Origin: Pseudomonas antarctica
GTDB taxonomy: Bacteria > Pseudomonadota > Gammaproteobacteria > Pseudomonadales > Pseudomonadaceae
Direction of reading: 5' to 3'
Assembly: GCF_900624995.1 (NCBI RefSeq)
Contig: NZ_UYXQ01000005.1
Location: forward strand, 1-64,000
Length of the DNA stretch: 64,000 nucleotides
Positions within the stretch are counted from its first letter, which is position 1. Each line of letters starts with the position of its first letter. The translations under genes and the position numbers were made by a program. The notes beneath the pieces were generated by a model. That model was not told the origin of the DNA and did not search any database. It worked only from the letters and a program-made list of their open reading frames with translations. Shown one piece after another: positions 1 through 64,000 of the stretch.

Positions 1-1
1 G

Positions 2-751
2 ATCTACACCTACGTTGAGCAGAAGCTGCAACTGGTGCTGAACCTGGCGAACTACAGTTTGCTGGCGGGCGATGAGCTGTATATCGCCGCGTACCTGGGC
101 TCGCTGAAGATGGCGTTTTTCAGCACGCTGTTGTGTCTGCTGATCGGTTACCCGATGGCCTACGCCATTGCCAGCGCGCGCAAAGAGATGCAGACCGTGT
201 TGGTGCTGCTGATCATGATGCCGACGTGGACCGCGATCCTGATCCGCGTGTATGCGTGGATGGGCATCCTCAGCAACAACGGGCTGCTCAACAGCTTCCT
301 GATGTCCATCGGCTTGATCAACGAGCCGCTGCAGATCCTCAACACCAACATTGCGGTGTACATCGGCGTGGTCTACTCGTACCTGCCGTTCATGATCCTG
401 CCGCTGTACGCCAACCTGGTGAAGCATGACCAGAGCCTGCTGGAAGCCGCGTCCGACCTGGGCTCGAGCACCTTCAACAGCTTCTGGAAAATCACCGTGC
501 CGCTGTCCAAGAACGGCATCATCGCCGGCTGCATGCTGGTGTTCATTCCGGTAGTGGGCGAGTTCGTGATCCCGGAACTGCTCGGCGGGCCGGAAACCCT
601 GATGATCGGTAAAGTGTTGTGGCAAGAATTCTTCAACAACCGTGACTGGCCGGTGGCGTCTGCCCTGGCGGTGGTGATGCTGGCGATCCTGATTGTGCCG
701 ATCATCCTGTTCAACCGCAGCCAAGCCAAAGAGCTGGAGGGCAAGATATGA
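2..751 (+). CDS. potH: Polyamine ABC transporter permease PotH/SpuG (5' truncated by window edge)
   Basis: Inner-membrane permease of a putrescine/spermidine ABC importer. The reading frame is already open at base 2, so the N-terminus lies outside the window; about 249 residues remain of a protein usually near 300. Several hydrophobic segments are visible, and the conserved permease EAA loop that docks the ATPase reads EAASDLGSSTFNSFW in the C-terminal half. The stop overlaps the start of potI by 4 bp, as expected for translationally coupled permease partners. The following AHL-acylase gene supports orthology to the PAO1 spu locus (from memory). An internal ATG at 35 is not the true start. 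Confidence 0.9.
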   Translation: MYTYVEQKLQLVLNLANYSLLAGDELYIAAYLGSLKMAFFSTLLCLLIGYPMAYAIASARKEMQTVLVLLIMMPTWTAILIRVYAWMGILSNNGLLNSFLMSIGLINEPLQILNTNIAVYIGVVYSYLPFMILPLYANLVKHDQSLLEAASDLGSSTFNSFWKITVPLSKNGIIAGCMLVFIPVVGEFVIPELLGGPETLMIGKVLWQEFFNNRDWPVASALAVVMLAILIVPIILFNRSQAKELEGKI

Positions 752-1632
752 AGCGCTTCAGTTTCTCGAGTTTTATGCTGGTGGCGGGGTTGTTGTTTAT
801 CTACCTGCCGATGCTGATACTGGTGATCTACTCGTTCAACGAATCCAAGCTGGTGACGGTGTGGGGCGGTTGGTCGATCAAGTGGTACGTGGGCCTGTTG
901 GACAACACCCAACTGATGGGCTCGGTGGCCCGCTCCCTGGAAATCGCCTGCTACACGGCGGTGGCCGCCGTGGCGCTGGGTACGTTGGCGGCGTTCGTGC
1001 TGACGCGCATCAGCCAGTTCAAGGGCCGCACGCTGTTCGGCGGCTTGGTGACGGCGCCACTGGTAATGCCTGAGGTGATCACCGGTCTGTCGCTGTTGCT
1101 GCTGTTCGTGGCCATGGCGCAGATGATCGGTTGGCCGCAGGAACGTGGCATTGTCACCATCTGGATCGCCCACACCACGTTCTGTGCGGCGTATGTGGCG
1201 GTGGTGGTGTCGGCGCGCTTGCGTGAGCTGGACTTGTCGATCGAAGAAGCGGCCATGGACCTCGGCGCGCGACCGTGGAAGGTGTTCTTCTTGATCACCA
1301 TCCCGATGATCGCGCCGTCGTTGGCGGCGGGCGGCATGATGTCGTTCGCGCTGTCGCTGGATGACCTGGTACTCGCCAGCTTCGTGTCGGGGCCGGGTTC
1401 GACCACCTTGCCGATGGAAGTGTTCTCGGCCGTGCGTCTTGGGGTTAAACCCGAGATCAACGCCGTCGCCAGCCTGATTCTGTTGGCGGTGTCGCTGGTG
1501 ACCTTCCTGGTGTGGTTCTTCAGCCGCCGTGCCGAAGAACATCGCAAGAAGGCCATTCAGCAAGCGATTGAAGAGGCCGCGGCGGATGGCTGGCAGCAGC
1601 CGGACAAGCGCCGGGCGGCTGCACCGGTTTAA
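748..1632 (+). CDS. potI: Polyamine ABC transporter permease PotI/SpuH
   Basis: Second permease subunit of the polyamine importer, 294 residues, the usual size for PotI. It has a hydrophobic N-terminal segment (about residues 10-30) and further membrane segments. The EAA loop reads EEAAMDLGARPWKVFF near residue 170. It starts with ATGA overlapping the potH stop, with GGAGG just upstream. The C-terminus is a charged tail rich in Arg, Lys and Ala. A REP element follows it and no periplasmic binding gene lies downstream, so this is probably the last gene of the operon. Confidence 0.92.
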   Translation: MKRFSFSSFMLVAGLLFIYLPMLILVIYSFNESKLVTVWGGWSIKWYVGLLDNTQLMGSVARSLEIACYTAVAAVALGTLAAFVLTRISQFKGRTLFGGLVTAPLVMPEVITGLSLLLLFVAMAQMIGWPQERGIVTIWIAHTTFCAAYVAVVVSARLRELDLSIEEAAMDLGARPWKVFFLITIPMIAPSLAAGGMMSFALSLDDLVLASFVSGPGSTTLPMEVFSAVRLGVKPEINAVASLILLAVSLVTFLVWFFSRRAEEHRKKAIQQAIEEAAADGWQQPDKRRAAAPV

Positions 1633-1653
1633 CTGCCGGAGTGGGATGAAAAA

Positions 1654-1743
1654 TGTGGGAGCTGGCTTGCCTGCGATAGCGGTGTGTCAGTCGGCAGATG
1701 AGTCGACTGGCAGGGCCTCATCGCAGGCAAGCCAGCTCCCACA
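1654..1743. repeat. REPIN (paired REP palindromes)
   Basis: Two inverted REP arms, 1654-1677 and 1720-1743, carry GTGGGAGCTGGCTTGCCTG and its reverse complement around a 42-nt spacer containing GGTGTGTCAG. It sits between the convergent potI and HD-hydrolase genes and may serve as a transcription barrier. Confidence 0.9.
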
Positions 1744-1764
1744 GTTGATTGCATTCCAAGTCAA

Positions 1765-2406
1765 CTATGCAGCCCACGGCGACTTACGAATCACCTCCAC
1801 AAAATTCATCGGCTTGAACCCCGGCTCCTGATCCACCAGCACATCCGTCTTCACGTTGCCAAACGTGGTCTGCGGGCGATGGCGCAAGCCGTCGGCAAAC
1901 GCGCAGATGATGCATTCCTTGAACCCTTCACCACGTGGATGCGCATGCACCACGGCTTCGCGCTGTACGCTGGAAAAGGCGGCGTAGTCCATGCCCAATA
2001 CGTCCATTTCCACGCCGGCAGTCACCAGCGCCACGGTCGGGCGCAGATGCTGCGGCACACCCGGCGTGGTGTGCAGGGCGATCGACAACCACACTTGTTC
2101 GATATCGTCATCGCTCAGCCCGTACGGCTTGAGGAACGCAGCGGCGGCGTTGGCGCCATCCACTTCGAAGCGCTCGTCGTCACTGCGATGGCCCTCGACC
2201 AGGCCGAGGTCGTGGAACATTGCGCCGACGTAAAGCAGCTCCGGGTTATAGGCCAACTGCTTGCGCTCACCGCTCAACGCGCCGAACAGGAACACCCGGC
2301 GTGAGTGGTGGTAGAGCAGGTCGGATTCGACGTCGCGGATGTATTCAGTGGTGGCCTTGGCCAATGCGCTGTCCGGGATCTGGATACCGGCGATGGAGGT
2401 GCTCAA
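1765..2406 (-). CDS. HD-domain hydrolase, cyanamide-hydratase-like
   Basis: Probably a soluble metal-dependent HD-superfamily hydrolase of 213 residues. Metal-site motifs are YHHSRRVF (His33/His34), FHDLG (His65-Asp66) and a later IALHTTPG. The pattern of an HD protein with an 'ERFEVDGANAAA' segment resembles the cyanamide hydratase-like group, although the substrate is not known. I place the start at a TTG (2404-2406) because GAGGAG lies about 7 nt upstream; the frame stays open further 5' to 2538, but that part reads like non-coding, Arg-rich sequence and overlaps nothing useful. It converges with potI across a REPIN. Confidence 0.75.
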   Translation of the reverse strand: MSTSIAGIQIPDSALAKATTEYIRDVESDLLYHHSRRVFLFGALSGERKQLAYNPELLYVGAMFHDLGLVEGHRSDDERFEVDGANAAAAFLKPYGLSDDDIEQVWLSIALHTTPGVPQHLRPTVALVTAGVEMDVLGMDYAAFSSVQREAVVHAHPRGEGFKECIICAFADGLRHRPQTTFGNVKTDVLVDQEPGFKPMNFVEVIRKSPWAA

Positions 2407-2539
2407 TGTCGTTCTCCTCAAGCAAGCGCCGGGGATGGCGCCGATACGTCCAGTCTGGCCGCGCGCCCGCGACGGGGCTATTGCCGCGAGGGTGCGATCC
2501 CGGCCAATGTGCCTCGATATCGCGCCAGATGCGGTCAAA

Positions 2540-2641
2540 TGTGGGCGCTGGCTTGCCTGCGATGCTGGCGACTCGGTCTGTCAGTTAGACTGGGGTGATG
2601 CGATCGCAGCGATGCGGCGACCCGACAAGCCAGCTCCCACA
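2540..2641. repeat. REPIN with one degenerate arm
   Basis: The left arm (2540-2563) is a good REP sequence; the right arm keeps only ACAAGCCAGCTCCCACA (2625-2641). It lies between the divergent HD-hydrolase and glxA-type genes, ending about 25 nt before the glxA ribosome site. Confidence 0.75.
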
Positions 2642-2678
2642 GGGGGTTTATGTTCTTCCAGTAGAAGGTGAGTTGTTC

Positions 2679-3644
2679 ATGGGCAAAACCGTCGCCATCC
2701 TGATCTTCCCCGGCGTCCAGTCGCTGGACGTAACCGGCCCCATGGATGTGTTCTGCGAGGCCAACCGTTTCCTGCTGCCCGACGACCAATACCAACTTGA
2801 AGTGATCGGCCTGCGCCACGGCAGCATGGCGGCCTCCAACGGCTTGTCGTTGCAGGCCCACCGGCATTACAGCGAAGCCCTGAGCGCCTACGACCTGCTG
2901 CTGGTCGCCGGTGGCCCGCAATTGCCCTTCGACGATTTCGGCGCAGCATTTGACGACTGGCTACGCGCTGCCACTGCCCGTGCGCAGCGCTTCGGCTCGA
3001 TCTGCAATGGCGCCTTCATGCTGGCCCGCGCCGGGTTACTGGATGGCAAAACCGTCACCACCCATTGGAACGATGCCGCCGACCTGGCGCGCCTGTGCCC
3101 CTCTGCTCAGGTCGACGCCGACCGCCTCTACGTGCAGGACGGCAACCTCTACACCTCGGCGGGTGTGACGGCGGGCATCGACCTGTCGCTGTTTCTGCTG
3201 GCCCAGGACCACGGCCCGGAAGTCGCGCTGAGCGTGGCCAAGCGCCTGGTGGTGTTCACCCAGCGAGCGGGCGGGCAGTCGCAGTTCAGCCCCTTCCTGA
3301 CGCCCCACGCTGAAAGCACCTCGGCGGTGGCGTTGGTGCAGTTGTACGTACTGGCGAACCTGACCGGGGATTTGACTATCGCCGACCTCGCCAAGGCGGC
3401 CAATATGAGCGCGCGTAATTTCTCCCGGGTGTTTGCCCGTGAGGCGCGCATCACCCCGGCGGAGTTTGTCGAGCGGGCGCGGGTGGACGCGGCGCGGGTG
3501 ATGCTCGAAAGCAGCCCCGCGCCGCTCAAGACCGTGGCCTACCAATGCGGGTTTCGCGATGCCCAGCACATGCGCAGCGTGTTCAACCGCCGGCTGGGCG
3601 TGACGCCGCAGCAGTTCAGGCTTAACTTTGCGGCGCTGGTTTGA
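2679..3644 (+). CDS. GlxA-family transcriptional regulator (DJ-1/PfpI + AraC)
   Basis: Cytoplasmic transcription factor of 321 residues. The N-terminal half is a DJ-1/PfpI amidotransferase-like sensor domain with FPGVQSLDVTGP at residues 10-21 and a nucleophile-elbow-like SICNGAF (Cys109). The C-terminal 100 residues form a double helix-turn-helix AraC/XylS domain (ADLAKAANMSARNFSRVF, then ACQCGF-type second helix region). Start chosen at 2679, preceded by AGAAGGTGAG, not at the in-frame 2595 ATG inside the REP element. In Pseudomonas such regulators often control choline, carnitine or arginine catabolism; the target here is unknown. Confidence 0.88.
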   Translation: MGKTVAILIFPGVQSLDVTGPMDVFCEANRFLLPDDQYQLEVIGLRHGSMAASNGLSLQAHRHYSEALSAYDLLLVAGGPQLPFDDFGAAFDDWLRAATARAQRFGSICNGAFMLARAGLLDGKTVTTHWNDAADLARLCPSAQVDADRLYVQDGNLYTSAGVTAGIDLSLFLLAQDHGPEVALSVAKRLVVFTQRAGGQSQFSPFLTPHAESTSAVALVQLYVLANLTGDLTIADLAKAANMSARNFSRVFAREARITPAEFVERARVDAARVMLESSPAPLKTVAYQCGFRDAQHMRSVFNRRLGVTPQQFRLNFAALV

Positions 3645-3975
3645 GCGTGTCGTAGGCTTCCAGGGCGCGCAGTGAGTAGATATATGCCGCGCCCGCGTTC
3701 ATGGAAATTGCGGTGGCCAGGGTCGCGGCCACTTCCTCGCGGGTCGCGCCGGCTTTGATCGCCGCATCCGCATGCACGCCGATGCAGCCGTCACAGCGCG
3801 TGGTGATAGCCACGGCGATGGAAATCAGCTCACGGGTCTTGGCGTCGAGCACGTTGTTTTCCTCGGCAGCCTCGTCCAACGCCATGTACGCTTTGACCAT
3901 CTTCGGGTTGCTCTTGCCCAGCGCGCCAAAGGCTTTCTTTACGGTAGGCAGCAAGTCGGACCAGTTATTGAACAT
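3622..3975 (-). CDS. Carboxymuconolactone decarboxylase / AhpD-like protein
   Basis: Small 117-residue all-helical protein of the CMD/AhpD family. The redox motif RCDGCIGVH (Cys61, Cys64, His68) matches the AhpD CxxC-xxx-H active site, so a peroxidase-reducing or disulfide-exchange role is more likely than a true decarboxylase. Start at 3975 is supported by CAGGAG upstream; the frame extends to 4200 but that part is not family sequence. Its 3' end overlaps the glxA-type gene by 23 bp, tail to tail. It is divergent from the AraC regulator at 4075, which may control it. Confidence 0.88.
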   Translation of the reverse strand: MFNNWSDLLPTVKKAFGALGKSNPKMVKAYMALDEAAEENNVLDAKTRELISIAVAITTRCDGCIGVHADAAIKAGATREEVAATLATAISMNAGAAYIYSLRALEAYDTLKPAPQS

Positions 3976-4074
3976 TGCGGTAACTCCTGAACAGGTTGGG
4001 TGTGAAGCCAGTCTGTGCTGTTCGGGGTTAGGGGCATTGTTCAATCCGCTCATCTTTTTGACCGATGTTCGCAA

Positions 4075-4977
4075 ATGAATTCGATCGACACCCTTATCAA
4101 GATGGCCAACCTGCGCGGCAGCCTGGATTTGCGTTGCCAGTTCCAGGGCGACTGGGCGCTGGATCACACGCCGGAGAATTTGGGCGTGGCGCCGTATCAC
4201 ATTGTGCTCAGCGGCACCTGCCGCGCCGAGTTAACGAGCGGGCAGCACGTAACGCTGGGGGAGGGCGATATCCTGCTGATGCCCGGTGGCGCCACCCATT
4301 TGTTGCGCAGTCCAGGTTCACGCATCCAGCCGATGCCACCGACGGTGATTGAGGGCGGTTTACTTCCGGTTCATCGCCTGGGTGGCGAACGGGTGGACTT
4401 GGACATGCTCTGCGGCAGCTTTCACTACAACCGGCAGTCGTTGTTGTTTGCCGCGTTGCCGGAGTATCTGGTGGTGTCCAGTCGGCAGTGGCAGGGCGAT
4501 GGGCAATTGGCTGCGTTGATTGCTTTGTTGCGCAGCGAAGCGGATGGGCAACAACTGGGCGCCCGCTCGTTTATCGATGCGCTGTCGTCGGCCTTGTTCA
4601 CCCTGATCCTGCGCACCTGGCTGACCCTTCAGGCGCCGGTGACCGGCACCTTCGCCTTGCTCGCCGACAAGCGCCTGAGCAAGGCCTGGCAGGCGATGCT
4701 GGCCGAGCCCGGCCATGAATGGACCATCGACAGCCTGGCCTTGGTTGCGACGATGTCGCGAGCGACCTTCATGCGTACCTTTGTGAAGGTGGCGGGTGTA
4801 TCCCCGTGGGTGCTGCTGACCCAGTTGCGTATGGAGTTGGCGTTCAATCTGCTGCACCAGTCACGCCTGAGCCTGATGGATATCGCCGCCCAGGTGGGTT
4901 ATCAGTCCCAGGCAGCGTTCAGCAAGAAGTTCAAAGAAACCTACGGCGAGGCGCCGGGGCGCCTGAGGGCGCGGTAG
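4075..4977 (+). CDS. AraC-family regulator with N-terminal cupin domain
   Basis: Transcription factor of 300 residues. Residues 1-190 form an AraC_binding/cupin_6-type ligand domain, with LGEGDILLMPGGATH in the barrel. The last 100 residues carry two HTH motifs, including MSRATFMRTF and DIAAQVGYQSQAAFSKKFKE. It is divergent from the AhpD-like gene with a 99-bp gap, the classical layout for an AraC regulator and its target, so it probably controls that gene. There is no clear ribosome site before 4075; the in-frame ATG at 4015 is an alternative start. Confidence 0.87.
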   Translation: MNSIDTLIKMANLRGSLDLRCQFQGDWALDHTPENLGVAPYHIVLSGTCRAELTSGQHVTLGEGDILLMPGGATHLLRSPGSRIQPMPPTVIEGGLLPVHRLGGERVDLDMLCGSFHYNRQSLLFAALPEYLVVSSRQWQGDGQLAALIALLRSEADGQQLGARSFIDALSSALFTLILRTWLTLQAPVTGTFALLADKRLSKAWQAMLAEPGHEWTIDSLALVATMSRATFMRTFVKVAGVSPWVLLTQLRMELAFNLLHQSRLSLMDIAAQVGYQSQAAFSKKFKETYGEAPGRLRAR

Positions 4978-5020
4978 CCGTCACAACCAAGATCAAATGG
5001 GGGAGCTGGTTTCCAGGCGG

Positions 5021-7375
5021 TTATCTAGCAGGCAGTAATTTCAGCGTGCCCCGCGTATTCGCCGTGACTTCCTCATCACTGAAATGCGCCTGCTCGTAAC
5101 CACCCTCAATGTAGGTTTGCGCCTGGTCGCCATAGTGCGAATCAAACGGCACACCGCTTTGCCCCACCGGGTTGATGGTCAGGGCATGGGCCGGGTCGGC
5201 GAAGTCGATCAGGCGACGGGTCGATGGGCCGTAGGTCACCGGCCAAGGCGCGGGACCGATCATGGCTGACAGGTTGTTCGGCACTTCGTGGGTGCCGGGT
5301 GCGGCGAACGGGCCGACGTTGAAGATCTTGTCCAGCGGCTTCTGCATGCCCAGCGGGTGGCCATGCGTCAGAGTGTGAGCCTTGCCCCATTGCCACTGCG
5401 TCGGGTCATCACCCAAGGTGGCTTTGAGGTGCGCCAGGCTGTTGTCCCAGGCGAGCTTGACCGTGTCGGCGCGCTTGCCACCCCACCAGGGCGAATCCGG
5501 CGAAGCGGCGAGGCGAGGCAGGGCGGCATCGATCACCCGCGTAGTGAGCAGGGTCTTGAACATGCCGTCGCCGAGTTTTGGGTGGAAGACCGCGTCGGTG
5601 AGGTTGAACAGGAACTGGTTGAACAGCGTGGCGCTGGTGGAATCCAGCGGGTAGTCACCCTTCCAGCGTGCAAGCTGCTCCACCCGTTTCAACTGCGCCG
5701 GGTCTTTGACCACCTCACGCAGCACCGGCAACAGCGGCGCTAGCAAGCGTGGGCCGTAGGCAGTGGTGGTGCCCAGTTGCAGGGCCTGGCTGTTGTTTAC
5801 GTCCCACTTCACGCTTTTGTCGCTCAACTGCGTGTTCAACTGCTGGCCACGGTCGGCGAGGTTGTAATAACCGGGAATCTCCATGCCGGTGGGCGACACC
5901 GGCTGGGCATTCGCCGACACCACATAGCCGCGCGCCGGGTTCTCTTCCTGCGGGTTGGCACTGAATGGGTAAAAGCCCAGCTTGTCGGCCTGGGCGGTGC
6001 TGCCGTCGAGGATAAAACCGGCATTCACCCCGGCTGGGCGGATCGGCAACTGCGCTGCCGCCCACCAGCCGATATCACCCTTGGCGTTTGCCCAGACAAT
6101 ATTCAGGCCTGGCGCCGACACCATCGCCGCTGCGGCGCGGGCCTTGGCCAGGGTGTCCGCGCGGTTGAGCTGGTAGAACCCTTCGAGGATCGGGTTTTCG
6201 GTGTCCAGGAATGCCCACCACATGGCAATCGGCGTTTTGCCTGCATTTTCGCCGAGCACGTCATTGATAATCGGGCCGTGGGGCGACTGTCGCAGTGTCA
6301 GCGTGACCGGCGCTTGACCCTTCACCGCAATCTGCTGCTCGCTGCTGGTCATGTTGACCCATTGGCCGTGGTACCAGACCTGGTTGGGATTGTCCGGGTT
6401 GACCTTTTCGGCGATCAGGTCGAGGTCATCGTTCTGGAACATGGTCAGGCTCCAGCCGAACTCCAGGTTGTGGCCCAGGAACGCCACTGGCACCAGCGCG
6501 TTGTGATAACCGTACAGCTCAAAGCCCGGCGCCGAGAGCTGGGCCTCGTACCACACCGATGGCACCGAGAAGCGGATATGCGGATCGCCAGCCAGCAATG
6601 GCTTGCCACTTTTGGTGCGGCTGCCGCTGATGGCCCAGGCGTTGCTGCCTTCGAATTGCGGCAAGCCGTTATCGGCCAGTGCCTGCTCGCTCAAGGAGGC
6701 GATGGCGCTGAGGGTTTTCCAGTCGCTGGCGGCGAGGTTGAGCGCGCCCTTGGGTTGCCAGTCCAGGTCAAAGACCTTGAGGTAGTCGCTGCCCAGTTGG
6801 TCGCGTACGTAAGTCAGCAGCGGTTCGGTACGAAACGCGGCGGCAAAGCTATAGGCCATGTACCCGGCGACGCTGATGGTGTCCTCGGCGGTAAACGGCC
6901 GCTTGGGGATGCCCAGCACGTCGAACTCCATCGGGCTGGCGTGGCTGTCCTGATACTGGTTAATCCCGTCCAGGTAGGCTTGCAGGGCTTTCCATGACGC
7001 TGAATCGTGGTCAATGTGTTCCACGTAACTCAAGGCACGCTCACGAATGCGCAGGCTGCGAAACAGTTTGTCGGTCTCCAGCAGCTTAGGCCCCAGCACC
7101 TCGGCCAGTTCGCCACGGGCCAGGCGCCGCATGATCTCCATCTGGAACAGCCGGTCTTGGGCATGCACATAGCCTAAGGCGCGATACAGGTCGGTCTCGT
7201 TCTCGGCGCGGATATGCGGCACGCCACGGTCGTCGTAGCGCACCGTGACCGTGCCTTGCAGATTGGCCAGTGTTTCGGTGCCCTGGCGGGTCGGCTGTTT
7301 GCTGTAGACATACCCGCCGGCGCCAGCCATCAGGGCGGCAATCAGGATAGCGAGCACGGTCAGGCTGCGTTTCAT
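5021..7375 (-). CDS. hacB: Penicillin acylase family protein, probable AHL acylase HacB
   Basis: Ntn-hydrolase of 784 residues, periplasmic, cleaving an amide bond such as the acyl chain of N-acyl-homoserine lactones. A hydrophobic signal or anchor segment occupies residues 4-24. The precursor would be self-cleaved before the catalytic serine in FEGSNAWAISG (Ser244), the landmark of this family, followed by the LLAGDPHI motif. Length and position directly after the spuGH permeases match PAO1 PA0305 (HacB, about 795 residues, from memory). Start 7375 has AAGGA 7 nt upstream; a second ATG at 7396, with its own AAAGGTGA, would add seven residues. Substrate is inferred, not shown. Confidence 0.78.
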   Translation of the reverse strand: MKRSLTVLAILIAALMAGAGGYVYSKQPTRQGTETLANLQGTVTVRYDDRGVPHIRAENETDLYRALGYVHAQDRLFQMEIMRRLARGELAEVLGPKLLETDKLFRSLRIRERALSYVEHIDHDSASWKALQAYLDGINQYQDSHASPMEFDVLGIPKRPFTAEDTISVAGYMAYSFAAAFRTEPLLTYVRDQLGSDYLKVFDLDWQPKGALNLAASDWKTLSAIASLSEQALADNGLPQFEGSNAWAISGSRTKSGKPLLAGDPHIRFSVPSVWYEAQLSAPGFELYGYHNALVPVAFLGHNLEFGWSLTMFQNDDLDLIAEKVNPDNPNQVWYHGQWVNMTSSEQQIAVKGQAPVTLTLRQSPHGPIINDVLGENAGKTPIAMWWAFLDTENPILEGFYQLNRADTLAKARAAAAMVSAPGLNIVWANAKGDIGWWAAAQLPIRPAGVNAGFILDGSTAQADKLGFYPFSANPQEENPARGYVVSANAQPVSPTGMEIPGYYNLADRGQQLNTQLSDKSVKWDVNNSQALQLGTTTAYGPRLLAPLLPVLREVVKDPAQLKRVEQLARWKGDYPLDSTSATLFNQFLFNLTDAVFHPKLGDGMFKTLLTTRVIDAALPRLAASPDSPWWGGKRADTVKLAWDNSLAHLKATLGDDPTQWQWGKAHTLTHGHPLGMQKPLDKIFNVGPFAAPGTHEVPNNLSAMIGPAPWPVTYGPSTRRLIDFADPAHALTINPVGQSGVPFDSHYGDQAQTYIEGGYEQAHFSDEEVTANTRGTLKLLPAR

Positions 7376-7531
7376 GGACGATCCTTGGTCATTCACCTTT
7401 CAAGTCAACGGAGTCTAATAGGTTTGGCGGGGGCTGAGGGAAATGCTGATGTGCCTCTTCGACAGCCGAGGTTCAAGTGCACAACAGGCCTTAGGGCTAT
7501 CATCCCACCTGTCATCTTTGAGCTTTTTGTC

Positions 7532-8638
7532 ATGACTTGCGCCCTGCAACCTATGCCGAACTCCAGTGCCCCCGAGGTTGCCTACGCGTGCTGCCTGGAA
7601 GCGCAATCGCTGATCGGCCGCTTTTTACAACACCCGCCGGTGGGCTTTGACGCTCACCTGTCCGACCAGGGCTTGCCGTACTTCTATACGCCGTTCGACC
7701 TGTTAACCACCGCCGACGATGCGTTCGTAAAGCGTGTCCGCGGCTGGCTGGGGTATCGCTTCTGGCATTCGTGGTTGCGTATCGACAGCTGTTTTGTCGG
7801 CACCACGGTCAGCGAATACTCACCGTTGCCCCAAGGCGTGACGCCCCAAGACCTTGCGCAGTGGCTGCACTATGAATGTGCACCGCAGCGCCAACTCACC
7901 ATTATCAAAGACGTGCCGTGCAATTCACCACTGCTCAGCGATGCGGACAATCGCTACGCACACGACTTGGTCGAGGATTGCACCCGGCGCGGCTTCATCA
8001 GCCTGGAAGGCCAGGCGCTGGCGTATGTGCCGATCAACTTCACCACCATCGATGAATACCTGGCACGCTTGTCCCACAGCCGTCGGCGCAATATCCGACG
8101 CAAACTGCGCAGCCGTGAGGCGATGCGGGTGGAAATCCTGGAAACCGGCGATGCGCGCTTCAACGATGACGCTTGGCTTACGCACTTGTACGGTCTGTAC
8201 AGGGCGGTGTATGACCAGAGCGAGATCCATTTTGACCTGCTCACGCCCGAGTTTTTCAGCGGTTTGCTGAAGGACGCTGCCAGCAGCGGGCGCGTGTTCT
8301 GCTACTGGCACTGCGACGAGCTGATTGGCTACAACCTGTGCTACGTGGAGGGCGACAAGCTGCTCGACAAGTACATCGGCCTTAATTACCCGCAGGCGCT
8401 GGAGTTCAACCTGTACTTCGTCAGCTGGTTTGTGAACCTGGAGTACGCCGTGGCCAACGACCTGAAGTTTTACGTGGCCGGCTGGACCGACCCGCAGGTC
8501 AAGGCCAGTCTCGGCGCCGACTTTACCTTCACCCGCCATCTGGTATGGGTGCGCAACCCGCTGTTGCGCAAACTGGGCAATCGATTCCGCCATCACTTTG
8601 AAAGCGATGCTCAGTGGCAACAGGAGCACACTTCATGA
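7532..8638 (+). CDS. GNAT/FemAB-like N-acyltransferase
   Basis: Soluble protein of 368 residues with no signal peptide. The central and C-terminal parts resemble an acyl-CoA N-acyltransferase (Acetyltransf_6/FemAB type): a basic stretch RLSHSRRRNIRRKLRSRE precedes the acetyltransferase core, and VFCYWHCDELIGYNLCYVEG looks like the beta4-beta5 region. Its stop overlaps the next start (ATGA), so it is coupled to the arginase-like gene and the two probably act in sequence. It would acylate an amine; the substrate cannot be read from sequence. The ribosome site at 7532 is weak; ATG 7553 is an alternative. Confidence 0.7.
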   Translation: MTCALQPMPNSSAPEVAYACCLEAQSLIGRFLQHPPVGFDAHLSDQGLPYFYTPFDLLTTADDAFVKRVRGWLGYRFWHSWLRIDSCFVGTTVSEYSPLPQGVTPQDLAQWLHYECAPQRQLTIIKDVPCNSPLLSDADNRYAHDLVEDCTRRGFISLEGQALAYVPINFTTIDEYLARLSHSRRRNIRRKLRSREAMRVEILETGDARFNDDAWLTHLYGLYRAVYDQSEIHFDLLTPEFFSGLLKDAASSGRVFCYWHCDELIGYNLCYVEGDKLLDKYIGLNYPQALEFNLYFVSWFVNLEYAVANDLKFYVAGWTDPQVKASLGADFTFTRHLVWVRNPLLRKLGNRFRHHFESDAQWQQEHTS

Positions 8639-9513
8639 GCCAGGCTCGACCGCCGCTGATCCTCGATTTTGATGGCGCCGTCAGCGACATTCCCGGCGCG
8701 ATCACCTTGCCGTTGCAGGCCTGGCAGGAAAAAATCCGCTTCGGCTGCCGCTGGGCGCAGTTCAAGGCGCTGGAGACGGCACTGCACGCACAACTGCCCG
8801 GCGATTACGGCTGTGTGTTTACCGGCAGCGGCGATTATCACCATCTCAGCCAGCTGTTGTTGAACCGGCTGCCGACGCAGCAGAAATTCCAACTGGTCAT
8901 CTGCGACAACCACCCGGACAACATGCGCTACCCGTTTGGCATCCACTGCGGCTCGTGGGTTTACTGGGCCAGCCGTTTGCCGCAGGTCGAGCATGTGCAT
9001 GTGCTCGGCATTGGCTCGCAGGATATCGGCCTGGGCCACGCCTGGGAGAATCATTGGTCGCCGCTGCTCAAGCGCAAGCTGACCTATTGGAACGTCAACG
9101 TCGACACGCGATGGATGAACTGGGTCGGTGCGGGTCGCAGCAATCGCGCCTTCAGTCACCCGGATGATTTGATGGGTGCGTTCCTGGCGCAATTTGATCG
9201 TTCATTGCCGGTGTACTTGTCCATCGACAAAGATGTGCTGAGCCCCGAGGTGGTCAACACCAACTGGGACCAAGGCGAGTTTCTGGAACAGCACTTGAAC
9301 GACTTGATCGGTGCCTGCCAGGGCCGGATTATCGGCGCGGACATCACCGGCGATGTGTCGGCCTATCACTATGAAAGCAAGTTCAAGCGCTGGTTGAGTG
9401 CATCCGATGGTCAGGAAGAACTGCCTGCGGCGCAGGTACAGATCTGGCAACAGCAGCAGAACGAGCTGAACAGCCGCTTGGTGGCCCGTATCAATCAGGG
9501 TTGGCGACAATAA
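8635..9513 (+). CDS. Arginase/agmatinase-fold metallohydrolase
   Basis: Cytoplasmic ureohydrolase-fold protein of 292 residues. The binuclear Mn ligands are all present: GSGDYHH (His69/70), DNHPD (Asp91, His93, Asp95) and SIDKDVLSP (Asp198, Asp200). Overall sequence around them is unlike arginase or agmatinase, so the substrate may be a different guanidino or amide compound. It starts with ATGA overlap to the GNAT-type gene and has CAGGAG upstream. Its 3' end overlaps the convergent DegT gene by 23 bp. The pairing with an N-acyltransferase suggests acylation and deacylation, or processing of the same polyamine-like molecule; this is inference. Confidence 0.8.
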   Translation: MSQARPPLILDFDGAVSDIPGAITLPLQAWQEKIRFGCRWAQFKALETALHAQLPGDYGCVFTGSGDYHHLSQLLLNRLPTQQKFQLVICDNHPDNMRYPFGIHCGSWVYWASRLPQVEHVHVLGIGSQDIGLGHAWENHWSPLLKRKLTYWNVNVDTRWMNWVGAGRSNRAFSHPDDLMGAFLAQFDRSLPVYLSIDKDVLSPEVVNTNWDQGEFLEQHLNDLIGACQGRIIGADITGDVSAYHYESKFKRWLSASDGQEELPAAQVQIWQQQQNELNSRLVARINQGWRQ

Positions 9514-10714
9514 CTTTGAGCTGGGCCAGTACCTGTTCGAAGCGCTCATCCGTCAGCCAATGGCTGTTGCTGATCGACAGCGTGCGGGTGGCGAATTCCT
9601 GGGCTTGGGTGATATCGCCGCCGGGCTGCAACAGCGGGATCACGTTGCGATAACCCGGCAATGTGTGGATAAACAGGCGAGTCACGCCCAGCCCCGACGT
9701 CCACAACGGTGCCATTGCCGCATCACGTGCGTGTGCGGACGGCATCACCACCATCAGAAAGGGCCAGGTACCTTGTTGCCCTGGCCTGTCCATGATGACC
9801 GAGACGCCGGGTAAGGCATTTAAGCGTGCCGCACGGCGTAATGCGCGGGTGCGGCCTTGCTGCAAGTAATCCGGCAGGCGAGCCAGCGCGGCGGCGCCGA
9901 CCTGCTGGCGATAGCCGCCGAGGCGGTGCAGCGGGATGTCGCTGACGGAAAAGTCGTCGCCCACTGCGGCCACTTCATCGCCTTGCGCCAACGCCGCACG
10001 CAGCCCTTTGCCATACACGTAATACAAGCCACGCGGCTGATAGGCCAGGGCGTAACCCCACAGTTCGGCGCTGCGCTGCAGTTCCCAGCGCAGGCTCAAA
10101 GGCAGGTCCTGTTGGCATTGTCGGTGCAACGCCTGGTGCAAGACAGGGTCGCGACTGAACAGCACGCCGCCTTCCGCCGTCGTCAGGCCTTTGCCGAGTG
10201 CCAGGCTGAAAAAACCCACATCGCCCTTTAGCCCGACGCTGTGGCCATCGTCGAGTGCGCCCATGGCTTGCGCCGCGTCTTCAATGACCGCCGCGCCGAC
10301 GGTGCCGGCAATGCGTTTGGCCGTATCGACATCCGCCACGCGCCCGGCCAGATGCGTGACCACCACCGCCAGCGTGCTGTCGTCGCACAGCTGCGCCAGT
10401 TGCCGTTCGTCCAGGTCAATGCTGTTGGGCTGCAAATCACAGGGCACCACCCGCAACGGTGGGCAGTAATGGGCGGCCAAGGCCACCAAGGGGCAGGTGT
10501 AGGCCGGCACGATGAGCCGGGTGCGGCCCGGCATGCGCTGCTGCAAGGTGCGCAAGGCGATGATCAGCGCAGCGGTGCCGGAGCAGGGCAGCGCTGGCCG
10601 GGGGATCGAGAATTGGCGGGCCAGCGAATCGGCCAGGTCAGCAGAGAAACCGAACAGATCCCGCCAACGCAAAGGGAGCCCTGCGGTCGGCGGAATTTCC
10701 CACTGGCGTGTCAT
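9491..10714 (-). CDS. DegT/DnrJ/EryC1/StrS-family PLP aminotransferase
   Basis: PLP enzyme of 407 residues, usually transferring an amino group to a keto-sugar. The PLP lysine lies in LALGKGLTTAEGG (Lys175), the pyridine-binding Asp in VIEDAAQAMG (Asp146), and SGTAAL (residues 45-50) is the phosphate-side motif. The lysine motif lacks the usual His-x-x-Lys, so the protein is a divergent member. It is the third gene of a tightly coupled leftward operon, its ATG overlapping the stop of an SMR gene. ArnB, which aminates a sugar before ArnEF flipping, is the closest known logic. Confidence 0.82.
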   Translation of the reverse strand: MTRQWEIPPTAGLPLRWRDLFGFSADLADSLARQFSIPRPALPCSGTAALIIALRTLQQRMPGRTRLIVPAYTCPLVALAAHYCPPLRVVPCDLQPNSIDLDERQLAQLCDDSTLAVVVTHLAGRVADVDTAKRIAGTVGAAVIEDAAQAMGALDDGHSVGLKGDVGFFSLALGKGLTTAEGGVLFSRDPVLHQALHRQCQQDLPLSLRWELQRSAELWGYALAYQPRGLYYVYGKGLRAALAQGDEVAAVGDDFSVSDIPLHRLGGYRQQVGAAALARLPDYLQQGRTRALRRAARLNALPGVSVIMDRPGQQGTWPFLMVVMPSAHARDAAMAPLWTSGLGVTRLFIHTLPGYRNVIPLLQPGGDITQAQEFATRTLSISNSHWLTDERFEQVLAQLKVIVANPD

Positions 10715-11127
10715 GACGCCGGGGCCTGCGACGGCTCGACCTCGACCTGTTTGCTCTCTTTGTCTTCGCTACGCGCCAGGCAGAGAATGCCCGCAATAAT
10801 CAGCGCGCCACCGATGACTTTGGGCAGGGTCAAGGTGTCATCGAACAGCCACACAGAGATCAGCGTCACGCTGATCAGCTCCAGGTGGGAGGCCGCAAAC
10901 GCCGGGCCCACGGGGGCGTATTTGAGCAAGGTCATCCAGGTGAAGAAGGCGCCGATGTAACCCACAAAGGCGCCGTAGATCCACGGTGCGCCAAACACCC
11001 GGACCAGCCAGGCGACGTCCATGGTCAGCGGTTCGGCATGCACCGAGGCGAATTTGAAACTGACTTGCGCCAAGGTGTCGAAAATGATCAGCGCCAGAAA
11101 ACCCAGGATATAAAAGCGTTTCATCAT
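10711..11127 (-). CDS. EamA/SMR-type small membrane protein (ArnF-like)
   Basis: Integral membrane protein of 138 residues with four predicted helices and a charged C-terminal tail (SEDKESKQVEVEPS). The first helix carries IIFDTLAQVSFKFAS, resembling the GQxxxK region of ArnE/ArnF flippase subunits. It is coupled by 4-bp overlaps to the second SMR gene upstream and to the DegT gene downstream. Two non-identical small subunits in one operon suggest a heterodimeric transporter or flippase. Confidence 0.75.
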   Translation of the reverse strand: MMKRFYILGFLALIIFDTLAQVSFKFASVHAEPLTMDVAWLVRVFGAPWIYGAFVGYIGAFFTWMTLLKYAPVGPAFAASHLELISVTLISVWLFDDTLTLPKVIGGALIIAGILCLARSEDKESKQVEVEPSQAPAS

Positions 11128-11480
11128 TCAAACCCTACGACAGTCACACCACAGGCGATCAGCATGATGCCGATCAAGCGCCATTTGCTCAGGCTTTCTT
11201 TGAACAGGAAACGCCCGGCAATCATGATCACCACAATGTTGATGGAGCCCAGCATCACGCCGACTGACAACGGCACGAGCGTGAGAAACGCCAGCCACAA
11301 GACAAACTCGAAGACGTAGCAGATCACGCCCAGCCAGATCCACGGCCGCTTGAGCATGTGTTTCCAGTGGGCCAGCCCGTCATGTTCGGCGCTGGCCGAG
11401 GCGGCGGCTTTGAACGCCAACTGGCCGGACGTATCAACGATCACGTTGAGCATCCAGAGGATGATGGTTAACTGGCTCAT
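11124..11480 (-). CDS. SMR-type small membrane protein (ArnE-like)
   Basis: Integral membrane protein of 118 residues, four predicted helices. Helix 1 contains VDTSGQLAFKAA, parallel to the DTLAQVSFK of its partner. Multidrug SMR proteins such as EmrE need a membrane glutamate in helix 1; here an aspartate occupies a similar place, so drug efflux is not assured. It is the upstream member of the SMR-SMR-DegT operon, its TGA overlapping the next ATG. Confidence 0.75.
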   Translation of the reverse strand: MSQLTIILWMLNVIVDTSGQLAFKAAASASAEHDGLAHWKHMLKRPWIWLGVICYVFEFVLWLAFLTLVPLSVGVMLGSINIVVIMIAGRFLFKESLSKWRLIGIMLIACGVTVVGFE

Positions 11481-11570
11481 GTATTCCTATGCTTACAATC
11501 TTACCGAAAGCGTACGATACAGCAGCCGGTTGGCCGGATGATTGGAGTTTGTCCGTTGAACAGCCTGTGT

Positions 11571-12149
11571 TCAGTTTGACGCCTTGCTCCATGCGCAGTA
11601 ACAGCCCACCGCCAGCGTATGGGTGGCATCGACCTCGCGCCCGGCCTCAAGGGCTTGCAGGATCGGCTCGATAAAACTGTTGCTGGAGTTGCACGTGAGC
11701 CCTTCGCTGTACGGCCCGAAATACGCAAGTTTGCCCGTGCGGTCCCAAATCCCGACAGCCGGGGTCGCCGGCACGTGGTCGGCACCGAGCAGGGTATTAA
11801 GGGTTTTCATTTTGCGCAGGTTGTCGGGCAGTTGGCCGTGGCTGCCGGCTTTTTGCAGGGCATAGAACTCGACACCTTGGGGCGCGTAGTGCTCAATCAG
11901 CTCGCCCAGATGCTGCTGGTTGCCGACGTTGCACGGGCAGGCCGGGTCCCAGAAATGCACCAAGCGGATCGGGCCTGGGCCAGCAAGCTCGGCGGGCAGG
12001 CGCAGGGCGTCGCCGGAAAACACCGCAGTATGTTCACTGAATGCACGCAGGTAGCGGTCCTGGAACCAGTCATACGCCGCCCACAACACGCCGGCGCAGA
12101 TGATCAGGATCACGCTGGCGAACAAGGCGGAACGGTAGGGCTGTCGCAT
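11571..12149 (-). CDS. Membrane-anchored thioredoxin-like protein (DUF6436-like)
   Basis: Protein of 192 residues with an N-terminal membrane anchor or signal (residues 7-26) and a thioredoxin-like periplasmic domain. The fold is suggested by RLVHFWDPACPCNVGNQQH, with CPC in place of the CxxC motif, and by PATPAVGIWD, which resembles the cis-proline loop. CNSSN and the late pair CYCAW are additional cysteines. It reads in the same direction as the SMR-SMR-DegT operon, 90 bp upstream, and may be co-transcribed. Redox partner unknown. Confidence 0.65.
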   Translation of the reverse strand: MRQPYRSALFASVILIICAGVLWAAYDWFQDRYLRAFSEHTAVFSGDALRLPAELAGPGPIRLVHFWDPACPCNVGNQQHLGELIEHYAPQGVEFYALQKAGSHGQLPDNLRKMKTLNTLLGADHVPATPAVGIWDRTGKLAYFGPYSEGLTCNSSNSFIEPILQALEAGREVDATHTLAVGCYCAWSKASN

Positions 12150-12248
12150 TCAGATCAATCCTCGAAGGTCGCGTAGCTTGCCATGCTTGCCCTGACAGAT
12201 GAATATCGCAGCTCGATATTCATCTTCACCGTCAGTCTGGAACCCTTT

Positions 12249-13190
12249 ATGCCTGTCAGCTTTGACCCCGATCAGCTGCGCGAAAGCTTGCGACCCCTCG
12301 TGGATGCGCAACCGCTCAGCGCCGAGGCGCGGGTCTACCAGCGTTTCTACGGGCTGGACTTTGCCGCGCGCAAAGTACCGGCCGTAAGCCGTCTGGGGCG
12401 TTTCGACGTAGATGGCTTCCAAGTGGTGGCGCAGGTGTGGTGGCCGCCCGAGCCTGTGGCGACGATGTTCATGTTTCACGGTTTCTACGATCATATGGGG
12501 CTGTACCGCAACGTGGTGGACTGGGCGCTGGAGCAGAATTTTGTGGTGATCGCCTGCGACTTGCCGGGCCATGGCCTGTCCAGCGGCGCGCGCGCGAGCA
12601 TCGACGATTTTTCGGTATACCAGGACGTGTTACAGGCGCTGTTTGTGCAGGCCAAGGCGCTGCAACTGCCGCAACCCTGGCATCTGTTCGGGCAAAGTAC
12701 CGGTGGCGCGGTGGTGGTGGACCATTTGCTCAATCACGGCGCCGACAGCCCGGCCCAGGGCAAGACCTTCCTGCTGTCACCGCTGGTGCGGCCACGTGCC
12801 TGGGGCTGGTCGCAGGTCAGCTACTACCTGCTGCGACCGTTCGTCAAAGGCATCGCCCGGCGGTTCAGCGAAAACACCCACGACCCCAAGTTCAAACCGT
12901 TCCTGGAAGCTGACCCCTTGCAGCCGCGGCAACTGCCCACCGCTTGGGTAGGCGCGCTGGCGCGCTGGATCAAACGCATCGAAGCCGCACCGCGCAGCCC
13001 CAGGCGGCCGGTGATTGTGCAGGGCGAGGAAGATATGACGGTGGACTGGCAACACAACTTGCAGGTGTTGCGGGGCAAGTTCGATCAGCCTCAAGTGTTG
13101 ATGATCCCGCGCGGCAGGCACCACTTGGCGAATGAGATTCCCGAGATTCGTGAGGAATACTTCCGTTATTTGACGGACCATCTGAAGTAA
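12249..13190 (+). CDS. Alpha/beta-fold hydrolase (lysophospholipase-like)
   Basis: Soluble serine hydrolase of 313 residues without a signal peptide. The nucleophile elbow is LFGQSTGGA (GxSxG), the oxyanion-side motif is MFHGFYDHMG, CDLPGHGLSSG is the typical monoacylglycerol-lipase strand, and the acid and base are likely in VQGEEDMTVDW and GRHHLANE. Start at 12249 is chosen because the protein family starts close to this Met; an in-frame ATG at 12183 would add 22 residues, and neither has a good ribosome site. Divergent from the thioredoxin-like gene. Confidence 0.82.
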   Translation: MPVSFDPDQLRESLRPLVDAQPLSAEARVYQRFYGLDFAARKVPAVSRLGRFDVDGFQVVAQVWWPPEPVATMFMFHGFYDHMGLYRNVVDWALEQNFVVIACDLPGHGLSSGARASIDDFSVYQDVLQALFVQAKALQLPQPWHLFGQSTGGAVVVDHLLNHGADSPAQGKTFLLSPLVRPRAWGWSQVSYYLLRPFVKGIARRFSENTHDPKFKPFLEADPLQPRQLPTAWVGALARWIKRIEAAPRSPRRPVIVQGEEDMTVDWQHNLQVLRGKFDQPQVLMIPRGRHHLANEIPEIREEYFRYLTDHLK

Positions 13191-13233
13191 CACAATCCAA
13201 ATGTGGCCGCGAGCAAGTCCGCCGCCACAATGG

Positions 13234-13986
13234 TTACTGCGACAGGCTGGAAGTGCTCTGGCCGACGGCAAGACCTGCTCGAATCGCCGCCAACGCCGCC
13301 TTGTAATACGCCCGACCCTGCGGCGACTCCGCAAACGTAGCAAACTCTTCCAATTCCGGGTCAGACAAATCCCGATAGACATACAGCAACGTGTTGTTCA
13401 GATCATTGCCGATCTGCTGCATCAGCCGCTCACGCTGCCCGTTCAACATGCCTTGGGCCTGCCCACCGCCCAACAGGCCGGGAATCATCTGGCTCAAGCT
13501 GTCGGCCGCGACACCGGCAATTGCCAGGCTGACCTCCGCGCCGGCTTCACGGGCGGGCAACGCCTGTGCCAAGTGGCCTATGATCAAGCTGCGCGTCGCG
13601 TCGGCTTCGATGTGCGGCAGGCCTTTGGCATTTTTTGCCAACTGGTCGCGACGGGTAGCCAGCAACTCGGCCGCGACGATCTTGCGGCCCAGCGGCGACT
13701 GGAAAAACGCCAGGGCGGGTTTCGGATCCGCCAGGTTTTTGCGCAATTGCGCTTCGGCACGCTGGTCCATGGCCTGGGCGGCAAAGCGTTTATTGCTGTT
13801 GTCCACCAGCGCCTGGAACACCGCTGGCGGCAGGCTATTGCGGTAGCGTTGCTGGGCGGCACTGAGGGCGTCATTGAAATGCGCACGTTGTTCGGCCCAG
13901 CCTGCGACCTTGTACAACGGGTCATAGCCGTCTGCCCACGCGGGCAAAACGCAGAACATCAGCATGGAAAAAAACAAACGACGCAT
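13234..13986 (-). CDS. Secreted hypothetical protein, DUF2059-like
   Basis: Protein of 250 residues with a clear signal peptide (residues 1-18, cleavage after AWA). The rest is helical. Two copies of a short motif, ALAFFQSPLGRKI and EFATFAESPQGRAYY, match the 'F..SPxGR' signature of DUF2059 proteins, and the duplication suggests a repeated domain. Periplasmic; function unknown. It converges with the alpha/beta hydrolase and is divergent from the oxygenase gene. Confidence 0.72.
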   Translation of the reverse strand: MRRLFFSMLMFCVLPAWADGYDPLYKVAGWAEQRAHFNDALSAAQQRYRNSLPPAVFQALVDNSNKRFAAQAMDQRAEAQLRKNLADPKPALAFFQSPLGRKIVAAELLATRRDQLAKNAKGLPHIEADATRSLIIGHLAQALPAREAGAEVSLAIAGVAADSLSQMIPGLLGGGQAQGMLNGQRERLMQQIGNDLNNTLLYVYRDLSDPELEEFATFAESPQGRAYYKAALAAIRAGLAVGQSTSSLSQ

Positions 13987-14108
13987 ATGGACTCCTGTCA
14001 GTCGGCCACTATTGTCCGTGTCGGGCGTAGGATTTGTCGAGAAATCCTATCAGTCACCTGACTAAAGTGTATTCAGACGCTCGGCGGCTCTGTCGGATTC
14101 ACAGGCGT

Positions 14109-14750
14109 ATGGATACTATGCGCGCCATGCAAATACCCCTTGATCATCCCCTGCTGCAACGCATTGTCGACGACTTGGCCGAAAAAGGTTGGTCGCAGCA
14201 GAACGGCTTCCTGCCCCAGGCTCTGACCCTGGAACTGGCGGCTGAGTGCCGTAAACGTGCGGCTGAGGGCGAATTGGCGCCTGCAGCTGTAGGACGCGGC
14301 CTGGCCCAGGAGATCCGCGAGGGCATTCGCGGTGACCATATCCAGTGGCTGGAAGAGGGTGATGCCCCAGTCTGCGAGACCTACATGGGCGTGATGGACA
14401 GCCTGCGCCAGGCGATGAATCGCGGCCTGTTTCTGGGCCTGGAAGACTTCGAAAGCCATTTCGCGATGTACCCGCCGGGGGCGTTTTACCTCAAGCACGT
14501 GGACCGTTTCCGCGACGATGACCGGCGCATGGTCTCTGCCGTGGTGTATTTGAACGATGCCTGGCTGCCTGAGCAGGGTGGCCAGTTGCGCATGTACCTC
14601 AAGGACGGCGTGGAATACGATGTGGTGCCCACCGGCGGCAGCCTGGTGGTGTTCCTGTCCGGCGAGGTGCCCCACGAAGTCCTGCCCGCTAAGCGTGAAC
14701 GCCTGTCCCTGACCGGCTGGTTTCGTCGGCGGGGTAACGAGCCGTTTTAA
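14109..14750 (+). CDS. 2OG-Fe(II) oxygenase (prolyl-4-hydroxylase-like)
   Basis: Soluble Fe(II)/2-oxoglutarate dioxygenase of 213 residues. The iron facial triad is visible: His130 and Asp132 in LKHVDRF, His189 in VPHEVLPA, with Arg196/Arg198 following to bind 2-oxoglutarate. ESHFAMYPPGAFYLKH is typical of the P4H-like group found next to DUF523 genes. The start could be ATG 14109, 14118 or 14127; the first is chosen for its AGGCG. Only 2 bp separate it from the DUF523 gene, so the two are probably one operon. Confidence 0.85.
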   Translation: MDTMRAMQIPLDHPLLQRIVDDLAEKGWSQQNGFLPQALTLELAAECRKRAAEGELAPAAVGRGLAQEIREGIRGDHIQWLEEGDAPVCETYMGVMDSLRQAMNRGLFLGLEDFESHFAMYPPGAFYLKHVDRFRDDDRRMVSAVVYLNDAWLPEQGGQLRMYLKDGVEYDVVPTGGSLVVFLSGEVPHEVLPAKRERLSLTGWFRRRGNEPF

Positions 14751-14752
14751 GT

Positions 14753-15247
14753 ATGCAAAAGATTCTGATCAGCCGCTGCCTGCTTGGGCACAAGGTGCGT
14801 TACGACGGTGGTGCCAGTGGCCCGTTCGACCCGTTGGCGGCGTGGCAGGCTGAAGGTCGTGTGGTTGCGATCTGCCCGGAAGTGTCGGGTGGTTTGCCGA
14901 CGCCTCGCCCCGCCGCCGAGATTCCGGGCGGGCAGGGTATTGATGTGTGGGAAGGCCGCGTTCAAGTGCTGACGGCCGAAGGTGAAGACTTCAGTGCCGC
15001 CTTTCTCGATGGCGCCCGCCACGCGCTGGCGTTGGTGCAACGGCACGACATCCGTATCGCCATCCTCAAGGCCAATAGCCCTTCGTGCGGCAACCTGCTG
15101 ACCTATGACGGCACCTTCACCGGCGTAAAGGTGAACGGCGAAGGGGTGACGGCGGCGCTGCTCAAGCGCCATGGGGTGTTGGTGTTCAGTGAGCTTGAAT
15201 TGCCTGAGGCGGCTGCTGCCCTAGCCCAGCTCCCAAGCCTTACCTAG
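14753..15247 (+). CDS. DUF523 family protein
   Basis: Protein of 164 residues, the usual size for DUF523 (YbbK-like). Conserved features are ISRCLLG at the N-terminus, RYDGG, ICPEVSGGLPTPRPAAEI, and ILKANSPSCG. The cysteines in these motifs suggest metal or cluster binding. No function is established that I know of. It starts right after the dioxygenase stop and is likely co-transcribed with it. Confidence 0.87.
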   Translation: MQKILISRCLLGHKVRYDGGASGPFDPLAAWQAEGRVVAICPEVSGGLPTPRPAAEIPGGQGIDVWEGRVQVLTAEGEDFSAAFLDGARHALALVQRHDIRIAILKANSPSCGNLLTYDGTFTGVKVNGEGVTAALLKRHGVLVFSELELPEAAAALAQLPSLT

Positions 15248-15254
15248 ATCAAAA

Positions 15255-15281
15255 TGTGGGAGGGGCCTGCTCCCTCCCACA
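15255..15281. repeat. Single REP hairpin
   Basis: GTGGGAGGG and CCCTCCCAC form an 11-bp stem around GCCTGC loop bases. It lies between the convergent DUF523 and solute-binding genes and could act as a bidirectional terminator-like structure, though no T-tract follows. Confidence 0.8.
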
Positions 15282-15287
15282 GTTGGT

Positions 15288-15782
15288 TTATTGTGTCTTC
15301 ACGACCGGTGTGTCGCCTTCAAACCACTTCTGCGTCAGCGCCTTCAAGCGGCCATCCGCCTTCACGTGTTGCAACGCCTTGTCCAAGCTACTTTTGAACG
15401 CCGGGTTGCCCTTTTGGAACGGAATCGCCAGCTCAGGTGTTTTCTTATAGGGCTCACTGAAATCGAACCGATGCTGCAGCTCGGCAGTCATAGCGATATG
15501 GTTGATGGCCACGTCGTATTTGCCGGATTCAACGCCTGGCAACATGTCTGCTTCGTCGGTGGTGATAAACGAGGGCCGTACGTCCATTTCCTTGGCCAAT
15601 TGTTCACCCAGTTCCACTTCAAAACCGGTTAGCTTGTCACCGTCCTTGAAATTGAACGGCGGTGTGTTGGCTTCCAAGGCGATGCGCAGTTCGCCTCGAT
15701 CAAACACATCATCGATCAGTTCGGCATGAGCCAAAGGGCTCAGAAGAGGAAGCAAAAGTACAAGGCCAGGCGAAAAGCGCAT
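15288..15782 (-). CDS. Shortened periplasmic solute-binding protein (SBP family 3)
   Basis: Secreted protein of 164 residues with a signal peptide (cleavage after AHA, about residue 20). It matches amino-acid binding proteins at both ends: GELRIALEANTPPFNF, LTGFEVELGEQLAKEM and FDFSEPY from lobe I, then KGNPAFKSSLDKAL and DGRLKALTQKWF from the C-terminal part. The middle of about 80-90 residues that forms lobe II in normal 250-residue proteins is absent, without any frame break. No permease gene is nearby. It may be a single-lobe protein or a degenerating remnant of the binding gene that I recall at this site in PAO1. Confidence 0.78.
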   Translation of the reverse strand: MRFSPGLVLLLPLLSPLAHAELIDDVFDRGELRIALEANTPPFNFKDGDKLTGFEVELGEQLAKEMDVRPSFITTDEADMLPGVESGKYDVAINHIAMTAELQHRFDFSEPYKKTPELAIPFQKGNPAFKSSLDKALQHVKADGRLKALTQKWFEGDTPVVKTQ

Positions 15783-15914
15783 GGTCGCTCCTAGAGATTT
15801 AATGTGCGAGGCGCCGTTCAGCGTCGCTTTGCTATGGTGTTGAGTGCCTTGGACAGCAATTTGTCGCGAAGTTGTCATTACCCAACAGAATTCCTCGAAA
15901 AACTGGAGAAGCGA

Positions 15915-16355
15915 ATGAAAGCCTTATTGTCCCGTGCCACCCTGGCCAGCGTGTTGCTGGGTGCTTCGATGTTGGTCTCTGCTGCTGACGGTATCCCGCG
16001 CAGTGCGCCACCTGAAGGCGCCAAAGTATTTATCGTGTCACCAAAAGACGGCGCCACCGTCGATAAAACCTTCACCGTCAAATTCGGCATGGAAGGCCTC
16101 AAACTGGCCCCGGCCACTAGCCAGGATCCAGGCACTGGCCACCACCACCTGCTGATCGACCAAAAAGAACTGCCTGACGCCAGCGTGCCGATTCCGGCCA
16201 CCGACTCCGTGATTCACTACGGTAAGGCCCAGACCGAAACCGAGCTGACCCTCACCCCCGGCAAGCACACCTTGCAACTGGTAGCTGGCGACAAACTGCA
16301 CATGCAGTTCAACCCGACTGTAGCCTCGAAAGTCATCACGGTTAACGTCAAGTAA
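15915..16355 (+). CDS. DUF4399 periplasmic protein
   Basis: Protein of 146 residues with a signal peptide (residues 1-23, cleavage after VSA). The mature part has KVFIVSPKDGATV, then GTGHHHLLID and LTPGKHTLQLVAGD, the typical features of DUF4399; the His cluster could bind a metal. Function unknown. Start at 15915 is fixed by CTGGAGAAGCG upstream. It ends just before a strong bidirectional terminator shared with serA. Confidence 0.85.
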   Translation: MKALLSRATLASVLLGASMLVSAADGIPRSAPPEGAKVFIVSPKDGATVDKTFTVKFGMEGLKLAPATSQDPGTGHHHLLIDQKELPDASVPIPATDSVIHYGKAQTETELTLTPGKHTLQLVAGDKLHMQFNPTVASKVITVNVK

Positions 16356-16376
16356 GATTTGTTCAGACAAAAAAAT

Positions 16377-16405
16377 GGGAGACCTTTGCGGGTCTCCCTT
16401 TTTTT
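16377..16405. terminator. Bidirectional intrinsic terminator (DUF4399 / serA)
   Basis: Perfect 8-bp stem GGGAGACC (16377-16384) and GGTCTCCC (16391-16398), a 6-nt loop, a T7 tract on the right and an A-rich tract (16369-16375) on the left. It ends DUF4399 on the plus strand and serA on the minus strand. Confidence 0.92.
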
Positions 16406-16422
16406 GTGCAGCGTTTGAAGCC

Positions 16423-17652
16423 TTAGAACAACACGCGGCTACGAATCGTGCCGTTGATGTGCTGCAGCTTCTCTTGCGCCAGGTCCGAGTACTCGGCGTC
16501 GACGTCGATCACCACGTAGCCGACCTTCTCGTTGGTCTGCAGGAACTGACCGGAGATGTTGATGCCGTTTTCCGCGAAGACCTTGTTGATCTCCATCATC
16601 ACGCCAGGGATGTTCTGGTGGATGTGCAGCAGGCGGTGCTTGCCAGGGTGAGCCGGCAGCGCCACTTCCGGGAAGTTGACGGAAGACACCGAGGTGCCGT
16701 TGTCGCTGTACTTGACCAGCTTCTCCGACACTTCCAGGCCGATGTTGGCTTGGGCTTCAGCGGTGGAACCGCCGATGTGCGGGGTCAGGATCACGTTGTC
16801 CAGGCCGCGCAGCGGGCTTTCGAAGATGTCGTCGTTAGAGCGTGGCTCTACCGGGAACACGTCGATCGCGGCGCCGATCAGGTGCTTGTCCTTGATCGCG
16901 TCGGCCAGGGCGTCCAGTTCTACCACGGTGCCGCGTGCAGCATTGATCAGGATGCCGCCTTTCTTGATCGCGCGGATTTCCTTCTCGCCGATCATCCACT
17001 GGGTCTCAGCGGTTTCCGGAACGTGCAGGGTGACGATGTCGGACATGCCCAGCAGCTCGGTCAGGCTCGACACCTGAGTGGCGTTGCCCAATGGCAGCTT
17101 GGTCAGTGTGTCGTAGAAGAACACCTGCATGCCCAAGCCTTCGGCCAGTACCGACAACTGCGTACCGATCGAGCCGTAACCGACGATACCCAGCTTCTTG
17201 CCGCGGATTTCGAAGGAGTTGGCCGCGCTTTTGATCCAGCCGCCACGGTGGCAGGAAGCGTTCTTCTCAGGAATACCGCGCAGCAGCAGGATGGCCTCGG
17301 CCAATACCAGCTCCGCTACGGAACGGGTGTTGGAGTACGGTGCGTTGAACACCGCAATGCCGCGTTCGCGTGCAGCGTTGAGGTCGACCTGGTTGGTGCC
17401 GATGCAGAAACAACCGACAGCCACGAGTTTCTTGGCGTGCTCGAAGATCTCTTCGGTCAGCTGAGTGCGGGAGCGAATGCCGATAAAGTGCGCGTCGGCG
17501 ATCTTTTCCTTTAACTGGGCTTCCGGCAGAGAACTGGTGATGTACTCAATGCTGGAGTACCCAGCGGCTTTCAGTACGTCGACAGCCGATGGGTGGACGC
17601 CTTCCAGAAGAAGGAACTTGATCTTGCTCTTATCGAGAGAAGTCTTGCTCAT
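16423..17652 (-). CDS. serA: D-3-phosphoglycerate dehydrogenase
   Basis: First enzyme of serine synthesis, oxidising 3-phosphoglycerate to 3-phosphohydroxypyruvate with NAD; it can also reduce 2-oxoglutarate to D-2-hydroxyglutarate. Length 409 residues as in E. coli-type SerA. Features: NAD-binding GIVGYGSIGTQLS near residue 160, catalytic-domain motif TPHIGGSTAEAQ, and a C-terminal ACT domain (HIHQNIPGVMMEIN) for serine feedback. It ends IRSRVLF, like other SerA proteins. Divergent from the D-2-hydroxyglutarate dehydrogenase gene, which removes its by-product. Confidence 0.97.
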   Translation of the reverse strand: MSKTSLDKSKIKFLLLEGVHPSAVDVLKAAGYSSIEYITSSLPEAQLKEKIADAHFIGIRSRTQLTEEIFEHAKKLVAVGCFCIGTNQVDLNAARERGIAVFNAPYSNTRSVAELVLAEAILLLRGIPEKNASCHRGGWIKSAANSFEIRGKKLGIVGYGSIGTQLSVLAEGLGMQVFFYDTLTKLPLGNATQVSSLTELLGMSDIVTLHVPETAETQWMIGEKEIRAIKKGGILINAARGTVVELDALADAIKDKHLIGAAIDVFPVEPRSNDDIFESPLRGLDNVILTPHIGGSTAEAQANIGLEVSEKLVKYSDNGTSVSSVNFPEVALPAHPGKHRLLHIHQNIPGVMMEINKVFAENGINISGQFLQTNEKVGYVVIDVDAEYSDLAQEKLQHINGTIRSRVLF

Positions 17653-17789
17653 CTGCGTAAACCTGTATCCCGGAGAAAAATGGCAGGGAATCGAGCAGTT
17701 AGTGCCTTGAATCAGTGCACAAGAGCTGACCCGGACGGCAGGAAAGCCGTCACCGCAGAAACGCCCTTGGGCTCTGTCCTGCGGGGGCG

Positions 17790-17803
17790 GTATGCTAGCA
17801 TAC
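17790..17803. promoter_or_regulatory. 14-bp perfect palindrome in the serA / D2HGDH divergent promoter region
   Basis: GTATGCTAGCATAC is a perfect 14-bp palindrome. Because it is symmetric, each strand reads TATGCT, a plausible -10 hexamer; on the plus strand TTGGGC lies 18 bp upstream. It could be an operator or overlapping divergent promoter elements. A 6-bp stem GACGGC/GCCGTC (17734-17751) lies nearby on the serA side. No regulator can be named from sequence. Confidence 0.5.
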
Positions 17804-17878
17804 GTGCCCCGCTAAACACCCATTCCTGCGACGTGAAGCGTTCTCAGGATGACCATGAATTGTTCGAGAGTTCTGTCG

Positions 17879-19273
17879 ATGACCCATCCTGCCCTGATTG
17901 ATGAGCTGAAGACCCTGGTAGAGCCTGGCAAGGTCCTGACCGATGCTGACTCCCTGGAGGCTTACGGCAAGGACTGGACCAAGCACTTCGCTCCTGCGCC
18001 GACCGCTATCGTGTTCCCCAAGACCACCGAGCAGGTACAGGCCATCGTCCGTTGGGCCAATGAACACAAGGTGGCGCTGGTGCCATCCGGTGGTCGTACC
18101 GGCTTGTCGGCCGCCGCCGTAGCCGCGAATGGCGAGGTGGTGGTGTCGTTCGACTACATGAACCAGATCCTCGACGTGAACCTCACCGACCGCACCGCCA
18201 GGTGCCAGCCGGGCGTGGTCACCCAGCAATTGCAGAACGTCGCCGAAGAAAAAGGCCTGTACTACCCGGTGGACTTCGCGTCGTCGGGTTCGAGCCAGAT
18301 TGGCGGCAACATCGGCACCAATGCCGGCGGGATCAAGGTTATTCGCTACGGCATGACCCGTAACTGGGTAGCCGGCATGAAGGTCGTCACCGGCAAGGGC
18401 GACCTGCTGGAGCTGAACAAAGACCTGATCAAGAACGCCACCGGCTACGACATGCGCCAGCTGTTTATCGGCGCTGAAGGCACCCTGGGGTTTGTGGTCG
18501 AAGCCACCATGCGCCTGGACCGTGCGCCGAAAAACCTCACCGCCATGGTGCTCGGCACCACGGATTTCGACTCGATCATGCCGGTGCTGCACGCGTTCCA
18601 GAGCAAGCTGGACCTGACCGCCTTTGAATTCTTCTCTGACAAAGCCCTGGCCAAAGTCATGGGCCGAGGCGATGTGCCAGCGCCGTTCGAAACCGATTGC
18701 CCGTTCTACGCGCTGCTGGAATTCGAAGCCACCACCGAAGAAGTCGCCAATCACGCCCTGGAAACCTTCGAGCACTGCGTGGAGCAGGGCTGGGTGCTGG
18801 ACGGCGTGATGAGCCAGAGTGAAACCCAACTGCACAACCTGTGGAAGCTGCGCGAGTACATCTCCGAGACCATTTCCCACTGGACGCCGTACAAGAACGA
18901 CATTTCGGTGACTGTTTCCAAAGTGCCGGCGTTCTTGAAGGAAATCGACGCGATCGTCGGTGAACACTACCCGGACTTCGAAATCGTCTGGTTCGGCCAC
19001 ATCGGCGACGGCAACCTGCACCTGAACATCCTCAAACCGGAAAACCTGAGCAAGGATGAGTTCTTCGCCAAGTGCGCCACCGTGAACAAGTGGGTGTTCG
19101 AGACCGTCGAGAAGTACAACGGCTCGATCTCCGCCGAACACGGCGTGGGCATGACCAAGCGCGATTACCTGACCTACAGCCGCTCGCCGGTTGAAATCGA
19201 ATACATGAAGGCAGTGAAAGCGGTGTTCGACCCTAACGGGATCATGAACCCCGGCAAGATCTTCGTTGTTTAA
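17879..19273 (+). CDS. FAD-linked D-2-hydroxyglutarate dehydrogenase
   Basis: FAD flavoprotein of 464 residues that oxidises D-2-hydroxyglutarate back to 2-oxoglutarate, passing electrons to the respiratory chain through ETF. Domains: PCMH-type FAD-binding domain (VPSGGRTGLSAAAV about residue 75, GSSQIGGNIGTNAGG about 140) and a C-terminal FAD-oxidase domain ending in EHGVGMTKRDYL and FDPNGIMNPGKI. The 464-residue size is what I recall for the P. stutzeri enzyme known to couple with SerA. Start 17879 gives the family length; ATG 17849 is an alternative. It is divergent from serA. Confidence 0.9.
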   Translation: MTHPALIDELKTLVEPGKVLTDADSLEAYGKDWTKHFAPAPTAIVFPKTTEQVQAIVRWANEHKVALVPSGGRTGLSAAAVAANGEVVVSFDYMNQILDVNLTDRTARCQPGVVTQQLQNVAEEKGLYYPVDFASSGSSQIGGNIGTNAGGIKVIRYGMTRNWVAGMKVVTGKGDLLELNKDLIKNATGYDMRQLFIGAEGTLGFVVEATMRLDRAPKNLTAMVLGTTDFDSIMPVLHAFQSKLDLTAFEFFSDKALAKVMGRGDVPAPFETDCPFYALLEFEATTEEVANHALETFEHCVEQGWVLDGVMSQSETQLHNLWKLREYISETISHWTPYKNDISVTVSKVPAFLKEIDAIVGEHYPDFEIVWFGHIGDGNLHLNILKPENLSKDEFFAKCATVNKWVFETVEKYNGSISAEHGVGMTKRDYLTYSRSPVEIEYMKAVKAVFDPNGIMNPGKIFVV

Positions 19274-19295
19274 TCGCCCCTGAAGGAGTCGTTCC

Positions 19296-19961
19296 ATGAG
19301 CTACCAGCACAAGTATGTCGACGGCACCAACATCCACTTTCCCGTGGGTAAAGTGGTGTGCATCGGGCGTAACTACGCCGAACATGCCAAGGAACTGGAC
19401 AACCCGGTACCGACCGAGCCCTTGTTGTTCATCAAGCCGGGCAGTTGTGTGGTAGCACTGGAGGGCGGTTTCGCCATCCCTACCGAGCGTGGTTCGGTGC
19501 CCTACGAAGCGGAAATCGCGGTATTGATCGGCAAGCCGTTGTCGAACAAACCCAGCCGTGAAGAAGTGCTGGACGCCATTTCCGGCTTTGCCCCGGCCTT
19601 GGACCTGACCCTGCGTGACAAACAGGCCGAGCTGAAAGCCAAAGGCCTGCCGTGGGAAATCGCCAAGTCGTTTGACGGTGCGGCAGTGATTGCACCGTTC
19701 GTGGTCGGGAGCACCTTCCCCGACATCACCGACATCGGCATCCGCCTGAGCATCAACGGCCAAGTGCGCCAGGACGGCAACAGCGCGCAGATGCTCAACC
19801 CGATCATCCCGATGATCCAACACATGGCTGGCTGCTTCTCGCTGCAGGCTGGTGACGTGATCCTCACCGGCACCCCGGCCGGTGTAGGGCCGTTGAATGT
19901 GGGGGATGAGTTGGTGTTGGAGTTGGCGGGCGTGAGCCGCTTCGAAAGCAGCGTTCGCTAA
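19296..19961 (+). CDS. Fumarylacetoacetate hydrolase family protein
   Basis: Soluble metal-dependent enzyme of 221 residues, of the YcgM/FAHD1-like group (acylpyruvate hydrolase or oxaloacetate decarboxylase activities are known in this group). Conserved motifs are CIGRNYAEHAKEL, PLLFIKPGS, YEAEIAVLIGKP and VILTGTPAGVGPL; the acidic metal ligands lie in YEAE and the later DLTLRD. It starts 22 bp after the D2HGDH stop with AAGGAG upstream, so the two are probably one operon. Confidence 0.88.
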   Translation: MSYQHKYVDGTNIHFPVGKVVCIGRNYAEHAKELDNPVPTEPLLFIKPGSCVVALEGGFAIPTERGSVPYEAEIAVLIGKPLSNKPSREEVLDAISGFAPALDLTLRDKQAELKAKGLPWEIAKSFDGAAVIAPFVVGSTFPDITDIGIRLSINGQVRQDGNSAQMLNPIIPMIQHMAGCFSLQAGDVILTGTPAGVGPLNVGDELVLELAGVSRFESSVR

Positions 19962-19980
19962 AGGCTCAATGCAGTTCAAA

Positions 19981-20008
19981 TGTGGGAGCAGGCAAGCCAG
20001 CGCCCACA
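19981..20008. repeat. Single REP hairpin
   Basis: TGTGGGAGCAGGCAAGCCA followed by GCGCCCACA forms an imperfect REP stem in the gap after the FAH gene. Confidence 0.65.
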
Positions 20009-20144
20009 TTTAATTGAGTACATCCTCAGAACCCCAGGCTTTTTGCATTTTTTTCACACGCCACCCGGATAATTTCAGCCTCCTGCGCGCGGGCCCGTTG
20101 ATCCTGTGCTATCACCTAACGCTGACTTTCCGGAAAAGCGCTCA

Positions 20145-21068
20145 ATGGCCGTGACCTTGCCCACCGCTACACCCAAGCCCCGTTCACGTTTTGCCCTGCG
20201 CTGGTATTCCTGGTTGTTCCTGGCCGGGGCGATTGTGTATGGCGTTGCCTGGCTTCTGCATTGGGATGATCGTGGCGTGCTGTGGGTGGCGGAGCGCTTT
20301 GAGACGCCGGCCGAACAACAAGCCAGTGTGTGGCTGCCGGACTATCACGCGGTCATCGACGGCAAGTTGCTGCCCGGCATGGAGAAGGACGAGGCTTCGG
20401 ACCTGGCCTACAACCCACAGACCAAAACCCTGTTTTCCGTGATGGGCAAAAACCCGTTTCTGGTTGAGTTGAGCCTGCAAGGCGACGTGCTGCGCAAGAT
20501 GCCACTCATTGGCTGGAACAACCCGGAAGGCGTGACGGTGATGGAAAATGGCCTGATGGCCATTGTCGATGAACGCATGCACACGCTCACCGTGGTGAAC
20601 GTCGACGCCAGCACCCAACAGCTGAACCTCGCGGACTTTAAGACCTACGATCTGGGCCCGTCCAAAGACCAGAACAAAGCCTTTGAGGGAGTCACCTGGG
20701 ACAAGCGCAACCAGCAAATCGTGCTCGGCGAAGAGCGCCCACCCGCGCTGTTTACCTGGAAAAGCGATGGCGCCACGCTGACCGGCGACAAGCAAAAAGT
20801 CGCTAGCACCGAGTTGGATATGCGCAACCTTTCAGCCCTGGCCGTCGACCCGCGCACCGGGCACTTGCTGGTGCTGTCGGCCGACTCCCACCTGTTGCTG
20901 GAGCTGGACGAAAAGGGCGATCAAGTCAGCTTCATGACCCTGCTCGGTGGCTTCAACGGCCTCAAGCACACCATTCCACGTGCCGAAGGCGTGACCATGG
21001 ATGAGGGCGGCACGTTGTACATGGTCAGTGAACCGAACCTGTTCTACCGTTTCGAGAAGCAGAAATAA
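20145..21068 (+). CDS. SdiA-regulated/YjiK-like membrane-anchored protein (copy 1)
   Basis: Protein of 307 residues with an N-terminal membrane segment (about residues 18-38) and a periplasmic beta-propeller-like domain of the SdiA-regulated (YjiK) family. Repeated blade motifs include EASDLAYNPQTKTLFSV, NLSALAVDPRTGHLLVLS and the end block EGVTMDEGGTLYMVSEPNLFYRF. Function unknown. A second, diverged copy follows 120 bp downstream. Start 20145 has CGGAAAAGCG upstream. Confidence 0.8.
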   Translation: MAVTLPTATPKPRSRFALRWYSWLFLAGAIVYGVAWLLHWDDRGVLWVAERFETPAEQQASVWLPDYHAVIDGKLLPGMEKDEASDLAYNPQTKTLFSVMGKNPFLVELSLQGDVLRKMPLIGWNNPEGVTVMENGLMAIVDERMHTLTVVNVDASTQQLNLADFKTYDLGPSKDQNKAFEGVTWDKRNQQIVLGEERPPALFTWKSDGATLTGDKQKVASTELDMRNLSALAVDPRTGHLLVLSADSHLLLELDEKGDQVSFMTLLGGFNGLKHTIPRAEGVTMDEGGTLYMVSEPNLFYRFEKQK

Positions 21069-21188
21069 CCCACGATTACGTCGGGTACCGCTCCAATAGC
21101 GGCATGCGCCACCCATCAGGCAGCGTTTAAGTTTAAATTCAGACCGGCGTGATATTCATCCGCTACTTTTTGACTTCGAGCTGCCCTG

Positions 21189-22097
21189 ATGCGTCGATTT
21201 GCCCGGCCCAAACCCGCGTTTTATCTGTTGTTGCTGATCGCTTTGATGGCGGTCGGGGCGGTCGCACAGCAATTTCGCTTGTTCGAACGCGCGTGGTTCA
21301 ACTGGCAGGCATGGGGCCAGCCCGCCAATGAGCGCTCCATCGGCTTGGCCGATTACCGTGTCAGCCTGGAAGCCAAAGTGATCGAAGGCCTCGACGATGA
21401 TGTCTCGGCCCTTACCTACGACCCGGTGCGCAAAAGCCTGTTTACTGTCACCAACAAAAACGCCGAGCTGATCGAGCTGTCCCTGGACGGCAAGATTTTG
21501 CGGCGCATTGCGCTGGTGGGCTTTGGCGATGCCGAGGCAGTGGAGTTCATCAGCGACAACATTTATGTGATCAGTGATGAGGCCCAGCAGCGGCTGATCA
21601 AGGTGCATGTGAACGACGACACCCAGTTCCTCGACGCCGCCGACGCGGAGCAGATGACCTTGGGTGTGCACATGGGGGGCAACAAAGGTTTTGAGGGCCT
21701 GGCGTACGACTCGGTAGGCAAGCGCCTGTTCGTGGCCAAGGAACGCGACCCGATGTTGATCTACGAAGTGCATGGTTTTCCGCATTTCAAACCGGAAAAA
21801 ACCTATTCGGTGCACGTGATCAACAACCCCAAGCGCGATGCCGGGCTGTTTGTGCGCGACCTGTCGAGCTTGCAATACGACGAGCGCAGCGGGCATTTGC
21901 TGGCGCTGTCGGATGAGTCGTTCCTGGTGTTGGAGCTGGACATTAACGGTCGCCCACTGAGCAGCCTTTCTCTGCTCAACGGGCGCCATGGACTGCAAAA
22001 GCGTGTGCCTCAGGCCGAAGGCATCGCCATGGACGATAAAGGCAGCTTGTACTTGGTCAGCGAGCCGAACCTGTTCTACGTGTTCAAAAAGCCCTGA
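21189..22097 (+). CDS. SdiA-regulated/YjiK-like membrane-anchored protein (copy 2)
   Basis: Protein of 302 residues, a paralog of the upstream gene. An N-terminal membrane segment (residues 10-28) precedes blades such as DDVSALTYDPVRKSLFTVTN and DLSSLQYDERSGHLLALS, and the C-terminal block GSLYLVSEPNLFYVF is nearly the same as in copy 1. The two copies are clearly diverged elsewhere, so the duplication is old. The stop directly abuts the stop of the convergent aaaA gene. Function unknown. Confidence 0.8.
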   Translation: MRRFARPKPAFYLLLLIALMAVGAVAQQFRLFERAWFNWQAWGQPANERSIGLADYRVSLEAKVIEGLDDDVSALTYDPVRKSLFTVTNKNAELIELSLDGKILRRIALVGFGDAEAVEFISDNIYVISDEAQQRLIKVHVNDDTQFLDAADAEQMTLGVHMGGNKGFEGLAYDSVGKRLFVAKERDPMLIYEVHGFPHFKPEKTYSVHVINNPKRDAGLFVRDLSSLQYDERSGHLLALSDESFLVLELDINGRPLSSLSLLNGRHGLQKRVPQAEGIAMDDKGSLYLVSEPNLFYVFKKP

Positions 22098-24044
22098 TCA
22101 AAACATCCACTGCACACCCAGCGAATAGCCGGTCTGGCTGCCTTCGGCATGCCCAAGGCGGCTGTTCACCTCGGCGTAAACGCCCAACTGCGGGGTGATC
22201 GCCAGTTGGCTGCCGATTTGCGCGCGGCCAAAGCTTTTATCCACTGAACCCAGTTTGGCGGTGCGCGCCTGCCTGTCGGCGTGGGCGGTCAGGTCGAGGT
22301 CATCCAGGCGGCCGTCCGCCAGCTCCTTAACCCAGGCGATATCGCCGTAAGGCAGGAGGCTCATGCCGTAGGGCAGGGCGACCGCACCACGCACGCGCCA
22401 GCCGAGGCTGGCTTCCAGGGAATCGAAGGCTTGCTCTTCGTACTCAAGCGCGGTGCGCAAATCCGGTTTCTCGTGGAATTTATCGATGCGGTAATGGCTG
22501 TAGTCAAGGCCGGCAAATGGTCCGCTCTTGATCGCGCCGAAGTCGAAGTCATAGCCGCCGAGCACCCGCGCGCCCAAGGACAGGGCCTCCGTGTTGCCGC
22601 TCAGGTGCTGGTTGAGCAGGATCGGGCCGCCGTTGGCCTGGATCAACAGGTTGCGCTTGGACTCAAAGCGCGTGCGGCCGACGCTCACGTCACCGGCGAG
22701 CCAGCTTGGTCCGCCGTCGTTGAGCAAGGCGTAGGCCGCCGCCTGCCAGGTGTCGCTGTCCAGTTTGCCGCGGTGCTCTAGTTTGTCGCGGCCGTTGAGG
22801 TAGCTCAGGCTGGCGCCGATGTTCAGGCTGGAAGTGAGCTGAAAGTCGCCAAGTGCATGCAGGCCCAGGCGCCGCGCTTCGGGATTGAGCGGGCTATCGA
22901 AGCCGCTGTCCGGGCTGTATTCACCGTCCACGCCGATCTCGCCGTCAAAGCTGCCCACTTCGCGGCTGGCTGCTTGCAAGGTCAACCAGCGGCGGTCATG
23001 CAGGCGCACCATGGCTTGGTGCTGACGCTGCAGGTTGTCCTGCATATTGCGCGCAACGGCGCCGCCGGAGGCGGTCGAGGCCACCAGGTCGGCGTTGGTC
23101 AGCTCCAGCACCAAACGGCTGAGCAGGCGCGAATAGTCGCGCAGGCGCTGGTCGATGCGTGCTTGGCCGAAGGCGTCGGTGAGCACCGCTTTGTTGTCTT
23201 CTGCCGGGTCGTGCCAGGTGGAGCCACCGGGGATTTTCGGGTTGTTGGTTTGGGTGTAGCCGTCCAGGTCGCCCAGCTCCCAGTTAGTGGCTTCTATATA
23301 CAGAATCGGAATATTTAACGGCTCGAAAGGCTCGCCATCGCTGCAGCAGCCGGTGCCCTTGGGGTATTGCGGGTCCAGGCCTGGGTTGGTGAACAGCGGG
23401 ATGTTCAACTCCTTGGCGATCTGGAACGTGTGCTCGCGCAATGACGCCAGGGCGGGGTTGGCGGTGCTGTTCTGGCCGGCGTGGGCGTACATCATGTCGC
23501 CGGTGATCAGGCTGTCGAGGTTGATCATCGCCAGCATGTTCGCGCGCTGGCTGGCGCTGAGTGCGTCGACAAACGCCTTGGAGCCGCGCAGACCTTCTTC
23601 TTCGGCGCCGAAGCCGACGATTTGCAAGCCGTTTTCCAACTGCAGGCCGCCGAGGTTTTTCGCCACCTCAGTCAGCACGCTGGCGCCGGAGCCATTGTCG
23701 TCGAGGCCTTGCAGGGTCGGGCGGCCGAAGTAGGTGTCGAAATGCGCGCCAATCACCACGTATTGCGGTTTGGTGCCGGCAGCGTAGGCCACCACGTTTT
23801 GCGAGGCGCGACTGCCGTTGTTCCAGGTGAAGTTCTGGCGACTGAGGCTGTAGGCCGAACCCATCTGGCTTTGCATCCAATCCGCGGCGCCTGCGAAATG
23901 GGCAGTGCCACGATACCGGCCGGGGTAATCGTTGATCAGCTTTTCCAGGGTGGTGTTGGCGTGTTGGCCGTAATCGTAGGCCTGGGTGTGTGTCGACAGC
24001 AGCGTGCCGACAACGCTGATCGCGAGGGCTAGAGGCTTTATCAC
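22098..24044 (-). CDS. aaaA: Autotransporter aminopeptidase AaaA-like (M28 + beta-barrel)
   Basis: Type Va autotransporter of 648 residues anchored on the outer membrane. After a signal peptide (cleavage after TQA, about residue 21) comes an M28 Zn-peptidase domain: GAHFDTY and GLDDNGSGAS give His and Asp ligands, GFGAEEEGLRGS the catalytic glutamate pair. The C-terminal 270 residues form the barrel, ending in aromatic GVQWMF. PAO1 AaaA (arginine-specific aminopeptidase, PA0328 from memory) has the same size and the same downstream neighbours rpiA and ilvA. Start is a GTG at 24044, preceded by AAGGACGACCTT; the frame extends to 24134 but that part is not signal-like. Confidence 0.85.
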   Translation of the reverse strand: MIKPLALAISVVGTLLSTHTQAYDYGQHANTTLEKLINDYPGRYRGTAHFAGAADWMQSQMGSAYSLSRQNFTWNNGSRASQNVVAYAAGTKPQYVVIGAHFDTYFGRPTLQGLDDNGSGASVLTEVAKNLGGLQLENGLQIVGFGAEEEGLRGSKAFVDALSASQRANMLAMINLDSLITGDMMYAHAGQNSTANPALASLREHTFQIAKELNIPLFTNPGLDPQYPKGTGCCSDGEPFEPLNIPILYIEATNWELGDLDGYTQTNNPKIPGGSTWHDPAEDNKAVLTDAFGQARIDQRLRDYSRLLSRLVLELTNADLVASTASGGAVARNMQDNLQRQHQAMVRLHDRRWLTLQAASREVGSFDGEIGVDGEYSPDSGFDSPLNPEARRLGLHALGDFQLTSSLNIGASLSYLNGRDKLEHRGKLDSDTWQAAAYALLNDGGPSWLAGDVSVGRTRFESKRNLLIQANGGPILLNQHLSGNTEALSLGARVLGGYDFDFGAIKSGPFAGLDYSHYRIDKFHEKPDLRTALEYEEQAFDSLEASLGWRVRGAVALPYGMSLLPYGDIAWVKELADGRLDDLDLTAHADRQARTAKLGSVDKSFGRAQIGSQLAITPQLGVYAEVNSRLGHAEGSQTGYSLGVQWMF

Positions 24045-24421
24045 AAGGTCGTCCTTGAGGTGATAGGGATGTTCAAGCCCAGACCCATTGCACAATGCGC
24101 GCCTCATTCCGTGGGCGACTGCGAAGTGGCGCATTGTTAAACGCGTGGGTCGCTTGGCTGTAATTTGTAACGGATTTGATACCTATTAAGGTGTGAGGTG
24201 CCGGGACTGGGCGCACGATTTTGGAGGGGGATGCTGCGAAAAGTAGCGTTTTTGTTACATGGATCTTTCGGACAACGGAATCAAATATGGGAGCTGCGGT
24301 GCGACGATTCGACTTGCCTGCGATGCGAACGGCTCGGTGTATCAGTTAAACCGAGGCGATGCTATCGCAGGCAAGTCGAATCGTCGCACCGCAGCTCCCA
24401 CATAAAGCCAGGCAGTGAGCT
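24045..24421. other. Intergenic region aaaA-rpiA (377 bp)
   Basis: Holds the leftward aaaA promoter region near 24045-24180, an AT-richer stretch around 24150-24190, and the long inverted repeat at 24288-24400 just downstream of the rpiA stop. I see no convincing gene. Confidence 0.7.
24288..24400. repeat. REPIN with long perfect 37-nt arms
   Basis: Left arm 24288-24324 and right arm 24364-24400 are perfect reverse complements over 37 nt, much longer than the usual REP stem. They start with the ordinary TGGGAGCTG end and finish with CTTGCCTGCGAT, but have an extra 13-nt insert (centre GACGATTCGACTT) in both arms. The spacer carries CGGTGTATCAGTTA, a common REPIN core. Confidence 0.9.
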
Positions 24422-25093
24422 TTAGGCCTTGAGGGTTTTCACGCCTTCAGAGGTGCCCAGCAGCAACACATCAGCCGGGCGCGCGGCGAACAAACCGTTA
24501 GTCACCACGCCGACGATCGCGTTGATCTGGGTTTCCAGCTCAACCGGGTTGATGATCTGCAGGTTGAACACGTCGATGATGATGTTGCCGTTGTCGGTCA
24601 ACACGCCTTCGCGGTACACCGGGTCGCCGCCCAGTTTCACCAGCTCGCGGGCCACGTGGCTGCGGGCCATCGGGATCACTTCCACCGGCAGCGGGAACGC
24701 GCCGAGTACCGGCACCAGCTTGCTGGCGTCGGCGATGCAGATAAAGGTCTTGGCCACGGCCGCGACGATCTTCTCGCGGGTCAGGGCTGCGCCGCCGCCT
24801 TTGATCAGGTTCAGGTGCTCGTCGCTTTCATCGGCGCCGTCGACGTAGAACTCCAGGTCGCTCACGGTATTGAGCTCGTACACCGCAATGCCATGGCCCT
24901 TGAGGCGCGCGGCGGTGGCTTCGGAGCTGGCCACGGCGCCGTCAAACGCGCCCTTGTGCAGGGCCAGCGCATCGATAAAGCAGTTGGCGGTGGAGCCGGT
25001 GCCGACACCGACGATGCTTTTGTCGTCGAGTTTAGGAAGAATTAAATCGACGGCGGCTTGGGCCACTGCCTGTTTGAGTTGATCCTGGGTCAT
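24422..25093 (-). CDS. rpiA: Ribose-5-phosphate isomerase A
   Basis: Interconverts ribose-5-phosphate and ribulose-5-phosphate in the pentose phosphate pathway. The 223 residues match RpiA size. Motifs: [14 protein letters not shown] (phosphate loop), [25 protein letters not shown] (catalytic Asp/Lys/Glu region). It is divergent from ilvA with a 137-bp shared promoter region. Confidence 0.97.
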
Positions 25094-25230
25094 GCGGGCT
25101 CCGGAACGGGCGGGGAATTATCGAGGCCGGCGAGTATAACCCAACAAAACCTCGGGATTCGTGTGGTCGCCCGGCTAAACGCTGGGTTAGACTCCTTGGC
25201 CCTGCCCAACCCGCCCAGTGATGCTTTCCG

Positions 25231-26745
25231 ATGCTCGAACAGTACGTCAAAAAGATCCTCACCTCGCGCGTTTATGACGTTGCCGTAGAAACCCCATTGC
25301 AGACTGCTCGCCAGCTCTCCGAGCGGCTGGGCAACAAAGTCTGGCTCAAGCGCGAAGACTTGCAGCCGGTGTTCTCGTTCAAGATTCGCGGCGCCTACAA
25401 CAAGTTGACCCAGCTGAGCTTGGAGGAGCGCGCGCGCGGCGTGGTCACCGCATCTGCCGGCAATCATGCCCAGGGCCTCGCCCTTGCAGCCAAGGTGCTG
25501 GGAGTCAAGGCCACTATCGTGATGCCCAAGACCACCCCGGAGATCAAGGTCGAAGGCGTGCGTTCGCGTGGCGGCAAAGTGGTGCTGCACGGTGATTCCT
25601 TCCCGGAAGCCCTGGCCTACTCGCTGAAACTGGTCGACGAAAAAGGCTACGTTTACATTCACCCCTATGATGATCCGCACACCATTGCCGGGCAGGGCAC
25701 CGTGGCGATGGAGATTCTGCGCCAGCACCCGGGGCCGCTGGACGCTATTTTCGTACCGGTGGGCGGCGGCGGGCTGATCGCTGGTATTGCGGCGTACGTG
25801 AAATACCTGCGCCCGGAGATCAAGATCATCGGCGTCGAGCCGGACGACTCCAACTGCCTGCAAGCCGCCATGGCTGCCGGTGAGCGCGTGGTACTGCCGA
25901 CCGTCGGTATCTTTGCCGACGGCGTGGCGGTGGCGCAGATCGGCCAGCACACGTTCGACATCTGCAAAGACTATGTGGACGAAGTGATCACCGTCAGCAC
26001 CGATGAAATCTGCGCGGCGATCAAGGACATCTACGACGACACCCGCTCCATCACCGAGCCCGCAGGCGCATTGGGTGTGGCGGGGATCAAGAAGTATGTC
26101 GAGACCCGAGGCATCACCGGGCAAACCCTGGTGGCCATCGACTCCGGTGCCAACGTCAACTTCGACCGCCTGCGCCATGTGGCCGAGCGCGCCGAGCTGG
26201 GTGAAGGCCGCGAAGCCATCATCGCCGTGACCATCCCCGAGCAGCCGGGCAGCTTCAAGGCCTTCTGCGAGGCCGTGGGCAAGCGCCAGATCACCGAATT
26301 CAACTACCGCTACCACTCCGGCCGCGAGGCGCACATCTTCGTTGGCGTGCAGACTCACCCGGAAAACGACCCGCGCAGCGCGTTGATCGCCAGCCTCACC
26401 AGCCAGGGTTTCCCGGTGCTGGACCTGACCGAGAACGAACTGGCCAAGTTGCACATTCGTCATATGGTCGGTGGGCACGCGGCGAAAGTCAGCGACGAGC
26501 TGGTATTCCGTTTCGAATTCCCGGAACGCCCGGGCGCGCTGTTCAACTTTCTTAACAAATTGGGCGGGCGCTGGAACATCTCGATGTTCCACTATCGCAA
26601 CCACGGCGCGGCCGACGGCCGTGTGGTCGCCGGCCTGCAAGTGCCGGCGGACGAGCGCCATTTGGTGCCGGCCGCATTGGCGCAAATCGGCTACCCGTAC
26701 TGGGATGAAAGCGAAAACCCGGCCTACCAGCTGTTCCTCGGTTGA
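25231..26745 (+). CDS. ilvA: Biosynthetic threonine ammonia-lyase
   Basis: PLP enzyme converting threonine to 2-oxobutyrate, the first step of isoleucine synthesis. 504 residues, with the PLP lysine in FSFKIRGAYNK (about residue 57), the glycine loop VPVGGGGLIAGI, and two C-terminal ACT-like regulatory modules (IPEQPGSFKAFC about 333 and FPERPGALFNFL about 430) that mark the feedback-regulated biosynthetic form. It has no strong ribosome site. The next gene starts 40 bp later. Confidence 0.96.
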   Translation: MLEQYVKKILTSRVYDVAVETPLQTARQLSERLGNKVWLKREDLQPVFSFKIRGAYNKLTQLSLEERARGVVTASAGNHAQGLALAAKVLGVKATIVMPKTTPEIKVEGVRSRGGKVVLHGDSFPEALAYSLKLVDEKGYVYIHPYDDPHTIAGQGTVAMEILRQHPGPLDAIFVPVGGGGLIAGIAAYVKYLRPEIKIIGVEPDDSNCLQAAMAAGERVVLPTVGIFADGVAVAQIGQHTFDICKDYVDEVITVSTDEICAAIKDIYDDTRSITEPAGALGVAGIKKYVETRGITGQTLVAIDSGANVNFDRLRHVAERAELGEGREAIIAVTIPEQPGSFKAFCEAVGKRQITEFNYRYHSGREAHIFVGVQTHPENDPRSALIASLTSQGFPVLDLTENELAKLHIRHMVGGHAAKVSDELVFRFEFPERPGALFNFLNKLGGRWNISMFHYRNHGAADGRVVAGLQVPADERHLVPAALAQIGYPYWDESENPAYQLFLG

Positions 26746-26785
26746 GCGACTACGCTGACTGAGCGGCCTTTAAGGAATCAAGACC

Positions 26786-27199
26786 ATGGAAACGCTGACC
26801 ACCCTCAAGGTTATCCACATCACCGCCACCGTGTTGCTGCTGCTCAGCGGCCTCGGGCTGGCGGTACTGGCCTGGCGCAAGCGCAGCGCCGGCCCTGCGG
26901 TTACCGTGCAACGCCCGTGGGCGTTCGTGTGGTTGCTGATGGGGGTTTGCATGGTCAGCATGCCATTCACCGGCTGGTGGCTGGCGCATTTGATCGGCTG
27001 GCCGCTGGGGCAAACCTGGATTCTGGGCTCCAGCATCCTCTACACCGTGGCGGCGCTGGCCTGGTTCTGGCTGGTGGCACGGCTTAACCGCCTGCGTCTG
27101 GGCGGCGGTGGCAGCCTGAATTTCACCCTGGCGCTGGCCGTGGTCAGCCTGGTGGGGTTTGTGGCGATTGCCGGGTTGATGGGCGCCAAGCCGGTCTAA
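26786..27199 (+). CDS. DUF2269 family membrane protein (first copy)
   Basis: Integral membrane protein of 137 residues with four predicted helices. KVIHITATVLLLLSGLGLAV at the N-terminus and GCMVSMPFTGWW-like second helix fit the DUF2269 family. A clear AAGGAATCAAGACC precedes the start. It is the first of a three-gene cluster with an SDR protein and a second DUF2269 protein; spacing of 9 bp to the next gene indicates an operon. Function unknown. Confidence 0.75.
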   Translation: METLTTLKVIHITATVLLLLSGLGLAVLAWRKRSAGPAVTVQRPWAFVWLLMGVCMVSMPFTGWWLAHLIGWPLGQTWILGSSILYTVAALAWFWLVARLNRLRLGGGGSLNFTLALAVVSLVGFVAIAGLMGAKPV

Positions 27200-27208
27200 A
27201 GGGGCTTC

Positions 27209-28459
27209 ATGAACGTCCTTCTGGTCGGCGCCACAGGGTTTGTGGGCCGCCATCTGTTGCGCGCCTTGCAGCACGCCGGGCACTGCGTGATCGCGACCTC
27301 TCGAACGCCTCAACACCAGAGTTGGCCGGGGGTTGAGTGGCGTTCGCTGGACCTGGGCCGCCTGGCTGTCGACCCCGAGCACTTTGTCTTTCCTGAATCT
27401 GTTGATGTATTGATCAATGCGGCGGGCCTGCTCAGCGTGGATGCGGCTGAGTTGAGCCGGGTTCAGGATCAAGGCGCTCGCGTGTTGTTTGATCTGGCCG
27501 CCCAGCGTGGCGTGCGGGTGTTGCAGATTTCCGCCTTGGGCGCTTCGGCGCAATCCGACCTGGCGTTCCTGGCCAGCAAAGGCTTGGCGGATGATTATCT
27601 GCTCAGTCTGGGCATAACCGCTGTGGTGCTTCGGCCTTCATTGGTGGTGGGCGCGGGCGGCACCAGCAGTGCGTGGCTGGCCGGGCTTTCGCCTTGGCCG
27701 CTGATTCCGCTGCTCGACCTCAAGGCCCAAGTGCAGCCCGTGCATATCGACGATCTGGTCGGTGCGGTAATGGCCCTGCTGCGCCAGTGGCCTGCTGAAT
27801 CAATGGTGCTGCCGTTGGTGGGGCCCGAGCCGATGCGGCTGTCGCAGGTCGTTGACCACCTGCGCGCGGCTCAAGGCTGGGAGGCGGGCCGCTACGTGCA
27901 AGTGCCGCTGCTGAGGTTGGGCGGTTGGCTGGGTGATCGCCTGGGCTGGCAGGCTTTGAACCGACAAAGTATCGCCCTGGCGCAACAGGACAATGTGGCC
28001 GACCCCGAGGTACTGGCCTCGGTTTGCGGTTATACCGTCGCGCCGCTGGCGTCGCGCCTGCACGATTGGCCGAACGCAGCCATCAGCAGCCAGCGCACTC
28101 TGCGCCCAGTGATGCTGGCGGTGATGGTGCTGATCTGGCTGGGCACCGCAGCCGTTTGCCTCGGTCAGGGTTACGACTGGGGCCTGCGCATCATGGCCGA
28201 GGCGGGCGTGCACGGCACGTGGGCGACACTGGCCGTGATCGGCGGCTCGGTCTGCGATGCGCTGTTGGGTTTAGGGTTGCTGGTGACGCGTTGGCGCAGG
28301 CAGGCCCTGATCCTGCAATTGCTGCTGATGGCCGGTTACACCGTGTTTATCAGCCTGGTTCTGCCCCATTACTGGTTTGACCCTTATGCCGCCGTCGCCA
28401 AGAACCTGGTGCTGATGGTGGCGACTGTGTGGCTTCTATGGACTGAACCTCATCAATGA
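27209..28459 (+). CDS. SDR-family NAD(P)-binding protein with C-terminal DoxX-like membrane domain
   Basis: Fusion protein of 416 residues. Residues 1-290 are an atypical extended SDR (NmrA-like) with the nucleotide loop LLVGATGFVGRHLLRAL at residues 4-20. Residues 295-416 are a DoxX-like domain of four predicted helices (LAVMVLIWLGTAAVCLG onward). The fusion would tether an NAD(P)-dependent enzyme to the membrane. It is flanked by two DUF2269 membrane proteins in the same operon; its 3' end overlaps the next start by 4 bp. Substrate unknown. Confidence 0.8.
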   Translation: MNVLLVGATGFVGRHLLRALQHAGHCVIATSRTPQHQSWPGVEWRSLDLGRLAVDPEHFVFPESVDVLINAAGLLSVDAAELSRVQDQGARVLFDLAAQRGVRVLQISALGASAQSDLAFLASKGLADDYLLSLGITAVVLRPSLVVGAGGTSSAWLAGLSPWPLIPLLDLKAQVQPVHIDDLVGAVMALLRQWPAESMVLPLVGPEPMRLSQVVDHLRAAQGWEAGRYVQVPLLRLGGWLGDRLGWQALNRQSIALAQQDNVADPEVLASVCGYTVAPLASRLHDWPNAAISSQRTLRPVMLAVMVLIWLGTAAVCLGQGYDWGLRIMAEAGVHGTWATLAVIGGSVCDALLGLGLLVTRWRRQALILQLLLMAGYTVFISLVLPHYWFDPYAAVAKNLVLMVATVWLLWTEPHQ

Positions 28460-28923
28460 GCGCTTACCTGCTGCTGAAAACCCTGCATATCCTGTCCTCG
28501 ACCATTCTATTCGGGTTGGGCGCGGGCTCGGCTTACTATGCCTTGCGCGCCTGGCGCAGTGGCAAGGTTGAAGTCATCGCCGAGACGTTCAAGCACTTGG
28601 TGTTCGCCGACTGGGCGTTTACCGCAACCACGGCGGTGTTCCAGCCCTTAAGCGGGGTCGGCTTGATGCACTTGGCGGGTTGGTCGATGCAGCAGAGCTG
28701 GCTGCAATGGACCGTCGGCCTGTATTGCCTGGCCGGGGTTTGCTGGCTGCCGGTGGTGTGGTTGCAGATTCGTGTGCACAAGATGGCGGAGCAGGCGTTG
28801 CGCGACGGCACGGCGATGCCGATCAAGGCGGCGACCTATATGCGCTGGTGGTTTGGCCTGGGCTGGCCGGCGTTTTTGGCGTTTATGGTGATTTTCTATT
28901 TGATGGTGGCTAAGCCGATGTAG
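28456..28923 (+). CDS. DUF2269 family membrane protein (second copy)
   Basis: Integral membrane protein of 155 residues with four predicted helices, beginning LLKTLHILSSTILFGLGAG, which carries a helix-1 histidine as the first copy does (KVIHIT). It is coupled to the SDR-DoxX gene by an ATGA overlap. Conserved helix-1 His residues in this family might bind heme or metal, but that is speculative. It is somewhat longer than the first copy. Confidence 0.77.
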   Translation: MSAYLLLKTLHILSSTILFGLGAGSAYYALRAWRSGKVEVIAETFKHLVFADWAFTATTAVFQPLSGVGLMHLAGWSMQQSWLQWTVGLYCLAGVCWLPVVWLQIRVHKMAEQALRDGTAMPIKAATYMRWWFGLGWPAFLAFMVIFYLMVAKPM

Positions 28924-28945
28924 GGCTTGGGACTGAGTCGACTTC

Positions 28946-29017
28946 ATCGCAGGCAAGCCAGCTTCCACACTTGAATGTATTCACAAATCTAAGGGTGGGA
29001 GCTGGCTTGCCTGCGAT
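28946..29017. repeat. REP pair, arms pointing outward
   Basis: ATCGCAGGCAAGCCAGCTT at 28946 and GTGGGAGCTGGCTTGCCTG at 28995 are inverted relative to the usual REPIN order, with a 25-nt spacer. It separates convergent genes. Confidence 0.85.
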
Positions 29018-29024
29018 GGGGCCA

Positions 29025-29681
29025 TCAGCTTCGCAGTGTTATCACCGGCCAGCCACGCTTCTGGGCCTCAGCCCGCAAATTCGGATCCGGGTCCACCGCC
29101 ACTGGGTGGGTCACTTGCTCCAGCAGTGGCAAATCATTCATCGAGTCGCTATAGAAGTAGCTGTCTTCCAGGCTGTGCCCGGTTTCTTCCAGCCAACGAT
29201 TCAAGCGCGTCACCTTGCCTTCACGGAAGCACGGCACATCGGTGCTGCGCCCGGTGTAGCGGCCATTTTCCATCTCGCACTCGGTGGCGATCAGGGTTTC
29301 GACGCCCAGGCGTGCGGCAATTGGCGCGGTGATGAAGCGGTTGGTGGCGGTGATGATCACCAGCTTGTCGCCGGCGGCGCGGTGCTTGGCCAGCAGTTCC
29401 ACTGCCTGGGGCAGCATGATCGGCTCGATGCAGTCGCGCATGTAGTCGTTGTGCCACGCGTTAAGCTGGGCCATCTCGGTGCGGCCGAGGATTTCCAGGC
29501 AGAAGTTCAGGTACTCGGCGTTATCCAGCGTGCCGGCCAGGTAGTCCTGGTAAAACTCGTCGTTGCGGGCCTTGTAGGCCACCGCGTCGAGAATCCCGCG
29601 TTCGCAGAGGTAATCACCCCAGGCGTGGTCGCTGTCACCGCCCAGAAGTGTGTTGTCCAAGTCGAATAAAGCCAGGCGCAT
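29025..29681 (-). CDS. HAD-superfamily phosphatase (subfamily IB), SerB/histidinol-phosphatase-like
   Basis: Soluble phosphatase of 218 residues. HAD motif I is [13 protein letters not shown] (Asp7, Asp9), motif II lies in [11 protein letters not shown], and motif IV is [13 protein letters not shown]. Subfamily IB includes phosphoserine phosphatases. The PAO1 gene at this position next to rppH (PA0335, from memory) has been linked to histidinol-phosphate phosphatase activity, so a role in histidine synthesis is plausible. Divergent from rppH. Confidence 0.82.
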
Positions 29682-29824
29682 TGCAGTTACTCGCTGAAAA
29701 GTCTGTAAAAAGGCGTCCAGAATACGGTCTTTTCACAAGAGTGCACATAAGGTAAGAAGCCTCGTTGCCGCTGGAACAACCTTTGTGGAACAATGCGGCG
29801 ACATGCGTTTGCGAGGTTGTTGCC

Positions 29825-30304
29825 GTGATCGACCCCGATGGTTTCCGTCCTAATGTCGGGATTATTCTTACGAATGATGCCGGACAGGTGCTATGGGCTC
29901 GCCGAATCAACCAAGATGCCTGGCAGTTTCCTCAAGGCGGAATCAACCCCGACGAAACCCCTGAAGACGCCTTGTACCGTGAGTTGAACGAAGAAGTCGG
30001 CCTTGAGCGTGAAGATGTGCAAATTCTGGCCTGTACACGCGGCTGGTTGCGCTATCGTTTGCCGCAACGCCTGGTGCGTACCCACAGCCAACCGCTGTGC
30101 ATCGGCCAGAAGCAGAAATGGTTTCTCCTGCGCCTGATCTCCAACGAGCAGCGGGTGCGGATGGATTTGACCGGTAAACCGGAGTTCGATGGCTGGCGTT
30201 GGGTCAGCTATTGGTACCCGTTGGGCCAGGTGGTGACATTCAAGCGCGAGGTTTATCGTCGCGCTCTCAAAGAACTTGCCCCGCGCCTTTTAGCGCGCGA
30301 CTGA
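29825..30304 (+). CDS. rppH: RNA pyrophosphohydrolase
   Basis: Nudix hydrolase that removes pyrophosphate from 5'-triphosphate mRNA ends and starts RNA decay. Starting at the GTG (29825) gives 159 residues, the usual Pseudomonas RppH length, with the conserved N-terminus [14 protein letters not shown]. The Nudix box is [20 protein letters not shown] followed by VGL. AGGT lies a few bases upstream. The ptsP gene starts 22 bp after the stop, a pairing conserved in gammaproteobacteria, so the two are one operon. Confidence 0.95.
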
Positions 30305-30326
30305 CGACGGAGTTCGACCCCGAGCC

Positions 30327-32606
30327 ATGCTCAATACGCTGCGCAAGATCGTCCAGGAAGTTAACTCCGCCAAGGATCTCAAGGCGGCGTTGGGGATTAT
30401 TGTGTTGCGCGTCAAGGAAGCCATGGGCAGCCAGGTCTGCTCGGTTTACCTGCTGGACCCCGAGACCAACCGTTTTGTGCTGATGGCCACCGAGGGCCTG
30501 AACAAGCGCTCTATCGGCAAAGTCAGCATGGCGCCCAATGAAGGTCTGGTGGGCCTGGTGGGGACGCGTGAAGAACCCCTGAACCTTGAAAACGCGGCTG
30601 ATCACCCGCGTTATCGCTACTTTGCCGAAACCGGTGAAGAGCGTTACGCCTCGTTCCTCGGCGCACCGATCATTCACCACCGCCGCGTTGTCGGCGTGTT
30701 GGTCATCCAGCAAAAAGAGCGGCGCCAGTTCGATGAAGGTGAAGAAGCTTTCCTGGTGACCATGAGCGCGCAGCTTGCCGGGGTGATTGCCCACGCCGAG
30801 GCGACGGGTTCGATTCGCGGCCTGGGTCGCCAGGGCAAGGGCATCCAGGAGGCCAAGTTCGTCGGCGTACCTGGTTCGCCGGGCGCTGCCGTCGGCACGG
30901 CGGTGGTCATGCTGCCACCGGCCGACCTCGATGTGGTGCCGGACAAGACCGTCAACGACATTGACGCTGAAATCAAACTGTTCAAGACCGCCCTGGAAGG
31001 CGTGCGCGCGGATATGCGCAACCTGTCGACCAAGCTGGCCACCCAGTTGCGGCCCGAAGAGCGCGCGCTGTTCGACGTGTACCAGATGATGCTCGACGAC
31101 GCGTCACTGGGTAATGAAGTCAAAACCGTGATCAAGACCGGCCAATGGGCACAGGGCGCGTTGCGCCAAGTGGTCACTGATCACGTCAACCGTTTCGAGT
31201 TGATGGACGACGCCTACCTGCGTGAGCGTGCCTCGGACGTACGCGACCTTGGTCGCCGTTTGCTGGCCTACCTGCAGGAAGACCGCACCACCAACCTGGT
31301 CTACCCCGACAACACCATCCTGATCAGCGAAGAGCTGACCGCCACCATGCTCGGCGAAGTGCCGGAGGGTAAACTGGTGGGCCTGGTCTCGGTACTGGGT
31401 TCGGGCAACTCCCACGTCGCGATCCTGGCCCGGGCCATGGGCATTCCGACGGTGATGGGCCTGGTTGACCTGCCGTATTCCAAGGTCGACGGCATTGACA
31501 TGATCGTCGATGGCCACCGTGGCGAAGTCTTCACCAACCCCAGCGAGCTGATGCGCAAGCAATACGCCGAGGTGGTGGAAGAAGAGAAACAACTGGCGCT
31601 GGGGCTCGATTCGCTGCGCGAATTGCCTTGCGTAACCCTCGACGGCCACCGCGTGCCGCTGCTGGTCAACACCGGCCTGCTGGCCGATGTGGCCCGCGCG
31701 CAACAGCGCGGCGCCGAAGGGGTTGGGCTGTACCGCACCGAAGTGCCGTTCATGATCAACCAACGCTTCCCGAGTGAGAAGGAGCAGCTGGCGATTTATC
31801 GCGAGCAACTGTCCGCCTTCCACCCGTTGCCGGTGACGATGCGCAGCCTGGACATCGGCGGCGATAAGTCACTGTCCTACTTCCCGATCAAGGAAGACAA
31901 CCCCTTCCTTGGCTGGCGCGGCATTCGCGTGACCCTCGACCATCCTGAAATTTTCCTCGTACAGACCCGCGCTATGCTCAAGGCCAGCGAAGGCCTGAAC
32001 AACCTGCGCATTCTGCTGCCGATGATTTCCGGCACCCATGAGCTGGAAGAAGCCCTGCACCTGATCCACCGCGCCTGGGGCGAAGTACGCGACGAAGGTG
32101 CCGACGTACCGATGCCGCCGATTGGCGTGATGATCGAAATCCCGGCGGCGGTGTACCAGGCTAAAGAGCTGGCACGGCAGGTGGACTTCCTCTCGGTCGG
32201 CTCCAACGACTTGACCCAGTACCTGCTGGCCGTGGACCGCAACAACCCACGGGTGGCCGACCTCTACGACTACCTGCACCCTGCGGTGCTGCAAGCCCTG
32301 CAACATGTGGTGCGCGACGCGCATGCCGAAGGCAAGCCGGTGAGCATCTGCGGTGAGATGGCCGGCGACCCAGCGGCGGCGGTGCTGTTGATGGCGATGG
32401 GCTTTGACAGCCTGTCGATGAACGCCACTAACTTGCCGAAGGTGAAGTGGATGTTGCGCCAGGTGAACTTGAGCATGGCCAAGGAATTGCTGGCCGAGTT
32501 GATGACCATCGACAACCCGCAAGTTATCCACAGCTCGCTGCAATTGGCGCTGAAGAACCTGGGGCTGACGCGGATGATTAATCCGGCTTCGGCGAAAACC
32601 CTCTAG
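30327..32606 (+). CDS. ptsP: Phosphoenolpyruvate--protein phosphotransferase PtsP (EI-Ntr)
   Basis: Enzyme I of the nitrogen PTS, 759 residues. Order: N-terminal GAF domain (about 1-165, senses glutamine or 2-oxoglutarate in relatives), PEP-utiliser N domain (FVGVPGSPGAAVGTAVV), the phospho-histidine domain GSGNSHVAILARAMG (His363), and the C-terminal PEP-binding barrel (GLYRTEVPFM, SVGSNDLTQYLLAVDR, SICGEMAGDP). It passes phosphate from PEP to NPr, controlling nitrogen and potassium responses. Follows rppH closely. Confidence 0.96.
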   Translation: MLNTLRKIVQEVNSAKDLKAALGIIVLRVKEAMGSQVCSVYLLDPETNRFVLMATEGLNKRSIGKVSMAPNEGLVGLVGTREEPLNLENAADHPRYRYFAETGEERYASFLGAPIIHHRRVVGVLVIQQKERRQFDEGEEAFLVTMSAQLAGVIAHAEATGSIRGLGRQGKGIQEAKFVGVPGSPGAAVGTAVVMLPPADLDVVPDKTVNDIDAEIKLFKTALEGVRADMRNLSTKLATQLRPEERALFDVYQMMLDDASLGNEVKTVIKTGQWAQGALRQVVTDHVNRFELMDDAYLRERASDVRDLGRRLLAYLQEDRTTNLVYPDNTILISEELTATMLGEVPEGKLVGLVSVLGSGNSHVAILARAMGIPTVMGLVDLPYSKVDGIDMIVDGHRGEVFTNPSELMRKQYAEVVEEEKQLALGLDSLRELPCVTLDGHRVPLLVNTGLLADVARAQQRGAEGVGLYRTEVPFMINQRFPSEKEQLAIYREQLSAFHPLPVTMRSLDIGGDKSLSYFPIKEDNPFLGWRGIRVTLDHPEIFLVQTRAMLKASEGLNNLRILLPMISGTHELEEALHLIHRAWGEVRDEGADVPMPPIGVMIEIPAAVYQAKELARQVDFLSVGSNDLTQYLLAVDRNNPRVADLYDYLHPAVLQALQHVVRDAHAEGKPVSICGEMAGDPAAAVLLMAMGFDSLSMNATNLPKVKWMLRQVNLSMAKELLAELMTIDNPQVIHSSLQLALKNLGLTRMINPASAKTL

Positions 32607-32620
32607 ACCGAGGCGCGGCC

Positions 32621-32686
32621 ATCGCAGGCACGCCAGCTCCCACAGGTTGGAATGTATTCCCCTGTGGGAGCTGGCTTGCCTGCGAT
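32621..32686. repeat. REP pair, arms pointing outward
   Basis: ATCGCAGGCACGCCAGCTC at 32621 and TGTGGGAGCTGGCTTGCCT at 32663 with an 18-nt gap, between the convergent ptsP and NRDE genes. Confidence 0.87.
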
Positions 32687-32705
32687 GGCGCCAGGCCAGT
32701 CACCG

Positions 32706-33452
32706 CTAAATGTTGAGTTCGACTTCACCCAGCTGGCCACCCAACGGCCCAAAACTACGCTCCACCATCCGCCGCGTCCCGTCGGCATTCACAATCAACG
32801 CCGTACTCGCCCGTGTCCCATAACTGGGGCTGGCAATAAATACACTCGACAACAGACTCTCCGTCGCCAAACCTACGCCGGTGTCTGGCAAGTCAGCGAA
32901 CGGCGCCGTCTGCGGGTCGCTCAAAATCCCCAGCAGCGCCTCCGGTTGCGGGTTCTCCAGCAAGTCGCTCAACGCCGCCTTGGCTTTGAGCAGTTTGGGC
33001 CACGGCGTGTCCAGCCCGGCGTTGGATAGCCCATAAACCCCGGCTTCCAGCCGCGTGGGCGAGGTCTGATTGGCGTTGTAGTGCCACAGCTCGTTCCGCG
33101 TGCCCACCAACAGGTTAAAGCCGGCGTATTCAATCGATCGGGCGTTAACGTCGGCTAAATAGTCGTCTATTGGTAGCGATCCGCTGATAAAGCGCGCGAC
33201 CAGCTCGCCTCGGGATTTGCGAGCCGGCGGCTGGTGCGGGTTGCGGATATTGGTCAGGGCCGCAAACCGACCGTCGGCGTTCACTCCAAGCCAAGTGCCG
33301 CCCGCTTCCTGGTCGCGCCCGGCGTAGACCTGCGGCGCATCCAGCCACTGAGCCAGCGGCAGGCTGGGGCGGGCGTAGAACTCATCACGGTTGGCCGCGA
33401 CGATCAGCGGTTGGGCATGGCCCGGCCGCCAGGCGAAAACAATCAGGCACAT
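32706..33452 (-). CDS. NRDE/TANGO2-family protein
   Basis: Protein of 248 residues with the Ntn-hydrolase-like N-terminus MCLIVFAW and the name-giving motif AANRDEFYARP. GGTWLGVNADGRFAALTN is also typical of this family. Cys2 may become the N-terminal nucleophile after Met removal. The eukaryotic relative TANGO2 is implicated in heme or lipid handling; the bacterial role is not settled. Convergent with ptsP and divergent from lgt. Confidence 0.88.
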   Translation of the reverse strand: MCLIVFAWRPGHAQPLIVAANRDEFYARPSLPLAQWLDAPQVYAGRDQEAGGTWLGVNADGRFAALTNIRNPHQPPARKSRGELVARFISGSLPIDDYLADVNARSIEYAGFNLLVGTRNELWHYNANQTSPTRLEAGVYGLSNAGLDTPWPKLLKAKAALSDLLENPQPEALLGILSDPQTAPFADLPDTGVGLATESLLSSVFIASPSYGTRASTALIVNADGTRRMVERSFGPLGGQLGEVELNI

Positions 33453-33683
33453 CAGGCGATCCCTTTTGTGTTTTCCATCACTTTACCCACACAACGGCGG
33501 GCGTTCCATCGTATCGAAGTTGGGCCGCACGCCTTCCATCCGTTAACATGCCAGGCTGTTCGGAATGTGCGGCCTCTTATTTTGAAATAGCAGCTTAATT
33601 TGAAATTGCGGCTGTAACGCAGGCTTAATCGCACACCGGCATGGTCCGGTGCGCCATGACTATTGATTTAACGAGGAGTCGCA

Positions 33684-34496
33684 ATGCTGCCTTACCCGCA
33701 GATCAACCCGGTGGCCGTGGCCATCGGTCCGCTGCAAATCCATTGGTACGGGTTGATGTACCTGATCGGCATCGGCGGTGCCTGGCTGCTGGCCTCCCGG
33801 CGCCTGAACCGTTTCGACCCGACCTGGACCAAAGAGAAGCTCTCCGACATGGTGTTCTGGATGTCGATGGGCGTAATCGTCGGCGGGCGCCTCGGGTATG
33901 TGCTGTTCTACGATCTGCCGGCCTATATCGCCAACCCGACGCTGATTTTCGAAGTATGGAAGGGCGGCATGGCGTTCCACGGCGGGTTTGTCGGCGTGAT
34001 GATCGCCGCCTGGTGGTTCGGCCGCCGCAACGGCAAGTCGTTTTTCCAACTGATGGACTTCGTTGCGCCGTTCGTGCCGATCGGCCTGGGTGCCGGGCGC
34101 ATCGGTAACTTCATCAACGCCGAGTTGTGGGGCAAGCCGACCGACGTGCCGTGGGCCATGGTGTTCCCGCCGTTCAGCGACCCGGCGCAATTGCCGCGCC
34201 ATCCGTCGCAGCTCTACCAGTTCGCCCTGGAAGGTGTGGCACTGTTCCTGATTCTGTACATCTTCTCGCGCAAGCCACGCCCAACCATGGCGGTGTCGGG
34301 CATGTTCGCGCTGTTCTACGGGATCTTCCGCTTTGTCGTCGAGTTCGTCCGCGTGCCGGATGCACAGTTGGGCTACCTGGCGTGGGGCTGGTTGACCATG
34401 GGTCAGATCCTCAGCATGCCGATGATTCTGGCGGGCCTGGGCCTGTTGTGGTGGGCTTACAACCGCCCGCAAGGCATCAAGAACACCGCGCTTTAA
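33684..34496 (+). CDS. lgt: Phosphatidylglycerol--prolipoprotein diacylglyceryl transferase
   Basis: Inner-membrane enzyme of 270 residues that puts diacylglycerol on the lipobox cysteine of prolipoproteins, the first lipoprotein maturation step. The signature [17 protein letters not shown] and the essential-His motif AFHGGFVGV are present, with about seven membrane helices. GAGGAG lies 6 nt upstream of the start. thyA follows 54 bp later, an association conserved in many proteobacteria. Confidence 0.97.
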
Positions 34497-34504
34497 ATTC
34501 GAAT

Positions 34505-34529
34505 GCCGAGGCTTTTGCGTAGCCTCGGC
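34505..34529 (+). terminator. Hairpin between lgt and thyA
   Basis: GCCGAGGCT (34505-34513) and AGCCTCGGC (34521-34529) form a perfect 9-bp stem with a 7-nt loop. There is no T-tract, so it is more likely an RNA-processing or weak attenuation structure than a full terminator. Confidence 0.5.
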
Positions 34530-34550
34530 TTCAACGATACGGGTAAAAAC

Positions 34551-35384
34551 ATGAAGCAATATCTCGAACTACTGAACGACGTCGTGACCAATGGATTGAC
34601 CAAGGGCGATCGCACCGGCACCGGCACCAAGGCCGTGTTTGCCCGTCAGTATCGGCATAACTTGGCAGACGGCTTCCCGCTGCTGACTACCAAGAAGCTT
34701 CACTTCAAAAGCATCGCCAACGAACTGATCTGGATGTTGAGCGGCAACACCAACATCAAATGGCTCAACGAAAATGGCGTAAAAATCTGGGACGAATGGG
34801 CCACCGAAGACGGTGACCTGGGCCCGGTGTACGGCGAGCAGTGGACCGCCTGGCCGACCAAAGATGGCGGCAAGATCAACCAGATCGACTACATGGTCGA
34901 CACGTTGAAAAACAACCCCAACAGCCGTCGCATCCTGTTCCACGGTTGGAACGTCGAATACCTGCCGGACGAAACCAAGAGCCCGCAGGAAAACGCGCGT
35001 AACGGCAAGCAAGCCCTGCCGCCGTGCCACCTGCTGTACCAGGCGTTCGTGCATGACGGTCACCTGTCGATGCAGTTGTACATCCGCAGCTCCGACGTAT
35101 TTCTCGGCCTGCCCTACAACACCGCCGCGCTGGCCTTGCTGACTCACATGCTGGCGCAGCAATGCGACCTGATCCCTCACGAGATTATCGTCACCACCGG
35201 CGACACCCACGCCTACAGCAACCACATGGAACAGATCCAGACCCAGCTGGCGCGTACGCCGAAGAAGCTGCCGGAACTGGTGATCAAGCGCAAGCCTGCG
35301 TCGATTTATGACTACACGTTCGAAGACTTCGAAATTGTGGGCTACGACGCTGATCCGAGCATCAAGGCTGACGTGGCTATCTGA
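34551..35384 (+). CDS. thyA: Thymidylate synthase
   Basis: Converts dUMP to dTMP using methylene-tetrahydrofolate. It has 277 residues, 13 more than the 264 of E. coli. The active-site cysteine is Cys159 in LPPCHLLYQ; the extra residues lie just before it (between the HGWNVEYL strand and the Cys loop). Other landmarks are [23 protein letters not shown] and GDTHAYSNH. Folate recycling is served by folA further along the window. Start at 34551 gives the conserved MKQYLELL. Confidence 0.96.
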
Positions 35385-35405
35385 TCATTGTCTCGGTCAA
35401 CAAAA

Positions 35406-35492
35406 TGTGGGAGCTGGCTTGCCTGCGATGCATGCACCTCGGTGTGTCAGTTACACCGCAGTGATGTCATCGCAGGCAAGTCAGCTCCCACA
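35406..35492. repeat. REPIN
   Basis: GTGGGAGCTGGCTTGCCTG arm at 35406 and its near-perfect inverse ending at 35492, with the core CGGTGTGTCAGTTAC. It lies between convergent thyA and cadR. Confidence 0.9.
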
Positions 35493-35519
35493 TTTGGATT
35501 GGGTTTCACCCCTCAGGTA

Positions 35520-35969
35520 TCAGTGCCCGTGGCTTCTGCCCACGTGCGAAGGCTCTGCCTCGCTGGCCGCCACACTCCCGCTGACTTCCAAGCGCTGCAA
35601 AATCCCACATTGATCCATGCCCGGCCCACCGCCGCAGCGTTGGCGCAGGTCCAGCAACTGTTCCTGCAACGCCAGCAGCCCATCGATCCGCGCTTTCACG
35701 TGGTGGATATGCTCATCAATCAACGCATTCACGCTTTCGCATTGGTCCTGAGGGCTGTCGCGTAGCCCGAGCAGGCTACGGATTTCTTCAAGCGTCATGT
35801 CGAGGCTGCGGCAATTGCGGATAAAGATCAGCCGCTCGGTGTGCGCCTGGGTGTACACGCGGTAGTTGGCATCGGTGCGCGCCGGGGGCGGCAGCAGGCC
35901 TTCTTTCTCGTAATAACGGATGGTTTCCACCTGACAGTCGGTCAGTTTGGCCAATTCGCCGATCTTCAT
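35520..35969 (-). CDS. cadR: MerR-family Cd(II)/Pb(II)-responsive regulator CadR
   Basis: Transcription factor of 149 residues. An N-terminal MerR HTH (MKIGELAKLTDCQVETIRYYE) is followed by a coiled-coil dimer helix and the metal site: Cys in QCESVN and the pair CGGGPGMDQC. The C-terminal tail ends HVGRSHGH, the His-rich end seen in CadR of Pseudomonas and absent from plain PbrR. It is divergent from cadA and the MerR-type promoter lies between them. Start at 35969; the frame runs further 5' but is not family sequence. Confidence 0.92.
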   Translation of the reverse strand: MKIGELAKLTDCQVETIRYYEKEGLLPPPARTDANYRVYTQAHTERLIFIRNCRSLDMTLEEIRSLLGLRDSPQDQCESVNALIDEHIHHVKARIDGLLALQEQLLDLRQRCGGGPGMDQCGILQRLEVSGSVAASEAEPSHVGRSHGH

Positions 35970-35992
35970 CGCAGCAATCTCCAAATGGGTGC

Positions 35993-36023
35993 TTGACCCT
36001 ATAGTGGCTACAGGGTCTTTACT
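35993..36023 (+). promoter_or_regulatory. CadR operator and cadA promoter with 19-bp spacer
   Basis: TTGACC (-35, 35993-35998) and TTTACT (-10, 36018-36023) are 19 bp apart, the overlong spacing that MerR-type activators correct by DNA distortion. The dyad ACCCTATAG-TGG-CTACAGGGT (35996-36016, 8 of 9 pairs matching) fills the spacer and is the presumed CadR box. Confidence 0.9.
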
Positions 36024-36054
36024 TGGCAACAGGCACCTTTACGGACGCGACAGA

Positions 36055-38337
36055 ATGAGCGATTCCATCCACACCCCCAAACCGCATGATCACCAGCACG
36101 ACCATGATCATGAGCATAGCCACGACCACGGCGCCAAGCTGACGCCGGTCAAACAGCACGACCATGCCAGCCATGGCGACGCTTGCTGCTCCAGCAAGGC
36201 AGCGCCTGCCGTGGTCACGCTCAGCGAAGCCCCGACCGCCGGCTCGCGCCTGAGCACCTTTCGCATCGAAGCCATGGACTGCCCCACCGAGCAGACGCTG
36301 ATCCAGAACAAACTGGGCAAACTGGCCGGTGTGCAGCAGCTGGAATTCAACCTGATCAACCGCATCCTCGGCGTCACCCATGACCTGCCGAGCACCGCGC
36401 CGATCATCGAGGCGATCAAATCCATCGGCATGCAGGCCGACCCCATCGAAGAAGGCTCCCCAGCCGCCGCGCCGCCCGCCAAGAAACACTGGTGGCCGCT
36501 GGCGCTGTCCGGTGTCGGCGCGTTGGGCGCTGAAGTGCTGCATTTCACCGGCGTAGCCCCGACGTGGGTGATTGCGCTGGTGGCGTTGGTATCGATCCTC
36601 AGCGGCGGCCTCACCACCTATAAAAAGGGCTGGATCGCGCTCAAAAACTTCAACCTGAACATCAACGCGCTGATGAGCATCGCGGTGACCGGCGCCGTGC
36701 TGATCGGCCAATGGCCCGAAGCGGCGATGGTGATGTTCCTGTTCACCGTGGCCGAATTGATCGAAGCCAAGTCCCTGGACCGTGCGCGCACCGCCATCAG
36801 CGGCTTGATGCAGATGGCGCCGGAACAAGCCACGGTGCAGCAAGCTGACGGTACTTGGGTCGAAAAAGAAGTTAAAAGCATCGAGCTTGGCGCCATCGTG
36901 CGGGTTAAGCCCGGCGAGCGCATTGGCCTGGACGGTGAAGTCATCGCTGGCCAATCAACCATCGACCAAGCGCCGATCACCGGTGAAAGCCTGCCTATTG
37001 AAAAGGGCGTGGGCGATAAAGTCTTCGCCGGCACTATCAACCAGGCCGGTTCCCTGGAGTACAAAGTCACCGCAGCGGCGAACAATTCCACCCTGGCGCG
37101 CATCATTCACGCCGTGGAACAGGCTCAAGGCGCGCGGGCGCCGACCCAGCGGTTTGTCGACAGTTTCTCGAAGATCTACACCCCAGCCGTATTCCTGTTT
37201 GCTTTAGGCGTGGCGCTCATTCCGCCGCTGTTCATGGCGGGTGCCTGGTTTGACTGGATCTATCGCGCCCTCGTACTGCTGGTGGTTGCCTGCCCATGTG
37301 CGCTGGTGATCTCCACGCCGGTCACCATCGTCAGTGGCCTGGCCGCCGCGGCGCGCAAAGGCATCCTGATCAAAGGCGGCGTGTACCTCGAAGGCGGCTA
37401 CAAACTCGATTACCTGGCCCTCGACAAGACCGGCACCATCACCCACGGTAAACCGGTGCAAACCGATTACTTGGCGTTGTTCCCCACCGTCGAAGACAGC
37501 GCGCCGGCGCTGGCCGCCAGTTTGGCCGGGCGTTCCGACCACCCGGTGTCGCTGGCCATCGCCAACGCGGCTGTGGATAAAAACCTGCCGAGCCACGTTG
37601 TGGATAACTTCGAGGCCTTGGCAGGTCGCGGTGTGCGCGGTGATATCAACGGCGAAACCTACCACTTGGGCAACCACCGCTTGGTGGAAGACCTTGGCCT
37701 GTGTTCGCCTGAGCTGGAAGAAAAGCTGTTCGCCCTGGAAAAACAAGGCAAGTCCGTGGTGTTGCTGCTCGACAAATCCGGCCCGCTGGCACTGTTCGCC
37801 GTCGCCGACACGGTCAAGGACAGCAGCCGCGAAGCCATCCAGCAACTGCACGATCTGGGCATCAAGACCCTGATGCTCACCGGTGACAACACCCACACCG
37901 CCAAGGCGATTGCAGCCCAGGTCGGTATCGACCAGGCCCAGGGCGACTTGTTGCCCACCGACAAACTGCAAGCCATCGAAACCCTCTACGGCCAAGGCCA
38001 TCGCGTGGGCATGGTCGGCGACGGCATCAACGACGCCCCTGCTCTGGCCCGGGCCGAGATTGGTTTTGCCATGGCCGCCGCCGGCACTGACACGGCTATC
38101 GAGACCGCCGACGTGGCGTTGATGGACGATGATTTGCGCAAGATCCCGGCTTTCATTCGGCTCTCTCGGCAAACGTCGAGTATCCTCAAGCAGAACATCA
38201 GCCTGGCGCTGGTCATCAAGGCGATCTTCCTGGTCGTCACCTTTCTGGGGATGGCCACCATGTGGATGGCGGTGTTCGCCGACATGGGCGTGGCCCTGCT
38301 GGTGGTGTTCAATGGCCTGCGCCTGTTGCGCAAATAA
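36055..38337 (+). CDS. cadA: Heavy-metal-translocating P-type ATPase (Cd/Zn/Pb export) CadA
   Basis: Inner-membrane P1B ATPase of 760 residues exporting Cd(II), Zn(II) or Pb(II) to the periplasm. Order: His/Asp-rich N-terminal tail (residues 7-41, likely metal binding), CC pair, one heavy-metal domain with MDCPTEQ (one Cys instead of CxxC), membrane helices, the transport motif CPC (413-415), phosphorylation site DKTGT (Asp457), and the hinge VGDGINDAPAL. Driven by the CadR promoter directly upstream. Confidence 0.94.
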   Translation: MSDSIHTPKPHDHQHDHDHEHSHDHGAKLTPVKQHDHASHGDACCSSKAAPAVVTLSEAPTAGSRLSTFRIEAMDCPTEQTLIQNKLGKLAGVQQLEFNLINRILGVTHDLPSTAPIIEAIKSIGMQADPIEEGSPAAAPPAKKHWWPLALSGVGALGAEVLHFTGVAPTWVIALVALVSILSGGLTTYKKGWIALKNFNLNINALMSIAVTGAVLIGQWPEAAMVMFLFTVAELIEAKSLDRARTAISGLMQMAPEQATVQQADGTWVEKEVKSIELGAIVRVKPGERIGLDGEVIAGQSTIDQAPITGESLPIEKGVGDKVFAGTINQAGSLEYKVTAAANNSTLARIIHAVEQAQGARAPTQRFVDSFSKIYTPAVFLFALGVALIPPLFMAGAWFDWIYRALVLLVVACPCALVISTPVTIVSGLAAAARKGILIKGGVYLEGGYKLDYLALDKTGTITHGKPVQTDYLALFPTVEDSAPALAASLAGRSDHPVSLAIANAAVDKNLPSHVVDNFEALAGRGVRGDINGETYHLGNHRLVEDLGLCSPELEEKLFALEKQGKSVVLLLDKSGPLALFAVADTVKDSSREAIQQLHDLGIKTLMLTGDNTHTAKAIAAQVGIDQAQGDLLPTDKLQAIETLYGQGHRVGMVGDGINDAPALARAEIGFAMAAAGTDTAIETADVALMDDDLRKIPAFIRLSRQTSSILKQNISLALVIKAIFLVVTFLGMATMWMAVFADMGVALLVVFNGLRLLRK

Positions 38338-38353
38338 TTGATGTGAGGGTGGT

Positions 38354-39217
38354 GTGCTGAGTGCCGAGTTAAAGGCGTTTTTTATGGTTGCGCGCTTGGG
38401 CAGCATTACCCAGGCGGCGAAGAAACTCGGCCTGAGCCAGCCCACAGTCACCACCCAGATTCGCAACCTGGAAAGCCAGTACGGCGTTGAGCTGTTCTAT
38501 CGTGGTGGCCGCCGCCTTACCCTCAGCGATGACGGCGCGCGCCTGCTGCCGATGGTCAAGACGCTATTGCAGCAGGAAGCCGATATTGAGTTTTTCCTGC
38601 GCAACAACGGCCAGGTCCAGGGCGCCTTACGCATTGCCGCCACGGCGCCGTACTACATCCTCGACCTGGTCAAAGCTTTTCGCGAACGCCTGCCTCAAGT
38701 GGACGTGTCAGTGGAAATCGGCAACTCCCAGCAGGTGCTCGAAGCGCTGGACGATTACCGCGTCGATGTCGCCGCGTCCTCACAACTGCTGGAAGACCCG
38801 CGCCTGATTCGCCGCGTACTCGGCACCGATCCCTTAGTGCTGGCGGTACACCGCAATCATCCTTTGGCCAAGCATGATCATGTGCCGCTCAACGCGTTGG
38901 CCGGGCACACCTTGTTGATGCGCGAGGCAGGTTCTACCACGCGGCGGCTGACTGAAGACATGTTGCAGGGCGCCGGTGTGAGCTATGGGCCGCTGCTGGA
39001 AATCGGCAGCCGGGAGTCGATCCGCGAGGCGGTGCTGCGCAACATCGGCATCAGCATCATCGCTCGTCAGGAAGTGCCCCATGACCCGCAGCTGCGGGTG
39101 CTGACTATCGAGAACGCGCCGCAGATTCCGGAGTATTTGTACTGCCTCAAGGAGCGCAAAGGCGCGCGTCTGCCGGCTGCCTTTCTGGGGTTGGCGCAGG
39201 AAATGTCGCCACTCTGA
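38354..39217 (+). CDS. LysR-family regulator, phosphonate-catabolism associated
   Basis: Transcription factor of 287 residues starting at GTG with GAGGGTG upstream. The winged HTH is at residues 5-60 (ARLGSITQAAKKLGLSQPTVTTQIRNLE has the LysR helices), followed by a substrate-binding effector domain (LRIAATAPYYILDL). It lies 233 bp upstream of a 2-aminoethylphosphonate-type importer operon in the same orientation; LysR proteins of this sort are associated with aminoethylphosphonate gene sets, so it is probably the local activator. Confidence 0.82.
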   Translation: MLSAELKAFFMVARLGSITQAAKKLGLSQPTVTTQIRNLESQYGVELFYRGGRRLTLSDDGARLLPMVKTLLQQEADIEFFLRNNGQVQGALRIAATAPYYILDLVKAFRERLPQVDVSVEIGNSQQVLEALDDYRVDVAASSQLLEDPRLIRRVLGTDPLVLAVHRNHPLAKHDHVPLNALAGHTLLMREAGSTTRRLTEDMLQGAGVSYGPLLEIGSRESIREAVLRNIGISIIARQEVPHDPQLRVLTIENAPQIPEYLYCLKERKGARLPAAFLGLAQEMSPL

Positions 39218-39227
39218 GGTCTTGTTG

Positions 39228-39340
39228 ATCGTTCCCACGCTCCGCGTGGGAATGCCGCCCTGGACGCTCCGCGTCTGCTCTTGGACGTCGTGACGCGGAG
39301 CGTCACAAGATGCATACCCACGCAGAGCACGGGAACGATC
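39228..39340. repeat. 113-bp palindromic intergenic repeat (copy 1)
   Basis: Terminal inverted repeats GATCGTTCCC / GGGAACGATC are perfect. Internally ACGCTCCGCG and GACGCGGAGCGTC make additional hairpins. It is unlike the REP family of this window and matches a second copy at 43268. It lies between the LysR gene and the transporter operon. Confidence 0.88.
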
Positions 39341-39450
39341 GGCTATACCCAAATCCACCAATACCACTATCACTCCCTTTTGCCTTCCTGCCACACCAGG
39401 GACTCATTGCCCACCTAGCATGGCCTTCATCAGTTTGATGAGGTGCCTCC

Positions 39451-40515
39451 ATGAACACAGCCCTGACCCACCCCGGCGCGCCGATGACGGTGCGCGGTAT
39501 TCAGAAACGCTTCGGCGCCTTTACCGCGCTGGACAATGTGTCCCTGGACGTCGCCGCCGGCGAGCTGGTGTGCCTGTTGGGCCCGTCCGGCTGCGGCAAG
39601 ACCACCTTGCTGCGCTGCATCGCCGGCCTGGAACGCCAGGACAGCGGTGAGCTTCGTCTTGGCAACCGCGACGTTTCCCTACTGCCGCCGCAGGCGCGGG
39701 ACTACGGCATTCTGTTCCAGTCTTACGCGCTGTTTCCCAACCTCACCGTCGAAGCGAATATCGGCTACGGCCTCACCGGCAGTGGCCGCGATGAAGTGCG
39801 CAAGCGCGTCGGCCAGATGCTCGAACTGGTCGGCCTGCTCGGCAGCGAAAAGAAATACCCCGGCCAACTCTCCGGTGGCCAACAACAGCGCGTCGCCCTG
39901 GCTCGCGCCTTGGCACCGGCACCTTCGCTGTTACTGCTCGACGAACCGATGTCGGCGCTCGACGCCCGCGTGCGCGAGCATCTGTGCACCGAGCTGCGCC
40001 AACTGCAGCGGCGCCTGGGCATTACCACGCTGATGGTCACCCACAACCAGGATGAGGCCATGTTGATGGCCGACCGCATTGCCGTAATGAACAACGGCAA
40101 GGTCGAGCAATACGCCACGCCCCAGGAAATCTACGACCGCCCGGCCACGCCGTTTGTGGCGGAATTTGTCGGCCAGGGCAACTGGCTGCCATTCAACCGC
40201 AACAGCGCAAGCCATGCCCAGGTCGGCGGGATGAACATGCGCCTGGCCGACGATGCTGGCGTGGCCACGTCTGGGCGCCTGTTCTGCCGCCCGGAAGCCA
40301 TCAGCGTCAACCCGCCGGTGCATGAGGAAAACCTGTTCCCGGCCAAAGTCCGCGAGATTACCTTTCTCGGCAACCGCTGCCGCATGAGCTTTGAACTGGA
40401 GCAACTGCCCGGCCACCCGCTGCTGGCCGAATTGGCGCCGGAAGCCATGCCACGCCTGGGGGGCCAGGAAATTTGGGTCGCTTTGCCGCCGCGCAGCCTC
40501 CAGGTGTTTGCCTGA
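39451..40515 (+). CDS. phnT: 2-aminoethylphosphonate-type ABC importer ATP-binding protein (PhnT-like)
   Basis: Cytoplasmic ATPase of 354 residues. Walker A GPSGCGKTT (44-52), Q-loop LFQSYALFPN, signature LSGGQQQRVALARAL, Walker B LLLLDEPMSALD and switch His in VTHNQDEA. The C-terminal 100 residues form a TOBE-like regulatory domain. It energises the permease and works with the binding protein in the same operon. The HD and FAD genes downstream make phosphonate the likely substrate; ferric or polyamine importers look alike, so the substrate is by context. Confidence 0.85.
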   Translation: MNTALTHPGAPMTVRGIQKRFGAFTALDNVSLDVAAGELVCLLGPSGCGKTTLLRCIAGLERQDSGELRLGNRDVSLLPPQARDYGILFQSYALFPNLTVEANIGYGLTGSGRDEVRKRVGQMLELVGLLGSEKKYPGQLSGGQQQRVALARALAPAPSLLLLDEPMSALDARVREHLCTELRQLQRRLGITTLMVTHNQDEAMLMADRIAVMNNGKVEQYATPQEIYDRPATPFVAEFVGQGNWLPFNRNSASHAQVGGMNMRLADDAGVATSGRLFCRPEAISVNPPVHEENLFPAKVREITFLGNRCRMSFELEQLPGHPLLAELAPEAMPRLGGQEIWVALPPRSLQVFA

Positions 40516-40516
40516 G

Positions 40517-42229
40517 ATGGCGGCTGAAATGACGCTGCCGATACCGCGCCAGGCTTCCCGCGCCGAAACAGGTGATCGCATTTTTGTGCTCGGCGGCAAA
40601 CTGCTGTGGCTGTTGCTGCTGGGTGTCGCTGTATTGCTGCCGTTGCTGGCGATTTTCTGGCGCGGTTTCAGCAGTGACGCCGGGCAGGGCGGCGGCCTTG
40701 TGGCGGCGCGGGAGCTGGTGACCAGCGCCAACTTCCACTGGCTGCTGGGCAACAGCCTGAAAGTCTCCCTCAGCGTGGCGGCCATTGTCGTACCGCTGGC
40801 CTATCTGTTTGCCTACGCCCTGCAACGTACACTGATTCCCGGCAAGGCGATCTGGCGCGGCCTGTCACTGCTGCCATTGATGGCGCCGTCGATGCTGCCG
40901 GGCATTGCGCTGGTGTACTTATTTGGCAACCAAGGGATGTTGCGCGGGTTGCTCTCCGACAACATCTACGGCTTTTGGGGCATTGTGCTCGGTGAAGTGA
41001 TCTACACCTTCCCACACGCGTTGATGATTTTGCTGTCGGCACTGTCGCTGGCGGATGCGCGGCTTTTCGATGCTGCATCGAGCATGGGCGCCAGCCCCGC
41101 ACGGGCGTTTCGCAGCATCACTTGGCCGGCCACGCGCCAGGCAGTGTTCGCAGCGTTTTGCCTGGTGTTCACCCTGACCATCACCGACTTCGGCGTTCCC
41201 GTGGTGGTCGGTGGCGATTATCAGGTGCTGGCGCTGGAGGCCTACAAGGCGGTGGTCGGCCAGCAACAGTTTGGTCGCGGCGCATTGATCGGCATGGTGT
41301 TGCTGCTGCCGGCGTTGTTCAGCTTTGGCGTCGATGCCTGGTTGCGCCGTCGTCATGGCGATTCCATGAGCGGCCGCGCTCAAGTGTTCCAACCGGCGCC
41401 GTCGCGCCTGCGCGATGCTTGCTACCTGGCCATTGTGCTGCTGATCTGCGCAGTGTTGCTGCTGGTGTTCGGCATGGCGGTGTATTCCTCGCTGGTGAAG
41501 TTCTGGCCGTACAACCTGTCGTTGTCGCTGAACCATTACCAATTCGAGGACACCGCAGGCGGCGGTTGGCTGGCCTATCGCAATAGCCTGACGATGGCGC
41601 TGTGCACGGCGCTGATCGGCAGCGTGTTGATCTTCACCGGCGCCTACCTGATGGAAAAGACCAAGAGCCAGAAAGGCCTGAACCTGGCATTGCGCATGCT
41701 CAGTTTTGTGCCGATGGCCGTGCCGGGCCTGGTGCTGGGCCTGGGCTACGTGTTCTTTTTCAACCTCAACGGTAACCCGCTGCACGTGTTCTACGGGACC
41801 ATGACCCTGTTGGTGGTGTGCACCATTGCTCACTATTTGACCACTGCGCAGATGACCGCCACCACAGCCTTGCGCCAGCTTGACAGTGAGTTCGAAGCCG
41901 CCGCGCTGTCCCTCAAAGCGCCGCTGTACCGCCATTATCTGCGCGTCACCGTGCCGATTTGCCTGCCGGCGCTGCTGGACATCGTGCGCTACCTGTTCGT
42001 GTCGGGGATGACCACCGTGTCCGCCGCGATCTTCCTCTACAGCCCCGACACTATCCTCGCCGCCGTCGCCGTGTTGAACATGGACGACGCTGGCAACGTG
42101 GGCGGCGCTGCGGCCATGTCGACCCTGATCCTGTTCACCTCAGTCAGCGTCTCGCTGCTGCTGGCGTGGGCTTCACGTGGCGCGTTGCGCCGCTCCCAAG
42201 CCTGGCGCCAGACCGCGCCCGGCCAATAA
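40517..42229 (+). CDS. 2-aminoethylphosphonate-type ABC importer permease (PhnU-like, fused two-domain)
   Basis: Inner-membrane permease of 570 residues, twice the size of a single domain, carrying two fused permease halves. The first half has the EAA loop DAASSMGASPARAFRSITWPA; the second has FEAAALSLKAPLYRHYLRVTVPI. About twelve helices are expected. The start overlaps the end of phnT closely (1 bp gap). Fusion replaces the separate U and V subunits of some phosphonate systems. Confidence 0.85.
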   Translation: MAAEMTLPIPRQASRAETGDRIFVLGGKLLWLLLLGVAVLLPLLAIFWRGFSSDAGQGGGLVAARELVTSANFHWLLGNSLKVSLSVAAIVVPLAYLFAYALQRTLIPGKAIWRGLSLLPLMAPSMLPGIALVYLFGNQGMLRGLLSDNIYGFWGIVLGEVIYTFPHALMILLSALSLADARLFDAASSMGASPARAFRSITWPATRQAVFAAFCLVFTLTITDFGVPVVVGGDYQVLALEAYKAVVGQQQFGRGALIGMVLLLPALFSFGVDAWLRRRHGDSMSGRAQVFQPAPSRLRDACYLAIVLLICAVLLLVFGMAVYSSLVKFWPYNLSLSLNHYQFEDTAGGGWLAYRNSLTMALCTALIGSVLIFTGAYLMEKTKSQKGLNLALRMLSFVPMAVPGLVLGLGYVFFFNLNGNPLHVFYGTMTLLVVCTIAHYLTTAQMTATTALRQLDSEFEAAALSLKAPLYRHYLRVTVPICLPALLDIVRYLFVSGMTTVSAAIFLYSPDTILAAVAVLNMDDAGNVGGAAAMSTLILFTSVSVSLLLAWASRGALRRSQAWRQTAPGQ

Positions 42230-42251
42230 ACATCCCTGAAGGAGGTGCTCC

Positions 42252-43265
42252 ATGTTCAAGCCCCTGGCGCTGGTCGCTGCCGTACTCACCGCATTCAGCC
42301 TGAATGCCTTCGCCAAGACCGAGCTGACCGTGTATACGGCCCTCGAAGCTGAGCAATTGAAGACCTATAAACAGGCCTTCGAAAAGGCTAACCCTGATAT
42401 TGAGATCAAATGGGTGCGCGACTCCACCGGCATCATCACCGCTAAGCTTTTGGCCGAGAAAGACCGCCCACACGCCGACGTGGTGTGGGGCCTGGCGGCT
42501 TCTAGCCTGGCGATCCTCGATCAGCAAGGGATGCTGGACAACTACGCGCCCAAGGATCTGGACAAGATCGGCAAGAATTACCGCGACGCCGCCAATCCAC
42601 CGGCGTGGGTTGGCATGGACGTGTGGGCCGCGACCATTTGCTTCAACACCGTCGAAGCCGAGAAACAAGGCTTGAGCAAACCGGTGAGCTGGCAAGACCT
42701 GACCAAGCCTGAGTACAAGGGCAAGATCGTGATGCCTAACCCGGCCTCATCCGGCACCGGTTTCCTGGATGTCAGCGCCTGGTTGCAAACCTTCGGCGAG
42801 AAGCAGGGCTGGCAGTACATGGACGACCTGCACCAGAACATCGGCCAGTACGTTCACTCCGGTTCCAAGCCTTGCAAACTGGCGGCTTCCGGTGAGTTCC
42901 CGATTGGTATTTCCTTTGAATACCCGGCCGTGCAGTTGAAGCGCCAGGGCGCACCGTTGGACATCATCCTGCCGAAAGAAGGCTTGGGCTGGGACATTGA
43001 AGCCACCGCCGTGATCAAGGGCACGCCCCATGCTGATGCGGCGAAAAAACTCGCTGACTTCTCCGCCAGTACGGCGGCGATGGACCTCTACAAAGAAAAC
43101 TTCGCTGTGCTCGCCCAGCCGGGTATTGCCAAGCCGCAGACTGAGCTGCCGGCCGATTACGAGCAGCGCTTGATCAAGAACGACTTTGCCTGGGCTTCGA
43201 AAAGCCGCGACAGTATCCTGACCGAGTGGCGCAAGCGCTATGACGGAAAGTCGGAAAAACAGTGA
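42252..43265 (+). CDS. phnS: 2-aminoethylphosphonate-type periplasmic binding protein (PhnS-like)
   Basis: Periplasmic solute receptor of 337 residues of the iron/polyamine-type SBP fold. Signal peptide residues 1-21 (cleavage after AFA), mature start KTELTVYTALEAEQL. Family signature features: GSKPCKLAASGEFPIGISFEY region, and YVHSGS motif. An ideal ribosome site GAAGGAGGTG precedes the start. Third gene of the importer operon; the repeat copy 2 follows 2 bp after the stop. Confidence 0.84.
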   Translation: MFKPLALVAAVLTAFSLNAFAKTELTVYTALEAEQLKTYKQAFEKANPDIEIKWVRDSTGIITAKLLAEKDRPHADVVWGLAASSLAILDQQGMLDNYAPKDLDKIGKNYRDAANPPAWVGMDVWAATICFNTVEAEKQGLSKPVSWQDLTKPEYKGKIVMPNPASSGTGFLDVSAWLQTFGEKQGWQYMDDLHQNIGQYVHSGSKPCKLAASGEFPIGISFEYPAVQLKRQGAPLDIILPKEGLGWDIEATAVIKGTPHADAAKKLADFSASTAAMDLYKENFAVLAQPGIAKPQTELPADYEQRLIKNDFAWASKSRDSILTEWRKRYDGKSEKQ

Positions 43266-43267
43266 CT

Positions 43268-43388
43268 GATCGTTCCCACGCTCTGTGTGGGAATGCCGCC
43301 TTGGACGCTGCGCGTCCGCTCTTGAAAGTCGTGACGCGCAGCGTCACTGGATGCATGCCCACGCACAGCGTGGAAGTGAGAGGAACGC
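43268..43388. repeat. Palindromic intergenic repeat (copy 2)
   Basis: Direct-orientation copy of the 39228 element (GATCGTTCCCACGCT start, TGGACGCT and GTGACGCGCAGCGTC core), with a decayed right end: the expected GGGAACGATC is AGGAACGCAT. That decayed end overlaps the ribosome site and start codon of the next gene. Confidence 0.85.
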
Positions 43389-44519
43389 ATGAGTAGTGAT
43401 CTCTTAGTCGTCGGCGCCGGCATCCTCGGCCTATCCCACGCCTATGCGGCCGCCCGTCGCGGCCTCAAGGTCAAGGTGTTTGAGCGCAGCGCCACGCCGC
43501 TGGGCGCCTCGGTGCGTAACTTCGGCCAGGCACTGGTCACTGGCCAGCCGCCGGGGCCGATGCTCGACCTGGCCCAGCAAAGCCGCGATATCTGGGGGCA
43601 CTGGGCACAGGTGGCCGGGCTGCAACTCAAGCGTAATGGCTCGTACCTGTTTGCGCGTACCGAGGCGGAGGAACATCTGCTGGAGGCCTTCTGCGCCGGT
43701 CGCGCACGCGCGCACGGCTACAACGTCGAGCTGCTGCAAGGTGCGGCGATGCAGGATTTATATGGCGGCCAGTTTCGCCATCACCGCGCAGCGCTGCATG
43801 GCAAGGATGACCGACAGCTCTATTCACGCGAAGCGATCCCGGCGCTGATCAACTACCTGAGCCAGGAACTGAAGGTTGAGTTTCACTTTTCCACCCTGGT
43901 ACGCGACGTCGAACCGGGCCATTTGCATAGCACCGCGGGCAGCTTTCGCGCCGAGCAGATCATTGTTTGCTCCGGCCATGACTACCAAACCCTGCTGGCC
44001 GAGGCGATCAGCGAACTCAACCCGAGTATCTGCCGCCTGCAAATGCTGCGCGCGCGGCCTGCGATTGACCTGAGCCTGCAACACGCGTTGCTCACGGGGC
44101 TGAGTTGCGTGCACTACGGCGCCTTCGCCGACCTGCCGGAAGCGGCGCCGGTGCGGGCGCAGATCCTGCGCGACGCGCCGCACCTGCAGGCGCATGGGAT
44201 TCACCTGCTGATCAGCCCCACGCCTCATGGCGAACTGATCATCGGCGACTCCCATGACTACGGCAGCGACCCCTCGCCGTTCAACGCCGAGCAGGTCGAT
44301 GACTGGTTGATTGACCTCGCCGAGCAGACGTTGGGTTGCAAGATCCAGGTGGTGGAGCGCTGGCAGGGCGTCTACGGTTCGCGCGGCCCGGCACCGTTTT
44401 CGTTCCTGCGCGCGGCGCCGGGCGTGAGCGCGGCATTGATGCACAGCGGCGTAGGCATGAGTGTGGGACCGGCAATGGCCGAACGAAATATCACGGCATT
44501 GTGGGGCGCGGCGTCATGA
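43389..44519 (+). CDS. FAD-dependent amine oxidoreductase, phosphonate-catabolism type
   Basis: Flavoenzyme of 376 residues of the DAO/glycine-oxidase fold. The N-terminal Rossmann motif is VVGAGILGLSHAYAAARRG (residues 7-25), and FSFLRAAPGVSAALMHSGVGMS lies at the C-terminal FAD site. This family (TIGR03364-like) sits in phosphonate clusters; relatives (PbfC/PbfD types, as I recall) oxidise aminoethylphosphonate or N-methyl derivatives to phosphonoacetaldehyde. Its ribosome site AGAGGA lies in the end of repeat copy 2. Coupled to the HD gene by an ATGA overlap. Confidence 0.8.
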   Translation: MSSDLLVVGAGILGLSHAYAAARRGLKVKVFERSATPLGASVRNFGQALVTGQPPGPMLDLAQQSRDIWGHWAQVAGLQLKRNGSYLFARTEAEEHLLEAFCAGRARAHGYNVELLQGAAMQDLYGGQFRHHRAALHGKDDRQLYSREAIPALINYLSQELKVEFHFSTLVRDVEPGHLHSTAGSFRAEQIIVCSGHDYQTLLAEAISELNPSICRLQMLRARPAIDLSLQHALLTGLSCVHYGAFADLPEAAPVRAQILRDAPHLQAHGIHLLISPTPHGELIIGDSHDYGSDPSPFNAEQVDDWLIDLAEQTLGCKIQVVERWQGVYGSRGPAPFSFLRAAPGVSAALMHSGVGMSVGPAMAERNITALWGAAS

Positions 44520-45109
44520 ACAAAGAGCAGGTGATTGCCGAACTATTCGCTTTGTACGAGCAGCACGGCACGGCCGATTACATCGGCGAGCCGTTGTCGC
44601 AGCTCGAGCATATGTCCCAGGCCGCGCAGTTGGCGATGGCGGAAGGCTTTGATGATGAAGTGGTCCTGGCGGCGTTTTTCCACGACATTGGCCACCTCTG
44701 CGGCCAGGGCGGCGAGAACATGGCTGGTTATGGTGTGGTCAGCCACGAGCGCCTGGGCGCGGACTATTTACGCCGCGCGGGCTTCAGCGAACGCATGGCC
44801 AAACTGGTGGAGTATCACGTGCAAGCCAAGCGCTACCTGACCTTCACCCAGCCGGACTATTACGCCCACCTGAGCGAGGCCAGCCGCCACACCCTGGGTT
44901 ACCAGGGCGGCGTGATGACGGCTGAAGACGCTCACGCCTTCGAGCAAGACCCGCTCTGCCAGGTCAGCCTGCGCATGCGTCACTGGGATGAGCAGGCCAA
45001 GGACATGCACGCCCCGGTGCTGGATCTTGAGCCGTTGAAAGCAATGGCACACCGTCTGCTGATCGCCGGTAGCGTGAATTCATACACGCAGCCCGGAAGC
45101 GGCGGCTAG
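44516..45109 (+). CDS. PhnZ-like HD-domain mixed-valent diiron oxygenase (phosphonate cleavage)
   Basis: Soluble HD-fold protein of 197 residues. Compared with PhnZ, whose ligands I recall as H34, H58, D59, H80, H104, D161 plus substrate residues Y24 and E27, this protein has Tyr22, Glu25, His32, His56-Asp57, His77, His101 and Asp158 at matching spacing (DYIGEPLSQLEH, FFHDIGHL, YHVQAK). It should therefore oxidatively cleave a hydroxylated phosphonate C-P bond. A PhnY-type hydroxylase gene is missing nearby. Coupled to the FAD gene upstream. Confidence 0.82.
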   Translation: MNKEQVIAELFALYEQHGTADYIGEPLSQLEHMSQAAQLAMAEGFDDEVVLAAFFHDIGHLCGQGGENMAGYGVVSHERLGADYLRRAGFSERMAKLVEYHVQAKRYLTFTQPDYYAHLSEASRHTLGYQGGVMTAEDAHAFEQDPLCQVSLRMRHWDEQAKDMHAPVLDLEPLKAMAHRLLIAGSVNSYTQPGSGG

Positions 45110-45168
45110 CGAGGTTTTCGTCTGGCTCATTACTCTCATGCGACTTCAGCCACGCAAGAGAGCATGTG

Positions 45169-45759
45169 ATGCGTTACTTGAAAGCGACCGCCCAGGATCG
45201 CAGCGGCAATGGTATGGCCGACACGGTCATTCTGCATTTTTATGAGCGCCACTCCGCTGGCGTTGACGAGTTAGTTCATGAAGCTGTGGCAGTGGATATG
45301 GATGCCGATGAGGTCGTGGACTTTCAGTTCGCCGGTGACATCAACGGTGACGGCAAAAGTGATGTCCTTGATAGCTGGTTGCTCAAGGCGTTTGCCAATA
45401 CGTTCTTGAAACTGAACTGGTTTAACGACGGCGAGCGTTGGCGGCGCACGCTGGCCATCGTCGCGATTCAGAACGAGGCAAAAGACCCTCCCAGCGGCGT
45501 GCAGTTGAATTTCCTGGACCGCCGCAGCCCGCTGCGCAAACCCATACTGGCCTACCAGGCCGCCGGCGACGATGCCGACGATAACGGCGTATTGGAGTCA
45601 TTCAGCGCTACCGATGTAGACCGAAACGGTGTCGCTGACAAAACCGACAAAGCGCTAATCCGATCCATGTGTAACACCTTTCTCGCGCTCAAATGGTATG
45701 ACCAGGCTCGTCCGACTGTGAGTGAGCGCAAACCAGGAGTAGATCAATGCGTTATTTGA
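45169..45759 (+). CDS. Tandem calcium-loop repeat protein, copy 1 (unknown family)
   Basis: I do not recognise this family. 196 residues, no signal peptide or membrane helix. It consists of two modules of about 85-90 residues. Module 1 starts MRYLKATAQDRSGNGMADTV and has an acidic loop DMDADEVVDF then GDINGDGKSDVLDSWLLK, a dockerin/EF-hand-like DxNxDGxxxxxD loop followed by a helix ending LKLNWFN. Module 2 repeats this (DDADDNGVLESF; DVDRNGVADKTDKALI; LALKWYD). Four candidate Ca loops. ATG 45169 is preceded by AAGAGAGC. Its last 13 bp overlap the start of copy 2. Confidence 0.8.
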   Translation: MRYLKATAQDRSGNGMADTVILHFYERHSAGVDELVHEAVAVDMDADEVVDFQFAGDINGDGKSDVLDSWLLKAFANTFLKLNWFNDGERWRRTLAIVAIQNEAKDPPSGVQLNFLDRRSPLRKPILAYQAAGDDADDNGVLESFSATDVDRNGVADKTDKALIRSMCNTFLALKWYDQARPTVSERKPGVDQCVI

Positions 45760-46322
45760 AAATTTTCGCCCAGGACCGAACAGGGGCTGGCCAGGCGGAT
45801 ACTGTATTGCTTCAGTTCTACCAGAGCACCCCTGGTATTCAAGACAGCTTGATCAGTCACGCTGTGGCGTACGACTTCCCGACTGATGGGGAAATCGACT
45901 ACAGCAGAGGGGATGTGACGAATGATGGTCGGGAAACCCGCCTCGATAAAGTGTTGTTGGACAGGTTTGCCGCTGCCTATTTGAAGCTCAACTGGTTTAA
46001 CCCAGGGACTGCCTCAACGCGCCACATGAAGATTTTTTCCGAAGACTTCTACAAGGACGGCACACCCGACACCGTGCGTCTGCACGTGCAAGAAGGGGCG
46101 GGCGTTATTAACCCACCCACGCTGGTCGCCTGGAACGCCGCTTATGACTTTGATAACGACGGAATGCTCGAATGGAACATTCATTTCGATATCAACCATG
46201 ATGGCGTGATCGACGACGTTGACCAGCGTTTGGTCCAGCAGTTGGCTGAGCTCTATCTGCTGTTCAATTGGCACGAGCCTGAAGCCTTTGAGGTCAAGGT
46301 CGTCGATATCCCGGCTTCGTGA
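45747..46322 (+). CDS. Tandem calcium-loop repeat protein, copy 2 (unknown family)
   Basis: Paralog of the upstream gene, 191 residues, two modules. Module 1: MRYLKIFAQDRTGAGQADTV, loop DFPTDGEIDY, loop DVTNDGRETRLDKVLL, end LKLNWFN. Module 2: RHMKIFSEDFYKDGTPDTV, loop DFDNDGMLEW, loop DINHDGVIDDVDQRLV, end LLFNWHE. This is the best preserved copy, with canonical DxDxDG spacing. No signal peptide. Ribosome site CAGGAG at the correct distance. It overlaps copy 1 and so is translationally coupled to it. Confidence 0.8.
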   Translation: MRYLKIFAQDRTGAGQADTVLLQFYQSTPGIQDSLISHAVAYDFPTDGEIDYSRGDVTNDGRETRLDKVLLDRFAAAYLKLNWFNPGTASTRHMKIFSEDFYKDGTPDTVRLHVQEGAGVINPPTLVAWNAAYDFDNDGMLEWNIHFDINHDGVIDDVDQRLVQQLAELYLLFNWHEPEAFEVKVVDIPAS

Positions 46323-46382
46323 ACGGTGAATGTTCGCCTGTCGTCGTTTCTTACTTGATGTGGCGCCAGTAGTACCTGTGAT

Positions 46383-46421
46383 CAGGCCCTGGACAGAACT
46401 ATGTTGGGGGCCTGGTTTTTT
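46383..46421 (+). terminator. Terminator-like hairpin between copies 2 and 3
   Basis: CAGGCCC (46383-46389) pairs with GGGCCTG (46408-46414) around an 18-nt loop; GTTTTTT follows (46415-46421). It ends 15 nt before the start codon of copy 3, so it could attenuate that gene. Confidence 0.6.
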
Positions 46422-46436
46422 ACTGAGGCAGTACCT

Positions 46437-46964
46437 ATGCGTTATTTGAAAGTGGTCGTGCAAGATCGTAGGCAAGAGGGCCAGGCAGACACGGTGAAGC
46501 TCAACTTTTTTCAACGAGACCCGGATCTACCCGACGAATTGGTACACGAAGCCGTGGCGTTGGACAGGACGGCTGATGGCGCGGTGGACTTTCAGTCGAC
46601 CGGGGACATTGATTTTGACGGGGCGACTACGCTCAAGGATCGGCGGTTGCTCAAAAACTTTGCCAACCAGGCACTGAAGCTCAGCTGGTCTAATAAAGGT
46701 GAGGTCGCAGCTCGTTCAATCGACCTGTATGTCAGTCGTTTCAATAAAGCGGGTATGGCCGTGGAGGTTCGAACGGATTTTTATCAGCACAAGAATTCGG
46801 CAGGCAAAGACGAGTTGGTGCACAGCACCACGGCCAGTGACCACAATGGCGCCGGTATTTTGCAGCCCTCTGGGCATGACGATCAGTGTGAACTGTTCGA
46901 TACCGTAGACGAAAAAGCCATCCTCGCCTTGAGCAAGTTGTACCTGGAATTCAACTGGCACTGA
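46437..46964 (+). CDS. Tandem calcium-loop repeat protein, copy 3 (unknown family, C-terminal loops eroded)
   Basis: Third paralog, 175 residues. The N-terminus MRYLKVVVQDRRQEGQADTV and the phrase PDELVHEAVALDRTADGAVDF are nearly those of copy 1. Loop GDIDFDGATTLKDRRLLK is intact, ending LKLSWSN. In the second module the loops are damaged (SDHNGAGIL; DDQCELFDTVDEK), though the helix end LYLEFNWH remains. Preceded by GAGG. The DNA of the first five codons matches copy 2 exactly (ATGCGTTATTTGAAA), suggesting recent duplication. No signal peptide. Confidence 0.8.
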   Translation: MRYLKVVVQDRRQEGQADTVKLNFFQRDPDLPDELVHEAVALDRTADGAVDFQSTGDIDFDGATTLKDRRLLKNFANQALKLSWSNKGEVAARSIDLYVSRFNKAGMAVEVRTDFYQHKNSAGKDELVHSTTASDHNGAGILQPSGHDDQCELFDTVDEKAILALSKLYLEFNWH

Positions 46965-46967
46965 GCA

Positions 46968-48335
46968 TCAATCATCCTTGAGTTCCTGCGCCAACGCTTG
47001 AATCTGCTCCTGGCGTTCGGTCTGGCTCAGCTTCGGCTGCGGGTTCAGGGACGACCATTGCGGATAGGCGCGGGCCTTGTTCAACGCATCCGGCAACTTG
47101 CCTTCACGCCAGGTTTTGTCCTGAGGCGTGTCGACTTTGATGCTGTGCATCGCCGCATGCCCGCGTAGGTTCAGGGCCTTGAGCAATTGGCGTTGGCGCA
47201 AGGCGAGCAGGCGCAACACGCTGTCGTCGACGGTCAGCTCGCGGTGGCCCTTGAGCTTGCCCAACAGGCGGCTGCCATAGCTGCGCGCGGTTTGCAGCGC
47301 ACCACCGGCAATCGCACCGGCAATCGCGGCAGCGCCGAGGGTCAGGCCGCCGACCAGCAAGTCCACACCGGCACCGGCAGCTGCGCCTGCAGCAATGCCG
47401 CCACCGACGCGCACGCCGAGCTGTTTGAGGGTTTGCGGGTTGAACAGGTCATCGCCCCAGCGGCCGTCCAGCAGCGGCAAGTCGCTGGCGGCGGCATCCT
47501 GTGGGCGAAAGCCGAACAGTTTGAGCAGGGCATCCACGCATTTTTGCTCGCGTTGGCGTACCGCTTTGCGCAAGTCGCTGATCGCTTGCTGTTCGTCTTC
47601 GGTGACCACGCTGCGTCGGCATGCGGCGCAGTCGATCAACAGCTCGGCGATCAACCGCGCGGCGCTTTGCTGGCGGGCCTGGCGTTGGGCCTCCTGGTCA
47701 AGAATCAAACGCTCCAACTGCGGCCGCGCGTTCTCCAGCAGCAGGGCCAGGCTTTCATACAGGCGGCGCTCACCGTCTTGCAGCGGCGCTACGCTGTCGA
47801 AGCGCACCAGCGCGTGCAGGCCGAGGCGGGCCAAGGCTTCGCGCCAGTCCGGCTCGCGGTGGTCGCTGCTGCTGACGAAGTTGAGCACTGGCAACAACGG
47901 CTTGCCGCAACTGGCGAGCACTTGCAGCTCGTCGCGGTACTTGGCGAGCACCGGCTCGCGGGCGTCGATCACATACAGGCCAGCGTCGGAGGCCAGTAAC
48001 TGGCGCAGCACCTTGGCTTCCTGTTCGAAACGCTGACGCGCCTCGCTGCCTTCCAGGAACCGCGCCAAGCGTGCCGGGCCGTCGAGACGTTCGCCGGGGC
48101 GGTCCAGGCGCTCCAGGTAATCAAGCAGGGCGATGGCGTCTTCCAGGCCGGGCGTGTCGTACAGCTCCAGCAAGGCTTCGCCATCGACCGATAAGCGTGC
48201 ACCCTCGACATGCCGCGTGGTGCTGGGGCGATGGGACACGTCGCCGAAGCCGACATCCCGCGTCAGCGTACGCAGCAGTGAAGTCTTGCCGACATTGGTG
48301 TGGCCGACCACGGCGAGTTTCAGCGGTTTAGTCAT
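46968..48335 (-). CDS. Era/TrmE-type GTPase with DUF3482 domain
   Basis: P-loop GTPase of 455 residues. G1 is VVGHTNVGKTSL (11-20), G3 is LYDTPGLED, and the G4-like region is VLNFVSSSD, a variant of NKxD. After the G domain, an amphipathic helical region and a glycine/alanine-rich hydrophobic stretch (about 310-370) suggest membrane contact. The gene overlaps by 8 bp with the DUF2868 membrane protein upstream, so the two form an operon and probably a complex. Function unknown. Confidence 0.82.
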   Translation of the reverse strand: MTKPLKLAVVGHTNVGKTSLLRTLTRDVGFGDVSHRPSTTRHVEGARLSVDGEALLELYDTPGLEDAIALLDYLERLDRPGERLDGPARLARFLEGSEARQRFEQEAKVLRQLLASDAGLYVIDAREPVLAKYRDELQVLASCGKPLLPVLNFVSSSDHREPDWREALARLGLHALVRFDSVAPLQDGERRLYESLALLLENARPQLERLILDQEAQRQARQQSAARLIAELLIDCAACRRSVVTEDEQQAISDLRKAVRQREQKCVDALLKLFGFRPQDAAASDLPLLDGRWGDDLFNPQTLKQLGVRVGGGIAAGAAAGAGVDLLVGGLTLGAAAIAGAIAGGALQTARSYGSRLLGKLKGHRELTVDDSVLRLLALRQRQLLKALNLRGHAAMHSIKVDTPQDKTWREGKLPDALNKARAYPQWSSLNPQPKLSQTERQEQIQALAQELKDD

Positions 48336-49707
48336 GACCGGTCTCCAGCCACGTGAGCGGCGCGCAGTCGGCGAAAGGCAATTCAAGCTGTTGCAGCGCA
48401 GCGTGCCAGTCGCCCAGCCGTTCGGCGTCCAGCGCTTGGCCGGATGGGGCTTGCAGCAGCCATACGCGGGTGGCCGTGGCGCTGCGTGCCAGCTCGGCGA
48501 TCAACGCCAAGCTGCCGCGATCCGGCGAACGGCGGGGGTCGCAGGCGATGGCCAGTCGCGCAGGCGGGAAGCGCGTGAGCTGTTCCAGCAGTTTGTTGCG
48601 CGATTCGCGGCTGTCGAGGATGCCGGCGTTTTTAACGCCGGTCGGCAGTTTGGGTGGCCAAGCGTGCTGGTCGTCCAGTTCGATGGCCACCAGCAGGGCG
48701 CCGTCGCTTTCCAATTCGCTGACACCGCCGCTGACGTGGTGCAGCTGTTCGGGCGCGGCATCGTTGACGCCGAGCCGCTCGCTGCTCGGCATCAGGCGTT
48801 CGCGTAACTGGCTGTAGCCGGGCAGGTTGAGGTCCAGGCGCAGGACGGCGCGCCCGCGTTTCCAACACCACAGGCACAGCAGCGCGAGGATCAACCGGGG
48901 CAGCAGGCCGTAGACCAGCAGCACGCCCACCAGCCAGGCGGCCCAGGCTTGGCGCGCGCTTTCGACATTCAGCGCGGAGTCGCCACTGGCGCGGATCATC
49001 TCAATCGTCGGCACGTTGAACCCCAGCAAGGCTGGCAAGCGGCCTAGGGCTTGGGTCACGGCGACAAAGGTGTCTGCACCGAGAATGGTGGTTTCCCACA
49101 CAAAGCCGTAGCGCCGGGTGGCCAGCAGCGTGAGCAGAATCACCATGGCGCTGAGCAACGCCAGCAACCACAGGCTGTTGACCAGCACGCCCACCGCCCA
49201 GCGATTGAGTTTCTGGCGTTGCAGCAACAATAATAGTGCTGGCGCCAACTGGGCGGCCTTGGCGTCACGGGCGAGCTTTTCACTCAGCCACAGCCACAGG
49301 CGTCCGAGGCTGGCGCTGTGTTCGCCGGCAAACAGCAGGCCCAAGGCCCAGCTCAGCAGCAGGATCAGGTTCAAGCCGAGCAAGCTGCCCAAGGCCCAGA
49401 ACACATTCACCGGCGTTAAGCCGTTGCCCAGTGCGGCAAACGCCAGGCCGGCGCCACTGATCACCGCGACCACTGCCAACAGCACCAGCGCCAAGCGGGC
49501 GCCTTGCAGCCAGCGAGTGAGGGCGGCGGTCAAACCGTCGCGTTCGGCCAGGTGCAGGGCGCGTAGCTGGATGCGCGTTGGCAGGTCGCCACCGGCCGTG
49601 CGGGCCAGGCGGTTGGCTTCCAGGTCTTCCAGGGGACCTGCGTGTTCTTCACGCAGGCGCACGGTTTCCGTCAGCCAGAGTTTGTGCAGGGGGTTCAGTG
49701 CAGTCAC
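48328..49707 (-). CDS. DUF2868 membrane protein
   Basis: Protein of 459 residues with helices near residues 68-95, 100-125, 172-195 and 265-290, and a cytoplasmic C-terminal domain of about 150 residues. Its sequence fits DUF2868, which is regularly paired with DUF3482 GTPases. The C-terminus ends just inside the GTPase start, giving translational coupling. It is divergent from folA. The pair may act in membrane remodelling or stress; this is inference. Confidence 0.82.
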   Translation of the reverse strand: MTALNPLHKLWLTETVRLREEHAGPLEDLEANRLARTAGGDLPTRIQLRALHLAERDGLTAALTRWLQGARLALVLLAVVAVISGAGLAFAALGNGLTPVNVFWALGSLLGLNLILLLSWALGLLFAGEHSASLGRLWLWLSEKLARDAKAAQLAPALLLLLQRQKLNRWAVGVLVNSLWLLALLSAMVILLTLLATRRYGFVWETTILGADTFVAVTQALGRLPALLGFNVPTIEMIRASGDSALNVESARQAWAAWLVGVLLVYGLLPRLILALLCLWCWKRGRAVLRLDLNLPGYSQLRERLMPSSERLGVNDAAPEQLHHVSGGVSELESDGALLVAIELDDQHAWPPKLPTGVKNAGILDSRESRNKLLEQLTRFPPARLAIACDPRRSPDRGSLALIAELARSATATRVWLLQAPSGQALDAERLGDWHAALQQLELPFADCAPLTWLETGHD

Positions 49708-49776
49708 GCGCTGTCCTGTTGAGCAAGTAAGGTTGGAGCATAACCGCAGACTCGCCGCTCTGGTATTCTCGTCGCC

Positions 49777-50289
49777 ATGAAAAAAACTCTCCCTTTAAGC
49801 CTGATCGCAGCCCTCGGTGAAAACCGCGTGATCGGCGTCGACAACAGCATGCCCTGGCATTTGCCGGGGGATTTCAAATATTTCAAGGCCACCACGCTCG
49901 GCAAGCCGATCATCATGGGGCGCAAGACTTGGGATTCTCTGGGCCGACCGTTGCCGGGGCGCCTGAATATCGTGGTTAGCCGTCAGACCGATTTGGTGCT
50001 GGAAGGTGCGCAAGTTTTTCCGTCACTCGATGCGGCCGTTGAAAGGGCTGAGGCCTGGGCGCTGGAGCAGGGCGTGGATGAGCTGATGCTGATTGGCGGT
50101 GCGCAGTTGTATGCGCAGGGGCTGCAGCAGGCGGATCGCCTGTATTTGACGCGGGTCGCGTTGAGCCCGGAAGGCGATGCGTGGTTTCCCGAGTTTGATA
50201 CGCAACAGTGGACGCTGGTTTCAAACCTGGAAAATCCAGCTGAAGGTGATAAGCCGGCGTATAACTTCGAAGTTTGGGAAAAAGCCTAA
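49777..50289 (+). CDS. folA: Dihydrofolate reductase
   Basis: Reduces dihydrofolate to tetrahydrofolate with NADPH, regenerating the cofactor used by ThyA. 170 residues, the usual size. Landmarks: LIAALGENRVIGVDNSMPWHLPGD (start with the Met20-loop-like NxMPW), IIMGRKTWDSLGRPLPGR and ELMLIGGAQLY. Trimethoprim target. A REP pair follows it. Confidence 0.97.
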   Translation: MKKTLPLSLIAALGENRVIGVDNSMPWHLPGDFKYFKATTLGKPIIMGRKTWDSLGRPLPGRLNIVVSRQTDLVLEGAQVFPSLDAAVERAEAWALEQGVDELMLIGGAQLYAQGLQQADRLYLTRVALSPEGDAWFPEFDTQQWTLVSNLENPAEGDKPAYNFEVWEKA

Positions 50290-50294
50290 GAGCA

Positions 50295-50375
50295 TCGCAC
50301 GCAAGCCCGTTCCCACACTTGACCACGTTCCAACAGGATAATGCGGTCAAAATGTGCGAGCGGGCTTGCTTGCGA
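50295..50375. repeat. REP pair (second subtype), arms pointing outward
   Basis: TCGCACGCAAGCCCGTTCC (50295) and TGTGCGAGCGGGCTTGCTT (50353) with a spacer containing CACTTGACCACGTTCCAAC, a sequence shared with other such elements in the window. Between convergent folA and tcyP. Confidence 0.82.
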
Positions 50376-50395
50376 AGGCGGGCTGAAAGGCGCTG

Positions 50396-51787
50396 CTAAA
50401 CCTGCGCTATCTCGGCATGCTCATCGGCATTCAACAGCGCTTTATCCGTCTGCCCCATGATCTGGCTGGTAATCGCACCTGCCGTCATCGAGCCGTTCAC
50501 GTTCAGCGCCGTACGGCCCATGTCGATCAGCGGCTCAACCGAAATCAGCAGCGCCACCAGTGACACCGGCAAGCCCATCGCCGGCAGCACGATCAACGCG
50601 GCAAAGGTCGCCCCGCCGCCTACGCCCGCCACACCGGCCGAGCTCAAGGTCACAATCGCCACCAGCGTCGCGATCCACAGTGGGTCCAGCGGGTTGATGC
50701 CCACGGTCGGTGCAACCATTACCGCCAGCATGGCCGGGTAGAGACCGGCGCAACCGTTCTGGCCGATAGTTGCGCCAAACGAGGCTGCAAACCCGGCGAT
50801 GGATTGCGGGATACCCAGGCGACGTGTCTGCGCTTCAATGCTCAGCGGGATGGAGGCTGCGCTGGAGCGGCTGGTGAAGGCAAAGGTCAGCACCGGCCAC
50901 ACCTTGCGCAAGAAGCGCAGCGGGTTGACCCCAGCCAGCGACAGCAGCAGGCCGTGCACCACAAACATCAGGCCCAGCGCCAGGTACGACACCACCACAA
51001 AACTGCCGAGCTTGATGATGTCTTGCAGGTTGGAACCGGCGACCACTTTGGTCATCAGCGCCAGCACGCCGTACGGCGTCAGCTTCATCACCAGGCGCAC
51101 CAGGCGCATCACCCAGGCTTGCAGCGTGTCGATGGCATTCAGCACTTTCTGGCCTTTTTCCACGTCGTCCTTGAGCAGTTGCAGCGCGGCAACCCCAAGG
51201 AACGCAGCGAAAATCACCACACTGATGATCGACGTCGGCTTGGCGCGTGCCAGGTCGGCGAACGGGTTGGCCGGTACAAACGACAGCAGCAGTTGCGGGA
51301 TATTCAGGTCGGCAACCTTGCCCGCGTAGTCACTCTGTATCACTTGCAGGCGCGCCATTTCCTGCGTGCCGGCCACCAGGCCTTCGGCGGTGAGGCCGAA
51401 CAGGTTGGTCAGGCCGATACCGATCAGCGCCGCGATTGCTGTGGTGAACAGCAGCGTGCCGATGGTCAGGAAGCTGATCTTGCCCAGGGACGAGGCATTA
51501 TGCAGGCGCGCCACGGCACTGAGGATCGAGGCGAACACCAGCGGGATCACGATCATTTGCAGCAACTGCACGTAACCATTGCCGACCAGATCAAACCAAC
51601 TGATCGAGGCCTTGAGCACCGGGTTACCGTCGCCATAAATAGTGTGCAGCGCCGCGCCAAACAACACGCCGAGCACCAGTGCAAACAGGACCTTTTTAGC
51701 GAGGCTCCAGTTGGTGCGACGCGTTTGTGCCAGGCCCAGCAACAGGGCCACGAACACCAGTAAGTTGAGAATCAGGGGCAGATTCAT
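50396..51787 (-). CDS. tcyP: L-cystine:cation symporter TcyP-like (DAACS family)
   Basis: Inner-membrane secondary transporter of 463 residues of the dicarboxylate/amino-acid:cation symporter fold, close to TcyP/YdjN (L-cystine uptake). HP1 serine motif region [16 protein letters not shown] and the TM7/HP2 motif [35 protein letters not shown] fit that subgroup; glutamate transporters differ here. About eight helices. It stands alone, divergent from the phosphatase gene. No obvious CysB site can be named. Confidence 0.86.
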
Positions 51788-52028
51788 TGAAGCTCCGTTG
51801 AGAAGGCAGCCAATCGCGTGAGCCTGCGATTGCGAACCGGAAATCCTAACAGCTTGAAATATATTGATTTAATACCGATATGGAATGGTGACTGTCGTTT
51901 TTGGAATAAGCATTTGACGCTCAGGCACATACCCTTGGCGCAATCACGACGCAAGCGGTCGCGCTCGGGCGATAACTGTCACACAGATTTGTTAGCGTCG
52001 ATGTCTTTAACTCAGGGAGAAAACGCTC

Positions 52029-53087
52029 ATGAAGTTCGCGCCAACCTTACTTGCCGCCGCCTTCTGCTTCGGCCTCGCCAGCCAGGCATTTGCCGCCACC
52101 GAGTTGAAGCACTGGCCGGCGCCTGCCGCCGAGCAACTGAACAAGATGATCGCCGCCAACGCCAACAAGGGCAACTTCGCGGTGTTCGACATGGATAACA
52201 CCAGTTACCGCTATGACCTCGAAGAGTCCCTGCTGCCGTACCTTGAGAACAAGGGCCTGATCACCCGCGAAACCATGGATCCTTCGCTCAAACTTATTCC
52301 CTTCAAAGACACCGCCGACCACAAAGAAAGTCTGTTCAGTTACTACTATCGCCTCTGTGAAGTCGACGACATGGTCTGCTACCCGTGGGTCGCGCAGATT
52401 TTCTCCGGTTTCACCCTCAAGGAACTCAAGGGCTACGTCGACGAAATGATGGCGTCGGGCAAGCCGGTGCCGGTCACTTACTACGAAGGTGATGTGGTCA
52501 AGAACATGGAGGTCCAGCCACCAAAAATTTTCACCGGCCAGGCTGAGCTCTACAACAAGCTGATGGAAAACGGCATTGAGGTCTACGTGATGACCGCCGC
52601 GTCCGAGGAACTGGTGCGCATGGTGGCGGCCGATCCGAAGTACGGCTACAACGTCAAACCGCAGAACGTCATCGGCGTGAGCACCTTGCTCAAGGACCGC
52701 AAGACCGGCGAGCTGACCACCGCGCGCAAACAGATCGCCGCCGGCAAATATGACGAGAAGGCCAACCTCGGCCTGGAGCTGACCCCGTACCTGTGGACTC
52801 CGGCGACCTGGATGGCCGGCAAGCACGCGGCGATACTGACCTATATCGACGAGTGGAAAAAACCGGTGATCGTCGGCGGTGATACGCCCACCAGCGACGG
52901 CTACATGCTGTTCCACGATGTGGACGTGGCCAAGGGCGGCATCCACCTGTGGATCAACCGCAAAGACAAATACATGACCCAACTCAACGGCATGATGGCC
53001 AAGCACGCTGCCGCGCAGGCCAAGGAAGGGTTGCCGGTGACGGCGGACAAGAACTGGGTGATCGTCAAGCCGGACGAGATTCAGTAA
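52029..53087 (+). CDS. Periplasmic HAD phosphatase, phosphorylcholine phosphatase (PchP)-like
   Basis: Secreted HAD phosphatase of 352 residues. Signal peptide residues 1-23 (AFA then A). Motif I is VFDMDNTSYRYD (Asp54, Asp56, Thr58), which in mature numbering falls at 31, 33, 35, exactly as I recall for Pseudomonas PchP. Motif II lies in VYVMTAASEEL and the late acidic motif in IVGGDTPTSDGYML. PchP releases choline from phosphorylcholine so it can be used as carbon or osmoprotectant. Ribosome site CAGGGAG. A second pchP gene elsewhere in the genome is possible. Confidence 0.8.
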   Translation: MKFAPTLLAAAFCFGLASQAFAATELKHWPAPAAEQLNKMIAANANKGNFAVFDMDNTSYRYDLEESLLPYLENKGLITRETMDPSLKLIPFKDTADHKESLFSYYYRLCEVDDMVCYPWVAQIFSGFTLKELKGYVDEMMASGKPVPVTYYEGDVVKNMEVQPPKIFTGQAELYNKLMENGIEVYVMTAASEELVRMVAADPKYGYNVKPQNVIGVSTLLKDRKTGELTTARKQIAAGKYDEKANLGLELTPYLWTPATWMAGKHAAILTYIDEWKKPVIVGGDTPTSDGYMLFHDVDVAKGGIHLWINRKDKYMTQLNGMMAKHAAAQAKEGLPVTADKNWVIVKPDEIQ

Positions 53088-53103
53088 GAGCGAGGTGCCT
53101 GCT

Positions 53104-53288
53104 TCGCGAGCAAGCCCGCTCCCACACTTGACCGAGTTCCAGCATAGGAGTGCGGTCGACCACACTTGATCGGGTTCCAGCATTGGAATGCGGTCGAATG
53201 TGGGAGCGGGCTTGCTCGCGAAGGCGGTGTGTCAGGCCATACATGAGTCGGCTGGCCCACCGCTTTCGCAGGCAAGCCAGCTCCCACA
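53104..53288. repeat. Cluster of three REP hairpin arms with a 38-bp tandem spacer
   Basis: Arms at about 53104-53126, 53198-53221 (subtype with GAGCGGGCTTGCTCGCGAA) and 53263-53288 (subtype with GCAAGCCAGCTCC). Two tandem copies of a spacer of 37 nt (CACACTTGACCGAGTTCC..., 53123-53159 and CACACTTGATCGGGTTCC..., 53161-53197) lie between the first two arms. Confidence 0.88.
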
Positions 53289-53329
53289 GTTGATTTTCAG
53301 TGTTCTGGAGGTTTTCTGCAGGCAAAAAA

Positions 53330-53356
53330 ATGCCCCGCACTTGGCGGGGCATTTTT
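53330..53356. terminator. Bidirectional intrinsic terminator of ilvD
   Basis: ATGCCCCGC (53330-53338), loop ACTTG, GCGGGGCAT (53344-53352), T-tract on the right and a seven-A tract on the left. It lies 12 bp beyond the ilvD stop on the minus strand. Confidence 0.93.
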
Positions 53357-53367
53357 ATGGGCGAGGC

Positions 53368-55209
53368 TTACAGGCCATCGAGCATCGCTTTGTTACGCAC
53401 GGCACCCTTGTCGGCGCTGGTGGCCAGCAACGCGTAAGCCTTCAACGCGGTGGTGACTTTGCGCGGACGTTTTTCCACCGGCTTCCAGCCTTTCTTGTCC
53501 TGCTCGACCCGGCGTGCAGCCAGTTCTTCATCGCTGATCAACAGGTTGATCGAGCGGTTCGGAATGTCGATCAGCACTTTGTCGCCGTCCTGCACCAAAC
53601 CAATCGCGCCGCCGGCAGCGGCTTCCGGCGAAGCGTGGCCGATGGACAGGCCCGAAGTGCCGCCCGAGAAACGGCCGTCGGTCAGCAGGGCGCAGGCTTT
53701 GCCCAGGCCTTTGGATTTCAGGTAGGACGTCGGGTAGAGCATCTCCTGCATACCCGGGCCGCCTTTCGGGCCTTCGTAGCGGATGATCACGATATCGCCT
53801 TCTTTCACCTCGTCAGCAAGAATGCCGCGAACCGAGCTGTCCTGGCTTTCGTAGATCTTGGCGCGGCCTTCGAAGACGTGGATCGACTCGTCCACGCCAG
53901 CGGTTTTGACTACGCAGCCGTCGAGGGCGATGTTGCCGTACAACACGGCCAGGCCGCCTTCTTGCGAGTAGGCGTGCTCGACACTGCGGATGCAGCCGTT
54001 TTCACGGTCGTCGTCGAGAGTTTCCCAGCGGGTCGACTGGCTGAACGCGGTTTGCGTCGGGATGCCGGCCGGGCCTGCCTTGAAGAAGTGATGCACGGCT
54101 TCGTCGGTGGTCTGGGTGATGTCCCATTTGGCGATGCCTTCGGCCAGGGATTTGCTGTGCACGGTCGGCAGGTCGGTGTGCAACAGGCCACCACGGGCCA
54201 GGGAACCGAGGATCGAGAAGATCCCGCCGGCGCGGTGCACGTCTTCCATGTGGTACTTCTGGATGTTCGGCGCGACTTTGCACAACTGCGGCACGTGGCG
54301 GGACAGGCGGTCGATGTCGCGCAGGTCGAAGTCGATCTCGGCTTCTTGCGCGGCGGCCAGCAAGTGCAGGATGGTGTTGGTGGAACCGCCCATGGCGATG
54401 TCCAGGGTCATGGCGTTTTCGAACGCCTTGAAGTTGGCGATGTTGCGCGGCAACACCGACTCATCGTTTTCGGTGTAGTAGCGCTTGCACAGCTCGACGA
54501 TGGTGCGGCCGGCCTGCAGGAATAGCTGCTCGCGGTCGCTGTGGGTGGCCAATGTGGAGCCGTTGCCCGGCAAGGCCAGGCCCAGGGCTTCGACCAGGCA
54601 GTTCATCGAGTTGGCGGTGAACATGCCGGAGCACGACCCGCAGGTCGGGCAGGCGCTGCGTTCGTATTCCGCGACCTTCTCGTCGGACGCGCTGGAATCG
54701 GCGGCGATGACCATGGCGTCTACCAGGTCAAGGCCGTGGGAGGCGAGCTTGGTCTTGCCGGCTTCCATCGGGCCGCCGGACACGAAGATCACCGGGATGT
54801 TCAGGCGCAGGGCGGCCATCAGCATGCCGGGGGTGATCTTGTCGCAGTTGGAAATGCACACGATGGCGTCGGCGCAATGGGCGTTGACCATGTATTCCAC
54901 GGAGTCGGCGATGATCTCGCGGCTCGGCAGGGAATACAGCATGCCGTCATGGCCCATGGCGATGCCGTCATCCACGGCGATGGTGTTGAATTCTTTGGCG
55001 ACGCCACCGGCGCGTTCGATTTCGCGGGCGACCAGCTGGCCCAGGTCTTTGAGGTGGACGTGGCCCGGTACGAACTGGGTGAACGAGTTGGCAATCGCGA
55101 TGATCGGCTTTTTGAAGTCGTCATCTTTCATCCCCGTGGCGCGCCATAGAGCGCGCGCGCCAGCCATGTTGCGGCCGTGGGTGGATGTTTTCGAGCGGTA
55201 ATCTGGCAT
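53368..55209 (-). CDS. ilvD: Dihydroxy-acid dehydratase
   Basis: Fe-S dehydratase of 613 residues, converting dihydroxy-isovalerate/methylvalerate to the keto acids of valine and isoleucine. Cluster cysteines are visible in [13 protein letters not shown] and in [18 protein letters not shown]. The N-terminus [20 protein letters not shown] and C-terminal [19 protein letters not shown] are typical. Works with ilvA, 27 kb away. A 386-bp leader region without a gene lies upstream. Confidence 0.97.
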
Positions 55210-55595
55210 GGAGCACTCCGGGCGGCTAATCAGGTACTACTAATCAGGTACTAAAGGTGAGTGAGCTTCTATTGACGTCTGGAACACTCAGAAAATGGCC
55301 GCGTGTCCAAAAGTTGCCACTCGCGTCGCGGGATCGCCGCGTGCTTGGGCCTCGAGCTCATAAACCCGCCGGGGGATGACTGGCGATGAATAGCGTCGAT
55401 TCTACACCGCTGGTGTCGGGAGGGAATGGGCAGGTGTGAGCGTCGGATGCGTGGGGTCGCAGTTTGGACCGCCTGTCGACGCCAGATGATTCCATCACGC
55501 TACTAAGTCGGGGCCTACAAGCAGGCATACCTGGCGACAGGGAGGTTGTTTAAACTGGCGAGCTTCTGCCTACACCTCGTCCCAAAGGAATTGGA
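55210..55595. other. Intergenic region ilvD / DUF4153 (386 bp)
   Basis: Divergent promoter region. Within the ilvD leader is a tandem 14-bp repeat TAATCAGGTACTA(C) at 55227-55253. The rest (55260-55595) shows no open frame, hairpin or REP element that I could support. An AAAGGAATT ribosome site precedes the DUF4153 gene. Confidence 0.6.
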
Positions 55596-57329
55596 ATGCC
55601 CGTTACCCATCGGTTTTTAGGGTTTTACCTGCTGATCGGCCTGCTCCAAGGGATCGTGTTCTATTCCTTCAACACGCTTCATGCGCTGGGTCAGCCGCTA
55701 TCGTTTGTCATCCTCACCCTGGCTTTGGTCGGGGGAACCACGCTGCAGCTGCTCGCCGATAAGGCTCGGCATTGGCGCGCTTTACTGCCTGCGCTGGTGT
55801 TCACCCTGTGCGTGGGCGCAATGACGCTGTGGATCAGTTACCGCATCGAGCCTGCAGGCGGCGGCGGTGTGAATATCGTTGCGTGGCTCTTCAGCCTGCT
55901 GCCGCTCAGTTACATCAGCGCCAGCTTTTTGTCTGCCTGGCCTGTCACCCAGGGACAACGCTGGCGGTATGAAGACCTGTTCCACCAAGCCTGGAACGGT
56001 GTGTTCATTGTGCTGGGCGCACTGATCCTGGTGGGGTTGTGCGGGTTGTTGGGCATGCTATGGAGCCGACTGTTCCTGATGCTGGGCATCGAATTTTTCG
56101 AGCGCTACCTCTGGAGCGATGGGTTCCTGTCCATCAGCCTGCCGCTGGTGTTCGCGCTGGGTATGTACATGGGCATACGCAACGAGAAAGTTATCGGCCA
56201 GATGCGCAGCATGCTCTTTGGTGTTTGTAGATGGGTGTTGCCGATGATTGCACTGATCAGCGTGCTGTTTACCCTGACCTTGCCGTTCACCGGGCTTAAG
56301 CAGATTTGGGCAACGGGCTACTCCACGCCGATTCTGCTGGTGCTGGCCGGGGCTCAATTATTCCTGCTCAACGGCGTGTTCCAAGCGGGCGACCAGCCTC
56401 GGCCCTATCCGAAATGGCTGACGCACTTTATCGAGTTGAGCCTATTGTGCCTGCCGATTTTCGCAGGGTTGGCGTTTTACTCCAGCTGGCTGCGGGTCGA
56501 GCAATATGCGTTGTCGCCGCAACGTTTTATCGCCCTGACCCTAGCGTTGGTGTGTGGTGTGTATGGTTTGGCTGCGGTGTGGGCGGTGGCCCTGCGCTCG
56601 CCGGTCTGGTTGGGCAACTTGCGCACGACTAACCCGCCATTGGCGTTGTTGTCGTGTGTGATGTTGGTGTTGATCAATACGCCCGTCCTCGACCCGGTGC
56701 GGCTCAGCGTCGACGATCAGGTCCGTCGCTTGCTCGACGGGCGCACCAAGCCTGAAGCATTTGATGCTGACAACCTGCGTTTTGGTCTGGGGAAGGCTGG
56801 CGAGCAGGCCTATGCCAAGTTGCAGGTCGATGTGGATCAGGGGCGCGTTCTGAACCCGGAAGCTCGCCGCGCTTTGCGCGAGAGGATGGACGATACGGCC
56901 CTGAGTTACAGCGAGCGGTATGCGAACGAACGGGCTCGGCGGCCCAAGCCAGAACTGGAATGGATTGGCCCTACGCCCAAAGGCTGCGAGCAGTTTGTTG
57001 ATATCAGCTTGACCCCCGACTCGATTTGCGAGTTCGGCTGTGTGCTTTGGGCGGTCGACCTCGATCAGGACGGTCAGAGCGAAGTGTTGGTGGTGCCCCA
57101 CGCCCGTGTGCACCACGAGTCCAAGCCGCCGCGCATTTATGCCTTGGATGGGAAAGGCGAGTGGGACGATCGCGGCCCTTTGCTATGGACACAATGGCCA
57201 GGCGGTTATGTGGACACTGAGACGCTGATCCACGACATCCGTGAAGGCAAGGTGTCGTTGGTCACACCGCGCTACAGGCAATTGCAGTCCAGCGACATGC
57301 TGCTCACCCCCGTCATTCGCGAGCCTTAG
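55596..57329 (+). CDS. DUF4153 domain membrane protein
   Basis: Integral membrane protein of 577 residues. About nine or ten hydrophobic helices occupy residues 1-375; the C-terminal 200 residues are soluble and contain LDPVRLSVDDQVRRLLDGRT and later WAVDLDQDGQSEVLVV, a DxDxDG calcium-type loop. It fits DUF4153 in the membrane part. Function unknown. The stop overlaps the MFS gene stop (4 bp), tail to tail. Confidence 0.8.
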   Translation: MPVTHRFLGFYLLIGLLQGIVFYSFNTLHALGQPLSFVILTLALVGGTTLQLLADKARHWRALLPALVFTLCVGAMTLWISYRIEPAGGGGVNIVAWLFSLLPLSYISASFLSAWPVTQGQRWRYEDLFHQAWNGVFIVLGALILVGLCGLLGMLWSRLFLMLGIEFFERYLWSDGFLSISLPLVFALGMYMGIRNEKVIGQMRSMLFGVCRWVLPMIALISVLFTLTLPFTGLKQIWATGYSTPILLVLAGAQLFLLNGVFQAGDQPRPYPKWLTHFIELSLLCLPIFAGLAFYSSWLRVEQYALSPQRFIALTLALVCGVYGLAAVWAVALRSPVWLGNLRTTNPPLALLSCVMLVLINTPVLDPVRLSVDDQVRRLLDGRTKPEAFDADNLRFGLGKAGEQAYAKLQVDVDQGRVLNPEARRALRERMDDTALSYSERYANERARRPKPELEWIGPTPKGCEQFVDISLTPDSICEFGCVLWAVDLDQDGQSEVLVVPHARVHHESKPPRIYALDGKGEWDDRGPLLWTQWPGGYVDTETLIHDIREGKVSLVTPRYRQLQSSDMLLTPVIREP

Positions 57330-58522
57330 CGACGTCCGATCCGCCTGTTAGTCAGTAGCCCCCACAGGCTGAACCCAATGAAGCTGATGGCGATGGTCAT
57401 CAGCAAATGGCTGCCAGTCTGCGCAAGGGCGGCGCTGCTGACGGCGGCGGTGAGGAACATGATGCTATTGCCCGCCGATGCCGCCGTTCCCGCGCTGCTC
57501 GAAAACAACAGCATCGCGGCCGAAATGGCGGCAGGCCTTACCAGCGTGACCGCCAGGGCACTGATCAGCATGGGAATCAGCAGGGTGATGGTCGTTATGG
57601 CCTGGTAGTGAATGATCAGCGCCAGCAGCACGCCTGAAACACTGAGCAAGCCGAGGCCGATGTTGATTTGCCGGGACAGTGAGATGCGTTTTTGCAGATA
57701 CGAGGCCGCCACGCCACCGAGCAGGTAGGCAATGCCGTACACCATCAGCACCAGCGCGTATTGGTATTCGGACAGCTTCAACGCATCCATGAACATCAGC
57801 GGTGTCACGCTGATCAGCGCGAAATAGCAGGCGAACACCAGTGCAGCGATCCACCAGTAACGCAGGAAGTCGCGGTTGCTGGCGACGGCTTTGAGCGTGC
57901 CGATGATCGATACCGGCGCGCGGTGCGGGCTGGCGGACTTGGATGGCAGGATGCAGAACGCATGAATCAACATGCCCAGTGCCATGAGCGCAAAGCCATA
58001 GAAGCTGCCCTGCCAGTCGAAGGTGGTTTGCAGCCATGAGCCGATCAACGGCGAGAGTGCGACAAACGAGCCACTCAGGGTCATGTAGTAGAGTCGCACG
58101 CGGGCGCGGTCTTGTTCTTCGAACAGGTCTTCCACCAGTGCGTGGCCCAACACGAAAAAGCCGCAGCCCATGGCCTGCACCGTACGAAACAGCAGGAAGG
58201 TCAGGTAGTCCGACGCCAGCGCGCAGCCAATCGCACCGAGGATCGACAGCGTGATGCAGCCGAGCAGGACTTCCTTGCGCCCCCATTTATCCGACAGCGG
58301 GCCCGCGACCAGTTGGGAGATAGAAAACACCAGCGTAAATAAGCTGATCGAGAGCGCGATGTCTGCGGTGGGCGTGTCGAACCGGGCAGCCAGAGCAGGG
58401 AACGAGGGCAGCAGAATATTGATCGGGAAGAAGCTGATCAGTGAAATGCAGGTGATGAGGATGAAGCGCGAGCGCTGTTGGCGTTTTACGTCGGCACTGG
58501 GCTGGGCGTAGGACTCAGACAT
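57326..58522 (-). CDS. MFS multidrug transporter, Bcr/CflA-like
   Basis: Inner-membrane drug:H+ antiporter of 398 residues with 12 helices. Motif A-like GPLSDKWGRKEVLLG is in the loop after helix 2; the sequence PINILLPSFPALAARFDT near the N-terminus and QLVAGPLSD follow the Bcr/CflA pattern. An export substrate cannot be given. Convergent with DUF4153; a 190-bp gap and a REP separate it from the methyltransferase upstream. Confidence 0.85.
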   Translation of the reverse strand: MSESYAQPSADVKRQQRSRFILITCISLISFFPINILLPSFPALAARFDTPTADIALSISLFTLVFSISQLVAGPLSDKWGRKEVLLGCITLSILGAIGCALASDYLTFLLFRTVQAMGCGFFVLGHALVEDLFEEQDRARVRLYYMTLSGSFVALSPLIGSWLQTTFDWQGSFYGFALMALGMLIHAFCILPSKSASPHRAPVSIIGTLKAVASNRDFLRYWWIAALVFACYFALISVTPLMFMDALKLSEYQYALVLMVYGIAYLLGGVAASYLQKRISLSRQINIGLGLLSVSGVLLALIIHYQAITTITLLIPMLISALAVTLVRPAAISAAMLLFSSSAGTAASAGNSIMFLTAAVSSAALAQTGSHLLMTIAISFIGFSLWGLLTNRRIGRR

Positions 58523-58664
58523 TGTTTTTGTTTTCCGGAGTAATTCCAGAAGCCGATACTAGTCTGCGAAATGTGGAATTCAATCAAAACCGGCGAGAGA
58601 GGCTTCCCGGATTGAGGTGGCTGCAGCGTCGGGGCAAAGTATTTCTGACACAGCGCGAGCCAAA

Positions 58665-58692
58665 TGTGGGAGCGGGCAAGCCCGTTCCCACA
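58665..58692. repeat. Single REP hairpin
   Basis: TGTGGGAGCGGG and CCCGTTCCCACA form a 12-bp stem around CAAG; lies 20 bp downstream of the methyltransferase stop. Confidence 0.85.
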
Positions 58693-58712
58693 GTTTGATC
58701 TGCGCTTATGGC

Positions 58713-59909
58713 TTAGCTATTAGGCAGCAACCGGCACGTAATGCTCTTGATGTAACGCGTCTCGGCAATCGCCGGGTGCACCGGGTGATCCGGGCCCTGG
58801 CCGCCGCGTTCGAGCATCTGAATATTGCGGTCCAGGTGGCGGGCGCTGGTCAGCAGGATGTTTTGCAGGTCGTCTTCCGGCAGGTGCATCGAGCACGATG
58901 CGCTGACCAGAATGCCGTCCTTGCTGAGCAGGCGCATGGCTTGCTCGTTCAGGCGGCGGTAGGCGCCCTCGCCGTTTTTCATGTCTTTTTTGCGTTTGAT
59001 GAAGGCCGGTGGGTCGGCGACGATCACGTCGAAGCGTTCTTCGCTGGCTTTCAGTTCTTTCAAGGCTTCGAAGACGTCGCCTTCGATGCAGGTCATCTTC
59101 TCGGCAACGCCGTTCAGCGCGGCGTTGCGCTCTACGCCGTCGAGGGCGAAGGCGGAGGCGTCGACGCAGAACACTTCACTGGCGCCGAAGGCCGCGGCTT
59201 GCACGCCCCAGCCGCCGATGTAGCTGTAGAGGTCGAGCACGCGTTTGCCTTTGGCATACGGGGCCAGGCGTGCGCGGTTCATGCGGTGGTCGTAGAACCA
59301 GCCGGTCTTCTGGCCCTGGATCACCGGGGCTTCGAATTTCACGCCGTTTTCTTCCAGCGCGACCCACTCCGGCACCAGGCCGAACACGGTTTCAACGTAG
59401 CGGTTGAGGCCTTCGGCATCGCGCGCGGCGGAGTCGTTCTTGAACAGGATGCCGCTCGGCTTGAGCACTTGGGTCAGGGCGGCGATCACGTCTTCTTTGT
59501 GCGCTTCCATGGTCGCCGAAGCGATCTGGACCACCAGGATGTCGCCGAAACGGTCGACTACCAGGCCCGGCAACAGGTCGGAATCGCCGTAGATCAGGCG
59601 GTAGAACGGCTTGTCGAACAGGCGATCACGCAGCGACAGGGCGACGTTGATGCGGTGCACCAGCAGCGACTTATCCAGCGCCAATTTGATGTCGCGCGAC
59701 AGCAGGCGTGCGCAGATCAGGTTGTTCGGGCTCATGGCCACGATACCGAGGGTCTTGCCGCCGGCCGCTTCCAGGATTGCCTGGTCGCCTGCCTGGAAGC
59801 CGTGAAGTGGGGTGGCGGCCACGTCGATTTCGTTGCTGTAGACCCACAGGTGGCCGTTGCGCAAACGACGATCGGCGTTGGCTTTGAGACGCAGGCTTGG
59901 CAGGGACAT
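58713..59909 (-). CDS. Class I SAM-dependent rRNA methyltransferase, RlmI-like
   Basis: Soluble methyltransferase of 398 residues (RlmI of E. coli has 396) modifying cytosine in 23S rRNA. N-terminal PUA-like domain begins LRLKANADRRLRNGHLWVYS. SAM motif I is VLDLYSYIGGWGVQA, the catalytic-loop motif ADPPAFIKRKK fits m5C enzymes, and DGILVSASCSMHL carries the second cysteine. Start 59909 has CCGGAGCGAC upstream. A REPIN lies upstream of it. Confidence 0.87.
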   Translation of the reverse strand: MSLPSLRLKANADRRLRNGHLWVYSNEIDVAATPLHGFQAGDQAILEAAGGKTLGIVAMSPNNLICARLLSRDIKLALDKSLLVHRINVALSLRDRLFDKPFYRLIYGDSDLLPGLVVDRFGDILVVQIASATMEAHKEDVIAALTQVLKPSGILFKNDSAARDAEGLNRYVETVFGLVPEWVALEENGVKFEAPVIQGQKTGWFYDHRMNRARLAPYAKGKRVLDLYSYIGGWGVQAAAFGASEVFCVDASAFALDGVERNAALNGVAEKMTCIEGDVFEALKELKASEERFDVIVADPPAFIKRKKDMKNGEGAYRRLNEQAMRLLSKDGILVSASCSMHLPEDDLQNILLTSARHLDRNIQMLERGGQGPDHPVHPAIAETRYIKSITCRLLPNS

Positions 59910-59976
59910 GACGTCGCTCCGGAAAAAAGAGCGGGAGTATACCGTGTTGTGCAGGAATTCGCGGCGCCGCCGGACA

Positions 59977-60066
59977 TGTGGGAGCGGGCTTGCTCGCGAA
60001 AGCGCGGTGTCAGTCACCGAATAGATTGGCTGATCCACCGCTTTCGCGAGCAAGCCCGCTCCCACA
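59977..60066. repeat. REPIN (second subtype)
   Basis: Arms GTGGGAGCGGGCTTGCTCG (59977) and CGAGCAAGCCCGCTCCCAC (ending 60066) with a core of GGTGTCAGTCACCGAATAG. Lies in the divergent gap before the HDOD gene. Confidence 0.92.
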
Positions 60067-60151
60067 TTTAGTCCGGTTCCAGTTCGGCATTTGGGTGTCG
60101 GTCAAGTCTTCATAAGGGTTAGAATCCCCGCCTAGCCCAGAGTGTGTACTT

Positions 60152-61018
60152 ATGTCCCAAGAGCTTTCCGCCGAACAGATCCAACAGGCCCTGCAAGGCA
60201 TCAGCGTGCCGCCTCAACCGCAAATCATGGTGGATTTGCAGATGGAGCAGTACATGCCCGACCCGGACCTGGAAGTGATCGCGCGGTTGATCTCCCAGGA
60301 CCCAGGCCTGTCCGGCGCCTTGCTGAAAATCGTCAACTCGCCGTATTACGGCCTCAGCAACAAGATCGCCTCGATCCAGCGCGCGGTGAACCTGCTGGGC
60401 AGCCGTTCGGTCATCAACTTGATCAATGCGCAGTCGATCAAGGGTGAAATGAGCGACGACACCATCGTCACCCTCAACCGCTTCTGGGACACGGCCCAGG
60501 ATGTGGCCATGACCTGCCTGACCCTGGCCAAGCGCACCGGCTCGCAAGCCGTCGACGAGGCTTATGCCTTGGGCCTGTTCCACGATTGCGGCGTGCCGTT
60601 GATGCTCAAGCGCTTCCCCAATTACATGACGGTGCTGGAAGAGGCCTACGCCAACGCCGGCCCCGACTGCCGCGTGGTCGACACCGAGAACCTCGCGTTC
60701 AATACTAACCACGCAGTGGTCGGCTATTACACGGCCAAGTCCTGGCGCCTGCCGGAGCATGTGACCGACGCCATCGCCAACCACCACAACGCCCTGGCGG
60801 TTTTCAGCGATGAGACGTCGCGCAATCCGCAACTGAAAAACCTGTTGGCGATCCTGAAAATGGCTGAGCACATCTGCTCCTCCTGTCGCGTGCTGGGTAA
60901 CCAGACCGTCGACCACGAGTGGAATGCTATCGGCCATCTGGTGCTGGATTACGTGGGCCTCTCGGATTACGACTTTGAAAGCATGAAGTTGTCGATTCGC
61001 GAGCTGGGCGCGCACTGA
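60152..61018 (+). CDS. HDOD domain protein
   Basis: Soluble protein of 288 residues formed by one HDOD domain, a degenerate HD-related fold in signalling. Landmarks: DLEVIARLISQDPGLSGALLKIVNSPYYG, LGLFHDCGVPLML (a retained HD-like pair) and YWHAVVGY-type NHAVVGYYTAKSW. It likely acts in protein interaction or regulation rather than hydrolysis; target unknown. mutM starts 21 bp after its stop, so they may be co-transcribed. Confidence 0.86.
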   Translation: MSQELSAEQIQQALQGISVPPQPQIMVDLQMEQYMPDPDLEVIARLISQDPGLSGALLKIVNSPYYGLSNKIASIQRAVNLLGSRSVINLINAQSIKGEMSDDTIVTLNRFWDTAQDVAMTCLTLAKRTGSQAVDEAYALGLFHDCGVPLMLKRFPNYMTVLEEAYANAGPDCRVVDTENLAFNTNHAVVGYYTAKSWRLPEHVTDAIANHHNALAVFSDETSRNPQLKNLLAILKMAEHICSSCRVLGNQTVDHEWNAIGHLVLDYVGLSDYDFESMKLSIRELGAH

Positions 61019-61039
61019 CCCTTTCTTCACGAGGTACAC

Positions 61040-61852
61040 ATGCCCGAGTTACCAGAAGTCGAAACCACCCGGCGCGGAATTGCGCCACACCTGGAAGGCC
61101 AGCGTGTCAGCCGCGTGGTGGTGCGTGAACGGCGCCTGCGCTGGCCGATCCCGGAGGATCTGGATGTGCGCCTGTCCGGGCAACGCATCGTGCGGGTGGA
61201 ACGGCGGGCCAAGTACCTGTTGATCAATGCTGAAGTGGGCACTTTGATCAGCCACTTGGGCATGTCGGGCAACTTGCGTCTGGTGGAAGTCGGCATGCCG
61301 GCGGCCAAGCATGAGCATGTGGATATCGAGTTGGAATCGGGCATGGCCCTGCGCTACACCGACCCACGCCGTTTCGGCGCGATGCTCTGGAGCCAGGACC
61401 CGCACAACCACGAACTGCTGATTCGCCTGGGCCCGGAGCCGTTGACCGACCTGTTTGATGGCGAGCGCCTGTTCCAACGGTCCCGCGGCAAGTCGATGGC
61501 GGTGAAGCCGTTCATCATGGACAACGCGGTGGTGGTGGGCGTGGGCAATATCTATGCGACGGAAGCGCTGTTTGCGGCCGGGATTGATCCACGTCGGGCC
61601 GCCGGCGGCATTTCACGCGGGCGTTACCTGAAGCTGGCGATCGAGATCAAACGCGTGCTGGCGGCCGCCATTGAACGTGGCGGCACCACATTGCGGGACT
61701 TTATCGGTGGCGACGGGCAACCGGGGTATTTCCAACAGGAGCTGTTCGTCTACGGCCGGGGAGGCGAGGCGTGCAAGGTCTGCGGGACGGAGTTGCGCAA
61801 TGTGGTGCTGGGGCAGCGGGCGAGTGTGTTTTGCCCTAAATGTCAGAGCTGA
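61040..61852 (+). CDS. mutM: Formamidopyrimidine-DNA glycosylase
   Basis: Base-excision repair bifunctional glycosylase/AP lyase for 8-oxoguanine, 270 residues. Begins [14 protein letters not shown] with catalytic Pro2 and Glu3; HLGMSGNLR and [13 protein letters not shown] are typical helices, and the zinc finger is [24 protein letters not shown] at the C-terminus. GAGGT precedes the start. Confidence 0.98.
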
Positions 61853-61879
61853 CTGCTATGTGATGGCCGATGCCGTCTT

Positions 61880-61959
61880 CGCCAGCAAGCCCGCTCACAC
61901 ATTCGACCGCATTCGTATGGTGGAGCTCGGTCAACTGTGGGCGCGGGCTTGCTCGCGAA
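61880..61959. repeat. Degenerate REP pair
   Basis: CGCCAGCAAGCCCGCTCAC (61880) and GTGGGCGCGGGCTTGCTCG (61937) flank a 35-nt spacer. Both arms have mismatches relative to the intact elements. Confidence 0.65.
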
Positions 61960-61985
61960 GAGGCCCTTGCAGGCACTAAAGAACC

Positions 61986-62375
<390 letters not shown>

Positions 62376-62404
62376 TCAGCACAGGCAAGCCCGTTTATCA
62401 GAAA

Positions 62405-62953
<549 letters not shown>

Positions 62954-62998
62954 TTATGCAGAAGAAAGCAGTATAGACATGGCGAATACCGTGTTTTT

Positions 62999-64000
62999 TC
63001 ACGCTGTTTTCAGACGTTCGGCTAATGCCGTCGCCAGTTGTGCGGTTAATCCGTACACTGACAATTGCGGGTTAGCCCCAATACTGGTGGGGAATAACGA
63101 GCCGTCGTGGATCGACAGGTTGCGCAACTGGTGATGGCGGCCGAGGCTGTCGGCCACTGCGTTTTTTGGATCTTCGCCCATGGCGCAACCGCCCATCACG
63201 TGGGCGCTGCCCAGTGTGGTTCGATGCAATTCCAGGCTCAGACCGTCGATCAGGCTGCGCGCCTCGGCCAGGGTGTTCACGTAACGGGCATCGTGATGCA
63301 GCGGCTTGACTGACTTGGCGCCCGCCGCGAACTGAATCTCGGCCATGCTGTGGAAGGCACGGCGCAGGCCGTCCCACGCGTAGGGCGAAACCTGGTAGTC
63401 GAGCACCGGCGTGCCGTCCCCGCGTAATTCCACTGTGCCGCCAGGGCTGTCGGGGTGGAAACCGTCGCGCAGCAGCGCGAGCATGGCGTGGGTGTGGGGC
63501 AATTGGCTCATGTCGAGCGCGTTCCCCGTGCCGTAGCCGCCGAACAGGGTGCTGGCCAATCCCGGGTGTAACGGCGGTGCCTCCAGCTTGTAGGACATTT
63601 TGCCGGTGGTGCCGTCCAGCCATTGGAAGTGATCGGAGTAAATCGACTGCGGCGCGCCGTAGAACGGGTTGATCACGTCATCGAACACGCCGGCGGAGAA
63701 GTTCACCAAGTGCAGGAACGTTCGCTTGCCCACGCGCGAATGCGGGTCGGGCGCGTCCGAGCGCATCAGCAGTGCTGGGCTGTTGATGCCACCGCCCGCG
63801 AGCACGTAATGCTTGGCCTTGACCGTAATCTTGCGCCCGGTGGGCGCCACGCAGCGTTCGTCCATCGCCACGCATTCCAGGCTGCTGATGGTGTCGCCGC
63901 TGTATTTGAGTCGTTCTGCGCGGGCGAGATACAGCAGTTCGCCGCCCTTCTCCAGCGTGGACGGAATGGTGGTCACCAGCATCGACTGCTTGGCGTTGAC
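62999..64000 (-). CDS. GMC-family oxidoreductase (partial, N-terminus beyond window)
   Basis: C-terminal 334 residues of a glucose-methanol-choline flavoenzyme; the frame runs on past base 64000. HVMGGCAMGEDPKN and the terminal active-site block DGSLFPTSIGANPQLSVYGL are GMC_oxred_C signatures, and YVLAGGGINSPALLMRS fits the FAD-binding domain. It resembles the choline-dehydrogenase-like protein I recall next to coaD in PAO1. Substrate cannot be judged. Confidence 0.88.
   Translation of the reverse strand, partial: VNAKQSMLVTTIPSTLEKGGELLYLARAERLKYSGDTISSLECVAMDERCVAPTGRKITVKAKHYVLAGGGINSPALLMRSDAPDPHSRVGKRTFLHLVNFSAGVFDDVINPFYGAPQSIYSDHFQWLDGTTGKMSYKLEAPPLHPGLASTLFGGYGTGNALDMSQLPHTHAMLALLRDGFHPDSPGGTVELRGDGTPVLDYQVSPYAWDGLRRAFHSMAEIQFAAGAKSVKPLHHDARYVNTLAEARSLIDGLSLELHRTTLGSAHVMGGCAMGEDPKNAVADSLGRHHQLRNLSIHDGSLFPTSIGANPQLSVYGLTAQLATALAERLKTA

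What the first reader, a model, noticed from the sequence alone, without database searches (positions are those of the whole stretch)
45169..46964. Three tandem paralogs of an unrecognised protein family built from paired calcium-loop modules
All three proteins open with MRYLK...QDR...G.ADTV and contain two modules of about 85-90 residues. Each module has an acidic loop (for example DFDNDGMLEW) followed by a dockerin/EF-hand-like loop (DINGDGKSDVLD, DINHDGVIDDVD) and a short helix ending L.L.W. Copies 1 and 2 therefore offer four possible Ca sites each. None has a signal peptide, cohesin partner or RTX tail, so location and role are open. They lie directly downstream of the phosphonate operon and upstream of an unrelated GTPase pair. 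I know of no named family that fits.
Basis: partly seen in the sequence, partly recalled or inferred. Interest (0 to 1): 0.78.

Follow-up and report, generated by a model that had tools for sequence, protein, structure and literature searches.

The report
Pseudomonas-only tandem calcium-loop protein family
Three neighbouring genes encode members of an undescribed protein family, found here only in Pseudomonas, in which a small sheet-and-helix unit carrying calcium-type loops is duplicated inside each protein; its job in the cell is not known.

Summary
Three tandem ORFs (45169-45759, 45747-46322, 46437-46964) are paralogs of two ~88-residue modules; calcium-type loops far exceed shuffles, and relatives show purifying selection (median dN/dS 0.17). 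No curated family explains them; Pfam gives only loop-level Dockerin_1/FG-GAP hits. Relatives of this two-module or shortened form occur in 76 of 398 sampled genomes of the genus (6 more match weakly) and in no other genus sampled; single-module relatives of 81-102 aa exist too. AlphaFold2 is confident (pLDDT 92.8): each module is four strands and a helix, the dockerin-type loop leading into the helix. Architecture excludes a dockerin and an EF-hand. The paralogs are old: each window copy groups with array members of other species. Of 75 relatives 72 keep at least one module with both main loops, not always the same one. The phosphonate neighbourhood is positional only. Most likely these are signal-less proteins whose fold is set by calcium; sensor, buffer or exported domain is unresolved. 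A leader shared across unlinked sites, and an excess of hairpins over ribosome-binding sites, suggest own-promoter, restrained expression.

The parts
45169..45759 (+). copy 1, 196 aa, two modules; loops i1, iii1, ii2, iii2 intact by pattern
45747..46322 (+). copy 2, 191 aa, two modules; loops ii1, iii1, i2, ii2, iii2 intact by pattern; structure predicted
46437..46964 (+). copy 3, 175 aa; N module keeps loops ii1 and iii1, C module has lost all three; member of a cross-species clade with the same loss
45337..45372 (+). copy 1 dockerin-type loop, module 1 (DINGDGKSDVLD)
   Evidence: sequence
45613..45648 (+). copy 1 dockerin-type loop, module 2 (DVDRNGVADKTD)
   Evidence: sequence
45912..45947 (+). 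copy 2 dockerin-type loop, module 1 (DVTNDGRETRLD; Thr at position 3, so it misses the stricter pattern)
   Evidence: sequence
46188..46223 (+). copy 2 dockerin-type loop, module 2 (DINHDGVIDDVD)
   Evidence: sequence
46605..46640 (+). copy 3 dockerin-type loop, module 1 (DIDFDGATTLKD)
   Evidence: sequence
45060..45176 (+). conserved leader of the array (matches leader model R1, E 7.2e-7; the window leaders are among the 30 rows the model was built from)
45127..45169 (+). predicted hairpin over the ribosome-binding site of copy 1 (z -2.1; the same test gives z 0.5 for copy 2 and 0.0 for copy 3)
46335..46445 (+). second leader, in front of copy 3 (R1, E 2.0e-5; same caveat)
46380..46421 (+). 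terminator-like hairpin followed by six T, between copies 2 and 3
   Evidence: z -2.7 for the 93-nt stretch

Best explanation
A genus-level protein family whose unit is a beta4-alpha domain with three Dx.xDG-type loops; two units in one chain form one body. SHOWN by computation: the duplication, loop enrichment, purifying selection, confident predicted fold, restriction to Pseudomonas in what was sampled, old tandem subfamilies, near-universal retention of one loop-competent module. INFERRED: calcium occupies loops ii and iii (perhaps i), ordering the hairpin turns and the start of the helix, so the protein is fully folded or active only when loaded; one module can lose its sites and persist as a structural partner. 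INFERRED, weaker: with no export signal the proteins act in the cytoplasm as calcium-responsive binding or buffering proteins, made from their own promoter and, for some members, held back by a hairpin over the ribosome-binding site until a signal arrives; array members have divided the work.
For: Loops far above shuffles. 72 of 75 relatives keep loops ii and iii together in at least one module: 20 in both, 36 in C only, 16 in N only, 3 in neither. Median dN/dS 0.17, max 0.41 over 123 (not independent) pairs above 65% identity. AlphaFold2 pLDDT 92.8, pTM 0.87 for copy 2; the first module alone 94.1, pTM 0.82. Single-module relatives exist. Copies 1, 2 and 3 each fall in a supported cross-species clade. 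Cys in 63 of 75 (mean 1.56), unlike what I recall of type I-secreted RTX proteins. Leader motif shared by genes at unlinked sites; hairpin excess over control starts, p 0.0017.
Against: No binding data and no coordinates of the model. Cytoplasmic free calcium is normally too low for many such loops (general knowledge). In 52 of 75 only one module keeps ii and iii, and in 3 neither does, so no single site is essential. Hairpin: median z only -0.42; by the 70% figure 13 of 44 starts fail my SD test; controls are 47 starts of 5 gene kinds; copies 2 and 3 show none; RNAalifold finds no consensus structure. Localisation is unmeasured.
Confidence: 0.4

Rival explanations
1. Exported without a Sec signal (type I, type VI or another route): an extracellular calcium-stabilised domain, where calcium is plentiful.
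For: Of the contexts of the Dx[DN]xDG loop, only EF-hand and calcium blade were found inside cells in large numbers (PMC3123361 abstract); the proteins are small and on average acidic (mean pI 5.2, range 4.1-7.1), with no enzyme family matched.
Against: No secretion genes among the neighbours that I named (many neighbours were left unnamed); cysteine in 63 of 75; the N-terminus is strand 1 of the fold.
Confidence: 0.25
2. An orphan immunity-type or defence array: small diversified tandem paralogs that bind and neutralise incoming toxins, with calcium as a structural ion.
For: Tandem and patchy (82 of 398 genomes, 6 of them weak or partial); turnover with fragments and an in-frame stop in the own genome; diversified subfamilies.
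Against: No toxin or effector gene among the neighbours that I named (not a systematic search); PADLOC and PHROGs hits weak and scattered (best 0.0018 and 0.0054); none in phages or plasmids by tblastn of copy 2 or in viral contigs by one peptide pattern; array members behave as long-lived orthologs under purifying selection.
Confidence: 0.1
3. An accessory of 2-aminoethylphosphonate uptake or breakdown, as the last genes of that operon.
For: Same strand, directly after the HD oxygenase gene (TIGR03276) in 49 of 68 named loci by my gene map.
Against: Present at the same site with no gene of the operon found in L026 and L051; 9 of 25 genus genomes have the HD gene in the 1.5 kb beside the GTPase gene but no family member there; 12 of 68 named loci lie elsewhere, with unrelated neighbours; own leader.
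Confidence: 0.05
4. A true dockerin that docks to a cohesin.
For: Dockerin_1 hits in 20 of 75 members at E up to 0.01, best 1.3e-9; copy 2 just over the curated cut-off.
Against: One loop-helix per ~90 residues with four strands before it, not two adjacent repeats; no cohesin in 4 genomes at E up to 0.1.
Confidence: 0.02

Closest known systems
Dockerin type I (PF00404)
   Same: 12-residue loop with ligands at 1, 3, 5, 12 followed by one helix
   Different: Dockerins have two such repeats in tandem within ~60 residues (57-position profile; the rest recalled); here the loops lie 92 residues apart (D56, D148 in copy 2), each behind a four-stranded unit; no cohesin found in 4 genomes
EF-hand (PF00036 and relatives)
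   Same: loop spacing and glycine at position 6
   Different: a strand, not a helix, enters the loop
Calcium blade / FG-GAP (PF01839, PF13517)
   Same: the 9-residue D...DG..D loop, with two residues between motif and last acid, between two strands
   Different: predicted beta4-alpha units, not a propeller
EfhP, the known EF-hand calcium protein of P. aeruginosa (PMC9132961; listing and start of abstract seen)
   Same: a Pseudomonas calcium-binding protein
   Different: two canonical EF-hand motifs by its abstract; not compared by sequence here
MHC class I alpha1/alpha2 platform (arrangement only)
   Same: two beta4-alpha halves; all 50 listed VIA-align rows are, by their titles, of this fold or its mimics, best Z 7.8, rmsd 4.5, 141 aligned
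   Different: 4-13% identity; Z under 8 is within the noise stated by the tool; Foldseek E no better than 0.14; the many PDB entries of this fold inflate the list

Membership tests
Dockerin type I | profile score over the curated cut-off | tested here: inconclusive
   copy 2 scores 23.5 against 22.9, copy 1 16.8, copy 3 no hit; best stretches cover 19-23 of 57 positions
Dockerin type I | two adjacent loop-helix repeats | tested here: not met
   predicted helices 65-81 and 157-172 separated by a four-stranded unit
Dockerin type I | cohesin partner in the genome | tested here: not met
   PF00963: 0 of 4 genomes at E 0.1; the same search rings in 2 of 14 control genomes, over the cut-off in 1
EF-hand | helix-loop-helix | tested here: not met
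   a strand precedes each loop in the models
EF-hand or any calcium protein | binds calcium | not testable with these tools
   ligand pattern only
Dx[DN]xDG loop proteins (convergent class, PMC3123361) | Dx[DN]xDG-type loop followed later by an acidic residue | tested here: met
   counts; class description read in section 5, part 1
FG-GAP / calcium blade propeller | beta-propeller blade | tested here: not met
   two beta4-alpha units predicted
MHC class I platform | clear structural match | tested here: inconclusive
   whole protein Z at most 7.8; half module no Z of 5 or more
2-AEP operon component | co-occurrence with the operon | tested here: not met

The most novel reading that the evidence does not exclude
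A new fold-level home for calcium loops: a duplicated beta4-alpha body arranged like an MHC class I platform, whose ligand-binding face is switched on by calcium inside Pseudomonas cells, expanded into tandem subfamilies as diversified calcium-gated receptors and expressed from a shared stress-type leader also used by a few other genes.
Probability: 0.1. Interest if true: 0.8.

Novelty: new variant of a known kind. Interest (0 to 1): 0.5.

Why it matters
The Dx[DN]xDG loop was counted in 16 structural contexts in 2011 (PMC3123361, section 5); a duplicated beta4-alpha unit carrying up to three per module would be a further one if binding is shown, and one without an export signal. The family is present in many Pseudomonas, is under selection and has no assigned role, so it is a concrete entry to calcium inside bacterial cells. 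The retain-one-module pattern gives a natural series of site losses.

Tried and rejected
Tried with no result: an exact DNA pattern in the own genome (0 matches); phages and plasmids with copy 2 and viral contigs with one peptide pattern (1 stretch, not a relative); PDB by sequence and by Foldseek for the whole protein and the half module (no E under 0.001); BFVD (none under 0.001); Rfam on 18 loci of relatives, not the window (one hit, under its gathering score); sigma-70 and terminator scan (no more than shuffles). In the VIA second look at the half module no row reached Z 5, which does not exclude a known fold.

Rejected: dockerin, EF-hand, propeller blade, phosphonate accessory (see rivals). 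A sigma-S reading of the TAnnnT element in the leader: CTANNNT in 9 of 40 non-redundant leaders against 4.3 in shuffles with a maximum of 10, not enough; TA with T four bases later stands in 33 of 38 rows of a leader alignment, but that column was picked from the alignment. A conserved RNA structure of the leader: RNAalifold gave no pair; the 93-nt leaders have mean z of only -0.69. GacA or RsmA control was only a thought, not tested. Leader as private to the family: of 13 hits of model R1 with E up to 0.003 in 8 genomes, 11 are at family genes and 2 are not: the start of a DUF1375 lipoprotein gene (E 4.8e-5) and of an ATP-grasp-like gene (E 0.0026; function recalled), in one genome each. The model contains the start codon, so ending at a start is partly built in.

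Control mended on re-check: the four shuffles had fewer restarts than the real run. Repeated with equal settings and ten shuffles: 40 leaders, information 7.45 against a maximum of 6.88, but the run settled on the TAGCG element, not TTCCTAC; 29 more distinct leaders, 8.07 against 6.99, motif GAGAATTCCTAC.

Literature: five searches showed no description of this family; they cover open PMC papers only. Of PMC3123361 I saw the abstract and section 5 part 1; of PMC10574481 passages; of all others the listing with the start of the abstract.

Full report
What is there. The window lies in a Pseudomonas genome (my inference: all 68 named relatives are in records titled Pseudomonas, and a contig of the window's genus has the length of a named Pseudomonas contig, 610,726 bases). 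Three ORFs, 196, 191 and 175 aa, follow the last gene of a 2-aminoethylphosphonate operon (TIGR03364 oxidoreductase, TIGR03276 HD oxygenase, PhnS2, PhnU2) and run towards the opposite-strand GTPase gene that ends at 46968 (the names DUF3482 and DUF2868 for the two genes there are recalled). The own genome has two further members on another contig, C34:27561-28091 and 28178-28714, the second with an in-frame TAA after 24 residues.

Distribution. With a profile of 16 members (A1), 82 of 398 genomes of the genus match at E 1e-3 or better. Six of these (G005, G161, G208, G297, G304, G371) match only weakly or over one module, leaving 76 with the two-module family or its 140-aa short form, in which most of the first module's loop region is deleted. 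Outside the genus: 0 of 36 other-genus genomes (copy 2 as query); in the family, 4 of 148 genomes match, all of the window's genus, out of 19 genera; in the class, only the window's own genome among 369, 272 genera. A module-level profile (A5) finds 97 of 249 genus genomes and 4 of 349 across the phylum; three of these are of the window's genus and the fourth is a dockerin-like pair at the end of a long protein. So the family is genus-restricted within these samples.

Architecture. Each module can have three acidic loops: i in the first hairpin (D...[NDS]G..D), ii in the second hairpin (D...DG..D), iii with the dockerin/EF-hand spacing 1-3-5-12 before the helix. Counts against shuffles: 94 against 0.45 and 279 against 4.45. 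Single-module relatives of 81-102 aa occur in other Pseudomonas, three side by side in L148. Two units fused in one frame occur in two named genomes, L047 (382-aa frame) and L052 (446-aa frame; L125 is the same contig by its length). Alignment A2 holds 75 members: the three window copies and 72 of the 81 ORFs; I left out 5 partial or odd-start ORFs, one duplicate (L035) and the fused or fragment frames of L047 and L052. They keep 2 to 6 loops. 72 of 75 keep ii and iii together in at least one module: 20 both, 36 C only, 16 N only, 3 neither. The six rows of copy 3's type all keep only ii1 and iii1; the 22 short forms have lost ii1 and iii1, and all keep iii2.

Fold. AlphaFold2 with A2: mean pLDDT 92.8, pTM 0.87; strands 2-10, 19-28, 31-42, 52-54, helix 65-81, then strands 92-101, 107-116, 125-133, 143-145, helix 157-172. 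Module 1 alone with 33 halves: 94.1, pTM 0.82. Foldseek finds no PDB match under E 0.001 for either. The VIA second look at the whole protein lists, by their titles, MHC class I-type platforms only, Z 6.2 to 7.8: a plausible arrangement of two beta4-alpha halves, but within the tool's stated noise; the half alone reaches at most 4.7. I claim no homology.

Evolution. 123 pairs above 65% identity with dS of 0.02-1.2 have median dN/dS 0.17, maximum 0.41. In a tree of 69 long members, copies 1, 2 and 3 each group with array members of other genomes (copy 2 with L120_7812 and L121_5612, 100/99; copy 1 with L121_6175, 100/94; copy 3 with six others, 100/100), so the tandem paralogs are older than these species; site labels need 6 changes against 18.4 in shuffles. 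Long branches meet in one part, so the deep order is unsure, and L045 was given its site label on a gene-cluster match in a different gene order. Of 68 named loci, 56 are at the folA/GTPase site; the other 12 are near glgP/typA (3), a carboxyltransferase gene (pxpC-like, name recalled) and a VWA/CoxE gene (7), a kup-like gene (1, recalled) and L045. The own C34 pair lies between an EAL/GGDEF gene and a solute-binding protein gene. Arrays reach five genes or fragments (L120, L121), and fragments between genes show turnover. I saw no mobility gene among the neighbours that I named, but named only part of them. The link to the phosphonate operon is positional: L026 and L051 have the family with no gene of the operon found, and 9 of 25 genus genomes have the HD gene in the 1.5 kb beside the GTPase gene but no family member there.

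Expression. Leaders of genes at unlinked sites share sequence. A Gibbs motif (GAAAATTCTTAC) on 40 non-redundant leaders had information 8.6, with 28 of 40 placed at -105 to -87; with a fair control of ten shuffles 29 more distinct leaders gave GAGAATTCCTAC at 8.07 against a maximum of 6.99, 19 of 29 in that zone, while one run on the 40 settled on a second element (7.45 against 6.88). These leaders are partly related by descent, so conservation is shown, function is not. Hairpins over the ribosome-binding site are in excess: mean z -0.92 (median -0.42) in 44 non-redundant starts against +0.19 in 47 control starts of 5 neighbouring gene kinds, Mann-Whitney p 0.0017; SD mostly in a 3' arm in 70% against 34%. 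In the window copy 1 shows it, copies 2 and 3 do not. The pairing register varies and no consensus structure is found. The leader model also marks two other genes in 8 genomes, so it may be a wider promoter class.

Judgement. A real, selected, undescribed family, new as a setting for calcium-type loops, but with no demonstrated ligand, location or phenotype.

Noticed in passing
window 46380-46421: A terminator-like hairpin with six T lies directly before the ribosome-binding site of copy 3, so copy 3 may be transcribed separately or attenuated; the terminator scan allows loops of 3-8 bases only and does not list it.
   Followed up: partly
L148 4025-5217, L170 1426-1728: A third, more distant single-module type (about 100 aa, MS(V/N)YNQRG...) exists; in L148 it stands in tandem with two other single-module genes, near a carbonic-anhydrase-like gene (name recalled).
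   Followed up: partly
L142, L144 and L148, upstream of single-module genes: A dyad CTGTCA....TGACAGTAGAC recurs upstream of four single-module genes (by eye); regulator unknown.
   Followed up: no
L222 about 1503-1604, minus strand: A DUF1375 lipoprotein gene, in a genome with eight family matches, has the family's leader up to its start codon (E 4.8e-5).
   Followed up: partly
L119 8179-8253 (own genome, contig C34): The second distal paralog has an in-frame TAA after 24 residues.
   Followed up: partly
L188, L189, L192, L194, L195, L201 beside the GTPase gene: REP-like palindromes (by eye) fill the intergenic spot in genomes without the family there.
   Followed up: no
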